Assembly: GCA_028753945.1 (NCBI GenBank)
Contig: JAPNXP010000009.1
Location: 3,720,001-3,784,000, forward strand
DNA: 64,000 bases
DNA from: Hexactinellida sp. DTS-2022
Lineage: Eukaryota; Porifera; Hexactinellida
Direction of reading: 5' to 3'
The notes under the pieces are model-generated. The model was not told where the DNA came from, made no database searches, and was given only the letters and a program-made list of their open reading frames with translations. Each line of letters opens with the position of its first letter. The first letter of the stretch is position 1. The translations under genes and the position numbers were made by a program. Below are positions 1-64,000 of the stretch, in pieces.

Positions 1-480
1 ACCACCCAGTCATTTTATATAAGTAATATGACTAATCTTTGTCTTATATTCCATTATGTAATGATTTTAATTGCATGTGATTGCGGTATATTCGGTTATC
101 GATAATTTTGTACAGGACTGGTCATTTTATATGGAACCATAACCCAACCTGAAATTCAAGTTTCATATTAGTATTCTCAAAATTACATCTTGCATGTCTA
201 ATTGTTCAATATTTTTCTTATTATATATCTTGGAGTGATATCAAAATATTATTTTCCCAATCTCAAAAAAATAAATTTATATTTGGTCTCATTTGTATTC
301 CTCATTTATCATAGAAATTTGTCAACTTCATTTCAACATTTGTATCCTTAATTTCAACATTTGTATTTATGTTTTCATTTTTTTTCACATGATATATCAG
401 AATATTTAAAGTTCTTATTTAGTAATATTGTAGTAATTGGGCTTTAAATTATATGGGATAAGCTCACGGTAATACGAATT
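1..480. other. AT-rich non-coding stretch
   Basis: I see no coding potential, RNA gene or repeat structure here beyond AT-rich simple sequence. Confidence 0.5.
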
Positions 481-491
481 GGAAGGTAATA

Positions 492-648
492 CAGTAGATG
501 TCGGATATAAGCACACCGGTTATAAACACATATCGGATATAAGGACACTATGTTGGGAAACGTTTGCCATATACCCTGTATAATTTATGTCGGTTATAAG
601 CACATCAAGTGCAGTTCCCGACGATGTGCTTATAACCGGCATCCACTG
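492..648. mobile_element. Short MITE, pogo/Tc1-like
   Basis: A 157-bp inverted-repeat unit. The left end reads CAGTAGATGTCGGATATAAG and the reversed right end reads CAGTGGATGCCGGTTATAAG. The left side is preceded by TA, but no TA follows the right end. No coding capacity. The family is inferred from the CAGT termini only. Confidence 0.55.
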
Positions 649-1079
649 ACAGACAAATTTTGATAGTCCCCTGATTTAGATATTAACGAGAGTGCCTATA
701 AACGGAGGTACATCTTCTATATTACTAAGTAGAATAGAGTATAAACATTGGCTTATCGTGAATTTGAGTGAACAATTTTAACATGAAATTTTCTACTCTT
801 ATATACCAGAGTATGGAATATACAATTTTAGCACTTCCACGCTCATAATATGAGATTATTCGCGGTTTTATATTTGTCCAGGTTTTGGATTTTACGTGTC
901 TAGGAATGTCCAGTTTTTTTGGCCAATAAATGGAAAATGTCCAGGTTTTCGGTCAAAGCCATCTGGCCACTCTATATATATACAAGTTACAACTTATTAA
1001 ATATACAAGTAATATGCACGACTCAGCATGAGTATCACTCTTAGGGTTTGTCCAGTTCAGGAGTTCTGACCGGTTTTAC
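649..1079. other. Non-coding with repeated GTCCAGGTTTT motifs
   Basis: The phrase GTCCAGGTTTT recurs around 880-950, and its complement-like counterpart (GGACAAAACCTG) occurs near 1083. This suggests a decayed inverted-repeat MITE of about 220 bp. The ends could not be fixed. Confidence 0.3.
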
Positions 1080-2060
1080 CACATGGACAAAACCTGCCAA
1101 CCCTGATCTAAATTCATCATTCTGACCTTTTTCTTTTTCTTTGCCCTCGATATTTCTCTGCCTTGACTCACCGTCCAATATCGTTATCTACAACTTTTAT
1201 TATTTCACTAAGTGTGTCTATGTAAGTCCATATCATAGGATGACTAGTCTTTATTATCGGCTTAAGTTTTGCATGATAGCTCTCTGCTGAGGCATTGGAA
1301 AACATAGTAATGTCAAAAATTGAAAGTTCTTCGGGGTTAACTTGGTTTTGCAGACATTTTTTGAAATAAGTATTTAGTTTTTTTGAGTTGGAACATCTGA
1401 GGACTCTCCAAGGAAGGCATTTGAATAAAAGTGAAGGGCTTTTCAGAGGAGGTAAAGTGGTATTACCATAAGTTGTTTATTATTTTCGTCACTTCGGGGT
1501 TACTTCTAAAACTTTCACTTAGACCTAACTTCTGTGATTTAATCCATATTCGCTGAGTGAATTGAAACCAGCAACCATATAGTTTTATGTAGGATAAACT
1601 TGTTTAAGAGCATTTCTAGGAGCTGATTCCAATTTGACATAAAAAGTAGCATCAAACTGTATTGGTTACTTGTGTTAAGAATGTTCTCATTGCTTCTGAA
1701 AATAATATTGCCGCTGTTTGATTACCACATGTAACCGTAAATATGAAGTAGATTCCAAAATTTGTAGCTGACAACATATCGCAGAATTCTATAGCCGTAT
1801 CTGGAATTTTGGGATGCAACTTCCTCATTCGACCATACATTGATTATTCTACTTCGGGGAATGATATTTCGCATCCAGATGGAACGGTATTGGTTGTATC
1901 ATCAAAATCTTTCCTAAATTAGATTGAGATGTTTAGACAGTTTTTGCATTTAAGTTTGAGTTCATAAATAGCAGACTTGTATTCATTAATATTATGATTG
2001 GGTCGATTCAAGGGAATAATTTAATTCGATTCACGGTTTAGCTTGTACTTATGTTGTTTT
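1080..2060 (-). pseudogene. Decayed MULE transposase (MULE-RING family, copy A)
   Basis: Read on the minus strand, this carries colinear fragments of the same transposase as the better copy at 25587-27174. A linker with LNR..NLI.P..NHNINEYKSAIYELKLKCK near 2030-1930 is followed by the open stretch 1840-1652 (HPKIPDTAIEFCDMLSATNF), and then YHAKLKPIIKTSHPMIWTY near 1280-1200, the segment that contains the third acidic residue (E) region in other copies. Several stops and frameshifts break it. The RING tail of copy B was not found here. It is a dead fragment with no clear terminal repeats. Confidence 0.7.
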
Positions 2061-2299
2061 TCATCTTACTGACTTAAATATGGCGGTAAATATACTTCTC
2101 CATGATTTTGGACTGGAAATATTTATGCACATCTGGAGTTGCATAAATGTAATGTAATGCGCTTGAAATCTTCTAACTTGTACTCCATTCGTTTAATTAT
2201 TATAATTAAAAAGCTTGAAAACCGCGAATTTATATATAGGTGGACAAAGAGTGAATAAACAAGTTCAGATTAAACCACAATAATAAAAGGAAACCTAAA

Positions 2300-2745
2300 T
2301 ATTGTTGTCAATCCCAAACTGAGTCGATTCATCGAATGTGTCAATGAATGATAATTAACAATATTGTTTCTATGCTCAAAGTATTGATTTGAACTAACGT
2401 CAGCTCGACAGTAGTATTAATTAAAAGTCGATTCGAATCAGTTTCGGGCCTTTCGGCGCTAGCCAGCCGCCAATGGTGGGGCACAATTGCGTCACAGGTG
2501 GTCACAGACTATTAAAATTGGGGACACTTACATTAATGAGGTGGGGCACACTTAAATTCAGGTAGGGCACAGGCTCCACCCTCGCGCCGCCTCTGATTCG
2601 AACTAACACTACATGTAAAATTGATTCGAACTAACTACAGTAGTCTTGAAATCGATTCGAACTAACGACACTAGTCTTGAAAATTGATTCGAAATAATAC
2701 AGTAGTTTTGAAAATGGATTCAAACTACGGTTACTAAGTACTGTA
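2300..2745. repeat. Minisatellite, unit about 32 bp (GATTCGAACTAAC...)
   Basis: Diverged tandem units of about 32 bp share GATTCGAACTAAC followed by ACAGTAGTCTTGAAAA. At least five units can be read between 2380 and 2740, and one is interrupted by a MITE at 2439-2595. Confidence 0.7.
2439..2595. mobile_element. hAT-type MITE inside the minisatellite
   Basis: A GC-richer 157-bp insert splits a minisatellite unit. It is flanked by ATTCGAAT (2431-2438) and ATTCGAAC (2596-2603), an 8-bp near-perfect direct repeat. The right end reads CGCGCCGCCTCTG, like other hAT MITEs in the window. The terminal repeats are weak. Confidence 0.55.
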
Positions 2746-3114
2746 CTCTAATAACCGATTTTTCCTCCTATCTGATCCATTATAAATGATTCGGTTAATA
2801 CGTACTTCGGATCGAACGTACCAATTTCTATTCCCAAGTAAATAAACTGTATGTAGTTAAATTCGGTTAGTAAATACTCTAGAAAAGTATCAGCAGAACT
2901 CAGTTAGTATTTGGTTTAAGTGAGTAGGTGATAACTAAAATACTTTAATCTTATCGTTAAGTATGTTAAAGACTTGTATACCGTACATCGTACTCATATC
3001 ATTGAACAGGTCAGTATTTCGAATTATGCAATATGCATACGGATAAGACGTACCTCGGTTAATACGTACTTTTTCTTGTTTCCCTGGGTGGTACGTATTA
3101 ACCGAGTTCTACTG
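2737..3114. mobile_element. pogo/Tigger-like MITE downstream of the MTMR gene
   Basis: The right end carries CGGTTAATACGTAC motifs and ends ...GAGTTCTACTG followed by TA. A weaker inverted counterpart begins near 2737. A partial relative is at 53669-53744. It ends only about 70 bp from the stop codon of the host gene, so the 3' UTR or polyadenylation signal may lie within or beyond it. Confidence 0.5.
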
Positions 3115-3183
3115 TAGTAATGCTTAACTGAAATATGTACAATGATACTAACATTAAAGTAACAAAACACAAAGCAAATTTGG

Positions 3184-5857
3184 TTAAAAGTCATTAAATT
3201 TCCTGCATTTAGAACAAAGTAGAATATTGCCTTTGGAATAGGGTATTGAAGAATAAATAAATAAACACTTTAAGCAGTATACATCTCCACAAAGTAAACA
3301 ATGAGAACGATAACTAGCTTGATTAAATTTCCATTCTTCACAGTCACAACATATCGACTTGGATAGCGGTTGTAGATTTAATGCAGGTAAATACATTTTT
3401 GCTTTAACACGATTACAAGCAGAAACATACTTTTTATCATGTTCAAGTTCAGATATATTAGGACAATCATCACTTCGCAAATATAAATTATTATTATTAT
3501 TTTTAAGATTGGTCTCTTTAATTAGATATGATATATAATCAGCGAGAAATTCGTTTTGCAATTCCATACTGCATACTGACTCTGTAACATTTTCATTTAT
3601 TTGCTTGAAGATACTAAACTGACAATATAGTTGAATCCAAATCTTGAGCCGGCTTTGGTCTATGTGGACTCTTAATAATTCACCACTATAAGATCTAAAG
3701 TGATCAAAGACTGGATTTCTGTAAATTTCTATATGAGAATGCAAGTAACCCCAAAGTGATTGTGTACGGGATGGAAGTGAAAGTTCTATACTTTGTTTTT
3801 CACATTCAGAGATAAAAGTACCATATTTACACCTATAAACTTCTTTAGCAAATAAAATTAGGAGAGATTCCCCAAATTCAAATAGAGTAGGGTACTGCAG
3901 AGTTAGTTGCCATACAGCGTCTAAAAACTGCAGAAAAATAGGTGAATAATCTTTGAAATCCCCTCGGATATGAGCACAGCGCTTAGTGAAAGGATGTCCG
4001 AACGAAATCCAATCTTTCTCAATTAATGTCAAAAAACCATGAATAGTTCGATAAAATGGGTCTATTATTATTTGAGTCAAAGCAGCCACCTGTGACGTTC
4101 GGTCCCATCCATCTGAACAGTGTATTAGTACATTTGCTTGTTCAGTAACTAAAGCTTGGGCACAAAGCAGAGATGCCTCAAGCAGTTTTCTAATAAAAGA
4201 AAGCCATTCACAACTTTCAAGTGATTGTAGTTGTTCATTCTCTTTAAAGTCATATCTTTGAAGTACCCCTTGTAATCCTTTGAAACTCTCACGTATTACA
4301 TGAATGTTAGGCAAATTTCCCCAAATTAATTTAACATTCGAGTAAAACTCTAAATTTTCATAGCCTTTGCCGGCTGCTCTTTGTGCCATTGCATTGATGG
4401 TAGGCCGAAGGTCAACAACATACATATATTCACAGCGACTATTGCAATTTCCTATACACCGAATAAGTTCCTCATCCTGAATATTGCGCTTAGATATGAA
4501 TCTCAAGGGTTGACTGCTACGGCAGAGTGCAGTACCACAGGGTGCATACAAGTAAGTGAGGGTAGGAAGACGATTTCTAGAACGGAAAGCAGCACTTTGG
4601 TATAGTAAATTTCTTTCTATTGCTAGCTTTGGAAATGCAAGGCATCGAGGATAAGTGTCACATAACTCAAAATTCGAATTTTCGAAGGATATTAACCAAT
4701 AGTAATTAGGAAGACCCATACGTGCAAATTCTGAGTGTGCTTCATAAGTATTCCAACCCATTTTCACTGAACGAGTATCTATCTTTGATTGTGGACAATA
4801 ACTAAAAGCAGAGAGTTGCTCGATATTAAATGGGTATACAAAATGACTAAGAGTATCGAAACATGATTGGCAATCATGTTCACTTGCGAACATAAAGAGG
4901 AGTGATCGAAAATCTTTACATTTGATGGAGAGGGGAATACCCTTAGGGGTAAGTTGGAGTCGAGAAAATTCTAAAATAAAGGAATATTCAAACCATAACT
5001 CCTTAAGGTTAAATTACCCCACGGGAATGAAATCTCTTGTATTAATCTGTAATTGTTAGAAATAGATCAAGGTACGATACAAAGCAATAAACAAAAAAGA
5101 AAATGTCTCAATATATTATACTTTTTATTTTTTGTCGGTTTCAATATTTGGCTAATACAAATCTCCCATAGGGCGATTTCAAAAAGTGGTGGTCGATATT
5201 ATAGTGTAATTTGGCAATGCGGCCATCAATGTTTGTTATCAGAATCAATATTGAAAGATTATAAGCGTACGGAGTTGGTAGTCGGTTTACATTTTTGAAT
5301 TATGACTCTGAAATTATTTTTCAAACATTTTATCAAATATCTCATAAAAAACATGACCTTTTTAATGATTTCTTTAGTTCAAAAGGTCGCAACTTTTTTT
5401 ATTTAGGTCAAATCAAAATTCTAAACCAGTCACCTACAGCATATAACGATGATCTATGTGATATATCGCACATAATATGTCTTTAGCTAATAATGATCTT
5501 GAGATCGACACACTTATCAGGTGGAGTCTGAAGAAATCCCCCTATGGGACTTTTGTATTACCATAAAACTGCACGCCCCATAAAATCGAATTTATTCAAA
5601 ATAATTCGATTTCGTTTTCAGTTTCGATATAGCTATAATGTCTTCTATTATATATGTGAAAATTAAACATCTTACTTCAAAACGAAATTTATGTGTTTTT
5701 TTACATGAATCTGCCGTAATTTAACCTTAAGATTTATTGACTCGGAAAAAATAATATGACTGGTTGTAAGGAATAATCTGCCAGCAGTATACTTGATTTT
5801 GTCATATGGAGATGACAGAAGCACGTTATCAACACGTGAAATTTTAATAAACTCCAT
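3184..5857 (-). CDS. Myotubularin-type phosphoinositide 3-phosphatase, MTMR6/7/8 subfamily, two exons
   Basis: Exons 5857-5726 (44 codons) and 5001-3184 join in phase 0 to give 649 residues, close to the size of MTMR6-8. The ATG at 5857 aligns with the start of MTMR6. No ATG lies just upstream, although the frame stays open. Residues 1-110 are the PH-GRAM domain, interrupted by the intron after SINLK. The catalytic domain contains the conserved RAAGKGYEN and HCSDGWDRT (Cys339, Arg345), followed by GF..LIEKDWISFGHPF, so it should be an active PI3P / PI(3,5)P2 3-phosphatase acting on endosomal membranes. The last 55 residues hold eight cysteines spaced as in a FYVE finger (CxxC, RSHCLLCG.VYCLKC, CSKC). 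This tail occurs in invertebrate relatives but not in vertebrate MTMR6-8. The rest of the gene has no introns, which suggests heavy intron loss or a retrocopy. No promoter or polyadenylation signal was identified. Confidence 0.93.
5002..5725 (-). other. Intron of the MTMR gene with transposon-like ends (candidate introner)
   Basis: The 724-nt intron starts GTTAAATTAC and ends GTAATTTAACCTTAAG on the gene strand. CTTAAG-GTTAAATTAC across the donor and GTAATTTAAC-CTTAAG across the acceptor are perfect reverse complements (plus positions 5716-5731 and 5002-5017). CTTAAG therefore flanks both sides as a direct repeat. The insert can be read as 5008-5725 with a 6-bp CTTAAG duplication, or as 5007-5726 with a TTAA duplication. 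Either way splicing restores AATCTTAAGGAG exactly. There is no good pyrimidine tract before the acceptor. A shorter internal inverted pair (around CCCATAGGG, near 5165 and 5541) is also visible. No transposase is encoded. Confidence 0.75.
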
Positions 5858-5990
5858 ATCACTAATTCTGAACACAATGGCAATAACTTGGTTTCAAATG
5901 GAAAAGTAGTTTAAACCAAAATAATAAATGCAGGATGAAAAATTGAATTGAATTTAATTAAAAATATAAATAATTGGATTATATATTTTA
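5858..5990. other. Short upstream region of the MTMR gene
   Basis: AT-rich sequence between the MTMR start codon and a hAT MITE. It must contain at least part of the 5' UTR, but no core promoter motif stands out. Confidence 0.35.
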
Positions 5991-6145
5991 TCAAAATACT
6001 TATATGGAGCTGAGTTACTGGTAACTGAAGTAGGTTTTTATTTATGTCTAAATTTCATTTCTGAGCTTATGGGTCTTTTAGAATTGAAACACCTCCTTAT
6101 ATGGCAGTTCAGTTACCAGTAACTGAGCTCCATATAAGTAATCTG
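5991..6145 (+). mobile_element. 155-bp hAT MITE, copy 1
   Basis: Nearly identical to the 155-bp unit at 40858-41012, in the same orientation. Ends are CAAAATACTTATATGGAGCT and, reversed, CAGATTACTTATATGGAGCT. It is flanked by ATATTTTA and ATATTTCA (8 bp, one mismatch). Internally it carries GAGTTACTGGTAACTGA, itself near-palindromic. The high similarity of the two copies points to recent movement. Confidence 0.8.
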
Positions 6146-6399
6146 ATATTTCATTAGATAAAAGGAGCCTTTTCGGTATTAAGATAGTCAATCTCACCTT
6201 GAAGTGTTTTGGATTGTAAATGAAATAGGATAATTTCCTTCTGTAATTCAACCTGTGTGCCGTAAAGCTTGTGGTTCCTCAGGATATTTTCTTCGTATAT
6301 AAAATGGGAAATATGTCACATTTCTCAAATGTATTTTCAAACCGGATTAGAAATGATTGATTAATTTATTTGAATAGAATTGGTTTGACCTGATTAAAA

Positions 6400-7498
6400 C
6401 TAGCGAGCTTCGCTTGCTAGGTCGCATCGCGGCAGTACACAACCACACACCAACCGCTTCGCGGTTGGTGTGTGGTTTATACACTTCTCACATTTATAGC
6501 AAAGCTTAATTAAATAGGCCTAAAATAGACGAATTTAACAAATACAGTCGAAATCGGGGTTTTTTGCCCACTTAAATGCACGGAAAAAGAGGCAAAAAAC
6601 CCGTATTTAACATTATACAGTGCTATGAGGTTATGAATAAACAAGAAGCAAGGAGGCAAAATAACCCGATTTCGACTGTATTAGTGATTACGTCATCAAG
6701 CAATAATGAGTAAGCATATTGGCAATCTGGTGTGACCAACGCGTCCGCATCAATTAATGTACATGTTCTATTAAATTTTCAGATTTTTATCTCTTATTAG
6801 AGGGTCCGAAATATGTGTCATTAAAAGTTACTTTTCAGAGTTCTCGAAATGTGAAATGACGTCATAACTTGGCGAGGTGTCAGAAATTTTGAGTGGAATC
6901 CTCAACTAGGTTGGCGGGGGCCAAAGTTTAAACCTATATGCCAAAAATTAGATTTGGAAACCGTCCAGTTTCTTCAATCAACTCGGAACATACAAACAAA
7001 TATATATATACTATATCACATATATATATGTTATGTCGATTTTGTCAAATGTTGATTTTACAAAATCAACATGTCGATTTTACAAAATCAACATGAATCA
7101 ACGGATTTAAAACAAGTGTTCGACTTTGGCTATATTACTCGGATAAGCCTAGGTTTTACTGCATTTTGTTCAGAATTCGCTTCATCCAAGTATATACCAA
7201 CTTGTATGAAGGAATTTTTAACAAAAATGAATTTTTACTAGAATGAAAAAATATTCCAGGGTGATTTTGCAAAATCAACGAATATAATATGTCGATTTTA
7301 TAAAATCAAAAATTTTATTAGTTGATTTTGTAAATCAACATTTTTGCAAATTAAACTTAAGTTTGTATGTTGATTTTACAAAATCGACATTTTGCATGTT
7401 GATTTTGTAAAATCGACTATTTGACAAAATCGAAATAACATATACATATGTATTATGTACATACATACATAGTAAAGGTTTGTGTTCTAATAATATGA
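6400..7498 (-). mobile_element. Non-autonomous Helitron, copy A
   Basis: The 3' end on the minus strand is a short hairpin closing in ...CTAG at 6400, with a longer CCAACCGC/GCGGTTGG palindrome just inside (about 6440-6476). The 5' end at 7498 reads TCATATTATTAGAACACAAA, a diverged form of the TCTATACTATTAAAACACAA end of copies B and C. The body shares GATGCGGACACGTTGGTC and GACGTCATAACTTG blocks with the other copies. It encodes no Rep/helicase. A repeat cluster sits inside at 7030-7440. Confidence 0.75.
7030..7440. repeat. Cluster of GTTGATTTTACAAAATCAAC palindromes
   Basis: At least eight copies or half-copies of a GTTGATTTTgtAAAATCAAC-type palindrome or its TCGATTTTACAAAATC variants lie in both orientations inside Helitron copy A. 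The cluster is absent from copies B and C, so it is either an insertion or a local amplification. Confidence 0.65.
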
Positions 7499-7499
7499 T

Positions 7500-7640
7500 T
7501 TGTGCTGAAATGAATATAGCAAATTACCGAATATTCGTTATAATTGATTGAACGATATTCGTTCGTTTCCAAACTAATATTCGTTTGAACGAAAATTAGA
7601 TTGAAATGGATTTTCGTTGACAAAAACTTGATTTTTGTTT
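7500..7640. repeat. CGAATATTCGTT-rich repeat fragment
   Basis: Repeats of ATATTCGTTCG and TATTCGTTTGAACGAA resemble the body of the hAT MITE at 44959-45637. Ends were not resolved. Confidence 0.35.
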
Positions 7641-8300
7641 AGATTGAGAGATAGTAAATATAAATTCAAACCTAAACTAGCTGAGTAATAACTAACTTGT
7701 GTCTTAAACACTTTGTAATAGCTGTTTGCCTTATATAGTCTACAGTCAAAAGTATTCGACCACCAATTTCATAACCATCCATTGTCCATATAATCTGTCT
7801 TACCAGTACATTTATGTAATTCAAATATTCCAAATCTCTGAATAACAAGTCTGGCATACACTCTCAAAATAAAAATTTGAATATTTTATGATTTCCATTT
7901 GGGAAATTTTTTCCTAAAAATCGAGATAATTAACTCATTAAATCTGACACCCCAATTATCAGTAAGTTGCACCAGTCACACCAATTTAAACCGTTCATTT
8001 GAATTCTACGTCCCAAATTGTCTTAGAATACAAGTTTGGCATTTATTTACTTCCAGTAAACCTCTGCAATATACATTTGTTCACGGATGGATATTGAGAC
8101 ATTTTTCCAATGTAATTTTACTGCGGTTCATGTTGCACATATCCTGCAAGTGGTACTGGTACAATATATTCGATATGATATATATTATCCCTTAAACGAT
8201 CTATCTGAAATTACAATTTAAAGGTAATTTTGGTGCTTATGTTTTTAGGGTTATTTCTGATATATTTCCATGCGTGGACACCCTTAAAAAAAGATGGGAA
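7641..8300. other. Unassigned stretch with short open frames
   Basis: Two short open frames are present: minus 7857-7672 (61 residues, containing WTMDGYEIGGRILLTVDYIR) and plus 7899-8195 (98 residues). Neither is recognised. A motif resembling the P-type TIR (GCCTTATATAGTCTAC, near 7729-7744) is present, so part of this may be a decayed P-element end. No function is proposed. Confidence 0.25.
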
Positions 8301-8307
8301 ACACTGA

Positions 8308-8640
8308 TCTATATACGTATATATAAAAGACAATGTCTATCTGTCTGTCCTCACATCTCTGAGATGCCTGAACCGATCTGTACCAAATTTTGCATATTAT
8401 CTAGGAATTACCTGACCACTTCAGATAAGGATTTTTTAGAAAAATATTCAGATCTTCCATCCCCAAGGTGACAAAACCTTTAACCAATTAAATATCGAGG
8501 GTTGTCCCAGTATGGATTAGCATCTAGGATTCAATTAGTATAAAAGGATTTTTATGTCTCTATCAATTGTTAAGTGTGCATTATAGAATTGTTGCAGTCA
8601 GAAGCCGTTTCCAGTTGAAACGGCTTCTGACTGCAACATA
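8308..8640 (+). mobile_element. Helitron-like or other non-autonomous element
   Basis: It begins with A|TCTATATACGTATATATAAAA followed by GACAATGTCTATCTGTCTGTC, a type of sequence often seen at Helitron 5' ends. A perfect hairpin lies at 8591-8637, but no clear CTRR terminus follows it, so the 3' boundary and the family are uncertain. Confidence 0.4.
8591..8637. repeat. Perfect 21-bp hairpin
   Basis: The arms 8591-8611 and 8617-8637 are exact reverse complements (GTTGCAGTCAGAAGCCGTTTC reversed), with a 5-nt loop CAGTT. It could be a terminal hairpin of a mobile element. The loop is short for a miRNA precursor. Confidence 0.85.
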
Positions 8641-8819
8641 TATATTTTGATTAAAACTACAATGCTTAATATCTGGTTTAGAAAAATAGTTAAAACGAGA
8701 TTTGGCTTATTTGCATGGGATTTTTTAAATATACCGACTACATATAAGGATGCTCTTTTTATTAATCATGCGTAATTATTTATTTATATGCTAGATCTTC
8801 ACACACTATAAACATTTTC

Positions 8820-9453
8820 GTTTGTGCTAAACACACAAACAACTGATGAAATCATTGACACACAAACTTATCTTGACATTGATGGCCAAACGAAGATACT
8901 ACCAATAACAGCTACATTGAAGAAAGCTGCAGTACCTAAATACCTCCCTGGTGGCCCTGATCGTCTTAATGATCACACATTATCAAGTATCAGCGTCTTG
9001 ATTGAGACAAAAGGAGCATGATTTACAGATTCCAGTATATCAAGTTGTGCTTAATGTAAAAGTTTTGTATTTTAACATGTTGTATGTTATTGTATATGGA
9101 CAATGAATCAGAGTTGACTGTTCTATTAAGGAAATTGTCTAAAATCTCAGATTTGACCCCGATTGTTGTTCAATCTCACTGAAAATGGAAATTAAAGACC
9201 CGGATATTAACTTTTGCCTTGATTGTCCTTTTTCGATCGTGGCTGCTTAAATGGCCCTTCCAATCACGTGCTAAATGTGGTGTTTACACCTTGGAAATTG
9301 TTTACAATTATGTTTTCAATCGGATTCAAGCAATTCCCTCTCCTGAAACTCGATAGTGAAAAGTGCGAAGACTTCGTTGATGAGTGTATAGATTGCTTTA
9401 ATCCAGAAGGAAAATCAATTTATTACTTTAACAACAAGCCAATTGTTACTTAA
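8820..9453 (+). pseudogene. Internally deleted P-type (THAP) transposase remnant
   Basis: The frame 8824-9021 resembles the segment just after the THAP domain in the copy at 46224 (IDGQTKILP...LKKAAVPKYLPGGP versus GDGTFTEIP...LRDGAVPCLLPGCP). The next frame, 9223-9453, matches the far C-terminal part (FFDRGCLNGPSNHVLNVV..PWKLF versus LTDRGGLKYPSEPVLTSVITLWK). About 2 kb of central coding sequence is missing between them, the usual anatomy of internally deleted P-like elements. Terminal repeats were not located. Confidence 0.6.
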
Positions 9454-10320
9454 CAGCAACAAGGCAAAGAACCATATTATTCCTACTACCTGCCCCAAAG
9501 AAACTCATAAGAAATTCCTCTAAATATTTGCTTAGTTTTCATAAATTCTACTATCTAGTTTGCATGTAATAATATACTTGAGCTTGAATTTATGTTGGGA
9601 GACAACTATGAACCATATATTATACTACTTTGATATGTGTAGTTTATATAATGAGTCTAGTATTAATCAGATAATTGGTTACAGTTAGAAAATATACCTC
9701 CTTTATCTTATCCCTGGTCCAAAGCAGTGAAATGACCTTTATGTAGTAGGCTTTGAGTAGAGTTAAATTAGGACTAATAGAACTTGCCCCAAATTGAGTA
9801 AATAGCTAAAATTTCTTTTTGCTAGTACACAGTGACAGGATTACAGTCATTAGGCCAAACTATTGTGGTAATAGATTTCCTATTCATTGTTATTTTCGGA
9901 ATATACACCCTTTAAAACTAGGATAGCTGTGAAATCTACTCAATGAGTTGATTTGACTTCGAGTTTCAACATGTTGAAAGTAATATTTTTCTATATTTAG
10001 AAAAACACTGTTTGAATCACTTTTACTAGCTACTAAATATAACCTTTTAGTCTTCTCACTGTAGGCTCTTGAGAAGCATATAAATTTACCAGCTTGTTCT
10101 AAAAGAAGTAAAATAGATTTGTGCTACCTTTCTGTTTATATATTTCCAATTTATTCTATCATTTTACACAGTCTTCTCTGTGGTGACGAAAATTTATTAT
10201 TAGAATCCAGGTATGTTACTTTAAACAATAGCAGCTTTTGAAACCCTTCCAGACCCATATAGTGACTACTTATTTTTCATTCTACATATACCTAAGTTTA
10301 ATTTTGGTACCAAATTATAG
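9454..10320. other. Non-coding stretch
   Basis: AT-rich sequence without recognisable genes or well-defined repeats. Confidence 0.45.
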
Positions 10321-10670
10321 GGTCGTGAGGTGGCGCACATAGTTTTTCCCAGGTTTATCTGTCAAATTTTATAATATTCGGACAAAATTAGAAATGCCCC
10401 TTTTTTAACCAGATCTATTATGTTAAAAAGAAGGACTTTTTCATATTCCGGCACTTTTTTAAATTAATATTGTTATTGTACCTGTATTATGAGATACAAT
10501 TATGTATTATAAGATATTTTGGCCATATTTATAGCTTTTGCTAATTTAACAATTTAAATAAGGACAATAAGAAATATAGAAGGACAAAAAAAGGATGCAA
10601 AAAATAGAAGGCAATTAGTCTAAAAGAAAGGACTGTCCTTCCAAAAGAAGGACATTGGTCACCCTTGGTT
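10321..10670. repeat. Probable decayed MITE with AGAAGGAC motifs
   Basis: Repeated AGAAGGAC / GTCCTTCTTT motifs cluster near 10425-10660, and the right edge (GGACATTGGTCACCCTTGG) resembles a hAT MITE end. The left end is unclear. Confidence 0.35.
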
Positions 10671-10796
10671 ATTATATATACCAAAAATAACCCAATAAGC
10701 TTTTTTATATACTTCGGATGCTCTGAGAGTTGGGTTTACACATTATAAACGTGACTTTTCAAGTCAGCTTCTTAATGAGCATCTCTTTTTTGGTAA

Positions 10797-11004
10797 TGCG
10801 GAAATGGTTCGAATTTTTCAAAATAGGAAATAGTTCGAACAAAAAAGGAAATAGTTCGAATTTCATTTTGTATTGTTGGACCATGGATTCAAGCCGGGAT
10901 TTTCTCATATCCATGGTGCAGCAACACTAAAAAATTCGAACAATTTCCGGTTTTGGTTTTTCGAACAATTTCCAGTTTTGGTTTTTCGAACCATTTCCAG
11001 CATA
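10797..11004. mobile_element. Inverted-repeat MITE with GGAAATAGTTCGAA units
   Basis: The left side carries three GGAAATnGTTCGAA units, and the right side carries three TTCGAAC.ATTTCC units in inverse orientation around a central segment with an ATATCCATGG/CCATGGATTC pair. Repeated units at both ends recall MULE or foldback termini. No target duplication was found. Confidence 0.6.
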
Positions 11005-11058
11005 CCTCTTTTTTAGCATTTTAATTAGTCATCTTATTTTTCCAATATCAATTTCAAG

Positions 11059-13170
11059 ATGAATAATCAAGAGGCTTACGACTTCCTAAATAACAGTTAA
11101 AATCCTTCTGATGCCGCGCTTAAATACATCAAGGTATTAAATTCTGATGAGTCAACTTTTAATTCCTTCAAGAACAAATTTAATAAGTTTAAATTGGCAC
11201 GAAAATCCTTCCTGAAAAATCAAGAGCTTGATAGATGGTAGAGCCAAATATTTGACGATCTTGAGACAGACGAATTCCCAAAGAAACGTAAACATGTTTC
11301 TTCGAGTAATCCAACCACTTCCTCGCCATTAATTACCAGTCTGTGTCCATCTTGTGAGTGTGAACAGTTTACAATGTGCCTGGCTTGTAATGATTGTGTT
11401 TTCGTTGAAGAAATGCCAGATTCGCGCAAACATATTGCTGAAGTACATTTGCCGTCTCAGAGGTCTCGTTTACAGGTATTATTAAAGCATATTAAATACT
11501 TAGCCGAACGTGAACATGTCGATGCTAAGGTCATTGCTAGTATTGCACTTAAATTGATCTCAAACGTTGAGCATGACAGAAAGGTAACGTTGAGCATGAC
11601 AGAAAGGTATGCTCAGAAATTTTGCAAACAGGTACTTTTTCCAATCCACAAAAACAATTACCAATTGAAAAGTCTGCATTTCTACTCGACATCTTGGAAA
11701 TTGGCAAACGAAAATATACCAATCTACGAAAATTGTTGAAACCAGAATTTATTGTATTACCATCCTACGACAAAAATTTCTACATTCAGATCCCAAATCG
11801 CGCTCTCAACTCATATTCAATTTGTACAAGATGACGGCCACACGATTGGTGCGGGTTATTCTTATATTGAAATTGTGAAACACACTGCAGAGAGGATAAT
11901 GCACACACTGGACGCTAGTCCCACACAATACCCTATTGAATTCGAAATCGCAGACGGACTCGATGGCTCAGGGAGTCATAGAATATACAATCAAATAAGC
12001 AATAATCCCAATTTCTCTACAAAGAACTTTTTGTTATATTCTTTTAAACCTCTAACAGTAAGGGACAAAAACAAGGATAAAATATGGTCCAACTGCGAAG
12101 AGTGAAAACTTAGAAACTGTAGATTATCTCATGAAAACTTTCATCAATCCTCCTACAGCAGAATTGGAAATAAATGGAATGGAAATGTCCAAATACGTAG
12201 GACTATGTTTGATAGAAAGATGTCGAAGTTTCTGAGTGGTGCAGGTGGCGCAAGTTGTCAACTCTGTACTGTAACTCATGCTAAATTAAAGGATATCGAA
12301 TTAATCAAATCCGGCTTTCCGATTAATCGAAATATGCAAACTGCGATAGCCATATTTAATGACTTCGACGTTGCTGAATTTCTCAAGTTAGATTCTAACT
12401 CAAGATTTGGATTAACACATCCACCGACATCAGACAAGGATATATCGCTGCACCGCCTCTCCACAGTTATTTGTGTGTATTTAGATGGTTCATGCTACTG
12501 ATTTATCACCTTGATGCTGGATAGCGTAAATGGTCTCCATCTTCTCCCGTGATACAAAGTAGCATGAAGAGAATGAGATCCCTAATCGAGAGAATACTGG
12601 ATATCGTATTGATCTCCCATCTTGCGATGGAGGAACAACAACAACAGGAAATGTAGCTCGAGAATGTTTTTTGAACAAGCATGATTTTATTAAGTGGGCT
12701 GTATCGACAATGAATGAGCAAGACGGAGAAAATGTCAAAATTATTCAAGTCAACCTTACTGCAATTTTACGAGTTTTCAATAGTAACCATAGAGTGGATG
12801 CAATTAAATTGTCAGAATTTTGCAAGGAAACGTATGAGTTTATAGTTGAAAGATTTCATTGGGTCAATATTACTCCTTCTCTACATAAATTATTGGCACA
12901 CTCTTCGGAACTAATCGAGTCCTATAACAAGGGCTTTGGGCTTTAGAATTTTTCTGAGGAAGGTCTCGAAGCCTTAAATAAGTATGTTAGGAAATTTAGG
13001 GAACACTTATCAAGAAAGTTCAGTTTTGAAACGAATATCAAGGATATTTTGGTAAGATTAACGACCCAGAGCGACCCAGTATTGCTTCAATACAGGATCA
13101 TGATGGCTTCTAAACAGGAATCCAAGCTAAATAAGAAGGATGAAATATTTCTTATCAGGATTTGCTAGTG
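11059..13170 (+). pseudogene. Transib/RAG1-like transposase remnant
   Basis: A broken coding region of about 700 residues begins MNNQEAYDFLNNS at 11059. Two cysteine pairs lie early (CPSCEC, then CLACNDC near 11374). The RAG1/Transib core follows in order. FEIADGLDGSGSHRIYNQ (acidic D at 11953-11955) aligns with SCDGMGDVSEKHG around RAG1 D600. SENLETVDYLMKTFINPP aligns with the ESDHETL segment near D708. GGASCQLCTVTHAKLKD gives the zinc-binding CxxC. LHKLLAH matches the RAG1 FHKTLAH. NFSEEGLEALNKYVRKFREH (12950-13010) aligns with the E962 region. In-frame stops lie at 11098, about 11239 and 12944. Frame changes occur near 11620, 11750, 12105 and 12500, and a 24-bp tandem duplication near 11570-11610 is one cause. 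It is inactive. Terminal repeats were not identified. Confidence 0.75.
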
Positions 13171-13899
13171 AATTCCTTATTATTGTGTGCGAACGTTAAT
13201 CTACACGGCTGTTTGGATTGTGTAACGACTACCAATTAGTAAATAATGCTTATAATGGGTTTTCTCAATTGTCAGGGCACTTACTCACGGACAAAAATAT
13301 TGTCCATAGTATGATGACGTCATAAGTTAATAAAATGAAGCCGTAGAAGAGAACTGATTATTTTATTCGATTCACAGCCATCGATAACCTATAGGTTAAT
13401 AATACATTTAATGTGTCTATCTGCCCTCTAAATACCTAATGCTTGTAAACCGCCATTTGCGGCCACTGTGTAGTATGTATTCACTATTATGCTTAACTTT
13501 CACCATGAATTTCTAGTTTTAATTTTAGAGAATTGTGATAATACTGTTATTTGATCCTAATAAAAAGTCATGTTTAAAAACGCAGTAAAAGTTGGGGTTA
13601 TCGGGAGTCGAAAATGTACGCTTCCATCACCTCATTAATTTTATTCTAGACAAATGTGCTTCTCGGCTGATTAAACTGCCCTGAAATCAGGATTTCATCT
13701 TGCAAAATTTTATGTGCGCTTAGATTAAGAATGAGCCTAGATTATAATTCAGTTTGTATCACGTATATGGGAGCATATCTCGATTTTCGCCCGCCTAGAA
13801 CTTTTTTCATAATCACCCGCCATGAGGCTTGTTGCGTTCTTCTGGAGGTCACCCTGCCTGAATGACTTAAGATATATTGCTGTAGTTATATATTTCATA
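13171..13899. other. Non-coding stretch after the Transib remnant
   Basis: No gene is recognised. A CACTGTG heptamer at 13464-13470 would suit a Transib end, but no partner was found. Confidence 0.4.
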
Positions 13900-14338
13900 A
13901 TATGTGGTTTAAACCATTTTTAGCCAATATCCATCAAGTGGTGAAAGTGTCCCTGCCACCCGCCATGGTACAAATGAAAATCTGGTTGTATCTCAGTCGA
14001 AATATTAGTAATGAATAGTCGAAATATTTGTAATGAATAGGAATTAACTTGAATAAAATAGCATCATTTTTTAATTTAATTTATTTAAAGGAAATAAACT
14101 CATTAACTATTTAATGAGTCAATTAAATGTACAATTTCTGAGCCTTATGAGGGAATTAGGATATACAACTTCTTATTTCAGATTTAAATACAACATGTCC
14201 AAATTTCTAAAAGTGCTTAACCTATCTTTTTATGTCAACACCGTGTTGAATCATTTACTTATGTTATTATGCTTATATAAACTCTAATTATTGAATACAA
14301 TTAATGTTGTTCAAAACTTTTGGCCGGTTAGTGTATAA
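13900..14338. mobile_element. mariner-like MITE, truncated
   Basis: It ends with CTTTTGGCCGGTTAGTGTA, the terminal motif seen near 38160, 50103 and in the complete unit 59790-60352. Its interior AATATCCATCAAGTGG... and GTATCTCAGT blocks match that unit. The left terminus is missing or decayed. Confidence 0.6.
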
Positions 14339-15100
14339 ATGTTTTTCAAAAGTTTACTATTTTCTTTTCTTTAATATATCGTTTATGCAACATCATGCCG
14401 AAGCATCAGATACATATATTATTATGCTGCTAGGTGCTAGAATTTATGAAGACAAATTTTGCTGTTGAAATACTTTTGCAAATTTTTCTAAATACTTTGG
14501 AGTGCATTTCGATGCTATGGAGAATTTCAATATTTTTAGAATTAACTATAAATTTCAGGTTCTTTTAACTCGTGTTACTATGTATTTTCTTAGTTAGAGA
14601 TTATTTTGCATGATTTCAAACCATTGTTATTGGTAAAATTTATTGAAGGTGTTTCCTATTTAATGGTTGATACTAATTTTAACACTTCAGTCAGTTCATA
14701 TTTGTTACCTCCAGAGCAGATTAGCCCTTTTAATCATGTGGCTTATTTAGAACCTAATTTTCTAACAGGAAATCAAACTAGAAGATACATTGTTCAAAGA
14801 AGGTTAAAATATCTTAAATGTGAGGCAAATATATTAGATACAACATGCTGGATGTTCACATTATGATTTCTTTACGATATGTATGTATGTAAGCAATAAT
14901 TTAATCTTTTAACAATGACAATTATATTTGAGTTAATTTATGTATACAATGCAGTCTCATTCGTATCCCCTGAAAATTTAAAAGCAAAATAAGAAAAAAA
15001 TTATATCTTTGTTATTAGGTGGCAGAATCGTTAGAAAATTGTTAGTTTAGAATGAAGTAATGTGGCTCTATGTGATTTAATTAACGCATACCCTAATTAG
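14339..15100. other. Unassigned stretch with an 86-codon open frame
   Basis: Plus 14606-14866 is open for 86 codons (KPLLLVKFIEGVSYLMVDTN...) and is preceded by a TTTTCTTAG acceptor-like site. The protein is not recognised. It could be an isolated exon or chance. Nothing else is evident. Confidence 0.25.
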
Positions 15101-17060
15101 TTTTTCGGAGCATATATCTATCGATTCTTTGGCAAAACTTGTGTCACAATTCTCAATTTCTTTTTCAAATTTTGTATAATGTTGGCTAAATATTTGTGTC
15201 TTGTCATCTCTAACTTTCCAACTCCTGTTTTATAAAGCCGCTATGTACTTTCTCATTGATATCCAAGCTAGTGGAGTGAGTACTACTACTTCGCTTGGAA
15301 TATAAAGTACTTTTGAATACTGAATGAACACAATAACCGGCGATAAAGGCTGGAGATTGAAGGTGAGAGGTATCGAGTGCGATTGGTGGTTCTTCATATA
15401 ACATTCTGATATAGATTCCAAATCGAATAGGTCGGCATCGCTAGATTCTTCCGATATTGAGAATTATCTTAAAAATTATTTTAATGAGACTGAGCTGTTT
15501 CTGAAATTTAATTATATTTCGCAGCATGGACAGTTAGTTAAAGCTGCAGCGGTTGAATCGTCAACTATCCGAAGTGCTAAATTGACATTTTGTCTTTCGA
15601 GACTAGATGACCAACAAGATTTAACTGTCAAGCGATGGGCTGTTTTAACGGCAGAAATTCTCTCAAGTATGAAAAGGTTTCGAAGATCCTGAAATGCTGC
15701 ATAAGTATAAGGTGAGGTCGCAAGATAAGAATGAAGGACAGCTAAATGTGTGATTGGAATCGACTTTATTTATCCAATATTTCTTATTGTTTTAATGATG
15801 TGAACAAAGTCGAAAATAAGATAAAGTGGTCTACAGGGCTGTAATGGATGAGAAACACAGGTTTCGAGATTAGTGGTAAGAGATAGTAATTTAAACAGAC
15901 TCACGTTGAGACTTGAGAGGGTAGTTATCAGTACAAACAACTTGAATTTGAAGATTTCAACTTTCAATATATTTTATTACTTCGAGGAAAATAGTTAATA
16001 TTTGAGCAGCACAAGATTTTGCGCAAAGTAAGAGTCGTAAACTGTGACCATTTTTTGCATAGACTTGATATCATGAATGCAAGAATAGTATTGGCTGCTT
16101 CAGTACGGGTAGATGAAGAGCCGAGTAATCTCCCCCTGTGTAAGAGAACTCTGATTTTACATGTATTTCATCTAAATGTAGTGTAACATTCCTTTCTTGG
16201 TTATACAATTTAGCAGTAGAAGCCATCAGATGAGTTTTCACCTCGCACTACAAGCCTATATTGCCATAAAGATTACGTAGGGTTGCTGAGTGGGGGAAGA
16301 TTAAACAATTTATCGACTGTAATTAGTTGTAGCAAGTAGAAGAAATCAAATGGTATTTTAGAGCTAGCACCATTGTAATTACATTGTACCTTCTTCGACT
16401 TTAGGAATAAGAGTATTCTCAAGTTGGCACAGTAAAAACTTTACCTGGGGTAACAATTCTGAATATTTTGAATATTTCTTGATAGAAGCCTATTGGTGGT
16501 AAGGAGTCATTAATTGCAATATATCTAGGAATATACGTATATTTGTTTTTTTTTCGATAGTTGTATCGAGTTTATACAAGTGTCCTCCGAAAACCATTTA
16601 ATCCAAGAAGCCGTGAGATCAAAATCCGCGAGCTTATGATTTAGTTCTGCTAACGATCTGACACCGAACTTTTCATATTCAGCGTAATGGATATCAATGC
16701 TCTGTCAAAGGCTTGAGAGAACAAGTTACTCTTATCTTCTGACGATTTAAACGTTCAGGCTTAGCGAACTGTGGTTTTGTGCTTAGATACTTGGGACAAT
16801 TGGGTAGAAGACAAGGTATAGCATTCTCACGTAGAATCGGTCGACGAGGAATCTTCTGTATTGAACCATCAAGTTGAGGCATATCCTGGTATCCACTTCA
16901 GTAATTAAATCCTGGGCAGCAAAAAAATGTTTCGAACAGACGAATATGTTCTTCAGGTCTCCAATATCTTCCCTGTGAAGAGCGCGTAGCCATTTTTCCT
17001 TAACTTCTTGAGGATTCGATGGTAATTTGAAAACTGATGTAATCTGTAGTAGTACTGATA
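15100..17060 (-). pseudogene. Decayed P-type (THAP) transposase, copy P1
   Basis: Fragments run in order on the minus strand. The THAP half FKLPSNPQEVKEKWLRALHR and CSKHF is at about 17050-16930, then the post-THAP segment GSIQKIPRR..LRENAIPCLLPNCPKYLS (16882-16694). Next come LETCVSHPLQP.RPLYLIFDFVHI (about 15870-15770), NVKLxxC..RLDDQ-like reversed remnants near 15600, and LQSPAFIAGYCVH (about 15370-15320). Multiple frameshifts separate them. No terminal repeats were found. It belongs to the same family as the elements at 19802-32191 and 45964-49492 but is more diverged. Confidence 0.7.
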
Positions 17061-17400
17061 AGGATCATTTTTTAAGGGATAGCTATGCAAAGTTCAATCC
17101 CCGGTAATTCTTGCGGAATTTTTTTGTACTATATGACGGCGATATTCACCTTAGTGACGTCAAAAAGGTTAGAAAATCTCCAAATCGAATTTTTATTTGG
17201 GATTTGGATGGATAGCATATCAAAGTATAGCTAGGAGTGGTTAAGTAATCCATGGTACACGGATTTTTGCTCAGCACTCAGGGACTTTTATATCGAAGGT
17301 CATGGTTCTAAAAATTTAGTAATGCCGCAAGTTTTCGCTGAACTGGAAGATAACTCAACTTATTTCTAGCTGATGTATTACAACTCCTCTTTATTAATTA
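17061..17400. other. Non-coding stretch
   Basis: Nothing recognisable lies between the P1 remnant and Helitron copy B. Confidence 0.4.
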
Positions 17401-17847
17401 CTAGCGCGCTTCTCTTGCTAGGTCGCTTCGCAGTAGAATACAACCACACACCAACCGCTTTACGGTTGGTGTGTGGTTTACATACTTCTGAGTTCTAACA
17501 TTGATTATACAGAGTAAATGGGCCAATAGTAGTAAAAAAAATTTAATGTGAAATTTTAATGATTACGCCGTCATGCGATAATGAGTAGGTATATTGACAA
17601 TCTGGTGTGACCAACGTGTCCGCATCATTAATGTACATGTTCAATTAAATTTTCTTATTTATCGTATTTTGTGCGATTAAGTGTATTTTCATGTTTCTCG
17701 AAATGTGACAATGACGTCATAACTTGTCGAGGTGTGCGAAATTTTGAGTGGAAACCTCAACTTGTTGATGGTTGCCAAAAGTTACCCCTAATTGCCAAAA
17801 ATCAGATTTGGAATCGTCCACTTTCTTCAATCAACTCGGAACATTCA

Positions 17848-17898
<51 letters not shown>

Positions 17899-17924
17899 CC
17901 AGCCTTGTGTTTTAATAGTATAGA
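17401..17924 (-). mobile_element. Non-autonomous Helitron, copy B
   Basis: A compact 524-bp copy. The minus-strand 5' end TCTATACTATTAAAACACAA is at 17924, and the 3' end closes with a hairpin and CTAG at 17401, next to T. The CCAACCGC...GCGGTTGG-like palindrome (17451-17477) lies just inside the 3' end. An AT microsatellite (17853-17882) sits near the 5' end. There is no Rep/helicase, so it depends on an element elsewhere. Confidence 0.85.
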
Positions 17925-17925
17925 T

Positions 17926-18504
17926 CAGTGGTTCTCAAACTGTGGTACGCGTACCACTGGTGGTACGCGAGCACCTTTCTAGTGGTACGCGGAGCTATAG
18001 GCGGAGGGAGGAGGAGTCAGGGGAAGGGGGAAATACTTTTTTCAGCCATTTGAATTGTTGGCAGTATATTGTTGATATTATTCAACGCCGTCAATATCTT
18101 CAATTCTCTAATGTTGCTAGACTACACATTCTAAATTAATTGTATTTTGTTTTTGTTAGCAAATTATGCTTCCTGCAGGTAGATTAGTAGTTAACATTAA
18201 CTCTGCAAAAAAATCCTGGGGGTATACTCCCCAAACCCCCTTAGGTCGCTCGCTACCCTCGCTGTTTGTTCATTTGACCGCGCAGAGACTTTCTCCTAGC
18301 TACGCCCTTGAGAGAGGGTAGATCATTATACTTTAAAAATGCATCAAAATTTAGATGCTATTAAATACAATGGAAATGTACTTTAGTACGATTTGCTGTA
18401 CGTCGTTTTCAGGGGTGTATTTAAATATCGATCATTATGGTGGTACGCGGAGACCCTAATATTTGATGAAGTGGTACGGGTTGTGAAAAGTTTGAGAACC
18501 ACTG
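17926..18504. mobile_element. hAT MITE abutting Helitron B
   Basis: TIRs are CAGTGGTTCTCAAACT and AGTTTGAGAACCACTG, with an exact 8-bp duplication GTATAGAT at 17918-17925 and 18505-18512. The left duplication consists of the last bases of Helitron B and the next base, so this element landed in the Helitron end after it arrived. The interior carries GGTACGCG repeats. Its small open frames are not credible genes. Confidence 0.92.
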
Positions 18505-18512
18505 GTATAGAT

Positions 18513-19801
18513 AATTAATAATCATGGGTGAATCATACGGGATTGTTACAAAACCAAAAAAATATAATTATCCTCAAATTACCATTGATCGTCGAAAACT
18601 ACTGTTTTGAGATTACATGCATAATATTTGTTGATGCGATTTGGTTAGTAGCTTTAAATATCGGCTATCTGCTATCAAAATGTCTATTTATTCCTAAACT
18701 TCCCTTTTTGCCCACTGGTGTTCTCAAAGACTCATAAATTACCTCAATGACGCCGTACCACTTTCAGATGGCTTTTATCTATGTTAAATTAAACAATTCA
18801 TTGATTATTTAATGATAAAAATAATAAAAAACTGGACACAATGTATACAAGTTGTAAGTATTATTTCGCTGTATCATTTACCAGGTGCTCCGTCGCTGGA
18901 AAACATTCAAATACAAAAAATAATCTGTCGTACACTTTCAATACGACGTGCTGCCCCTGTACTACCTATAATTATTTTTTTGCATTAAGATAAATGTAAA
19001 ATATGAATCCCCTTTGAAATTTTTTTATAAACTTAGAAATGAGCGAAAGTTTGCACTAAATGGGAAACAGAAAGTCGACTTTTATCTATCTGCTGTATTT
19101 CGATCGCTTTCATCGATTTTTTGAGGTCAACTAGTTAGAATTTATATTTTAAGATGAGTTACATAATTTAACCCAGGATTGATTTGCAATAAAGACTTAT
19201 AAATCAACTCATGGATGCGCTGAACATCAAGGCGAATCCGACTTCTATCTTGCTAATCTCTTTGAAATGACAGCAAGCATTGAGTACACAAGAAATCAGT
19301 ATTCCGGTATGGTTTAGCTGAGTAATTTCTAATCCTTTTGTAGATTATGTCAGATAAACTATAATATTTTAATTTATTTGCATTACAATCCGGATTATAA
19401 AATATGTTTTCAACACTATTAAATGACCGATACACTTACAATAGGCTAAATACCAATCAGACTCGTCTCTTTCTCTGGCGCAGCTATTTCGATTCATTTT
19501 CATTGATTATGTCAGGTCAACTAGTGAAAATTTTAGCTTTTGCTTTAAGATGAGTTTACACTCCTACAGATTACAAAATCCTATTTGAATTATAAAATAT
19601 CGAATTTTTTATTATCAAATACTGACTAAAAAGTGCATTTTCTTATGTCCTTGAAGAAAATATTGTCGAATTTTTTCACATTTTGGTCAACTGACACCTT
19701 ATTTGGTCCAAATACTCAATTCCTCTGATTTTCTACAAAATTTGTTTATATGTTTATATTCTTATTATTACAATTCTTGTTCTAAAAAAATTATATCTAC
19801 T
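18513..19801. other. Non-coding stretch of 1.3 kb
   Basis: No gene is recognised. Small open frames at 18528-18737 and 19435-19253 show no known motif. Confidence 0.4.
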
Positions 19802-20359
19802 CATAGCCTGCACTATAAATGCCAGACAGTAAAAGTACCAGTGATTATGTAGTAAGTGGACTTTTTCTATATTACAATATAACAATATTGTATTTAAAGT
19901 TATGTTTCCCTATAGACATAACTGATATATCTACCCCTTATTGAGAAACTATGATAAACTCTATCCGCGTATTTTAATCATAGTATAAATACAAACACAA
20001 AATCAACAATTACAGATTAGAACGACACACACGATCTTCTACAGTTGTCCAATGTAAATCTAACCGTTGACGGAAAGATGGTCGCGGGGAAATTTGGTCG
20101 CGACTGAAAAATTGTCGCGGAAAATTGGTCGCAGGGAAATTTAGTCGCTGGGAAAAATGGTCGCTACGAAACCATAATATTGAAGTTAATTTCCCATTCT
20201 TGATTTCACTCATTGTTATCCAAATGTCACTTGGGGTTAATTTGTTATTATCTCAACAAACACACGAGTATTCTTGACACTACACTATTTGGTTACTTAA
20301 GGAAAATTCTACAGTATATTGTAATTTCAATTCACTTTACGTTTTGACTTGTTTCTCTA

Positions 20360-21772
20360 ATGGCCTCTGAATTACTTATTGAAAGAATCAAGAGCAACAA
20401 AAATAAAGACAAAGCCTCGCTAATGGGATATATCTATACGTTAAACCGAGTATCTGATGATATATTATACTGGGCATGTGAAAAACGTGGCACATGCAAA
20501 GCTAGAATTCATACGAGAAATGATGTTATAATCAAGCCTGTTCTAGTATCCGAAGTTGAGCAATCCCATACGCACACCCCTTCACAGGATCGTATACAGA
20601 TGTTAAAGGATTATAGAAAAATGAAAGACACAGCATCTAATTCCGAGCAGAGCACTAGAGGTATATTATCCTCTGGTTTAGAAAAAATGCATCCAAGTAC
20701 TGTAAGTAAGCTACCACAATTGGAATCCGTGAAACGAACGATTCGTAATTACAAAAGCATGAGTATCGAAAATTGTGGCAATCCCACTTGTGCAGCTGAA
20801 ATTATCATCCCTGAAAAATATAAAAACTCTCTGAAAGGCGAAACCTTTTTACTGTATGATTCAGGGTTTGGGGATCAGCAAAGGATCATTATATATGGTA
20901 CACTTAAATTTATTGATTTCCTAAGAAACTGTGATAGCTGGTTTTGCGACGGAACATTTAGAGTTGTTCCTGATCTATTTACACAACTGTATACAATCCA
21001 TGCAGAAAAGGATGGTGTAATTTTCCCTTGTATCTATGCACTGCTTCCAAATAAAACTGAAGCTACATATGACAGATTGTTTAAGAAATTATTAGAAATA
21101 GAGCCATCATTAAACCCTTTAAGAATTATGGTCGATTTTGAGAAGGCTGCAATTAATGCCCTGGAGGAGAATTTTATTTCTGTAATTACGGGATGCTTTT
21201 TTCACCTCTCGCAAAATATATTCAGGCACGTTCAAGAACAAGGGTTGGCTGTACGATATCAAGAGGATAACGATTTCGCTATTAGTATTAAGATGCTTGC
21301 CAGTTTGGCTTTTGTTCCAGAGATCGACGTTATAGACAGTTTCATAATTTTAATGCAACAGTTTCCAGAAGAGGCTATAGAAATAGCTAAATATTTTGAA
21401 AAAACATACATAGGAAAAGTATTACCCGATTTGACTAGAAGGGTTCCATTGTTCCCAATAAGAATTTGGAATCTTCACACAAGGGTCAACAGCCGTCTAG
21501 CCAGGACAAATAATAACGTTGAGGGTTGGCACAATGCATTCAGATCTACAGTTGTATATTCGCATCCAAGTTTTTGCAAACTTTCTATGTTTCTTCAAAG
21601 GGAACAGTCTATGCAAGAGGCCGTTCTTGCAAAATGGGAGGGTGGAGAAGTAAAAAAAAGTTCAAAAGCTATTATCGCACGTGATAATCGCATCTTATCC
21701 CTTGTGGCCGATTACGAAAACCGTGAAACATTGGTTTTTCTGAAGGGAATTGCATATAATTTCGAATTTTAA
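20360..21772 (+). CDS. MULE transposase, uninterrupted
   Basis: A 470-residue intronless protein. An N-terminal FLYWCH-like zinc finger (LMGYIYTLNRVSDDILYWACEK...C.ARIHT, about residues 21-55) would bind the element ends. The MULE catalytic core follows, with FCDGTFRVVPDLFTQLYTIH (first Asp about residue 198), IMVDFEKAAINAL (second Asp, D-x-E, about residue 257), CFFHLSQNI (zinc/His motif), and NNNVEGWHNAF (Glu about residue 392). All expected catalytic residues are present and no frameshift is seen. The start at 20360 is the first ATG in frame and leaves about 295 bp of terminal repeat and leader. No RING tail is present, unlike the other MULE family in this window. Confidence 0.92.
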   Translation: MASELLIERIKSNKNKDKASLMGYIYTLNRVSDDILYWACEKRGTCKARIHTRNDVIIKPVLVSEVEQSHTHTPSQDRIQMLKDYRKMKDTASNSEQSTRGILSSGLEKMHPSTVSKLPQLESVKRTIRNYKSMSIENCGNPTCAAEIIIPEKYKNSLKGETFLLYDSGFGDQQRIIIYGTLKFIDFLRNCDSWFCDGTFRVVPDLFTQLYTIHAEKDGVIFPCIYALLPNKTEATYDRLFKKLLEIEPSLNPLRIMVDFEKAAINALEENFISVITGCFFHLSQNIFRHVQEQGLAVRYQEDNDFAISIKMLASLAFVPEIDVIDSFIILMQQFPEEAIEIAKYFEKTYIGKVLPDLTRRVPLFPIRIWNLHTRVNSRLARTNNNVEGWHNAFRSTVVYSHPSFCKLSMFLQREQSMQEAVLAKWEGGEVKKSSKAIIARDNRILSLVADYENRETLVFLKGIAYNFEF

Positions 21773-21796
21773 GACGTATATCATTTTTTCTCTTTC

Positions 21797-21880
21797 TTCA
21801 ACATTTATATTTAATTCCTTCAACATTTATATTTAATTCCTTCAACATTTATATTTAATTCCTTCAACATTTATATTTCA
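21797..21880. repeat. Short tandem repeat, 22-bp unit, four copies
   Basis: Four nearly identical units of CCTTCAACATTTATATTTAA plus TT follow the MULE stop codon directly, inside the element's 3' region. Confidence 0.9.
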
Positions 21881-23349
21881 TTTATTTCTTCAATAAATTA
21901 ATATTATTAATCGACATATTGGAGTATTGTGGACGTCTTGTTGTAATTTGGACCAAATATTCAGTACCATTAATTCTTGCGCGACTAAAATTCCCTGCGG
22001 CGAAAATTCCCAGCGACTAAATTTCCCTGCGACTAATTTTCCGCGACCAATTTTTCCGCGACCAATTTTCCCCGCGACCTTATTTCCGCCATTCAAATCT
22101 AACACCTCCCATCTTCTCTCTGACATTTGGACTTGACTTCAATCTGGCTTCACTTATGAGCGGACAATATCTAAAACAAACAACAATAAACAAGTCTTAC
22201 AAATCTATGAAAACTTCTTTAATTTACGCTTTTCAATTGCTCTTGAACTTACTAATGAGTTGTAATTTTTAATTTTATTTGCGATATACAATTTGCTGCA
22301 GTAAATATAAGTTGGCGCACGATCTTCCACATACAAGTATCGCAATTAACACATTTACATCTCCAAAAATCATCGTCACCAATTTATCCTATGAAGATTA
22401 ATTGTAGTTGTACAAGAATCTCTCTAGATGAACCTTCTACAAGTTTAGTCAAGAGGTTGTCATCACTTTCAATTAGAACGATTATTTCCACAGAATAATT
22501 ACAACAGAAAGAAGCTGTTCAGATGGATACTTCAGTCGACCACGATCTGTTAAATGGAGGAGCTTAAACTCCGAAGGAAAGTCAGGATGAATAGAAACTC
22601 TTTATCAAATGTCAAGGTATCAAGGCAGACATGACAAGGTTGGTGATGTTTCAAGTATTTGTGAACTGCATAACCTGCGATAAAGGCTAAAGATTGAAGA
22701 ATTTGTGTATTACATTCGATGGATGACAAATCGCCTATAGCTTCAAGGAACAGATCTAAAATTATATAGTCATCATGATCAGGATTAATAAAATCTGGGG
22801 TAGAAAAGGATTTGACGAATGTCTGAATGGATAAGGAAGAGTCCGATTGCTGAGAAAATATATTCAAGACAGTGGATAGCTTGAGACGACGTTCGGTTTC
22901 TAGAATTTGTGGATAAGATATATGGTAATTCGACCCCGACATCATACGGTATACCTTATTATAGGAAATTTACACGCCATGAAATTAACGTGAATGTCTC
23001 CAAATCGCGTTAATTTCATGGAGTGTTAATTTCCATGACCTTAATTTCCTGCTATTTAGCAAAATTATACAATGGATGGACAAACTTCCGAGCTACATAT
23101 TTTCAGATGTGCAACTAGTTTGAAAGGATATACCATGTCTAAGAAGTAGATTGGAAGCCTATTTGGGCACAATAATAGTATTAAATCAGGAGATTAATAA
23201 TCCTGAAATTTTTTAATAAAATTTATTCGCGTTAAAGTACACTGCCGGAGTGATTATCAGAAAAATAGCATACCCTGTAGTTCTTTGTCCCACTTACGAC
23301 ATGTGAATAAAGGGTACAATAGCATTCAAGAAGGGCATGCACCTTTTGA

Positions 23350-24428
23350 TAGAGGCCTAGCGAGAACCTTGGTTTTGTTTGTGTGGGATAATCATTTAAA
23401 ATAATAAACTTCAGACATTCTGAATCATAGCAAAGTCTTAGTAAATGTCTAGTAATTTGTAATAGTAATAGTAAAAGTAATAAAAACCCCTCACAGACGG
23501 GATGGGATTGTGCTCCTTCTGATTACACTTCCCCAATGTTTAATTTAACTAGAATTTCAATATTCAAATTACATTTCATCTTAATGAAATACAATTTAAT
23601 TAATGTTTGAATTGTGAAGACTTCAAATGTTTAATTAAATTAATTAAAGATTAATTATTACAAATAGAAATTAGGAATACGTGCTAGTATTTACGTTACT
23701 ATCTTGAATAATAAATTGACATCATCATCAACTTGTAAAATATTCCAACTTCCAAGTGTTTCATTTGCACTTGTATGAAACACATATTCACTACAAACCA
23801 ATCAATAACAGTCATTATCCTAGCAGATAGTAGGCTTATGTAATATGTTCTATTATATTGAGTATACTATAGAGTAATTACAATATGGAGAAGATGGCTG
23901 ATTTATGTAAATAATCGTTAATAAAACGTAGAATTGATTAGCGACCTAATAATTTTAATTGATATATAGAAAGAACATCCTTAGGAGAATACAACCTCTA
24001 TATTTTCAATAACTAATTCGAATTATTAAAGAGTCACTGGACCAGAATACAAATTTCGATATAACTTACGAACAAAAGCGAAATTGAGAAATCAGGCTTC
24101 GAGGTGATCATCTCCAGGAAATTCTATATCTCCTGTCCAAATTTTAAATCTCTATCACCAATGGTTTAGTCAGGCCATCGCGTACGGCCGGCCGGCCGGC
24201 CGGAAGTCCGACAGAGGTAAATTCAATAGTGTGCACTTATAGTATAAAACTATAGTAGGACCCTACTATAACGTTTTTTACTAGAAGAAGCACACTAATA
24301 AAAGTAATAGTAATAGTAAGATATTACATATTATAATAATGTAATTGTAATAGTAATAGTAATAGGAAGAAATATAAGTAATAGTAATAGTAATATATTA
24401 CATTTTAGAGTAATTGACCCCAGGCCTG
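23350..24428. mobile_element. hAT MITE rich in TAATAG repeats, left-truncated
   Basis: The right end GACCCCAGGCCTG at 24428 and long (TAATAG)n-like tracts match, in inverse orientation, the complete element at 50843-51388. The shared internal block TTTGTGTGGGATAATC... to CTTAGTAAATGTC confirms this. The left end is not found. The block from about 23490 to 24290 between the TAATAG tracts is foreign to the other copy, including a (GGCC)n run at 24185-24202, and may be a further insertion. Confidence 0.6.
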
Positions 24429-24432
24429 CCCA

Positions 24433-25174
24433 ATACCACATTAGCTATTGCCAGATACTTGAGACAGACCGGAGAATAAAGTTGTCCAGCATACTTAAAC
24501 TATTTTCGAAAAAGCATGTAGAAGATACCACATCACCCGAAAATCTTCTTAGAATCCTGCTCATCCTCTTGTGACCAAGACTCTCATGCCTCTTTCAGCT
24601 TAGATACGTATCTTTCTGCAATACAAGGATATTCAGAAATCGAATTAAACAAGCAGATACACCAATCACTCTCCTTTATAGCCGGTTACTCAGTGCATGC
24701 CTTGATGCCTATTACAAACATTCTACTAAAAGTCAATCATGCCTCTCATTTCTCACAGTAAACAAAGAAATGGAAATTGAAGAACCTTCAGAGTCTGAAT
24801 ATAGATTAATTCAGATAATCGACCGAGGCTCACTAAAATGGCCAAGTAGTGATGTCATAGATGCAATTATTACGCTGTGGAAATTATTCTCTTCAATCGA
24901 GAGTCAACCAAGCTTATTCGATAGCTTTATTACCGGTCCTTCTAGAAGTATCCTCATACAGTTAACAACTACTCTTATAGAAGATGAACAAGCTGAAATA
25001 TGGAGAGTGATGTGTGACAACTGTGGTACACTCATGTGGGATATATTAGCCAAATTATTGACGTCTACTTCGAACTGTATCATATCTAATAAAATCAAGA
25101 ATATGAATGCCTTGCTACCGTTGAAGTCTGGTGTCGAAAATACTCGAAAATTAAAGAAATTGAAACCCAATTAG
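24433..25174 (+). pseudogene. P-type transposase C-terminal fragment, copy P3
   Basis: It starts in QYHISYCQILETDRRIKLSS, equivalent to the conserved segment just after the catalytic Glu of P5. It ends with the open stretch 24770-25174 (LIQIIDRGSLKWPSSDVIDA..TLWKLF...CDNCGTLMWDILAKLL...NKIKN), which matches the P5 C-terminus to its last residues. The 5' two thirds are absent, and the copy runs opposite to P2 in which it is nested. Confidence 0.8.
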
Positions 25175-25586
25175 CTTATTTCGTATACCCCTTTCATATA
25201 CTACTTCCTTAATATTTTGTACTATTATCATACACACTAATTAAAATGTGAATTGTATCAAAACCCAATAATATTTTCTCTTCTGGATTCCTAATTTAGC
25301 TAAGTATCACTAACTTGAGCATTTACTGTAAAAATAATCAATGGACTTAAACGACATCCATGGTCCAAAATTTCACACTAGTGAACAGGCCTTATTTTAA
25401 CGTAGGTCACGGATAATGCTAATTGCATAATAATGGAAATAAAAAATAATATCCCGCCCGCCGTCCCTATTTTCTGAAAAATCCGGATGATAAACAATTA
25501 ATTTATTTTACATGGCCTAAACTATATATAGTATAAATTTAACTTTTGTGAAAGGATTATTTTTATTTTACCATCATGAATAAATA
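25175..25586. other. Non-coding stretch with a decayed MITE
   Basis: The segment from CAGGCCTTATTTTAACG (25388) to TTTACATGGCCTA (about 25516) resembles the element at about 43455-43801, with a shared CCCGCC/CCGTCC and TTTCTGAAAAAT block. Confidence 0.35.
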
Positions 25587-27174
25587 TCAATTAGTGAATA
25601 TTTCTAATCTGGCAACTATATTGCTACGGCATATAGGGCAATTATGTCCTAAATTGACGATCCTCTCGCTACAATGGCCACAAAAGCTTCCATGTCTGCA
25701 GGGAATGAAAACCCATGTGTTACTTCTTTGAAAGAGACACACTACACATATAGGTTCTGTGTTGGTGTTTTGATCATCTTCAGAAAATTCTGATTCACTG
25801 GATGGAGTGATATCTTGCGCTTTGATGTTCCCCACAGTATGGCTAATCGATTGAAGAAATTCCCATGGGTTTAATTCTCCATCACTGAGGTTATGTTTGA
25901 GAACAATCCTGTCTTCTTCATTTTTTATATCTGCCTTACATCTTGGCCTGCTAATTTCCCTACCTTTGATACAAGCGACGAATTTCATTATCTGTGTCCT
26001 GAATTAATTCATTGAGCTTTGTTATGAAGGTCCATATTCGAGGGTGACTGCATCTCATCCTTGATTTTAGTTTGGAGTGATAACTCTCTGCCCCGTTATT
26101 TGTTGAAAATTAATTTCATGAATGGAGAGTTCCTCAGGCGATATTTGATTTAGCCAGCGTTTCTTGAAATATTTCATCAGCTTTACCAATCTCGGAATGT
26201 CTTCAGTTGGTAGAACAGGAACTTCGATTAAGGTAAAAGTGGGGAATATTAGAGCAGCAGGCAAAAAAGGTATGGACATTAAAAGTCATATAAACTTAGC
26301 AATATGGACGTTGTTCTTAAAACTCTGACTCAGTCCAAATTTCTGAGTCTTCGCCCAAATGCGTTGAGTGAAGTGAAACCATCACCCATAGACTTTCATT
26401 TGTGGATAAATTCCTTAAAAGCGTTCCGAGCAGCTGGTTCCCTATCGGACATCGAAGCGATTGGTTGAAATTGAGGAACGTGTACAACTAAATCCTTTAA
26501 AATAGTCGAGTATAATTCTTGACTCTTGGACGTCATTGAGCAGTGGATTGCAGGCATCGTATGTCTACCTACAGCTACAAATATTGTCCATAACTGAACA
26601 AACTGAATGGGGACTGTCTGAAAGGTACCATCAAACTGGATGTTTGTCGCCTCACTGAGAAAACTCATCATTTCATCGGAATAGAATATTACAGCTGTTT
26701 GTCCTCCCTGTGTTACCGAAAATTTGTAATAATCCTTAAAAGTGGACGTCAGTAACATATGACAGAACTCTGGCGCAGTAAAGGGAATTTTGGGTTGAAG
26801 TGTCCTCCTCGCGCGATACATTGACGACTCGCATTCCACAAAGGAGATATCAGCTGCATTGGGATCGTTTCTTGTTATATCATCGAATTCTGCCCTAAGA
26901 TTATTTTGCGAGTATTTAGCGAGAGTTTTGCATCTGGACTTAAGCTGGTAAACCTCAGTCTTATATTCCTCAACATTATGATTATGTAGTTTCATTGGAG
27001 TGATTAAATTTCTCAAACGATTTAGTTTGCTGGTTCCTTTACACCCACTTCTGAATAGGCGCATTTAAGATATATATAATCTTCCGTTATCTTCGAATGA
27101 ACATAGTTGTGTCCATCTGAAGTTGTGATAACTTTTCCTACGGAACGTTTATACTCTTGTTCAGTGAATTCCAT
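25587..27174 (-). pseudogene. MULE transposase fused to a C-terminal RING finger (copy B)
   Basis: From the ATG at 27174 (MEFTEQEYKRSV), a FLYWCH-like N-terminus is followed by the MULE core. Its motifs are IQFDGTFQTVPIQFVQLWTIF (first Asp), MSDREPAARNAF (second Asp), CWFHFTQRIWAKTQKFGLS, and NGAESYHSKLK (Glu). After about 130 further residues comes a complete C3HC4 RING, CVVC...CRHGSFCGHC...CPIC, within the last 45 residues. At least three frame changes break the core (near 27065, 26405 and 26070-25990). The RING segment 25988-25587 is open. RING domains usually act as E3 ubiquitin ligases or dimerisation modules. A role in transposition here is only inferred. Confidence 0.8.
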
Positions 27175-27374
27175 TATTGTTTATACTAGGTAATCATTTC
27201 CATTGAAATTTAGTATTATTACAAGCACATAGAAGTGTGACATGTTCTAAACAGTAACTTTTGACACCCACATAGATAACAAATTTCTATTGCGGTATTC
27301 TGGCTTTGTCGTCTTGAGGTGGTAAATAACTAACAAATTTTATATTGTGGTCGAAATATGAATTCTTACTAACA

Positions 27375-27610
27375 TCAATTCAGAAGGTATTCAAAAGTCC
27401 ATTCTGACAAGTGCCAGTTTTGCAAAAGTCCATTCTGACAAGTGCCAGTTTTGCAAATATCCATTCTGACATTTGCCAATTTACAAAAGTCCATTCTGAC
27501 AAGCGCCAGTTTTACCAAAGTCCATTCTGACAAGTGCCAGTTTTGCAAAAGTCCTTTCTGACAAGTGCCAGTTTTGCAAATGTCCATTCTGACAAGTGAC
27601 AACTTCCATT
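27375..27610. repeat. Minisatellite, 31-bp unit (CATTCTGACAAGTGCCAGTT)
   Basis: About seven to eight units of CATTCTGACAAGTGCCAGTT followed by TTGCAAAAGTC. The minus-strand open frame across it only reflects the periodic sequence. Confidence 0.85.
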
Positions 27611-28020
27611 ATTCTCACAACTGACAACTTCAAAATTCTGACAAATGCAGCTTGCCCGTTATATCTATCACATCTCTGTATTAGTCAAACCAAATATTCT
27701 AAATAGATATTATTTAGTCTAATATCTTATTTCGGGTATTTCTACGGTGAAATTATAACATTTAGAATTTACAAAAGCAAGTGGCAGGCAAGTGGAGCAT
27801 TTCACTTTTATGCTACGTCATCGTAACAATTTCTGAAAATTTTGTTTTTTGAATGAAATCGATAGAGAGTACAAAACCATGTCTAAATCCGAATTTTCTT
27901 GAAATTTGAATTATTTGATCGACCTGTTTTCCTTCTGTTACAACGTGTATCAGTTAGGCAGTCTACAGTTAATTTCATGTATTTGAAAATGTTCAGCTCC
28001 AATTCGCGTTAATTTCCTTC
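27611..28020. other. Non-coding inside the TA-target element
   Basis: No gene is recognised in this AT-rich stretch. The right terminal repeat begins at about 28020. Confidence 0.4.
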
Positions 28021-28966
28021 GCGTTAATTACATGGCGCGTTAATTTCCTATAATAAGGTAGTCCAAAATGATGTTCAAGCGGATCTGTTTGCAAAAAGGA
28101 AGATAGAACGTTTGAAAACCCACAATTTTGAATTAAATGGTTAGTGATTTCGGGTAGTGCATGGCATGCGTGCTTAACACTAATAAATGTTGTTTGCTAA
28201 ATTTTCCTAGTTTCCCAGGTAACACTTTTCAAGCATCTAACCAAAATGCTAAACGAGTCAAGTATAAGAATCTTTCATCATTAAGGATCAAAGGGTTCGA
28301 GAGGCTATCGTTTAAACAGAAACCCTTAAACGGTGTATTGATGTTGAATATTTTCCATAATGAAAGAAGGATACATATGAAGTCAGAAGTATTCTTACGA
28401 TATTCAGGTAACCGAGATTCGTCTAGAATTCTTAGGGCTGCTAGTGTTAATTAATTCGTTAACTACCTCAGAACCAATTTGACATTTTGTCGTTCTATAG
28501 CAGAAGGAAAACAAGCTTTCATGGTAAGATGGGGGGCTAGTTTAGCTAAACTTTGACTTTCCGAGTTATAAAGAAGACGTATATCTTGGAAGCAAGCTGA
28601 ATGGACTTTAAGAGGATATTGGCAATAATCAACTGCAGAATTTTCGAGATTTGGATATTGAAATGTTTTCTCAAAATCTTTCTGATTTAGCCAATTGTTG
28701 CGAATACTCTTCAATATATGAACAAAGTCACCGTAAGGAATAGAATTATGTGATTGTCAACAGGGTGAGGCACTTTAATCTCCAGCTTATTATTGAGAGA
28801 AAACTATTTAAAGAGATTAACGTTCAACGGGTAGTTATCAGTTGCTATAACTTGAACGCTCAAACCACAATGCTCAATATTGATAATGCAAGATTTTATG
28901 ATAGGAAATATTTTTTCGGCAGAGATAGATGCGCATGGTAGCTACGAGAAATACAAGACCACTTTT

Positions 28967-29135
28967 TATCATAGTTGCATTATACGTAACGTATAACGTA
29001 TATATTGCACCATTATACGATAGTTGAACGTATAATGCCATCATAGTGATCATACGTAACGTATAATCATCATACAACGTATAACGATTTTAACGTATAT
29101 ATGGTCCACGTATAACTATAATCGTATAATGCATC
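28967..29135. mobile_element. Small AT-rich MITE in P2
   Basis: About 170 bp that are missing from the equivalent place in P5. It is built of ACGTATAACG / CGTTATACGT motifs in both orientations, with TTGCATTATACG and CGTATAATGCAT near the ends. The exact duplication could not be fixed. Confidence 0.6.
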
Positions 29136-29390
29136 TATGCTTTTATGAAGACTGGATACCATAACAGAGAAAAATGTTCTCGTTGGATCTTCAGGATTTA
29201 AGTTTGGCCCATATACCCTTTCCACCTTTGCAAGATATTTCCGATTTGACATGTATCTCATCCATTTGAATAATTATATTCCGTTCCTGAGGAGTAAAGG
29301 AAGAAGTAGCCTGTCTAAGATATGCACAAAAATCATTCTCGAAACCAAAAGAAGAATATAGCTTCTCCAATGTATGAACGTGTGGTAGAC

Positions 29391-29842
29391 AGGGTTGTAT
29401 CAACTCATTTTGAGTTGGCAAAACAACTCATTTTTTGTCTACCAACTCATTCAAATTTCCTTCACCAACTCATTCAACTCATTCATTTTGCTTTTACCAA
29501 CTCATTCAACTCATTCAAGAAAATGAGTTGATTCTGCCAACTCATTTTTTATTAAACTAATTGTAACTAACGTATATCTTAAATCTTCAGTTTGGCCAAA
29601 TTTGGATCTCCCCTACGCATTAATGTTACGACAAAGTGAAAGTTGTCTGGCCATGGTCGGAAGTAGGGTTGTATCAACTCATTTTGAGTTGGCAAAACAA
29701 CTCATTTTTTGTCTACCAACTCATTCAACTCATTCATTTTGCTGTCACCAACTCATTCAACTCATTCATTTTGCTGTCACCAACTCATTCAAGAAAATGA
29801 GTTGATTCTGCCAACTCAAAATGAGTTGATACAACCCTGCAC
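29391..29842. mobile_element. hAT MITE made of CAACTCATT repeats in P2
   Basis: The ends are AGGGTTGTATCAACTCATTT and, reversed, AGGGTTGTATCAACTCATTT, with about 29 bp of inverted identity. It interrupts the P2 segment LDCLSLP-VHT. TGGTAGAC (29383-29390) and TGGTAGAG (29843-29850) flank it as an 8-bp duplication with one mismatch. It consists of two similar halves of about 170 bp joined by unrelated sequence, so it may be a dimer or a MITE-in-MITE. Confidence 0.85.
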
Positions 29843-30316
29843 TGGTAGAGATAGACAGTCTAAACCTTGAAGATATATATAGCTAGCAGGAGATATGAGA
29901 TGAGTTTTAATAGCCATTATTTGTGTAATTACATTATACCTTCGTCTGTTTTTTGGGATAAGTGTATTTTCTAACTGAGAAATGATAAATTGAAGCTTTT
30001 CTAAATCGGAAGAATGTATTTCAACCCCGTAATTTTGTTTTATATCAGAAATTGCCTCAATAATGTGTTCTTTGGCTCGATGTATATGATATTCATGACA
30101 GTTGTTAATATACTTAGAGGAGTATTTCGAGGATATTTCGCAAAGAATTGATTCAATTTCTCGGATATCAGTTATCGAGTTGGCAGTAATAGAATTATTT
30201 TGTCCATTCGAAAAAGCATTTGCGGATAGAAAACAATTAATTTCAAGTTAGAGGTCGACTGATATTCCGTTCTATCAGACTGGGGAGAATATATGTGGCA
30301 AGATTATCACGGTACC

Positions 30317-31476
30317 CATATAACAAAAAGTACACAGATCATGATCCTTATGCACGCAGATCATGATCCTTAGGTACACAAATCATGATCCTTAGGAAGT
30401 ACACAGCTCATGATCCTTAGAAAGTACACATATCATGATCCTTAGAAAGTACACAGATCATTATCCTTAGGAAGTACACAGATCATGATCTTTAGGTACA
30501 CAGATCATGATTTTTAGGAAGTACACAGATCATGATTCATGATCCTTAGGAAGTACACAGATCGTACACCTTATAGGCTTGTCACGAAATATTCGATCCG
30601 TGTTGTTTTTAGTCCGGCCGGAGCAAATATTTAAGCAATATTCGGTCCGGCCAGACCAAAATGTAACCCAGACCAAATATTTCAGATGTTTTTGGTCCGG
30701 GTTTACATTTTCAACATTGAGATTGGCTTATTGGTAGTGACCGTCGTGCCAATAGTATAGTATACTAGTAAATTAGTTGTAAGTCTAGATATAATAGACT
30801 AATCTGTGACTATGCATAATCTCATATAAGCGGGGTGACAATGCTGATGAACAGTAGCAATATTAGTTGCTAATCTCGTTTAGTTACATAACACATAGCT
30901 TTAACTTGTTTTACATATTATAAATTTATGAGTGCGAAATTCGTGTTCAGCATACTTGTTTACCTATTATAACATTTGAAAGTTAGTTTATATCCCAATA
31001 TTAATTGCGGTATCTATTCCCCATCACTTTGTTACAAACGCACACAATCACAAACAACAATAGAGTTTTAATAATATAGATATTGCTCTCATAATCTAGA
31101 TTATATTATCCTTTTGAACACAATAATATACAATCGAACCAACAATGTCTGAAATATTTGGTCCGGCCGGGCGAATATTACTGAAATATTTGATCCGGCA
31201 GGACCAAAAAAAAGTTAAAAAACACGGACCGAATATTTCGATCAAGGCTATAAGGTGTACTATCTGTGTACTTCCTAAGGATCATGATCTGTGTACTTCC
31301 TAAGGATCATGATCTGTGTACTTCCTAAGGATCATGATCTGTGTACTTTCTAAGGATCATGATCTGTGTACTTCCTAAGGATCATTATCTGTGTACCTAA
31401 GGATCATGATCCGTGTACCTAAGGATCATGATCTGTGTACCTAAGGATCATGATATATGTACTTTTTGTTACCTCC
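30317..31476. mobile_element. Foldback element with ATCATGATCC arrays
   Basis: Long inverted repeats are made of tandem units of about 25 bp (AGATCATGATCCTTAGGAAG plus TACAC), roughly nine per arm (30327-30565 and 31254-31465). Each arm is capped by ACAAAAAGTACA. An inner pair of inverted sequences (TTGTCACGAAATATTCG... and its relative at 31220-31250) encloses a 650-bp AT-rich centre with no coding capacity. It splits P2 in the linker after THAP, where GGTACCG-like sequence is repeated on both sides. Confidence 0.8.
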
Positions 31477-32191
31477 GGTACCATACTAATCAATTATTAG
31501 GTAGAGAAACGAGAGTCAACTTATCTTTTAGATCCTGTAGAGTATTGATCTTGTACTTATATGTTTCCTCTGTCTCAGTAATCAAACTCATCTATAAGGT
31601 TTTATTCAGCAATTCCTCTTCCTTTGAGTCGTATGACAAGCGAGTCCGCTTCGCTTTCGATATTGTTGAATAACAAGATGGACATCCAGGCAGCAAACAT
31701 GGAACAGCGCCTTCTTTCAACTAGGCCTGTCACGAGGTACTTCTGTCAATGTTCCGTCTCCTTTGGGTACTTTATGCTTCGCTTCTATGTCTTCTTCCCT
31801 GAAATGTTTAATACACACTCGCACTACCTTCATGTCAGCAGTCATCACGACGTAGAGCCCGGATCCAAGTTTGTTTCAGTTCAGGTGGATTTGTTGGCAT
31901 TTTGAAAACGGTAACTCGGTCGTCTGACTCGTAGTAGTTACTCTGGCAGCCCGGAGCTGAACAACTGTTCGGCATCTTGAACGTAAGAATTAGTATCTAA
32001 TAGTTAGGAACACAAAAGACTAATAATAGTAGGGAACAAGATAAAAATATGTATTATGCGCGTATATAATGTGAACAATTAATGAAACAAAGATTGCTAA
32101 AAATTATGGTTGGTTATAATGCCCACTTACTACTGCATCCCTGGTACTATATTTCAACTTTACTGTCTGGCCTTTTATAGAGTAGGCTACT

Positions 32192-32343
32192 GTAAATATT
32201 TTTTCACACATTGCTATAACTTCTGAACTAAAAGAAATATCACTAAGGAAAAGGTTCGCCTCTTCCAATTTCCCATAGTAAATAATATATTTCACAGCTG
32301 TATTTTCGATCGTTACAACGTTAGGCTTCTCCAATTCCATATA
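32192..32343. other. Short non-coding gap
   Basis: Sequence between the outer end of P2 and the next MITE. A 96-codon minus frame (32394-32104) overlaps the P2 terminal repeat and is unlikely to be a gene. Confidence 0.4.
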
Positions 32344-32682
32344 TAGTCTACTCCGCTTAATTGGGACACGTTTGTTCCAAGCCTCTTGTCCCAATTAAAC
32401 GGAGATCCCTATTAACCGAAAAAATTATATATAGTAGTTGAATCTATCAGCGATTACAACAATTTCAGTTTTAAACCTCTTTCAACAATTTTTCAATGCC
32501 TGCGGATCCTTGAGGCTACTCACTTCCATAGTATGAGCCCTTAATATTTTGTGAACCGTTTGGAATTATCCCTCAACCACATGCTCATAATCTCTGATAA
32601 ATTGCGTTTACGGAAATCAATAAGAAAATATACATTATTTAGAAATTTTGTTATACCTTTGTCAGAATAGACCTCTGCGGGT

Positions 32683-33225
32683 CATATGCGAGTCCCGCAC
32701 CCGCCCCGCATCTATTGGTAATTGACCCGCCCCGCCCCGCAAATCCGACTGTATAAACAAATGAACCGGCACTAACCCGCACCTAACTCACAATAACCCG
32801 CGATGAACAGCATTCTCGCCAGGATTATATAATAGTGCGTAAACACCTCGTGACAATGCGTTACAAAAAAAATTACGTCCTTAAGGAATGAGGAAGATGG
32901 CAATACATTTTGGGCGGAAATTTGAATAGCGAATTTCGAGTTTATTATACGGTAATACGAAATAATTTACCATACAATTCGTTTAGTCGCAATATTAAGA
33001 TTATATTCATCCTTAATTATGTTTATGAAACAATAGAGGGGTACATTGTTACAATAGGTGGACACTGCGCCCGCCGAATGAGGCTTAGCGAGAACATTGG
33101 CATCAACCCGCAGGATGAATCTCTGATCCGCACCCGCCCCGCCCCGCAGATATTCTGATCCTTTGACCCGCAAGAACCCGCGAATTGCGGTTCCCGAAAC
33201 CCGCATTTATTAACCCGCCCCGCGC
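32683..33225. repeat. GC-rich inverted MITE-like unit (CCCGCACCCGCCCCGC)
   Basis: Both edges carry clusters of ACCCGCCCCGC and GACCCGC motifs around a plain AT-rich centre. The arrangement resembles a MITE with complex ends. Its boundaries are approximate. Confidence 0.45.
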
Positions 33226-33246
33226 AGTGCGCTATGTCAGAATTGT

Positions 33247-33513
33247 CACAGTGGCGGATTCTTTAAAAATTTCTTGGGGGGCAAAATTGAACTTATCAGA
33301 GCTACTTTTTGATTCCATTATAGAATACTACACTACACATACTAAAACTACAATTTGTCCATGCTAGCTAATACGCGTTCATCCTATTAGAATTTCCAAT
33401 AAATTATAATATCTTTCTTGTTTACAAATTAATTTTAGTTATTCTAATGTTGATATACTGTGGGGCAATTGCCCCCCCCCCCCCCCCCACGCCCCCCGAG
33501 GAATCCGCCGTTG
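33247..33513. mobile_element. hAT MITE with GGCGGATTC ends
   Basis: Ends are CACAGTGGCGGATTC and, reversed, CAACGGCGGATTC. Flanks AGAATTGT and AGAATTGA form an 8-bp duplication with one mismatch. It includes a poly-C run at 33471-33488. Confidence 0.65.
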
Positions 33514-33622
33514 AGAATTGATCAAGATTATTTACTTTGTGTTGATCAATACGTATTTTACATTGATCGAGCACCAATATTTAACCCAATTTGTTGATTT
33601 TGTCCCGATTAAGCGGAGTTTA

Positions 33623-34374
33623 TCCCAATTATCCGAATTTTTTAGTATATATTGTTTAAATACAACATGACAATTGTTTCAATACAACATTTTGTTCTAC
33701 AAATTACTAATTGTTACAATTACTACTCAATTAGTTAGGAAATTAAATTTTTAATAGTCACAATCGTATACATTCAACAACATCCCATTCTGCACCATAA
33801 ATATGACTAAATATATCGAAATTAATAATAGTAACATTCAAAACGATGACATTCCAAAACTGATACATGGCATCGCGACCAAAAAATAATGCATCATCTG
33901 TGGCATATCGGTGTGCCGTTTATCGCGCCACTTATAGACTATACATCGAAAAACTGCAAAATATGATGTATTTAGAGCCAAATTGAATTTAAAGGTATTA
34001 TATCTGACGTTAAATCGGAAAGAGCCTACCTCAGATGTTGCTACACCAATGAGGGGAAATGATGCAACATACTCGTGTTGGAAAAGTGTAAGTTGATTAT
34101 ATTACAATAATTGTTCATTTATTTAATTTCTTTTCTTTTCAAATTTAAGTAAGCCGTTCATGAAATTAGGAATATTATATATCTAATTGTAAGTACAATT
34201 GAGTTCTCGGGATAGCTAGTCAGATTTTGCATTAAATTTGCTTGCTAATAGGCGATATTGCTGTCATAGGAACTTAGTTAAAATTAAATGCTCTCTTGGG
34301 ACCTGAAAGTAACTTGCTAATAGAGTAATTCACATACATTTTTCACAGATTTCATCAGCATCTTCTCAGAAAAC
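33623..34374. other. Non-coding stretch
   Basis: No gene is recognised. TTGCTTGCTAATAGGCG near 34240 resembles one end of the MITE at 43224. Confidence 0.4.
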
Positions 34375-34521
34375 ATGGAATATCTGCAAGAAGCACTATT
34401 GGGAATAAGATCAAAGAACACAAGAATCGAGGTAGCGTCTACCACAGCAACAAGTGAAGAGGACATATGTCCCAACATTGAGAGGGATGCATTGAATGAT
34501 AATTGCAAAGAACCCCTTAAT

Positions 34522-35065
34522 CAGCGATTCCCAACCTTTTTCAACCGTGGACCAGAGTGGACCATGGGTCGATGGGTCATGGGTCATGGGTCAGATGGGT
34601 CACCTAAATAGATGGGTCAGATGGGTCATGGGTCACGGCTCCATGACCCATGACCCATGACCCATTTGGAATTTCAATGTTCTTCAGTTAAAATACGAAT
34701 CACTCATCATCATCATTATTATTATAACATTGATGTGCATTGAAAGACTAAACATATTCGACATTGCAACAAGTAGGTTTGTTGAGGTAATTATACTGTT
34801 ATTCTGTTATTCTGTTAACGTTACAGTATAGTGTATAGAAATTTAAAATTGTGTGATGGGTCAATGGGTCAATGGGTCATGGGTCAGAAATGGGATGGGT
34901 CAGATGGGTCATGGGTCACCAATGTTGACCCATGGTCCACTCTGCCGTGGACCCATATAGTCATTCTGTGGACCCCCTCCCATTGGCCGTAATACGTCCT
35001 GTGGACCCCCTATATCCATTCGTGGACCCCTAAGGGGTCCATGTACCCCAGGTTGGGAACCACTG
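34522..35065. mobile_element. hAT MITE (CAGCGATTCCCAACC ends) in hAT-1
   Basis: The ends CAGCGATTCCCAACC and GTTGGGAACCACTG are inverted. Flanks CCCTTAAT (34514-34521) and CCCTAAAT (35066-35073) form an 8-bp duplication with one mismatch. It hosts another MITE at 34553-34944. Confidence 0.88.
34553..34944. mobile_element. hAT MITE of GATGGGTCATGGGTC repeats, nested
   Basis: The ends CAGAGTGGACCATGGGTC and GACCCATGGTCCACTCTG are exact inverses. CCGTGGAC is duplicated exactly at 34545-34552 and 34945-34952. Both halves are made of ATGGGTC-type short repeats. It entered after the MITE that contains it. Confidence 0.93.
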
Positions 35066-35151
35066 CCCTAAATGATACACCCCTAGATGAGAACGAAGAA
35101 CCCCTAGATGATACCGAAGAACTGATTTATAATTGCGAACAACCCCTAAAC

Positions 35152-35465
35152 CAGGGGTTCTTAACCGAAACAATCATGTTACCCCCCTTTCGAAATTCTA
35201 GACATTTCCCCCCCCATAATTGTTAACTGTAAATTGTATTATATTATTCATTCCAAACAAAAGAGAATATTAATAAGAATCAGTAGTAAACTTATCGTGT
35301 TGTATAGTAATTAGCTACTTGTATATTTTGGTCACCTTTGTATGTATTTATGTAATTTTACTTTGTAGATATATTATAAGGTATGACCAAATTGTTAAAA
35401 AATTTTCCCCCAAATCCTCCAAATTCTCCCCTAGGGGGGAATTCCCCCCCGGTTGAGAACCCCTG
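35152..35465. mobile_element. hAT MITE (CAGGGGTTCTTAACCG ends) in hAT-1
   Basis: The ends CAGGGGTTCTTAACCG and CGGTTGAGAACCCCTG are inverted. CCCTAAAC is exactly duplicated at 35144-35151 and 35466-35473. C-rich patches flank an AT-rich centre. Confidence 0.93.
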
Positions 35466-37661
35466 CCCTAAACGATAACGAAGAACCCATAGGCGAGCCC
35501 AAATATGAGAGCCAAGAACATATCGATCCGTGTGAAGGCAACTTTGAGAAGGATGTGGCTATCTGTCGTGGATTTGAAATTCACCAAAATGAGAAAATTC
35601 TTTGAGGCTGAAGGTGAAAAGATCCTAGTAGTTCGGTGTATTTTACACCACCAGAGACGAATTCTGCAAATACCGGAAATACTTTATTGAAAGATTCTCC
35701 GACTCAGACCCAAGAATTGGATGAAGAATATGATATACCCAAAATGAAATATTAATAGACGATTTTAAGAAATGGCTGACAACAATTAATGGAGGCTGGT
35801 ATAATGAAGAAACAGCAAAAAAGGCTTCTTCAATCATCACAGAGATGTTAAATGAGTTAACACTAATGCAAGTATTGGACTCGACTACAGTATGTGATTA
35901 TTCACATTAATAATCAATCAATGGCGCTGTAGTGCGGAAGGTTTGAGCATTTACTGCGTTATTTCTCTTCGTTCCTCTTCTATTTAGATGACAAAAACAG
36001 AAACTACTTTCCGTGTGAGAGGTACAAAGAGCTGGATCCAAAAATTGCAAGGTGATTTTACAATTATTACAAATTTGAGTACCGTATTGTTTGAATTGTG
36101 CATTATTTATTCGTGGGCCAAATTTAACCTGAAATCTTTTTAAAATCCAGAAAAATATTTGGAGGGTTCTAATGGCCAAAAAATATGGTCAGTAATTACG
36201 CCAAGAGATTACCAGAAATTTGAGCATTATTAAATCAAAAGGTCAATATTTCAGTCTAACCCTTGATGAATGGACATCCTTGCAAAACAAAAGATATCTC
36301 AATATTAATATACACGGCATTGAGTTCTTTTGGAACTTAGGATTGGTAAGGATTGAGGGAAGATTTTCTTCAGAGGCTTGTTCCAAGTTAATCTCATTCA
36401 AACTAAAAGAATTTGGAATAGAATTCGAAACAGATATAATTTCTATCACAACAGACGGTGTTCAATGATGAAGAAGTTGGGACGAATAATACCCAATTGT
36501 CAGCAGTTATGCTACGCACATGGACTCCAGCTTGTAATACAAGACGTTTTCTATCAAAAGAAACCTAAAGAAACTGAAGAAATTTGTTTAGTACAAGCGA
36601 AACCGATGAAGATGAAGACATGGAAATGTTTGATGATTTTAATGATGATGGATGCATTGTTTCAGAATCGATGGACCCTCAGAATGCTCTTGCACTAAAT
36701 TTTGATATATCCAAAATAGTAACCAAAGTACGTAGAATTGTGAAAATCTTCAAACGATCACCTTTGAATAATGAAACTTTGCAAAAGTATGTGAAAGAGA
36801 CTTTTCCAAATGGACTGAATGCGGTACTTGATTGTAAGACTCGATGGAGCTCACTTGCTAATATGCTCGAGAGGACAATTAAGATTAAATTATCAATTCA
36901 AAAAGCACTTTTAGATCTTGGTGAAGATATATATCTTAGCGACCAATAAATTGCGGTTATCTCTTCAATAGTTGAAGCTTTGAATCCAATTAAGATTGCT
37001 TTAGAAGCTCTATGTAGAAGAGATACAAATTTAATTACAGCTGAAGCAACTGTAAAATTTCTATTGGAAGATATTCAGAAATCTAACACACATTATCATG
37101 CACAAATCCTGGAGGCATTAAGCCAGCGGATGGTTCAAGAGAGATACACTGAAGTTTCAGTGATACTTCAATACCTACATAACCCTTCGGCGCGACTTGC
37201 AAAAAAGGCTGTAGTAAACACATTTTGTGCTGATTTGTTATCAAGAACGAGAAGAAAAGGGATTGAAGATGAGGAACTTGTGAGTGAAAAAGTATCAATG
37301 GTACCTTACTCTCCTAATACGTCTGAAACTATATCTGACCTAGATGATATCTCCCTCGCAAAAAGATTACAATTAGCGATAGACGCATCTATGAGAAAGC
37401 CAGAGGATACACAAGTTCAACAATCAGTATCCAATATATTGAAATATGAACTTACTATTGGAGAACAGCAGGAAAACGAGGATATCATTTGGAAAAGGTA
37501 TATCAAATGCTACTAACAATACCTGCAACCTCATCGAAGCGGAACGAGCATTTTCTTGTTCGGCATATTTATGCAACAAATTTAGGACAAGACTCGGTCA
37601 TAGTACTTTGGATACGCTGGCATTCATAAGGATGAAAAAAAAAAACGGAGGACTAAACTAA

Positions 37662-37900
37662 TATATACAAAATTCAAAAATAATTCATTCATTTTCATCT
37701 TGTATCCCTATATTATATTTTCATTCTACCAGACTATAATAACATCATTAAACAAATTTAACTAATGCTAGAGAGACAACTATCATTATAAATCAAGGGA
37801 ATCCCGGGATTCCCGGGATTCAATTATGGAAATCCCGAAATCCCGGGATTATGAAAAGAGTCCGGGATTAAAAACCCTATGTACTTAGAGTAATTTTACA
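37662..37900. repeat. AATCCCGGGATT repeats, possible hAT terminus
   Basis: Between 37798 and 37880 several AATCCCGGGATT units precede AAAAACCCTATG. The reverse, CATAGGGTTTTTAATCCCGG, looks like a hAT end. No matching left end was located. Confidence 0.45.
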
Positions 37901-38178
37901 ATGTGGAATTCAAATCTGCTATCAGAATAAATATATTAACATTGCATCTTAATGATCACTAATTAATTATTTAATTAAATAATTATATATTTAATGAGTT
38001 TAACGCCTCCATAAAAATGTAAATTCGAAAATTTTGCTGTTTTATTATACTTTACATTTCGTTTCATGCAAATTGCCATTTTGTAGAATCTACTAATGTT
38101 ATTATGCATGGTATAACCTCAAATGTATGAATACAATTTATTTTTGTTCAAATACTTTTGGCCGGTTAGTGTATATAG
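37901..38178. mobile_element. mariner-like MITE, right part
   Basis: It ends TACTTTTGGCCGGTTAGTGTA. Its body (AATGAGTTTAACGCCTCCAT..., CCATTTTGTAGAATCTACTAATG) matches the copies at about 49880-50121 and 59790-60352. The left terminus is missing. Confidence 0.65.
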
Positions 38179-38457
38179 TATTAATCAGCAGCAGGTGTCC
38201 AATGGTTCTTTTGTGAAAATCAAACTAGCCATCCAGATAACAATCCAGTCCTCCAGATATTAAGCCAGTCCTCCAGATGAAATCTTACAATATTCCCTAT
38301 AAAGATAATACAAAGCAAGAAATACTAAACGAACAGACGAATATCAAAAATTATAGCAGTATTACCTACTAATTTTTTTTCAGTTTTCGTTTGTCCATAC
38401 CCTTAGGAATAACCATTGACCATTGATTTTTAACTATATTAGCTAGAAAACAGTTAA
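38179..38457. other. Non-coding gap
   Basis: No recognisable feature. A short repeated phrase CCAGTCCTCCAGAT occurs twice near 38244-38279. Confidence 0.4.
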
Positions 38458-39100
38458 CTACAAATACAAGTTTCTTAAGGATGTGGCAGCCATCAATTGA
38501 ACAGAACTAACAGCTATTATTCCAGAAATCACAGATATTACAATCCAAAACAGAACTAGTTGAGAGCGCGACAAGAATTTTCCTAGATGGTCCCTCCAAT
38601 ACTTCGCCATCAGTTCATTATTATTCTTTATGGTAATAAAAATCTTCCAAACGATAACAATAGATTCTAATACCATCTCAGAATTGTATTTCAAGGACCC
38701 GCGATCAGAGAGGTCTAAAAGCTTAAATTGAGATATAGATAGATATCGTCTATAAGTACTTTATCAATAGTTAAAAGAAATTTCGGCATATATGACACGA
38801 CTTGCTACGGTTCAAGTATTGGTGTGTTAATTAGCCCGCAATAATTGCTAAGGACCTGGATACTACACTCAATGATAGATAGGTCTGATATTGCATTCAA
38901 AAATGGCTCTAAATCAATCTCGCAGTCAAATTCTACGCTGTCCACAGAAGAGAATGCTTCTATGAACTCTTGTAAAGAAGATGTTCTAGATACAGTCTGA
39001 CTGGAAAACAAGTTTAAGATGGTGGAAACTTTAAGACGACGCTCCGGTTCCAAGATCTGAAGATAAGAAACATGATAGTTGGAACCTGATATTTACTTAG
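38458..39100 (-). pseudogene. P-type transposase C-terminal fragment, copy P4
   Basis: Minus-strand pieces follow the P5 order: SYLQILEPERRLKVSTILNLF (near 39070-38995), FLNAISDLSIIECSIQVL (38910-38850), and MVLESIVIVWKIFITIKNNNELM (38680-38610). The upstream two thirds and the terminal repeats are missing. Confidence 0.75.
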
Positions 39101-39179
39101 ACTTTACAACTTTAATAAAACTAAACTACAGTAAAGCCTAGCTATTTAACCGCGCCTAACTGGCTGTCAAATGTCCCTG

Positions 39180-39867
39180 TTATCGTCTACGTGTTTGTGC
39201 TCTTTGTGATGTTACTGCTTCAGCGAGGACTTATCTACTTCGCGCTCCGCCACCGCTCTCTCAGCCAACTTACGCCACCTCACTCCCTACTACACTCTCC
39301 CTTTCCGACAGACTCATTCCGCCACTGCCTCCACATCCTTCTATACGCCACCCAACCCCGGACGAATCCTGAGATATCAGCCCCGCCCCTACAGACGGAA
39401 GCGAGCAGGCAGACGGAAGAAGAAACATATTCCCGTCATCGTGACTGATGTAGCGTAAGCTTAATCGTGTTAATTCATTTTCATATAGTGAACCTCATAA
39501 CCTGGTCTGTATACCTACTACCAACTGGCATCTTCCCACTATCCTGAATTTGAATTTTAGGAGCGTGGTAAATAAATTAGATGAAATTACCCACCTTGAT
39601 TTCCACTGTGTCGATGTAGCCGGTGTCACTGAGACATGGCTATCCGATACAGTCCCTCCATCCATCACTACAATCGATGGATACTCCTGTGAGAGGAGGG
39701 ACAGAGTGGAAAAGAAAGGCGGCGGTGTGCTAGCCTACAATAGAGAAATATTCCGTATAACAGACTGGGTTATTTGGAGTGTAATGATATTGAGTCTCTC
39801 TGGGTCTTTGTGAGGGACAAATGTATGCCCCGCCAATCTGATTGTCGTTGTCGTCTGATTGTCGTTG
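39180..39867 (+). pseudogene. LINE 5' fragment with endonuclease start
   Basis: The frame near 39545-39760 reads LNFRSVVNKLDEITHLDFHC...TETWLSDTVPP...GYSCERRDRVEKKGGGVLAY, the first part of the APE-type endonuclease typical of CR1/Jockey-like LINEs. The more GC-rich frame 39191-39448 upstream may be part of its leader or ORF1. It stops at the palindromic element starting at 39868. No reverse transcriptase domain is present. Confidence 0.7.
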
Positions 39868-40626
39868 TAAAATATATCGAAATTATAAATGGAATGTTGA
39901 CACATTCCTCGGTTGCCATGGAAAATGTATATTTCCTAAAATGTGCCATAACTCAAAAAATATGAATGTTATGTAAACTAGGCTTGTACTGATCTATCCG
40001 GAATTGGTAACTTCCTATCCATCGATAATACATTTTATATGCCTAACTTCAATAATCTTTGAGATAGTGAGTCATTACCTAATAATGAATTAAGTGTTAA
40101 TTATCTCATTATCTCAAAGATTATTGAAGTTAGGCATATAAAATGTATTATCGATGAATAGGAAGTTACCTATTCCGGACTGATCAGTACCAGTCTAGTT
40201 TACATAACATTCATAGTTTTTGAGTTATGGCACATTTTAGGAAATATACATTTCCATGGCAACCGAGGAATGTGTCAACATTCCATTTATAATTTCGATA
40301 TATTTTATTCTACTACTTCTGGGTATAACCATGTTCCAATTTTGAACATTTATAACGCGGTAACAATGTTAAAAGTATGGTAGAAAAACAAGATAATTCG
40401 CAACCAAAATAACCATAACGTCATCAGATGATGACATATCACAATTCTGGAGGGTGCTATGTATACCTGGATACCATATTCCTATATAGTTATAATACAC
40501 TTTTCAGCTCTATCATTGCTAATTATTCGAATAAAGATCAATTCTCCATTTTGAAAATTAGTAGTTGGCCTCTTTGTTTTATGGCTTTCTCGGCGACATA
40601 TATAGCCGTATATTAAGTAGGCCATG
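39868..40626. mobile_element. Palindromic element, truncated copy
   Basis: It matches the complete palindrome at 56074-57154 over about 760 bp and lacks the outer part of one arm. Its central spacer (AGTCATTACCTAATAATGAA...) reads in the opposite orientation to the other copy, so the two are inverted relative to each other. The right end ...TTAAGTAGGCCATG is complete at 40626. Confidence 0.85.
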
Positions 40627-40857
40627 GGGCTACTAATTAAACCTTTCTTTCTTCTTTCTTTTCCTTAAAGATTTTCCAAAGAAATAATAGAATCTGAACA
40701 AATTCGGAGGTATGGGATTTGAATGCTGGGCTGCGTTGTTCATTTTAAATAGCCAGTGCTGCAACAGTGGACTGCTTGAATGTAATGCTTAATCTGAAAT
40801 GAATGGGAGAAATTGTCAAAGATTCAATGAATAGTATATATATATACATATACTATA

Positions 40858-41012
40858 ACAAAATACTTATATGGAGCTGAGTTACTGGTAACTGAAGTAG
40901 GTTTTTATTTATGTCTAAATTTCATTTCTGAGCTTATGGGTCTTTTAGAATTGAAACACTCCCTTATATGGCTGTTCAGTTATCAGTAACTGAGCTCCAT
41001 ATAAGTAATCTG
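40858..41012 (+). mobile_element. 155-bp hAT MITE, copy 2
   Basis: Nearly identical to 5991-6145. ATACTATA is exactly duplicated at 40850-40857 and 41013-41020. Confidence 0.9.
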
Positions 41013-41060
41013 ATACTATAATTAACATTTATGGGTTGACTAAAATTTCAAAAAGTAGAT

Positions 41061-41519
41061 TTAACCTGTAATTCCCTGAGTAAGGAGATTGCACCAAAAG
41101 TGCATCAAACTCCTCAGCAGATGATGATATAGTTTGGGTACCTGTAGCTTGCGTCTTTTCGATGAAATACTTTCAATATTCTTGAAAGTTAAAGACGATG
41201 CTCCTGGAGAATTGCGACAATCCGTGTTGAAAACTTCCCTCAAATTTTCAGAAGATTCATCAGCTACTCGTTAGATTTTATTTGCTAATAAAATACTTCC
41301 TGAATTGTATTCATTTTGCGAATGATCATGATGTTTTGTAATGTCCAATAGGTTTTCTGAAGCCGAAACTTTGGCTAATGCACCACAACCAGATTTATTT
41401 GCGAGAGTATGTCGAAGATAAATTGTTCCTTTGTTTTCATGATATTTGACATATCGATACCCATCTGAAAGATAGTTTATCGAATTTAGCTTCTTGCCCT
41501 CAACTGTTGAAAATTCCAT
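41061..41519 (-). pseudogene. MULE transposase N-terminal fragment (MULE-RING family, copy C)
   Basis: The minus start MEFSTVEGKKLNSINYLSDG at 41519 opens a FLYWCH-like finger (YRYVKYHENKGTIYL..KSGCGALAKV...KHHDHS), colinear with the N-terminus of the copy at 27174 (MEFTEQEYKRSV). The second frame, 41243-41061 (MREVFNTDCRNSP...FKNIESISSKRRKLQVPKL), continues into the linker. The catalytic core and the RING are absent. Confidence 0.75.
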
Positions 41520-41585
41520 TTAGATATTGCACAAGTTCAATGCAATTGTGTTTTATAATCATGTAAACGCTTTCATTAATGTACA

Positions 41586-43086
41586 TCTATACTATTAAAA
41601 CACAAACCTGTATATGTGTATATGTGTATATATATTTTTCCGAGTTGATTGAAGAAAGTGGGTCTGACTGAATGGTGGAAAATGGTGGAAAATGGTGGAA
41701 AACTACTTGACTGAATGGTGGAAAATGGTGGAATTTCTGAATTTTCGTCGAAATGACTGAATGGTGGAAAGTGGTGGAATTTCTAAAAATCGACTGAAAG
41801 GTGGAAAATGGTGGAAAACGACTGAATGGTGGAAAATGGTGGAAAACGACTGAATGGTGGAAAATGGTGGAAAATGACTGAATGGTGGAAAATGGTGGAA
41901 AATGACTGAATGGTGGAAAATGACTGAATGGTGGAAAATGGTGGAAAACGGTGGAAAACGCCTGAATGGTGGAAAATGGTGGAAAAACGGGGGCTGACTG
42001 AATAGTGGAATCTAGTGGAATCTTTTACTGGATAGTGGAATCGAGTGGAATTTGACTGAATAGTGGAATCGAGTGGAATTTGATTAAATTGTTAAACACT
42101 ACGTATATGCTATAAGCTACGTGTGTATCATATTACGTTAATTTTCGCCCATCTAAAATTGTTTGCAATGATTGAACTAGTGTTGTGCATGAAGTGGCAC
42201 AATATGATACTATATTATTATTCTTACTAATCATCTCTATTGAACTGCCCAATGAATACCAACTGGATTTGATAAGGAATTGTTGATAAATAATGTTAAT
42301 AAGACGTGTCTAAATAACATGGTAACAAAGCCTAACTAATAAATCCCATTGTGTCACTTCATGCACAACACTAGTTCAATCATTGCAAACATTTACATGG
42401 GCGAAAATTAACGTAATATGATACACACGTAGCTTATAGCATATACGTAGTGTTTAACAAATTAATCAAATTCCACTCGATTCCACTATTCAGTCAAATT
42501 CCACTCGATTCCACTCGATTCCACTATTCAGTCAAAGATTCCACTAGATTCCACTATTCAGTCAGCCCCCGTTTTTCCACCATTTTCCACCATTCAGTCG
42601 TTTTCCACCATTTTCCACCATTTTCCACCACTCTCGGATGTTTTCCACCATTTTCCACCATTCAGTCAGACCCAAGAAAGTGGACGGTTTCCAAATTTGA
42701 TTTTTGGCATATAGGGGTAACTTTTGGCACCCACCAACAAGTTGAGGTTTCCACTCAAAATTTCTCACACCCACAAGTTATGACGTCATTGTCACATTTC
42801 GAGAACCCTGAAAATTCACTTAATCGTGTGAAGAGATAAAAATCTGAAAATTTAATAGAACATGTATATTAATGATGCGGACACGTTGGTCGCATCAGAT
42901 TGCCACTTTGCTTACTCATTATCGCATGATTACGTAGTCACTAAATTTCACATTGTTAAATTCGACTATTTTTGGCCTATTTAGGCTTTATAATCAATAT
43001 TAGTAGTATATAAACACATCAACGCGAAGCGGTTGGTGTGTGTTTGTGTTCTGCCGAGAAGCGACCTAACAAGCGTAGCGCGCTAG
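41586..43086 (+). mobile_element. Non-autonomous Helitron, copy C
   Basis: The 5' end TCTATACTATTAAAACACAA follows A at 41585. The 3' end carries the CGCGAAGCGGTTGGTGTG block, a terminal hairpin, and CTAG at 43086 before T. Without the insertion at 41661-42673 it is about 490 bp and closely matches copy B. There is no coding capacity. Confidence 0.88.
41661..42673. mobile_element. Foldback element with GGTGGAAAATGGTGG arrays in Helitron C
   Basis: AAGAAAGTG is exactly repeated at 41652-41660 and 42674-42682. Arms begin GGTCTGACTGAATGGTGG and consist of tandem GACTGAATGGTGGAAAATGG-type units of about 27 bp. These then grade into GACTGAATAGTGGAATCGAG-type units, followed by about 120 bp of unique inverted sequence around a 150-bp centre. 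The left array is longer than the right. The 9-bp duplication suits a MULE-mobilised element. Confidence 0.9.
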
Positions 43087-43223
43087 TAATACATAATACA
43101 TAATATTTATAGACACACTTCAATTCTCAACAGATAGAATCCATTTAAATATAGAAATGATAATAGCGCATATATTTAGTTAATCAAGATACTTTTGTGT
43201 CTCCTTGGAAATAAATGTTAATA

Positions 43224-43396
43224 CTGTAGTGTTCGCCTAATAGCAATTGCTCTAATACCAATATTGCTCTATTAGCAAGGTATTTTCTGTCCCCAAGCGA
43301 GCATTTAATGTTATTTTTGTTCCCCTAATAGCAAGTTCGCCTATTAGCAAGCAAATTTCGTGCAAAACGCGACTTGCTATTAGGCGAACACCACTG
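43224..43396. mobile_element. MITE with GTGTTCGCCTAATAGCAA ends
   Basis: The termini CTGTAGTGTTCGCCTAATAG and, reversed, CAGTGGTGTTCGCCTAATAG are inverted. Further GCCTATTAGCAAG motifs lie inside. A Tc1/pogo-type origin is plausible from the CAGT end. Confidence 0.65.
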
Positions 43397-43454
43397 TTGT
43401 TGACAAATGCAAAATGTATTTATGTATTTTAGAAAATACATAAATACATACCAT

Positions 43455-43801
43455 ATATAAGGCCATATAAATTAAATTACTTGTTTATCTTCCCCGTCCG
43501 TCCCAGTTTTCACCATCCGTCCGGATTTATTTCATTATTATCTTACGAACCTAATCTTACAAAATATTAGCTCTAAACATGTGTAAAGTACTCCTAATCT
43601 ATCAATTTTTAATAAGTCTTGTATTTTATAACATTAGTTAATAATTTGAACATTGTTATGTGATTTTAAAAGAAAATTTATTGTTTAGCACAGGATGATG
43701 CTATTTGCATCTGAATGAAATAAAAAAATAAAAATACAATCCTGTCCGCCGTCCGTAGTTTCTGAAAAATGGTAAACAATTTATATATTTACCTGGCCTA
43801 A
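43455..43801. mobile_element. MITE-like unit with TAGGCCA-type ends
   Basis: AAGGCCATATAAATTAAATT at the left and an inverse ATATATTTACCTGGCCTAAG at the right enclose CCGTCCGTCC blocks. A partial relative lies at about 25388-25516. Confidence 0.45.
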
Positions 43802-43809
43802 GGGAACGC

Positions 43810-43985
43810 GGAATTAGACCCAAATTATTTCGGAAATGACACAAAACTTTAACAGGATTTAGAGCCAAATTTGTGATATCGGAAATTGACCCAAAAGTTC
43901 TTAAGTAGGAATTTGACCCAAAATGGTGATTACGGAATTTGAACCAAAATTTTAACTGGATTTTGACCCAAAATTCTGAAATAGG
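43810..43985. repeat. Degenerate tandem repeat around TTTGACCCAAAAT
   Basis: About six units of roughly 30 bp share GGAATTTGACCCAAAATT. They are strongly diverged. Confidence 0.65.
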
Positions 43986-44456
43986 ATGAATCCAATTGTT
44001 TTAAAGTGATCGATCACTTGCCTTAAATCTAAAATTTACATGAGTGCCGAAAGCATCTTCCTTAGAAGGCGCTATATTTTGGTGGTTGGTAGATTGATAG
44101 CCTCCAAAAGAACATGCTGGCTGCACAGATGTTATTTTACATATTTTCTTCACGTCACACTATAAAGGTGTTTCGGAAGGTAACGACCATTAGGTGTTGG
44201 AAGTTTCGTTTTATCTCACTTCATTTCAGAGATATTTTTGTTTAGAATGAATATAATTGGTTATGAGTCAACATTTTTTCCGTGCATATTGTGTTCTTCA
44301 AAGGCTAACCAATACATTCGCAATGTCGAATATACAAAATTGTAAAACACATTTTTTTGATGATGTCATGATCACCCCAAGGTGTTAAGACCGTTTGTAG
44401 ATGTGGTACGTGACGAAGGATCAATTGGTAGATTGTTTCCATCATGTATCTCTGAG

Positions 44457-44776
44457 ATAATTCACATTTATTATTAATAAATATCAAGGTTGAAACCGCT
44501 CGAACCAAATATCAGTATTCATGAATAGTTGCCCTACCGAAAACGAATACTACTGATATTCGGTTGAGTAACCAAATACGAATACTGATAATATTCGGTT
44601 ACATCAACCGAATATGAATTCTGATAATATTCGGTCTGGAGACCGAATACCGAATAGTGATATATTTATAACAGGTTGGCAACCAAATATCAACTATTCG
44701 GCAAATAATATTCGGTTCAACCAAATATATCAGTATTCGGTTTCAACCTTGTTAAAAAATAATAAATGTGAATTAA
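44457..44776. mobile_element. Palindromic MITE with AAACCGAATA motifs
   Basis: CAAGGTTGAAACCG (44485) and CGGTTTCAACCTTG (44751) are exact inverses, and the flanks AATTCACATTTATTATT / AATAATAAATGTGAATT extend the inversion. The interior is rich in AATATTCGGTT and AACCGAATA. Confidence 0.75.
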
Positions 44777-44958
44777 TTTATTTTAACTTAATATTAGTAT
44801 CCACAGTTAATTTAATTAACCAAGTTATTTCCTTAATTTAAATTAATATCTTTAATCCATTTTATAAAATTGCTATAATTAGATGGAAGCCCTACTAGAC
44901 TTCACAAGTAGAATCAATAAAATTATCTCAATTTAAACAATAGAATGAGATTTAACTA

Positions 44959-45637
44959 GGACTGAAACGAATATTCGAAATGTAACGGACGAACCTTTTT
45001 CTAAACGAACGAATATTCGAACATTCGTTCGTTTGGATCAGTGGCGCAAATAGGGGGGGAGGGGTGCGTGCGCCCCCCGACGTAAAATGTTGAATGGGGG
45101 CAACATTAATGTGCGGGTGTTACCGTGCCCTCTGGATAAAAAATATAATTTAGGTTAATAAAATATACGTACCTGTAATTCTTTCAAAAAATGTCATTTG
45201 TTGCAATTAATTTTTTTCGGTGGGTCAAACCCCCCAGACCCCCAAAGAATCGCTCACTACACTCGCTCCGCGCGCCCCAACTTTAACCCTAGACTTGTAA
45301 AACTTTACCCCTATGGTTTGGATGACTAAGCATTAAATCATTTTCAAGATACAAAATACATTAAAAATATGTTTTTGTTAATATTACAAATGGTTTAATA
45401 ATAGTTACAAAGTATATTAGACACAAGTTAGCTAATAATCATCTAGTTTAGGTAGGAATTTATATTTACGATCACTCCTAGCTAAACAAAGTTAGTTTGT
45501 TGTCCAAAAGTTGTCTACGAATATCGGTTTCAATTTAATATTCATCCAAACAAATATTCGTTTCGAAATGAATATTCGTTCAATCATTTCGAACGAATAT
45601 TCGGTGTATTCGTTTTAGGCTCTCCAGCCCTACTGAA
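44959..45637. mobile_element. hAT MITE with CGAATATTCGTT repeats
   Basis: The left edge TAGGACTGAAACGAATATTC and the right edge, reversed, CAGTAGGGCTGGAGAGCC show short inverted similarity. The interior is dominated by CGAACGAATATTCG palindromes. A second MITE at 45039-45315 is nested in it. The outer duplication is not clear. Confidence 0.6.
45039..45315. mobile_element. hAT MITE (CAGTGGCGCAAA), nested
   Basis: GTTTGGAT is exactly duplicated at 45031-45038 and 45316-45323. It shares its start and the GGGCAACATTAATG...TACCGTGCCC block with 61104-61395 and with the right end of hAT-2 at 59139, so hAT-2-like transposase is its likely source of mobility. Confidence 0.88.
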
Positions 45638-45963
45638 ACCAAAATATACGAAAAATCTATGTTTTTCCTAAATGTTGCATATAATATAAGGCTAAATGCT
45701 TCTGCAAAGTTTGAGCAAATTCTATTCGATAAAAAACAAATTATGCGCAGCCAAAGTCTACATAGTGAAGGAATCTCATTAGAAAAATCCCAGGGATCAG
45801 CAAAACCTGACCCCAATTCCTAAAGGTTGGTAGGATTAGTGTCCATAGTAGAGCTATGCATTGTAGTGGAATCAATAGGTAAATGTATTAGGTAGGGAGC
45901 AATGGAGAGCTTTTTCCAAAAATAAAACATAAACATATGCAACACTAATAAAATAGGCATATG
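45638..45963. other. Non-coding gap before element P5
   Basis: No recognisable feature. The minus frame 45816-45580 runs into the MITE and is not credible. Confidence 0.4.
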
Positions 45964-48900
45964 CATAGCCTACTCTATATAAGGCCTAACAGTAACCTTG
46001 AAATTATGGACTAGGGATGCACTAATAGATGGTAATATTTAACCAACCACAATATTTTAACCCATTTTTCTATTTATAATGAACCACATTTTTTTGTTGC
46101 AACTACCCCACTAAATAGTAAGTTTAAATTTCTATTGATTATTAGTCTCTCTTTTTAAGTATTTTGTCATTTTCTTGTCCACTTACTGTTCCTATTCACT
46201 TCTAACTATTAGATTCGTTTATTATGCCCAGCAGTTGCTCAGCCCCCGGATGCAGAAGTAACTACAGCCCAGATGATCGAGTTCCTATATTCAGGATGCC
46301 TGAACATCCACCAGAACTCAGACAAGCTTGGATACGGGCTCTTCACCGAGAGGATATTGATGACCTGAAGGTAGTCAACGTATGCGTGAAGCACTTTCGA
46401 GAAGAAGATGTCGAAGTTTCTCACAAGGTTCCCAATGGAGACGGAACTTTCACTGAAATACCTCGTGCAAAGCCCAAGTTGAGAGACGGCGCAGTTCCCT
46501 GCTTACTTCCTGGTTGTCCATCCTACTACTCTTCAACCACAACAACCAAACGGACTCGCTTGTCGTATGACGCAAAAGAAGAAGAATTGATGATCAGACA
46601 CTACAGCTTAGCTTACTATCTGAGAGCGAGGAGAAACATAAGTACGTCATCAGAAATTTACAGGATCTAAAAGCTAAGTTAATCTTGATTGCATTACCTG
46701 ATAATTGGTTAGTATGGCATCCTGATAATCATAATACTAGGTTCATTCAACCCAATATGGTTGATAGGACTGTTTCTGTCGATTTATATCTGGAAGTAAA
46801 TAATTTTTTATCTGTATCCGCCTGGTTCCATGGACAAATTATTCCCCTTTCGGTAAATTCAATTAATGATATTCGACAAATTGAATCTATACTGCATGAA
46901 ATCTCCTTAAAATCTGTCTCTGATTCTAGTTGTAACTCACATTCATACAATATTCCTCTTGCCAAAAAACATATAAATAATGTTATTGATGATTTAGCGC
47001 GTATCGACGGACCTACATACAATTCTTCAGATTTAGCTAAGCTTCAATTTATCCTCTGTCAATTAGATAATACATTTATTCCGAAAAACAGGCGAATATA
47101 CAATATAATAACACAAATTATGTCCATTAAGACTCATCTCATTTCTCCAGCTTGTTATATCTATCTTCAGGGTTTAGAATGTATTACTCTACCACATGTC
47201 CATACATTAGATAAGTTGTATTCTTCCTTCGGTCTTGAAAATGATTTTTGCACTTATCTCACCCTGGCTACATCTTGCTTTAGTTCCGAGGAAAAAAAAT
47301 GTAATCATTCAAATGGATGAAATCCATGTTAAATCTGATATTGCTTATAAAGGCGGGAAAATATTTGCACCAAATTTGAACCCTGAGAATCCGACGAAAA
47401 CTGTATTCGCGATTATGGTGTCTAGTTTGCATAGGAAATGGTCTTGCATTACCCGTTTGTTACCATGTGCATCTATCTCAGCTAAAAAAATCTTTCCCAC
47501 TATCAAATCTTGTATAATCGATATTGAGCATTGTGGTTTAAAGGTCCAAATGATTTCTACCGATAACTACCCATTGAATGTAAACTTGTTAAATTGTTTT
47601 CTCTTAGTGGAAAGCTGGAAACTAGAGTACCCCACCCTTTTGATGAAAATAGACCTCTCTTCCTTACATTTGATTTTGTCCATATATTGAAAAGTATACG
47701 CAATAATTGGTTAAATCAGAAAAATTTTGATAAAACATTTCGTTTTCCAAATTTTAAACATATTGACATTGATAAATGTAGCTACCCCCTCAGTGTCCAT
47801 TCTGCTTCCTTTCAAGATGTACGCCTTCTCTACAATTCTGAACGATACAGTTTAGCAAAACTAGCCCCTCACTTGACTGTAAAAGCTTGTTTTCCATCTA
47901 GTTTAGAAAGGCAAAATGTCAAATTGGTTTTGAAGGTTGTTAGCGAACTTACACTATCTGCTCTTGAAATCCAAAATGAAAGTCGTTGTCCGGAGTATCT
48001 TAATAATACATCTAGTTTCGTAAGTATCCTTCTTACTCTTTGGAAAATATTCAATATCAATACGCCGTTCAAAGGGACCCGTTTAAATGATAGCCTCTCA
48101 AGACCGTTGATCTTAAACGATGAACGATTTTTATTTTTGACACGTATAGTATTTTGGCTAGATGCTTGGCAGGATTTACCTGACAAAACGGGTAAATTGA
48201 GTAAGCAAACGTATACTAGTTGCAGACACGCCTGTACTGCCTTACCACTTATAACTAACCATCTAACTGAGAATTGTGGCTTTTCCTACGTATTATCATC
48301 CTTTTTACAAACTGACCCGTTGGAACACCATTTTGGACTCTACCGTATGATGTCGGGTTCGAATTACCATATTTCTTACCTTCAGATTCTTGAAACTGAG
48401 CGTCGTCTGAAACTTTCTAGTATATTAAACATGTTTGCAGACCAACAAGACGCTTTCCAAACGATTAGGACATTTGTAAAGTCTTTTTCTACCCCCTCTG
48501 ATACATCTAGTGATGATGGAATAGCTGTAATGCCTTTTCTTGATGAAATTGGCGATCTATCATCCATTGAATGCTCTCAACAAATCCTTCAGTCGTTAGC
48601 TTTTATCGCAGGCTATACGGTCCATAAGTTCTTAAAAAGATCTCCGGAATGCCATGTGTGCACTGATACTCTAACTTATGATAAAGAATTTGTTTTTGAT
48701 GTTGAATCACATACTGAGTTTAAGCTCTTACAATTAACAGATCGTGGCGGACTTAAGTATCCGTCCGAGCCTGTGCTTACTTCAGTTATAACTTTATGGA
48801 AGATAATGATTGCAATAGAAAATAATAATCAGCTGTTGACTTTGCTTGTAGACGGTCCCTCTAGAAGGTTATTAGTAGAACTCACCTTGATATACATGGA

Positions 48901-49492
48901 AAATGATGATGATATTGCTATCTGGAAATCAAATTGTGTTAATTGCGATGTGTACAGTTGGAGTATTTTGAGCAAGTTAATCTTTACTGCTGCTAATTGT
49001 TTTCTTGCCAATAAAATTAAAAACTACAACTCCTCTGTGCTTCAAATAGGTATCGATAAACGTAAATTGAAAAAATTCTCATGAATTATTATTTACCATT
49101 ACAGAATATTTATTGTTGTTAGTACTTAATTTCTTTATATTTGTATCTTAGATTTCGCGCTATCAAGTATACATAATTGTCAAGTTTGAGAGAGAGAGAG
49201 ATAGGAGAGAGGAGTTCCAAGACATGTTGTGTTTCGTATATGTGTTGTGTATTACAGTAGTTTATATGTTTGTATTGTGTATGTAGGTTTACTTATTATC
49301 ATTAAAATATATTAATTCCAAATAAATGTATGGGTTTATTCTTCACAGATATACTTGGTTGGGAAATATTTGACTTGATATGCACTTAAGTGCTTTTATG
49401 TTCACTCCCATAAGATTATTCTATTCCTAAAGTCCATCTATTACCGCATCCATGGTACATCTACTGTTAGGCCTTATATAGAGTAGGCTATG
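45964..49492 (+). mobile_element. P-type element P5, near complete
   Basis: The ends 45964-45994 and 49462-49492 are exact inverses of 31 bp (beginning CATAGCCTACTCTATATAAG), the same length as the terminal repeats of Drosophila P. Flanks share CATATG, which may be a worn 8-bp duplication. The total is 3529 bp with one transposase region. It is the reference copy for the relics at 8820, 15100, 19802, 24433, 38458 and 60987. Confidence 0.92.
46224..49084 (+). pseudogene. P-type (THAP9-like) transposase, nearly intact
   Basis: About 950 residues. Residues 1-90 form a THAP zinc finger (MPSSCSAPGCRSNY, then W.RAL, VCVKHF), the site-specific DNA-binding domain. A coiled region follows (QLSLLSESEEKHKYVIRNLQ, in the second frame), then the RNase-H-like core: IIQMDEIHVKSDI (first Asp), MISTDNYPLNV (second Asp), and the insertion domain with NWLNQKNFDKTF. 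DPLEHHFGLYRMMSGSNYH carries the presumed catalytic Glu. The C-terminus has cysteine pairs (CHVC, CVNC). Three single-base shifts are visible: near 46590, in an A8 run at about 47293, and in TTAAATTG near 47598 (compare TTTAAATAG in P2). The frame 47594-49084 is open for 496 codons. It is probably inactive, but recently so. Confidence 0.88.
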
Positions 49493-49879
49493 CCATATGA
49501 TATTGTTTGAAAGCCAAATTGTCGAAAATTCCGAAGGGATGACGTGTTATAAAGGAAGTATGAGCATAATTGTGGTTCTGGCTTCATTGCTCCTTACCTG
49601 GATACATTATACAATTGATCAATCGGCATATTAACTTAATATATAACCATAGCAGAATAATCGTAAAGTAACCTGTATAAATTACTTTATGGATATTTGA
49701 ATAGGAATCCATATAGTGCAATTTTTGTAATTGATGCTATGGGAAAGGTATGTAATCGCAAGTTGAGTTTAGTTTAGAATTCATGGAATCATTATATGAT
49801 GTAGTTATAAAATAACAGTTAAAAACGAGTTTGCTCAGTAGGGCTGAAGAGCCTTACATAAAACGATTTGTAAAGTATA
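49493..49879. other. Non-coding gap
   Basis: No gene is recognised between P5 and the next mariner-like MITE. Confidence 0.4.
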
Positions 49880-50121
49880 ATAAAACAGCAAAATTTTCGA
49901 ATTTACATTTTAATGGCGGCGTTAAACTCATTAAATATATAATTAGATAATTAAATAATTAATTTGTGATAATTTAGATGCAATGTTAATATATTAATTC
50001 TGATAACAGATTTTTAAATAGCCATTTTGTAGCATCTACTAATGTTATTATGCTGGTATAACCTCAAATGTCTGAATACAAATTATTGCTGTTCAAATAC
50101 TTTTGGCCGTTTAGTGTACAT
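49880..50121. mobile_element. mariner-like MITE, right part
   Basis: It ends TACTTTTGGCCGTTTAGTGTA. Its body matches the copy at 37901-38178 (CATTTTGTAGCATCTACTAATGTTATTATGC). The left end is not recovered. Confidence 0.65.
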
Positions 50122-50358
50122 TGATAATAAAGACGCATATCAAAACGCACAAATATTCCTGAAACAGTCTCGAGCGAGACAAAGAGCTTTTAGCAATATA
50201 TATTGTCTATGTAAACATTATGAATGCTGAAATCGTTTTGAATCATGCTGATTTTCCACAATTTTCATCTAGGCGTAAATGTTTCCCGAAAATCACTAAA
50301 TGTTCCCGGGCGAGATATTAACCCATATGCTTAGAAGTAGACCGCGCGGCCAGGGTAG

Positions 50359-51420
50359 CAGTGGCGGCTCCAGGGGGGCGCCAAGGGGCTCCATGGCACC
50401 CCTTGTGAATATATTGGAGCCCACTTAGGGGGCGCCACCTTTCACTCAATTCAACATCAGAATATCATAAACATCAATTTTGATTAAGATAACAAACAGA
50501 TTTATAATATTTTTAGGGAAGCTAACAATTGACTAAAAGAAGTCACGGCCGTTGGTGTTCGAACAATCATGACAACCGTAGTGTATTTTACAGCTATTTG
50601 TAAATACGCTTGTTACGGTATAGGAGAGGAAACCAAATTTTCACGCTTCTAAATTTTAATTTTCCAAAATCATGCTCTAAAAGGAGCGTCTAGCGCTCCT
50701 GGATAACTCCTTGCAACCATATAATAAATAGATAACTTTATCAACCAACCTCTACCAATATATTCACTGACATAATTTTAAATAATGTCAAAAATTATAG
50801 ATAATTATAGATAATATGTGGAGCCCCCTTGGCGCCCCCAGGCAGGCCTGGGGTCAATTACTCTAAAATGTAATATATTACTATTACTATTACTTAGAAT
50901 TCTTCCTATTAATATTACAATTACATTATTATTATATGTAATATATTACTATTACTATTACTTTACTATTACTTTTGATATTACTATTACAAATTATTAG
51001 ACATTTACTAAGACTCTGCTATGATTCAGAATGTCTGAAGTTTAGTATTTTTATTGATTATCCCACACAAACAAAACATATTATCTAACCTAAGCAAACA
51101 ACTAATTTCAATAAAACAACTAATTTCAATAAAGTGACAAATTCAAAACGATAATCATCTTGCCTAAATTTATTTTAAGAACTTCTATTTCTTCACGAAA
51201 AATCAAATAAGCCAGTCCGAAGTTGTAGAATTGTAATAGATAAATCCTATTACAATAGGTTCTATTACTATGACTATTACTATCACATCCTATTTGAAAC
51301 ACTATTACTAATTACTATTACTATTACTTCTAAAATGTTATCGTTACTAATACAATTACTATTACATACTACTATTATCCCAGGTCTGCCCCCAGGTCGC
51401 CAAGGCTGGCGCCGCCCCTG
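50359..51420. mobile_element. hAT MITE (CAGTGGCGGCTCC ends)
   Basis: The left end CAGTGGCGGCTCCAGGGGGG and the reversed right end CAGGGGCGGCGCCAGCC are inverted. Flanks CAGGGTAG (50351-50358) and CCGGGTAG (51421-51428) differ by one base. It hosts the MITE at 50843-51388. Confidence 0.85.
50843..51388. mobile_element. hAT MITE of ATTACTATTACTATT repeats, nested
   Basis: CCCCCAGG is exactly duplicated at 50835-50842 and 51389-51396. The ends are CAGGCCTGGG and, reversed, CAGACCTGGG. Long tracts of TTACTATTAC-type repeat lie on both sides of a centre shared with 23350-24428. Confidence 0.92.
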
Positions 51421-52120
51421 CCGGGTAGATTTTTGATCGAATTATCAATTTACTATTAACTATAATTTACCGATGATGCATTCTCCAAAGACTGGGAGTA
51501 TATATTTGTAGGGTTAATTAACACCACAAATATATTACTCCCAATATTGAATATTTTCAGTCCGATACGAAATAGTTAGTGATACTTAGCTGTTTTGAGC
51601 CATCGTCAATACACCTATTAGACATTCTCGGAGAGCAGGTTGGCGACTAACACTTGTCAAGGTATATAGCAACTGTATACTAACAAACAATGAATACGCA
51701 ATTGAATGAGAAATTCAATAAAGTGCACCATGTAAGTTTATGAGAAGGCATCATCGGTAAGAATAATATTGTTATAATAAACTGATAATTCAATCCAAAT
51801 TCTACCCGGGCCGCGCGATCTACTTCTACACCTATGTAGTCACTGATGTAGAATTGAAAGTAATCACGAAATCAAAAAAGTGAGTCTGTCACCCCATTTA
51901 GGAAAAACAATGAGATATAGTCAATTTTCGATTTTATTCTACCTAACTAGCTGATTTATTAGTTAACTTGTGTATAATACTGCGACATTGTAACTAATTA
52001 ACCATTGCAACATTAGCTACCCGACTTAGCCCTAACAAAAACCTACTTTCCAATATTTTTTGCGTCTTGAAATTGATTTAACGCTTAGTCATTCAAACGA
52101 ACCAATATTCGAATATCAGG
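51421..52120. other. Non-coding stretch
   Basis: No gene is recognised. A hairpin-like pair GGAGTATATATTTG / CAAATATATTACTCC spans about 51497-51541. Confidence 0.4.
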
Positions 52121-52395
52121 GTTTAATACAGAAATTTTTCTGGGGGGGGGGGAAACTTTCCTAGAAACTGACTGTTCCCTTGGATAAAGGAGCAGCATAT
52201 ACATGTATAGGCCAAAATTAATGTATTTAGTTGGCATAATCATTCTATGCTTTAATCCTGTTTATATTAGCAATTACTTATCCTTTATTTAATAACTATG
52301 AGGCAAAGTTAAGACAATTCCTGGGGGGGGGACTTTTGTTGGGTGTGGTGGGGGGGAATCCCACGGCCCCCCCCCCCTCTGTATCACACCCTGAA
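52121..52395. mobile_element. Probable hAT MITE with poly-G tracts
   Basis: CAGGGTTTAATACAG at the left and GTATCACACCCTG at the right are loosely inverted, with GAATAT-like sequence outside both ends. Long G or C runs at 52143-52151, 52323-52330 and 52366-52378 are present. Confidence 0.5.
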
Positions 52396-52449
52396 TATTC
52401 TTTTTTAGAAAAAGCTTCTTTCTTTACATTTCGAATATTCGTTTCAATC

Positions 52450-52594
52450 CCAGGGCCGTAGGAACATGGGCGGCAGGTGCGGCATAGGCCGCACCAATAT
52501 TTTAGGTGCCCGCATCATAATTCGGGTTATACACTGCGAATCAATTAAGTGACGTCACTTGGCCGCACCAATAATAATTGGCCTACGACGGGCC
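52450..52594. mobile_element. Short MITE (CAGGGCCGTAGG ends)
   Basis: The left end CAGGGCCGTAGGAACATGGG and the reversed right end CAGGCCCGTCGTAGGCC are inverted, and GCGGC(A/C)(T/C)... blocks are repeated inside. It sits in or beside a CGTTTCAATCC repeat. No duplication is visible. Confidence 0.6.
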
Positions 52595-53640
52595 TGAACC
52601 CTTGTAAAAACTGGTGAAGTTATTGTAAGAACAATATGTAGTAGGTGTTTTACATTGGGTTAACCTGTTCTATGAAATCTAGAGGCTATCCGATAGAATT
52701 TGAAGGATTTGTGCCTAAAAAACATATCTTATTACGTCATACCTACTACCAAAAATTCGCTTCAAAAACCAATAAATCGTTGCACTGTGCAAAATTACCC
52801 AAAAGTTTTCTGGGACTCTTAGTCTTTACAATTAATTCTGTACAAACAAACCCTCACCAATTGTGTTTTTAATATACGAGCCCTCCGGTCTCGGTCAATC
52901 GCAACCTTTGTTTGTTCGTGTCAGACACTACGTAACACATTTTTAACGGCCGCTTCGCAGCCTATGCTTCCTCCAAATATCACTCATAATAAATAAGTCA
53001 ATTCAATTCAGTATGTCGCTATTTGGGAGCAAATATGTCAACTAATTAATACGTTATGCTAATTACTAACCCAGGATATTGCTTCTGCCAAATCAATTGT
53101 TTAATTATTAATTCGCTGCATGACTCTCATCAAATGAAATTTATTATGCAAAGTGATTCACGTAAGCTAAAAGCCAAACTAGTCTAATCAAAGTATGAAA
53201 TTTAGGAATTACCCGAAAACTGCCCAAAGCTTTTTCATGAAACATTAAATTACTACAATTATTTAGAAATTTGAATTTGTATAGCGACAAGACAGAAATA
53301 TTTTGTGAAGAACTTTTGAGTATTGTATTAAAAAAATCGTTATGCAAATACACATCTTAAATTATCCCCAAACAGTTAAAATTTTTTGGAAAGAATTTTC
53401 CATAGCAACGCAGGAATTTTCCAGGAATGTGTCAAAAATTCCATTCTCCAATTAAACTACCTGACTGTAATTATATACATAACGACCCTGTAAAACGTGA
53501 TTAGATAAAATTATTCGATATTTATGGTAATAAATCACGGTGCATCTCGCATAATTTTATCAAATCACGTTTACATGGTCGGTATGTGTATAATTATACT
53601 CAGGCTGATGAGTGGAGTCGAAAGTGGGGTCACTCGATTG
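52595..53640. other. Non-coding stretch
   Basis: Short open frames (52645-52872 plus; 53353-53144 minus) have no recognised motif. An inverted pair near 53495-53575 (AAACGTGATTAGATAAAATTAT / ATAATTTTATCAAATCACGTTT, shortened here) suggests a decayed MITE of about 100 bp. Confidence 0.35.
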
Positions 53641-53668
53641 GGTAAGGAGACAATTGGAGAAAGGAATT

Positions 53669-53744
53669 TTAAGACGTACCTCAGTTAGTACGCACTTTTT
53701 CTTGTCTCATAGTGTGGTACTTCTTAACCGAGTTCTACTGTATA
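53669..53744. mobile_element. pogo-like MITE fragment
   Basis: AAGACGTACCTCAGTTAGTA ... CCGAGTTCTACTG followed by TA matches the right part of the unit at 2737-3114. Confidence 0.55.
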
Positions 53745-54057
53745 TTTGTTTGTATGTTCCGAGTTGATTGTAGAAAGTGGACGGTTTCCAAATGTATTTT
53801 TGGCAATAGGGGTAACATTGGCACCCGCCAACAAGTTGAGGTTTCCACTCAAATTGATCACAACTCGACAACTTATGTGACGTCATTGTCACATTTCGAG
53901 AAACCCTTAAATTCACTTAATCACACTTAATTCTCGCCCTCTAAGTGGTAAAAATCTGGAAATTCAATGAACATGTACATTAATGATGCGGACACATTTG
54001 GTTACACCAGATTGCCAACATGCTTTCTCATTATCGCATGATGACGTAATCATTAAG
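53745..54057 (+). mobile_element. Helitron fragment, copy D
   Basis: It shares TCCGAGTTGATT.AAGAAAGTGG, TTGAGGTTTCCACTCAAA, GACGTCATTGTCACATTTCG and AATGATGCGGACAC with copies A-C in the same order. Both termini are missing. Confidence 0.75.
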
Positions 54058-54275
54058 GGGTAAGTCCGGTAGGGGTCATTTCTACCAAAAACTACTGAAC
54101 ATAAGACTTGAAATTTTCTGGATAAGGTTCCCCTGGAAATGGAAACAGTATATGGCATGTTAGATTTACCCATAATACCCTTTCTGGAATGATGAAACAT
54201 TCCAGAAAATTCCTACTGATCACTCCAGTAGTGTGAAAAGTAAACAATAGATCAAATTCAGCTCTCTATCGCCCC
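54058..54275. other. Non-coding gap
   Basis: No recognisable gene. Short inverted phrases occur around 54075-54230. Confidence 0.35.
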
Positions 54276-54856
54276 AGGGGCGTAGACTTCGAGATTGGTC
54301 ATGGGGGTGCCAACATGGCACAAACCCACTTACACCTAATATAGACATTTGGTAGTGGATAGAACCAATGTATTACAGCGTTAATTTAGATGACGTTAAC
54401 TTGAATATTTAAAAAAATTGTATTTAACCTGTAACTGTATGTTAATGGGCGAGTTTTAAGTGGAATCTCTTGTTCAATTGCGTTTTAATTCCGCTCAATT
54501 ACGCATTAGATTTCGGTTGGGAATACCAAAAACTGCTCACACCTTTCCATGTCTCATAATTGCTCTCCAATCTCTAAGGAATACATTAGCGGAGCCGAAG
54601 CTGCAGGTCACTCTTTGATGACTCAGTTCGTGCGTAGCACTCAACAACCCGGATCCTCTCTCCCTACTACGAATGCCCCTACTCAGGGACAACTGCCCAG
54701 ACCCTCACCATCCGCCTCTCAGGGCTGCAGCAAGTCTCATTCTGGGGTGAGAGGACGTGGGTTTCGAGAAGAGTGGAAGATCACCTACCCATGGCTTGGA
54801 AATTGTTTCTGCAGCATTTGCTCGTGGATGACAGAAAGCAAGCTTTGGTCCCCTAC

Positions 54857-55000
54857 CAGGGACGTCGCCACGGGGGGGGCATAGGGGGGCAATGCCCCCC
54901 CTGGTAGAAATCCTCGCCCCGGGGCAATGCCCCCCCTGGTAAAATTTCGTGCCCCGGGACATACCCCCCTGCTAAATTATTGCCAAATAACGTTGTAGGT

Positions 55001-55031
<31 letters not shown>

Positions 55032-55768
55032 GTATACAAGCCCGCTTCGCTTGCTTTCGCTGCGCGGCTGCAGAAAGCACCCTTCTGGTGCCTCATATAT
55101 CCCAACCAACAAATAACAGAAGTAACGTTTGTAAATTCCTTATACGTCTACATCTAAACAACAAATATATACACATGGGTTGTTAACAACATCATATTTG
55201 GAATCAGCTTACTTAATTACTCCATATATAGTCGTTGGAAGTAAGCGGCCACGACCCTTTAAAATATGTAAATTACAAATAAATGATTGGATTTATTATT
55301 TTTCTCTTGCCCAATTAAATTGCAGTTTCAGATTGGCATTCTATAATGCACGCTTAACAAATGTTAGAGACACTAAATCAATTTATACTAATTGAATGCT
55401 AGCTGCTAATCCATACTGTGCCACGCTCGAATTTAATTGGCTAAAGGTTTTGTTACCTTTTGAGATTGAAGATGTGAATATTTTCTTAGATATTAGAACT
55501 TGTTTCTAGATACGTAGTTACCCACCTCCCTGCCAAATTACAAGTCTGTAGCTCTTACCCAGTTTCTCAATCAATTCCGAACAAACAAACAACAAACAAA
55601 AAAACAAACCATTTAGATTTAAAATATTAGATAGAAACTTGATAATTTCATATTATAATCGACTCTCGTTGATACGAATTTTGTGAGGGGGGGGGGGGGG
55701 AGGGGGGGCATGCCCCCCCTGGTAATTTTGCCGCCCCCCCTAGATGAAAAATCCTGGCGACGTGCCTG
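54857..55768. mobile_element. hAT MITE in hAT-2 (CAGGGACGTCGCCA ends)
   Basis: TCCCCTAC is exactly duplicated at 54849-54856 and 55769-55776. The ends are CAGGGACGTCGCCACGGGG and, reversed, CAGGCACGTCGCCAGGATT. Removal restores the zinc-finger reading frame. It contains an (ATT)n run at 55001-55030 and GGGGGGCATGCCCCCC-type motifs. Confidence 0.93.
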
Positions 55769-55949
55769 TCCCCTACTGATCAGGCTTCTCCTCAATTCAC
55801 TGTAATAGGGTTCTCCAACTGGAAGAAAGCGTTGTCTGGAGCTGTGAAGTCGAACAGAAAGCACTCTCATGGAAGTTTCTCTAAGCATGAGCGAAGAATT
55901 GCACATGCCAAGGCCTTGATTGCATTTTCAACTTCCCGTCAAGAGAGTG

Positions 55950-57170
55950 CAGGGGCGTGCTGGGGTTGGGGGGCCCATGCGGGATTCCATTCAGAAAGGA
56001 TTCGCTGTGGGGCCCTAAGGCGGCCTTCAAAGGGGGGCCCGAGCGGGAATCCCGCATCGATTGTATGGCCAGCCATGGCCTACTTAATATACGGCTATAT
56101 ATGTCGCCGAGAAGGCCATAAAACAAAGAGGCCAGTTTCTAATTTTCAAAATGGAGAATTGATCTTTATTCGAATAATTAGCAATGATAGAGCTGAAAAG
56201 TGTATTATAACTATATAGGAATATGGTATCCAGGTATACATAGCACCCTCAAGAATTGTGATATGTCATCATCTGATGACGTTATGGTTATTTTGGTTGC
56301 GAATTATCTTGTTTTTCTAGCATACTTTTAACACAGTTAAACGCGTTATATATGTTCAAAATTGCAACATGGTTATACCCAGAAGTAGTAGAATAAAATA
56401 TATCGAAATTATAAATGGAATGTTGACACATTCCTCGGTTGCCATGGAAAATGTATATTTCCTAAAATGTGCCATAACTCAAAAAATAAGAATGTTATGC
56501 AAACTAGACTGGTACTGATCAGTCCGGAATAGGTAACTTCCTATTCATCGATAATACATTTTATATGCCTAACTTCAATAATCTTTGAGATAATGAGATA
56601 ATTAACACTTAATTCATTATTAGGTAATGACTCACTATCTCAAAGATTATTGAAGTTAGGCATATAAAATGTATTATCGATGGATAGGAAGTTACCAATT
56701 CCGGATAGATCAGTACAAGCCTAGTTTACATAACATTCATAGTTTTTGAGTTATGGCACAATTTAGGAAAAATACATTTTCCATGGCAACCGAGGAATGT
56801 GTCAACATTCCATTTATAATTTCGATATATTTTATTCTACTACTTCTGGGTATAACCATGTTCCAATTTTGAACATTTATAACGCGTTTAACTATGTTAA
56901 AAGTATGCTAGAAAAACAAGATAATTCGCAACCAAAATAACCATAACGTCATCAGATGATGACATATCACAATTCTGGAGGGTGCTATGTATACCTGGAT
57001 ACCATATTCCTATATAGTTATAATACACTTTTCAGCTCTATCATTGCTAATTATTCGAATAAAGATCAATTCTCCATTTTGAAAATTAGAAACTGGCCTC
57101 TTTGTTTTATGGCCTTCTCGGCGACATATATAGCCGTATATTAAGTAGGCCATGGGCCAGCACGCCCCTG
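55950..57170. mobile_element. hAT MITE in hAT-2, carrying a palindromic element
   Basis: AGAGAGTG is exactly duplicated at 55942-55949 and 57171-57178. The ends CAGGGGCGTGCTGG and CCAGCACGCCCCTG are exact inverses. Without the palindrome at 56074-57154 it is only about 130 bp. Confidence 0.93.
56074..57154. mobile_element. 1081-bp near-perfect palindrome
   Basis: The two arms of about 520 bp start CATGGCCTACTTAATATACG and end with its inverse. The spacer of about 45 bp lies near 56614. GGCCAGC occurs just outside both ends (56067-56073, 57155-57161), consistent with a 7-bp target duplication. The arms are so alike that the palindrome must be young or kept alike by conversion. Open frames inside, such as 56956-57144, are not credible genes. 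Confidence 0.9.
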
Positions 57171-59139
57171 AGAGAGTGATTCTACAACGCTGCTCAGCGA
57201 AACATTTAAGACTTCCAAGATGAAGGGAAGAACCGCCATGACTGCAATATTTGAGTGTTACATATTTTGGCTAGACAAGGACTTCCGTTTCGTGAACATG
57301 TTCAGGACAGTGGAAATGCAAACGAGCTTCTCAGGTTGTGTAGAAGATTTGAACCCGCTCTAGCAGAGTGGATCTGTCAATCGTCAACCACATACACCAG
57401 AAAATACACCTGGACTAACTGAGACACTCAGAATGATGTTTTGATGACTCTTTCACACATGGTTCTGCGGAGAATTGAAAAAATATCCGCAAATGCGGGT
57501 ATTGGTCTCTATTGATGGATGAATCTCAGGATATAACAATGAAGGAGCAAGTGGTTTTTTCTGTGCGTATCGTCAACCCAGATTCCTTTGAAATCAAGGA
57601 ACAATTCCTCGGATTCGCAGAGACAGCTGATACTACTGTGCACGCACTAGCGAAGCTGGCTGAGGTATCTCTCACGGCAATTGGCCTTGATTTTCAGGGA
57701 ATGCGCGGGATGGCATTTGATGGTGCAGCTTCCATGACCGGTAGGAACAAGGGAGTCCGAACCCTCCTGGGAAACAAGTATCCATTTGCACGGTTTATGA
57801 ACTGTAAGGGTCATTTGCTCAACTTGTTCCTACAAGAGAATGTGAGACAGGGTGCGACAATGAAAAGATGTATTGAAATTGTGCAGTCCGTGACTGTCTT
57901 TGTAAAGAGCAGCCCGAGACGCCTTGCATCGTTTTCGTAGTTCGAGAACGAGCTAGAGGATCCTGTGGAGACTGAAAATTTGAAGAAGTTGTGTCCAACG
58001 CGATGGGCCATGCGGATGCCGGCGGTGAGAGCTTTACTCCAAACTATGCACATTTGCTGGATTGGTTCCAGCAGCTAATCTTGGAAGGAAAAACACGAGA
58101 CAAGACATCTGCCCTACTGTACATCAAGAACCTCAGCGACTTCGTATTCTTTTCCTTGAAGACGCTATTTAGACTGTTCGAGATAGTGCATCCAGTACAC
58201 AAGTGGGTTCAAGGAGTCAACATCACAATTTCAGAGACAAACCATCCTTCGCGACGCTAGCGACTATTGCGTCCTGAAGCCTCAGTCGAGGGCTGTGAAA
58301 TATACCGCGAGTGCAACGCTGCCCCGTAGAAATGGACTTGGAGGCACCAACAGTTCCACGCTGTCTTAAAATTTCGGAGAAAATTCGTGGGGCAAGAGAA
58401 TCGTTACTGAAGCCGACATCGATACATACTTCAAGGTTCAGTATAAGGCTCTCTTTCAAACTGCTCTCGATGAACTCGAAGAACACTTCCATGTGGATGA
58501 GGCTATTGTGGCCCTTGAAGATGTTCTCATTCGTTATCCTGGGACTCTGAGGTTCAGACGTGGCAATCCGGACTGTAAGTGAGGTGTTACAGCCGATGTG
58601 TAATCCGAAGTCCTAAGATGCGAGGTGAAGACAGTGAGACTGATCAAACCCGACAGAGATGAATGGCATATTCAGGACTTTGTGTCAGCCTTTCAGTCTG
58701 ATCTAATGTTGCGAGTGATCTTACCCAACATTCACTCCTGTTTAAGTCTTCTCCTTGTCCAAGCCTCAACTACTTGTACTGCAGAGCGCGCTTTCTCTGA
58801 TATGAGGAGGCTGCGCACATACCTCAGAAGCACATGCGCGCAAGCCCGTTTCAATCACGTAGAAATCTGTCATGTCTACGCTGACCTCTTAGACAAAATC
58901 GACATAAAAGACGTAGTGGATTAATGGAGAAACTCCAAAGGAAAATCGGTGAGACAGAACCAGATGGCCTCAAGGGTGGAATAGGACAATAAATGACATT
59001 TTTTCAATGAATTTTACGTATATTTACTATCCTAAATTATATTGAACATTTTATTTTTTAACCAGAGGGCACGGTAACACCCGCACCATTAATGTTGCCC
59101 CCCTTGACTTTTTTCGCCCCCCCCATGTTTTCGCCACTG

Positions 59140-59472
59140 GTTGACCTTCACACTCCTTAATATGGATTCCATTATTTTCTAAAAAAATTTGTCCTTGGCG
59201 TAAATGTTCTCACAGCGGCCCTATTTTTCAGATTTAACCCTGAATTCGACTGATACCGTCTACTTATCAAATATGGTTAAATTAAATATATTGGCCCCTA
59301 ACTTTGATCGATTATACAAGGAGCTTGGGGTGTCATAATTTGAAGCCCCTTGTGACAACTTTTGGTGCCCTAGAAGTAATTTGTTAACACCAACAGTTCA
59401 TGTCTGAATACAATCAATGTAAGTTGAAAACATCAGATTGTTATCAAACTGTTGTAAACTTTGTGTTATTTC
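59140..59472. other. Non-coding gap
   Basis: Nothing recognised. Confidence 0.4.
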
Positions 59473-60587
59473 CAGGGTTGGGCTCAAGTACATTTGAAAG
59501 TACTTAAGTACAAGTACAACTACTTTTCAGATATTCAAGTACAATACAAGTACATGTACAGGTAAACTAAAAGTACTTAAGTCAAGTACAAGTGCAATGG
59601 AAAAAATACGAAAATCCGTGAGTACAAGTACAAGTACTTCCCAAGCTCTTATGATAAATCTCTCGAACTAATAGTAGAAATGGCTAAATACATAGTTTAT
59701 ATAGTATCATCCAAATCTATTTAATTGAAAGTAGCAGTAGTCCTTTGACCGAACACAATTCCTAATATACTAAGTATTAAGTAACACTACACTCCCTGGC
59801 CAAAAGTATTTGAACAAGAGGTATTTAAATGCAGACAAATTATTCTTCTAGCAGAATTTTGAAGGCTATTTAAAATACTCTAAATTACTTTACATTTAGT
59901 GCTATATTTATAAATAAATAAAAAATTGATTTTAGGACATTTTCAAAAAATATCCATCAAGTGGCATAGTGTCGTTGCCACGTGCCACTTGTGGCGCAAG
60001 TGGCATCAATGGGAATGAGGCTGTATCTCAGTATAAAATGTTCGTAATGATTAGATATTTAGCACCTAGAGTAGTTCGATTGTGAGGAATTCAAATCCGA
60101 AATCAGAATTTGTATATTTTAATTGCCTCATAATTATCCGAAATTAAATATTTAATTAGCTCATTATATAGTTAATGAGTTTATCACCTCTATAGAATTT
60201 AAAATTTTTAAAAATTGCTATATTCTTATACTTAAGATATCGTTTCATAAAAATAGTATTGTAGAAGCACCCAGAAACGTTAGTATGTTGCTAGGTACCC
60301 TGACTGTTTATAAAATAATTATTGTTGTACTAATACTTTTGGCCAGGCAGTGTACTTTATTTGAGATGGGATTTGAGGAACATCCATGATGTGTGTTGGA
60401 AATATATTGAATGATAAAAAAGTCACGAGTAACAAGTACTCAAGTACAAGTGCAAGTACTTTAGAAAAATGAGGAAAGTAATTAAGTACAAGTACAAGTA
60501 CAACAGAAAAATTGTAAAAGTACAAGTACTCAAAAAATGTACTTAATTACAGAAGTACTTAAGTAATTGTACTTGAACCCAACCCTG
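59473..60587. mobile_element. hAT MITE rich in AAGTACTTAAGTAC
   Basis: GTTATTTC is exactly duplicated at 59465-59472 and 60588-60595. The ends CAGGGTTGGGCTCAAGTACA and, reversed, CAGGGTTGGGTTCAAGTACA are inverted. It hosts the mariner-like MITE at 59790-60352. Confidence 0.93.
59790..60352. mobile_element. mariner-like MITE, complete
   Basis: TA flanks both sides. The ends CACTCCCTGGCCAAAAGTAT and, reversed, CACTGCCTGGCCAAAAGTAT are inverted. It is the complete reference for the partial copies at 13900, 37901 and 49880. No transposase is encoded. Confidence 0.9.
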
Positions 60588-60614
60588 GTTATTTCCCAAA
60601 CAAAAAATAAACTA

Positions 60615-60799
60615 CAGTCAACTCCGCTTAATAGAGCCACCGGTTAATCGGTTTCTCCGCTTAATGGGGTCAAAATTTCACAGGATTTATAGGACAGAAT
60701 GACAGTTTGGCTAACAATATTTTCGGTTAATCGGTTTCTCCGCTTAATCGGGTCAAAACAAACTGGTCCTGAGGTGGCTCTATTAAGCGGAGTTGACTG
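60615..60799. mobile_element. pogo/Tigger-like MITE
   Basis: TA flanks both sides. The ends CAGTCAACTCCGCTTAATAG and its exact inverse enclose further CGGTTTCTCCGCTTAAT repeats. Length 185 bp. Confidence 0.9.
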
Positions 60800-60986
60800 T
60801 ATTAACAATATGAGGTTTATTAGAATTCTTTGGATTCCTTGAAATCCAAAAATGTATTTTCGCGAAACGTACATCCCTTGACGACCCCATTTCCACCTAT
60901 TTAATTCAATACTATCTACTAATTATTTATTAATATTTGTTAGTGCCAAAGAAATAAGAATTATCTAAGATACTATTAGGGTATAC
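60800..60986. other. Non-coding gap
   Basis: Nothing recognised. Confidence 0.4.
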
Positions 60987-61042
60987 CATATCCTTCTTTA
61001 ATAAGTCCTACCATCAAATGTACCAGGGATGAAGTAGTGTAC
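60987..61042. mobile_element. Isolated P-type terminal repeat
   Basis: CATATCCTTCTTTAATAAGT followed by CCTACCATCA and ATGTACCAGGGATGAAGTAGTG parallels the inverted 3' end of P5 (CATAGCC... then ATGTACCATGGATGCGGTAATAG). No transposase sequence follows before the next MITE at 61104. Confidence 0.55.
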
Positions 61043-61103
61043 GATAAAAGTATTTAACTCCAAATAAATGCTAAATGAATTCCAGTTTTTTATGTTTGTA
61101 TTC

Positions 61104-61395
61104 AGTGGCGCAAACAAGGGGGGGGGGGGTACGCGGGGGGCGTGCGCCCCTCAGTAAAGTTGACAGGGGGCAACATTAATGGTGCGGATGTACCGTGCCC
61201 ATTGGATAAAAAATATATTAGGATATTTACATTATTTAGTATGGAGTTGTCACTCTATTGGTTACAAATCGATATCTTGGTATCTCGCAATCATATTTTT
61301 TTCAGGGGGGCAAGCCCAAAATGGGTCGCGAGCTACACTCGCTCCCCCCCCCCAACACACACTTTAACTTGTTACTTGTATACTTTGCGCCCATG
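61104..61395. mobile_element. hAT MITE (CAGTGGCGCAAAC)
   Basis: Flanks TTTGTATT (61096-61103) and TTTCTATT (61396-61403) differ by one base. It is the same family as 45039-45315, with a GGGCAACATTAATGG block near the left end and ACACTCGCTCC near the right. Confidence 0.85.
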
Positions 61396-61559
61396 TTTCT
61401 ATTTCTAAATAAAGATTAGTTAATGACATCATAGTATGCATCTCTATATGGCTAATGATATGAATATTAGTAACAATTGGTAATATGTATAATTTAACCA
61501 TATAAATTAGTAATATTAATAAATCGTTGTCTTTTACTATAGAGAGTTCCTTAGATTAA
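61396..61559. other. Non-coding gap
   Basis: Nothing recognised. Confidence 0.4.
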
Positions 61560-61707
61560 TCATGATAATTTCACATTGTCAAATTTGACTATTTTTTGCC
61601 TATTTGAGCTATATAATTCATGTTAGAAATATAAACGACACACCAATTGCTTCTCTGTTTGCGGGTTCTGTTCTGCCGCGAAGCGACCTGGCAAGTGAAG
61701 CCGCTAG
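61560..61707 (+). mobile_element. Helitron 3' end, copy E
   Basis: The last 150 bp of the Helitron family: TTTCACATTGTCAAATTTGA, then TCTGCCGCGAAGCGACCTGG, and a terminal hairpin closing in CTAG at 61707, followed by T. The 5' part is missing. Confidence 0.75.
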
Positions 61708-62022
61708 TGTGCATGAAGTGAACATTAAGGGGTAATAACCAATCCTAACTTTTCTAATTTATACTCAACTTAATCGAAATTTTCAGTAGCAATTCCCATC
61801 GCTGAGATATTGTCAAAATTCAAATAAAAAATTAATAGACACCCAACATATTTTTCTCCAATTTGATTAGCCTACTAACTCGGGTATTAATTTAAAACAA
61901 TTTTGTTTTTGAATCACCCGGAATACACTTTAAATCCCTTCTATATCTTTATTACACGGCCAAACTTGACACGTTTAATTCTTTACAATATAAATTTTTC
62001 TGTATTCGGTTCAAGTCATTGT
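61708..62022. other. Non-coding gap
   Basis: Nothing recognised. Confidence 0.4.
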
Positions 62023-62030
62023 CTAAATAT

Positions 62031-62229
62031 CAGTGGCGGCGCGAGGCGGCAGCCGCCCCCCCAGATTTCTGTTACGCTCCCCCGTTGGGGGTGCGGAAAT
62101 CCAGTGTTTACGTAAGAAAAGCGGCCGTTCCCAAGCAAGGAGGTCGGGAAATTATTATTACAACTGTATGTTCGCCACCCAGCACATCCATTCGCACCTC
62201 CGAGGCCACGGCGCTGGCGCCGCCTCCTG
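62031..62229. mobile_element. hAT MITE (CAGTGGCGGCGCGAGG ends), 199 bp
   Basis: CTAAATAT is exactly duplicated at 62023-62030 and 62230-62237. The ends CAGTGGCGGCGCGAGGCGGC and, reversed, CAGGAGGCGGCGCCAGCG are inverted. The overlapping open frames reflect its GC content. Confidence 0.92.
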
Positions 62230-62237
62230 CTAAATAT

Positions 62238-62949
62238 TATGGTATTTCCATTTTATATCCGATACAAAATTTATATTTACTTATTTTGCACTATTCGTCA
62301 TGTTAAAAATTAATACTCTGTTGAAATATTATTGTGTCTGCGTTACAATTCCTGTTGTTCAATTACATTGGCCAGGTATATTATTCAAACTCTATTGTTG
62401 TTTGTGTGTGTGTTTGTCCGGATTGTATTAAAGTGATTGGGGAATAGAAACAGCATTTATAAATGAGATAGAAACTAACTCCCAATTGTTATAATAGGTA
62501 AATAACTATGTTGATTTCTAATTTCGCATTTATAATTTATATTATGAATCTTTTTTGTTGTTCTTTACACTAATAGGTAAACAAATTAGTGAAAATTCAC
62601 AATCAACCTAGAAGTTAGCTTTCAACGTTTATTATTTGTAAACAAACATGCTGATTTTGAATTTCGCTTTAAAATTTTATAATATGAAAAACAAGTTAAC
62701 ACTATGGAAATTTTATAAATGGATTGTTATAACGTCCCTTTCTACCATTTTTCCATGGCAGAATGGGTGAAGAGTAAGGCCGCACAACGGCCGTTAACTT
62801 GAGGTGCGTAGCACTGATCATTCGCAAAGCGCTCCAGTCTTAGGTAAGTGTTAATTACAATACTGTTTCAGCTCCACACAAAGTATATCAGAGGGTGCGG
62901 GCGGGCGGCATCTCATTATCATTATCTCATTATTTTATGACGATATAGT
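62238..62949. other. Non-coding stretch
   Basis: No gene is recognised. The phrases TGATTTCTAATTTCGC and ACAAATTAGTG recur loosely. Confidence 0.4.
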
Positions 62950-63060
62950 CAGTGGCGGTCCCAGGGGGTGGGGCAACCGGGGCAAATGCCCTGGATCTAG
63001 AAGACTCTGCCCGGGCCCCGGATCCTGAGTTGCTTTTCGCCCCGGGTAGACATCGGGTTG
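62950..63060. mobile_element. hAT MITE-like fragment
   Basis: It starts CAGTGGCGGTCCCAGGGGGT, as in other hAT MITEs here, and contains CCCGGGCCCCGG. The right end and target duplication were not found. Confidence 0.45.
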
Positions 63061-63259
63061 AATTGCCATCCTAATCTTTTTGTAGAATTTACTATTGTTA
63101 CATCAATCAATTAGAATATTACTGTGATGGAATATTCTAATTGATTGATTCTTTTGAACTTGAACCTCGTAAATTCAATTCATCGAACAAAAGCGACTAT
63201 CAAAAATCTGTTCTTAGATGTTTTTATATTTACCAAACTTATACCAATTAACCATAAGC

Positions 63260-63490
63260 ATCGGAAATGGGCCCGCTAGACTTCGGCCCGCCCGGCCCGA
63301 AGTCTCCAGGGCCGGCCCAATCAATTCAGGGGCCGCTACGTTTACGGCATGCGTCTCGCTGCGAGTTTATGCAAGGGTTTATGCGCATCAGTGCATGCCG
63401 GCGGGTGGCCGGGTTAGCCGGACGCTTCATCGATCTACACGGTTCTTGGACTTTGGGAATGTGCCGGGTACCCGGAGGATCCGACGCCTA
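63260..63490. other. GC-rich island of unknown nature
   Basis: Strikingly GC-rich (GGCCCGCCCGGCCCGAAGTC, GCATGCCGGCGGGTGGCCGG) against an AT-rich background. Two overlapping frames of about 95-100 codons are open, but no motif is recognised. It could be a MITE with GC-rich ends (CCCGGCCCG) or foreign DNA. Confidence 0.4.
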
Positions 63491-63554
63491 TGCAATTAAC
63501 ATTATTTTAAGGAATGATTATATGATAATCGTATTCCAAACTACTAATACAGTA

Positions 63555-63756
63555 CAGTGGTTCCCAACCTAGGATACGTGGAAGCTAAAAAGGCTACATT
63601 ACTGTTAATGGGAGGGGGTACGCGTATCCCCTACTTTGTATATAAGGCCAGGGTTCTATCTAGGATGTTAAATTTGGGGGGGAAGCTTCCCCCCCACCCC
63701 CTCCAGTAGATTGAACCCTGAAGGCGTACGCGCCTGAGATTGGTTGGGAACCCCTG
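63555..63756. mobile_element. hAT MITE (CAGTGGTTCCCAACC ends) with a nested unit
   Basis: The ends CAGTGGTTCCCAACC and GGTTGGGAACCCCTG are inverted. Flanks ATACAGTA and TACTAGTA are only partly alike. A 72-bp unit with CAGGGTTCTATCTAGG / TAGATTGAACCCTG ends (63649-63720) is nested, with AAGGC on both sides. Confidence 0.75.
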
Positions 63757-63839
63757 TACTAGTAGATATAATTTGAGTGGGTTACGTAAGTACTTTAGGG
63801 TGATCCATGGTATTAAGGGCTCGTACTAATTAAAACACG

Positions 63840-64000
63840 TTTTTACCCAAATGCTATTTGATTGAAATATATTGAATTGTTAATGGATGGTGACACATTC
63901 CTCATTTGCCAAAGATTTAACGCAGCCTAGACTATTGATCTATCCATAACAGCTAATAGATTACTTCCTATGAATTCATAATTATATTTCTATATCAATG
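63840..64000. repeat. Diverged relative of the palindromic element
   Basis: GACACATTCCTC, GATCTATCC and ACTTCCTAT blocks occur in the same order as in the palindrome arms at 39868 and 56400. It runs off the window edge. Confidence 0.4.

Follow-up and report, generated by a model that had tools for sequence, protein, structure and literature searches.

A model of transposon-made introns was reportedly proposed by Huff et al. in 2016. In introners that derive from DNA transposons, insertion generates 4-bp target duplications, and one splice site is carried by the element while the other is co-opted from the target (PMC9860276). In Chrysochromulina the 5' site is carried and the 3' site co-opted, as in the element described here, which lies in an MTMR6/7/8-type gene of a glass sponge; the Chrysochromulina family is described as lacking terminal repeats, unlike our element, whereas the introners of Symbiodinium have terminal inverted repeats and the reverse arrangement (PMC9860276). 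In most families mRNA length is left unchanged, as is predicted for the MTMR insert. The same survey defined an introner family as at least four similar introns, reported gene enrichment in 161 of 175 genomes and, among animals and land plants, placed introners in only two groups, both of them animals (PMC9860276); the words "sponge" and "porifera" are absent from its main text. A literature search, with most subscription papers outside its scope, returned no title on a sponge introner or a TTAA introner. The MTMR element differs from the surveyed families in that one host-exon copy was recognised among 54 sites, and that copy is a candidate intron by sequence only.

A second point of reference is the Kolobok superfamily, which is described as having a TTAA target and purine-purine (RR) 5' termini; its Xenopus T2-MITE resembles the MTMR element in its TTAA target, RR 5' termini, short non-autonomous copies and high copy number (PMC6004289). 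As for the background in glass sponges, short introns and many single-exon genes are reported in Aphrocallistes vastus (PMC10282587), and a compact genome with 1.59 introns per gene in Oopsacas minuta (PMC10280926).

Structure of the insertion and of its host gene

The window, by which we mean the whole 64,000-nucleotide stretch of DNA analysed, contains on its minus strand (5857-3184) a gene with a Pfam Myotub-related match (E 5e-118), whose top solved-structure match was MTMR6. Its first coding stretch (5726-5857, 44 codons) ends on a base that is the terminal G of a 720-bp, non-autonomous, TTAA-type transposon copy with Kolobok-like termini (5007-5726), and its second (3184-5001, 605 codons plus the stop) encodes the myotubularin phosphatase domain; apart from the insert the gene is intact. 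A perfect 16-bp inverted repeat, CTTAAGGTTAAATTAC at 5002-5017 and GTAATTTAACCTTAAG at 5716-5731, was found exactly where the initial annotation had placed it. The target duplication that had been proposed, CTTAAG, was discarded and replaced by TTAA, since the adjoining base varies from copy to copy, and the outer C and G (5002 and 5731) are host bases. The element begins with GG and ends with CC, and its terminal inverted repeats, perfect and 11 bp long, read GGTTAAATTAC on the left (5007-5017, plus orientation) and, on the plus strand, GTAATTTAACC on the right (5716-5726, minus orientation). No ORF of at least 150 aa was listed within its 720 bp. One TTAA copy lies at 5003-5006, its last A (in gene sense) contributing the first base of the predicted acceptor AG; the other, at 5727-5730, provides the last host bases before the predicted donor and is followed by the element's first G. 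We regard it as almost certain that 5007-5726 is a recent transposon insertion in a coding exon of an MTMR6/7/8-type gene.

Removal of the predicted intron (GTTAAATTAC...AACCTTAAG, GT...AG, 724 nt, phase 0; from 5725 down to 5002 on the minus strand) would join the coding stretches at TTAAG/GAG (a slash marks the junctions here and below), so that 44 and 605 codons form a single 649-codon frame with one stop, at its end, and no coding sequence is lost, as the initial annotation had maintained. The junction peptide, INLK/ELWFEY, agrees with the eight closest proteins (P0001-P0008; protein sequences compared), and the segment from the initial methionine up to the junction spans 44 residues in P0001-P0007, as in the host protein, and 43 in P0008. 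All eight, compared at the protein level, run through the site with no sign of an intron, and an intron at this place in the genes of these relatives appears unlikely. The host protein scored 63% against its nearest named relative, from the glass sponge Oopsacas minuta, and three other relatives are nearer (92, 80 and 77%). By this one gene, the genome would most likely be that of a glass sponge. When P0001 was used as a query against the genome, the MTMR locus was recovered at 90-91%, and the gene is judged to be single-copy because the matches elsewhere (14 matches, 14 candidates) were only 27-51% identical. If the message were left unspliced, the frame would stop after 61 codons and yield a 61-aa stub. 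Further downstream, an ORF that starts at the ATG at 4893 encodes 569 aa and still matches the Pfam phosphatase profile (positions 2-350 of 352).

Predicted splice signals formed by the element ends

Read in gene sense, the ends of the element are G/GTTAAA...AACC/TTAA. The donor GT corresponds to bases 2-3 of the terminal repeat and is thus wholly element-borne, whereas the acceptor AG is composite, its A closing the second TTAA and its G being the next host base. It had been suggested that the GT comes from the terminal repeat and the AG from a second TTAAG copy; the first part stands, and the second needs the amendment that the G belongs to the host and lies outside the duplication, a feature in which the MTMR element differs from the introners as described in PMC9860276. 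Any landing at a sense-strand TTAAG produces exon-TTAAG/GTTAAA...CCTTAAG/exon, in which the element's first G takes the place of the host G in the exon, so the predicted mRNA is unchanged. Since the repeats are perfect inverted copies, this competence holds in both orientations. The TTAAG-dependent geometry results from the sequence itself with no need for adaptation, and such an insertion would be intron-competent by construction. Its likeness to an intron is a weaker coincidence than it appears, because a single G after TTAA suffices.

The quality of the predicted sites was compared with that of three introns (58, 49 and 63 nt; boundaries set by eye) of an MTMR paralogue, and the genome appears to splice short introns. 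Pairing of the element donor, AAG/GTTAAA, with U1 was calculated at -4.1 kcal/mol; the three paralogue donors reach -7.1 to -8.9, and one of them, GTTAGC, is close to the GTTAAA of the element. Among the 101 GTs in MTMR exons, 12 pair with U1 equally well or better, and the predicted intron holds 31 GTs (its donor among them), at least 8 of which surpass the donor, the strongest reaching -6.5. A simple count of consensus positions gives the donor 6 of 9 (6-7 in the paralogue introns), and 17 of the 28 positions ahead of the AAG acceptor are pyrimidines (13-19 in the paralogue introns). In gene orientation the end AG is preceded by competing AGs at 45, 34 and 32 nt, and a branch-point-like TTCAT precedes the predicted AG by 26 nt, the interval being free of other AGs; in the reverse orientation of the element, the last 98 nt contain no AG. 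Splicing of the MTMR insert is possible and predicted to be weak.

Copy number, age and distribution of the family

The genome searched comprised 112.4 Mb in 18 contigs. A search with the whole element gave 647 candidates, the best 40 of which, the ones scored, were all 100% identical over at least 728 bases. The exact TTAA plus terminus occurs 808 times, followed by G in 239 cases, by T in 158 and by A or C in 411, while the reversed-pattern control gave 0-1 per strand; with one mismatch allowed, 980 ends were counted against 119 in the control. The 808 exact ends imply several hundred copies. The possibility that the ends occur nowhere else in the genome, raised initially as a ground for treating the inverted repeat as a coincidence, is contradicted by these counts.

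We read 54 distinct two-ended sites, 49 of which have a length of 720 bp. Compared ungapped, 27 of these 49 copies (the MTMR copy included) have the sequence of the MTMR copy, another 14 show 1-3 differences from it and the remaining 8 show 105-129, a tally skewed by the similarity search towards near-identical copies. Among 13 sites chosen by position only, 10 are 720 bp long; 5 of these 10 match the MTMR copy exactly, and 3 carry 106-112 differences. At nine places (L039, L044, L045, L046, L051, L076, L077, L082 and L087) we read older relatives, which have single exact ends and the same terminal repeat; they are 82-90% identical, one of them being just 251 bp long, and two peptides from their flanks had no Pfam match. 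These older subfamily copies suggest a long-lived lineage with a recent burst. Contig C11, which makes up 13.8% of the genome, carries 21 of the 28 exact ends with TTAAGGA, and contigs C8-C10 have none among the exact ends listed. Contig C11 looks like a transposon-rich chromosome.

Other repeats and transposase-like ORFs were noticed in the window. Just upstream of the MTMR start, at about 6000-6137, an inverted repeat of ~30 nt (GGAGCTGAGTTACTGGTAACTGA...) bounds a short stretch that looks like another short foldback element, and at about 7030-7400, also upstream of the gene, a palindrome resembling TTGATTTTACAAAATCAAC recurs in many short copies. On the plus strand, 20360-21772 is a 470-aa ORF for a MULE transposase that includes a FLYWCH zinc finger, and 47594-49084 is an ORF of 496 aa that resembles a P-element/THAP9-type transposase by eye and has no Pfam match.

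Insertion sites and target preference

Among the 53 other sites no second recognisable host-exon insertion was found by a test, blind to short exons, in which an ORF of at least 100 aa had to cross the joined site (54 sites, 108 orientations). Seven orientations had such an ORF. Besides MTMR, these were L054, with a Sleeping Beauty/IS630-type HTH; L085, with a Tc5 HTH; L033 and L012, which belong to one repeated family also present at L077; and L037 and L018, which had no match. The introner mechanism put forward in the initial annotation is upheld as regards its geometry and putative as regards its biology. The 53 other sites, the general preference of the element for TTAAG, the weak donor and the competing upstream AGs speak against a family-wide introner. 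Of the 92 ORFs in the flanks that reach 90 aa, we also scanned 80. The majority had no Pfam match, and the remainder fell into 12 Pfam families, mainly with one ORF each and most of them transposable-element domains; a YqgB match was taken as spurious. The one clear host domain near copies was Voldacs, of the ICln type, assigned by eye to L044, where it adjoins an older copy.

The 54 sites are biased towards G-flanked and near-identical copies, because the similarity ranking counts flank bases and one listing selected G. In this G-biased sample, a splice-competent G was present in 4 of 7 orientations crossed by an ORF of at least 100 aa and in 33 of 73 with ORFs below 60 aa, which gives no signal. 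At the 13 position-chosen sites (contigs C1 and C2), 10 of the 26 flanking bases are G, and in the three cases where an ORF of at least 100 aa crosses the site the bases are G, T and C.

At the level of the genome, TTAAG makes up 239 of the 808 insertion ends (29.6%, both ends of copies being counted), whereas it represents 371 of 2646 TTAAN (14%) in the window and the flanks of the copies (binomial P about 5e-30). The element prefers G after TTAA about twofold. Given that both ends are counted and that recognisable coding sequence surrounds few of the sites read, this excess looks like a target preference rather than selection for splicing. Of the 16 TTAA sites in the MTMR coding sequence once the insert is removed, 2 are TTAAG, a share that rises to 0.34 when weighted by preference (the A/C split of the weights was taken from 100 listed of the 411 ends, 57 A and 43 C). 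A TTAAG landing would hence occur by chance in 12.5-34% of insertions in this gene, and the intron-like match favours splicing over luck by ~3 to 8-fold.

Superfamily assignment

MITEs of piggyBac share the TTAA target with the MTMR element. The ends of piggyBac elements usually begin with CC, whereas those of the MTMR element begin with GG. Both ends have purine-purine 5' termini next to a TTAA duplication, as given for Kolobok in PMC6004289, a combination that favours Kolobok over piggyBac; the T2 motif, AGGRR, is unlike the terminus GGTTAAATTAC. Of the earlier assignment to a piggyBac- or Kolobok-like element, the TTAA-type, non-autonomous character holds, with piggyBac made less probable by the GG ends. 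We found 57 matches to piggyBac transposase domains in the genome, and none of the 9 on contigs C1-C10 and on C11 up to 4.19 Mb, the part for which the list of exact ends is complete, lies between paired exact ends. No autonomous partner, that is, a transposase with GGTTAAATTAC ends (for Kolobok, one with DDE, THAP and H2CH), was found. A 2.3-kb copy with odd end spacing (L092, C11:2741221-2743560) was considered as an autonomous copy and rejected, since it is a copy of the MTMR element into which another TTAA element has inserted, the longest ORF of the nested part being 87 aa. The nested element occupies about 55-1640 of the copy, has GGCCCCTCTC... ends and sits at a TTAA inside it; lacking a GT at the right place, it would not be intron-competent in the same manner. 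For THAP domains the genome gave 1052 candidates, the best 150 of which were scored, all above the cut-off, a load that is very large for a 112-Mb genome.

Discussion

Our best explanation starts from a Kolobok-like non-autonomous transposon that jumped very recently into a TTAA of the single-copy MTMR6/7/8 gene, a step that we regard as almost certain. By landing at a TTAAG, it obtained a GT from its own terminal repeat, an A from the TTAA and a G from the host exon, so that removal restores the original sequence in phase 0. The spliceosome would then remove the insert at least in part, making it a newborn, weakly spliced intron, and the insert would be tolerated because the MTMR gene still works in part. 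Taken as a whole, we consider this account plausible, if somewhat short of probable, and splicing to a useful degree, taken by itself, is possible and a little doubtful. What speaks for this account is that the insert lies in a single-copy, otherwise intact gene, whereas the unspliced product is a 61-aa stub; the perfect terminal repeats and TTAA duplication of a copy family, the restored 649-codon frame, the short introns of the paralogue and the TTCAT ahead of the predicted AG point the same way. Against it stand the weak donor, the competing AGs, the chance of a TTAAG landing and the lack of a second recognisable host-exon insertion among the 53 other sites read.

The same stub enters the argument for a disruptive recent insertion, according to which MTMR is broken on the sequenced haplotype, useful splicing is absent and the GT/AG match is luck. 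The weakness of the donor and the competing AGs agree with disruption, as do the 12.5-34% chance of a TTAAG landing within MTMR and the presence of TTAAG at 239 of 808 ends genome-wide. In addition, 26 of the 48 other 720-bp copies are identical (in a sample partly chosen by similarity), so that neither decay nor selection has had long to act; in so young a copy an intact frame does not prove tolerance. Against disruption, MTMR is single-copy and otherwise intact, and of the 16 coding TTAA only 2 are TTAAG, one of which took the insertion. We give this alternative about the same probability as the newborn-intron account, somewhat short of an even chance.

An improbable alternative is that the gene is rescued by transcription, or by spliced-leader trans-splicing, starting within or after the element, with a shortened protein of 569 aa made from the ATG at 4893. 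The retention of the Pfam phosphatase match by this ORF, the several AGs held by the element and the trans-spliced leader reported in Aphrocallistes vastus (PMC10282587) are all consistent with such a rescue. The shortened protein would, however, lose the N-terminal stretch common to P0001-P0008. We take this stretch to be part of the PH-GRAM domain. Finally, it is highly improbable that the insert is an ordinary intron of long standing with a fortuitous likeness to a transposon, or a product of misassembly: no point in support was found, there are hundreds of copies with identical ends, the arrangement of element and flanks is that of a clean TTAA insertion, and proteins P0001-P0008 are continuous through the site (P0008 being one residue shorter upstream), on which grounds an old conserved intron was rejected.

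Returning to the newborn, weakly spliced intron, a broader proposal would be that an active glass-sponge Kolobok-like MITE becomes a spliceable intron at any sense TTAAG and in either orientation, that its twofold preference leads to frequent intron birth and that the MTMR copy was caught at birth; this we regard as unlikely. Introners are a leading explanation for bursts of intron gain. If the MTMR insert is not spliced, it is a new transposon mutation of the usual kind and cautions that intron-like ends may need no more than one G. If it is spliced, this would be an animal genome with a young TTAA introner whose copies number in the hundreds, many of them near-identical and probably polymorphic, and in which intron birth, splicing efficiency and selection would be directly measurable.
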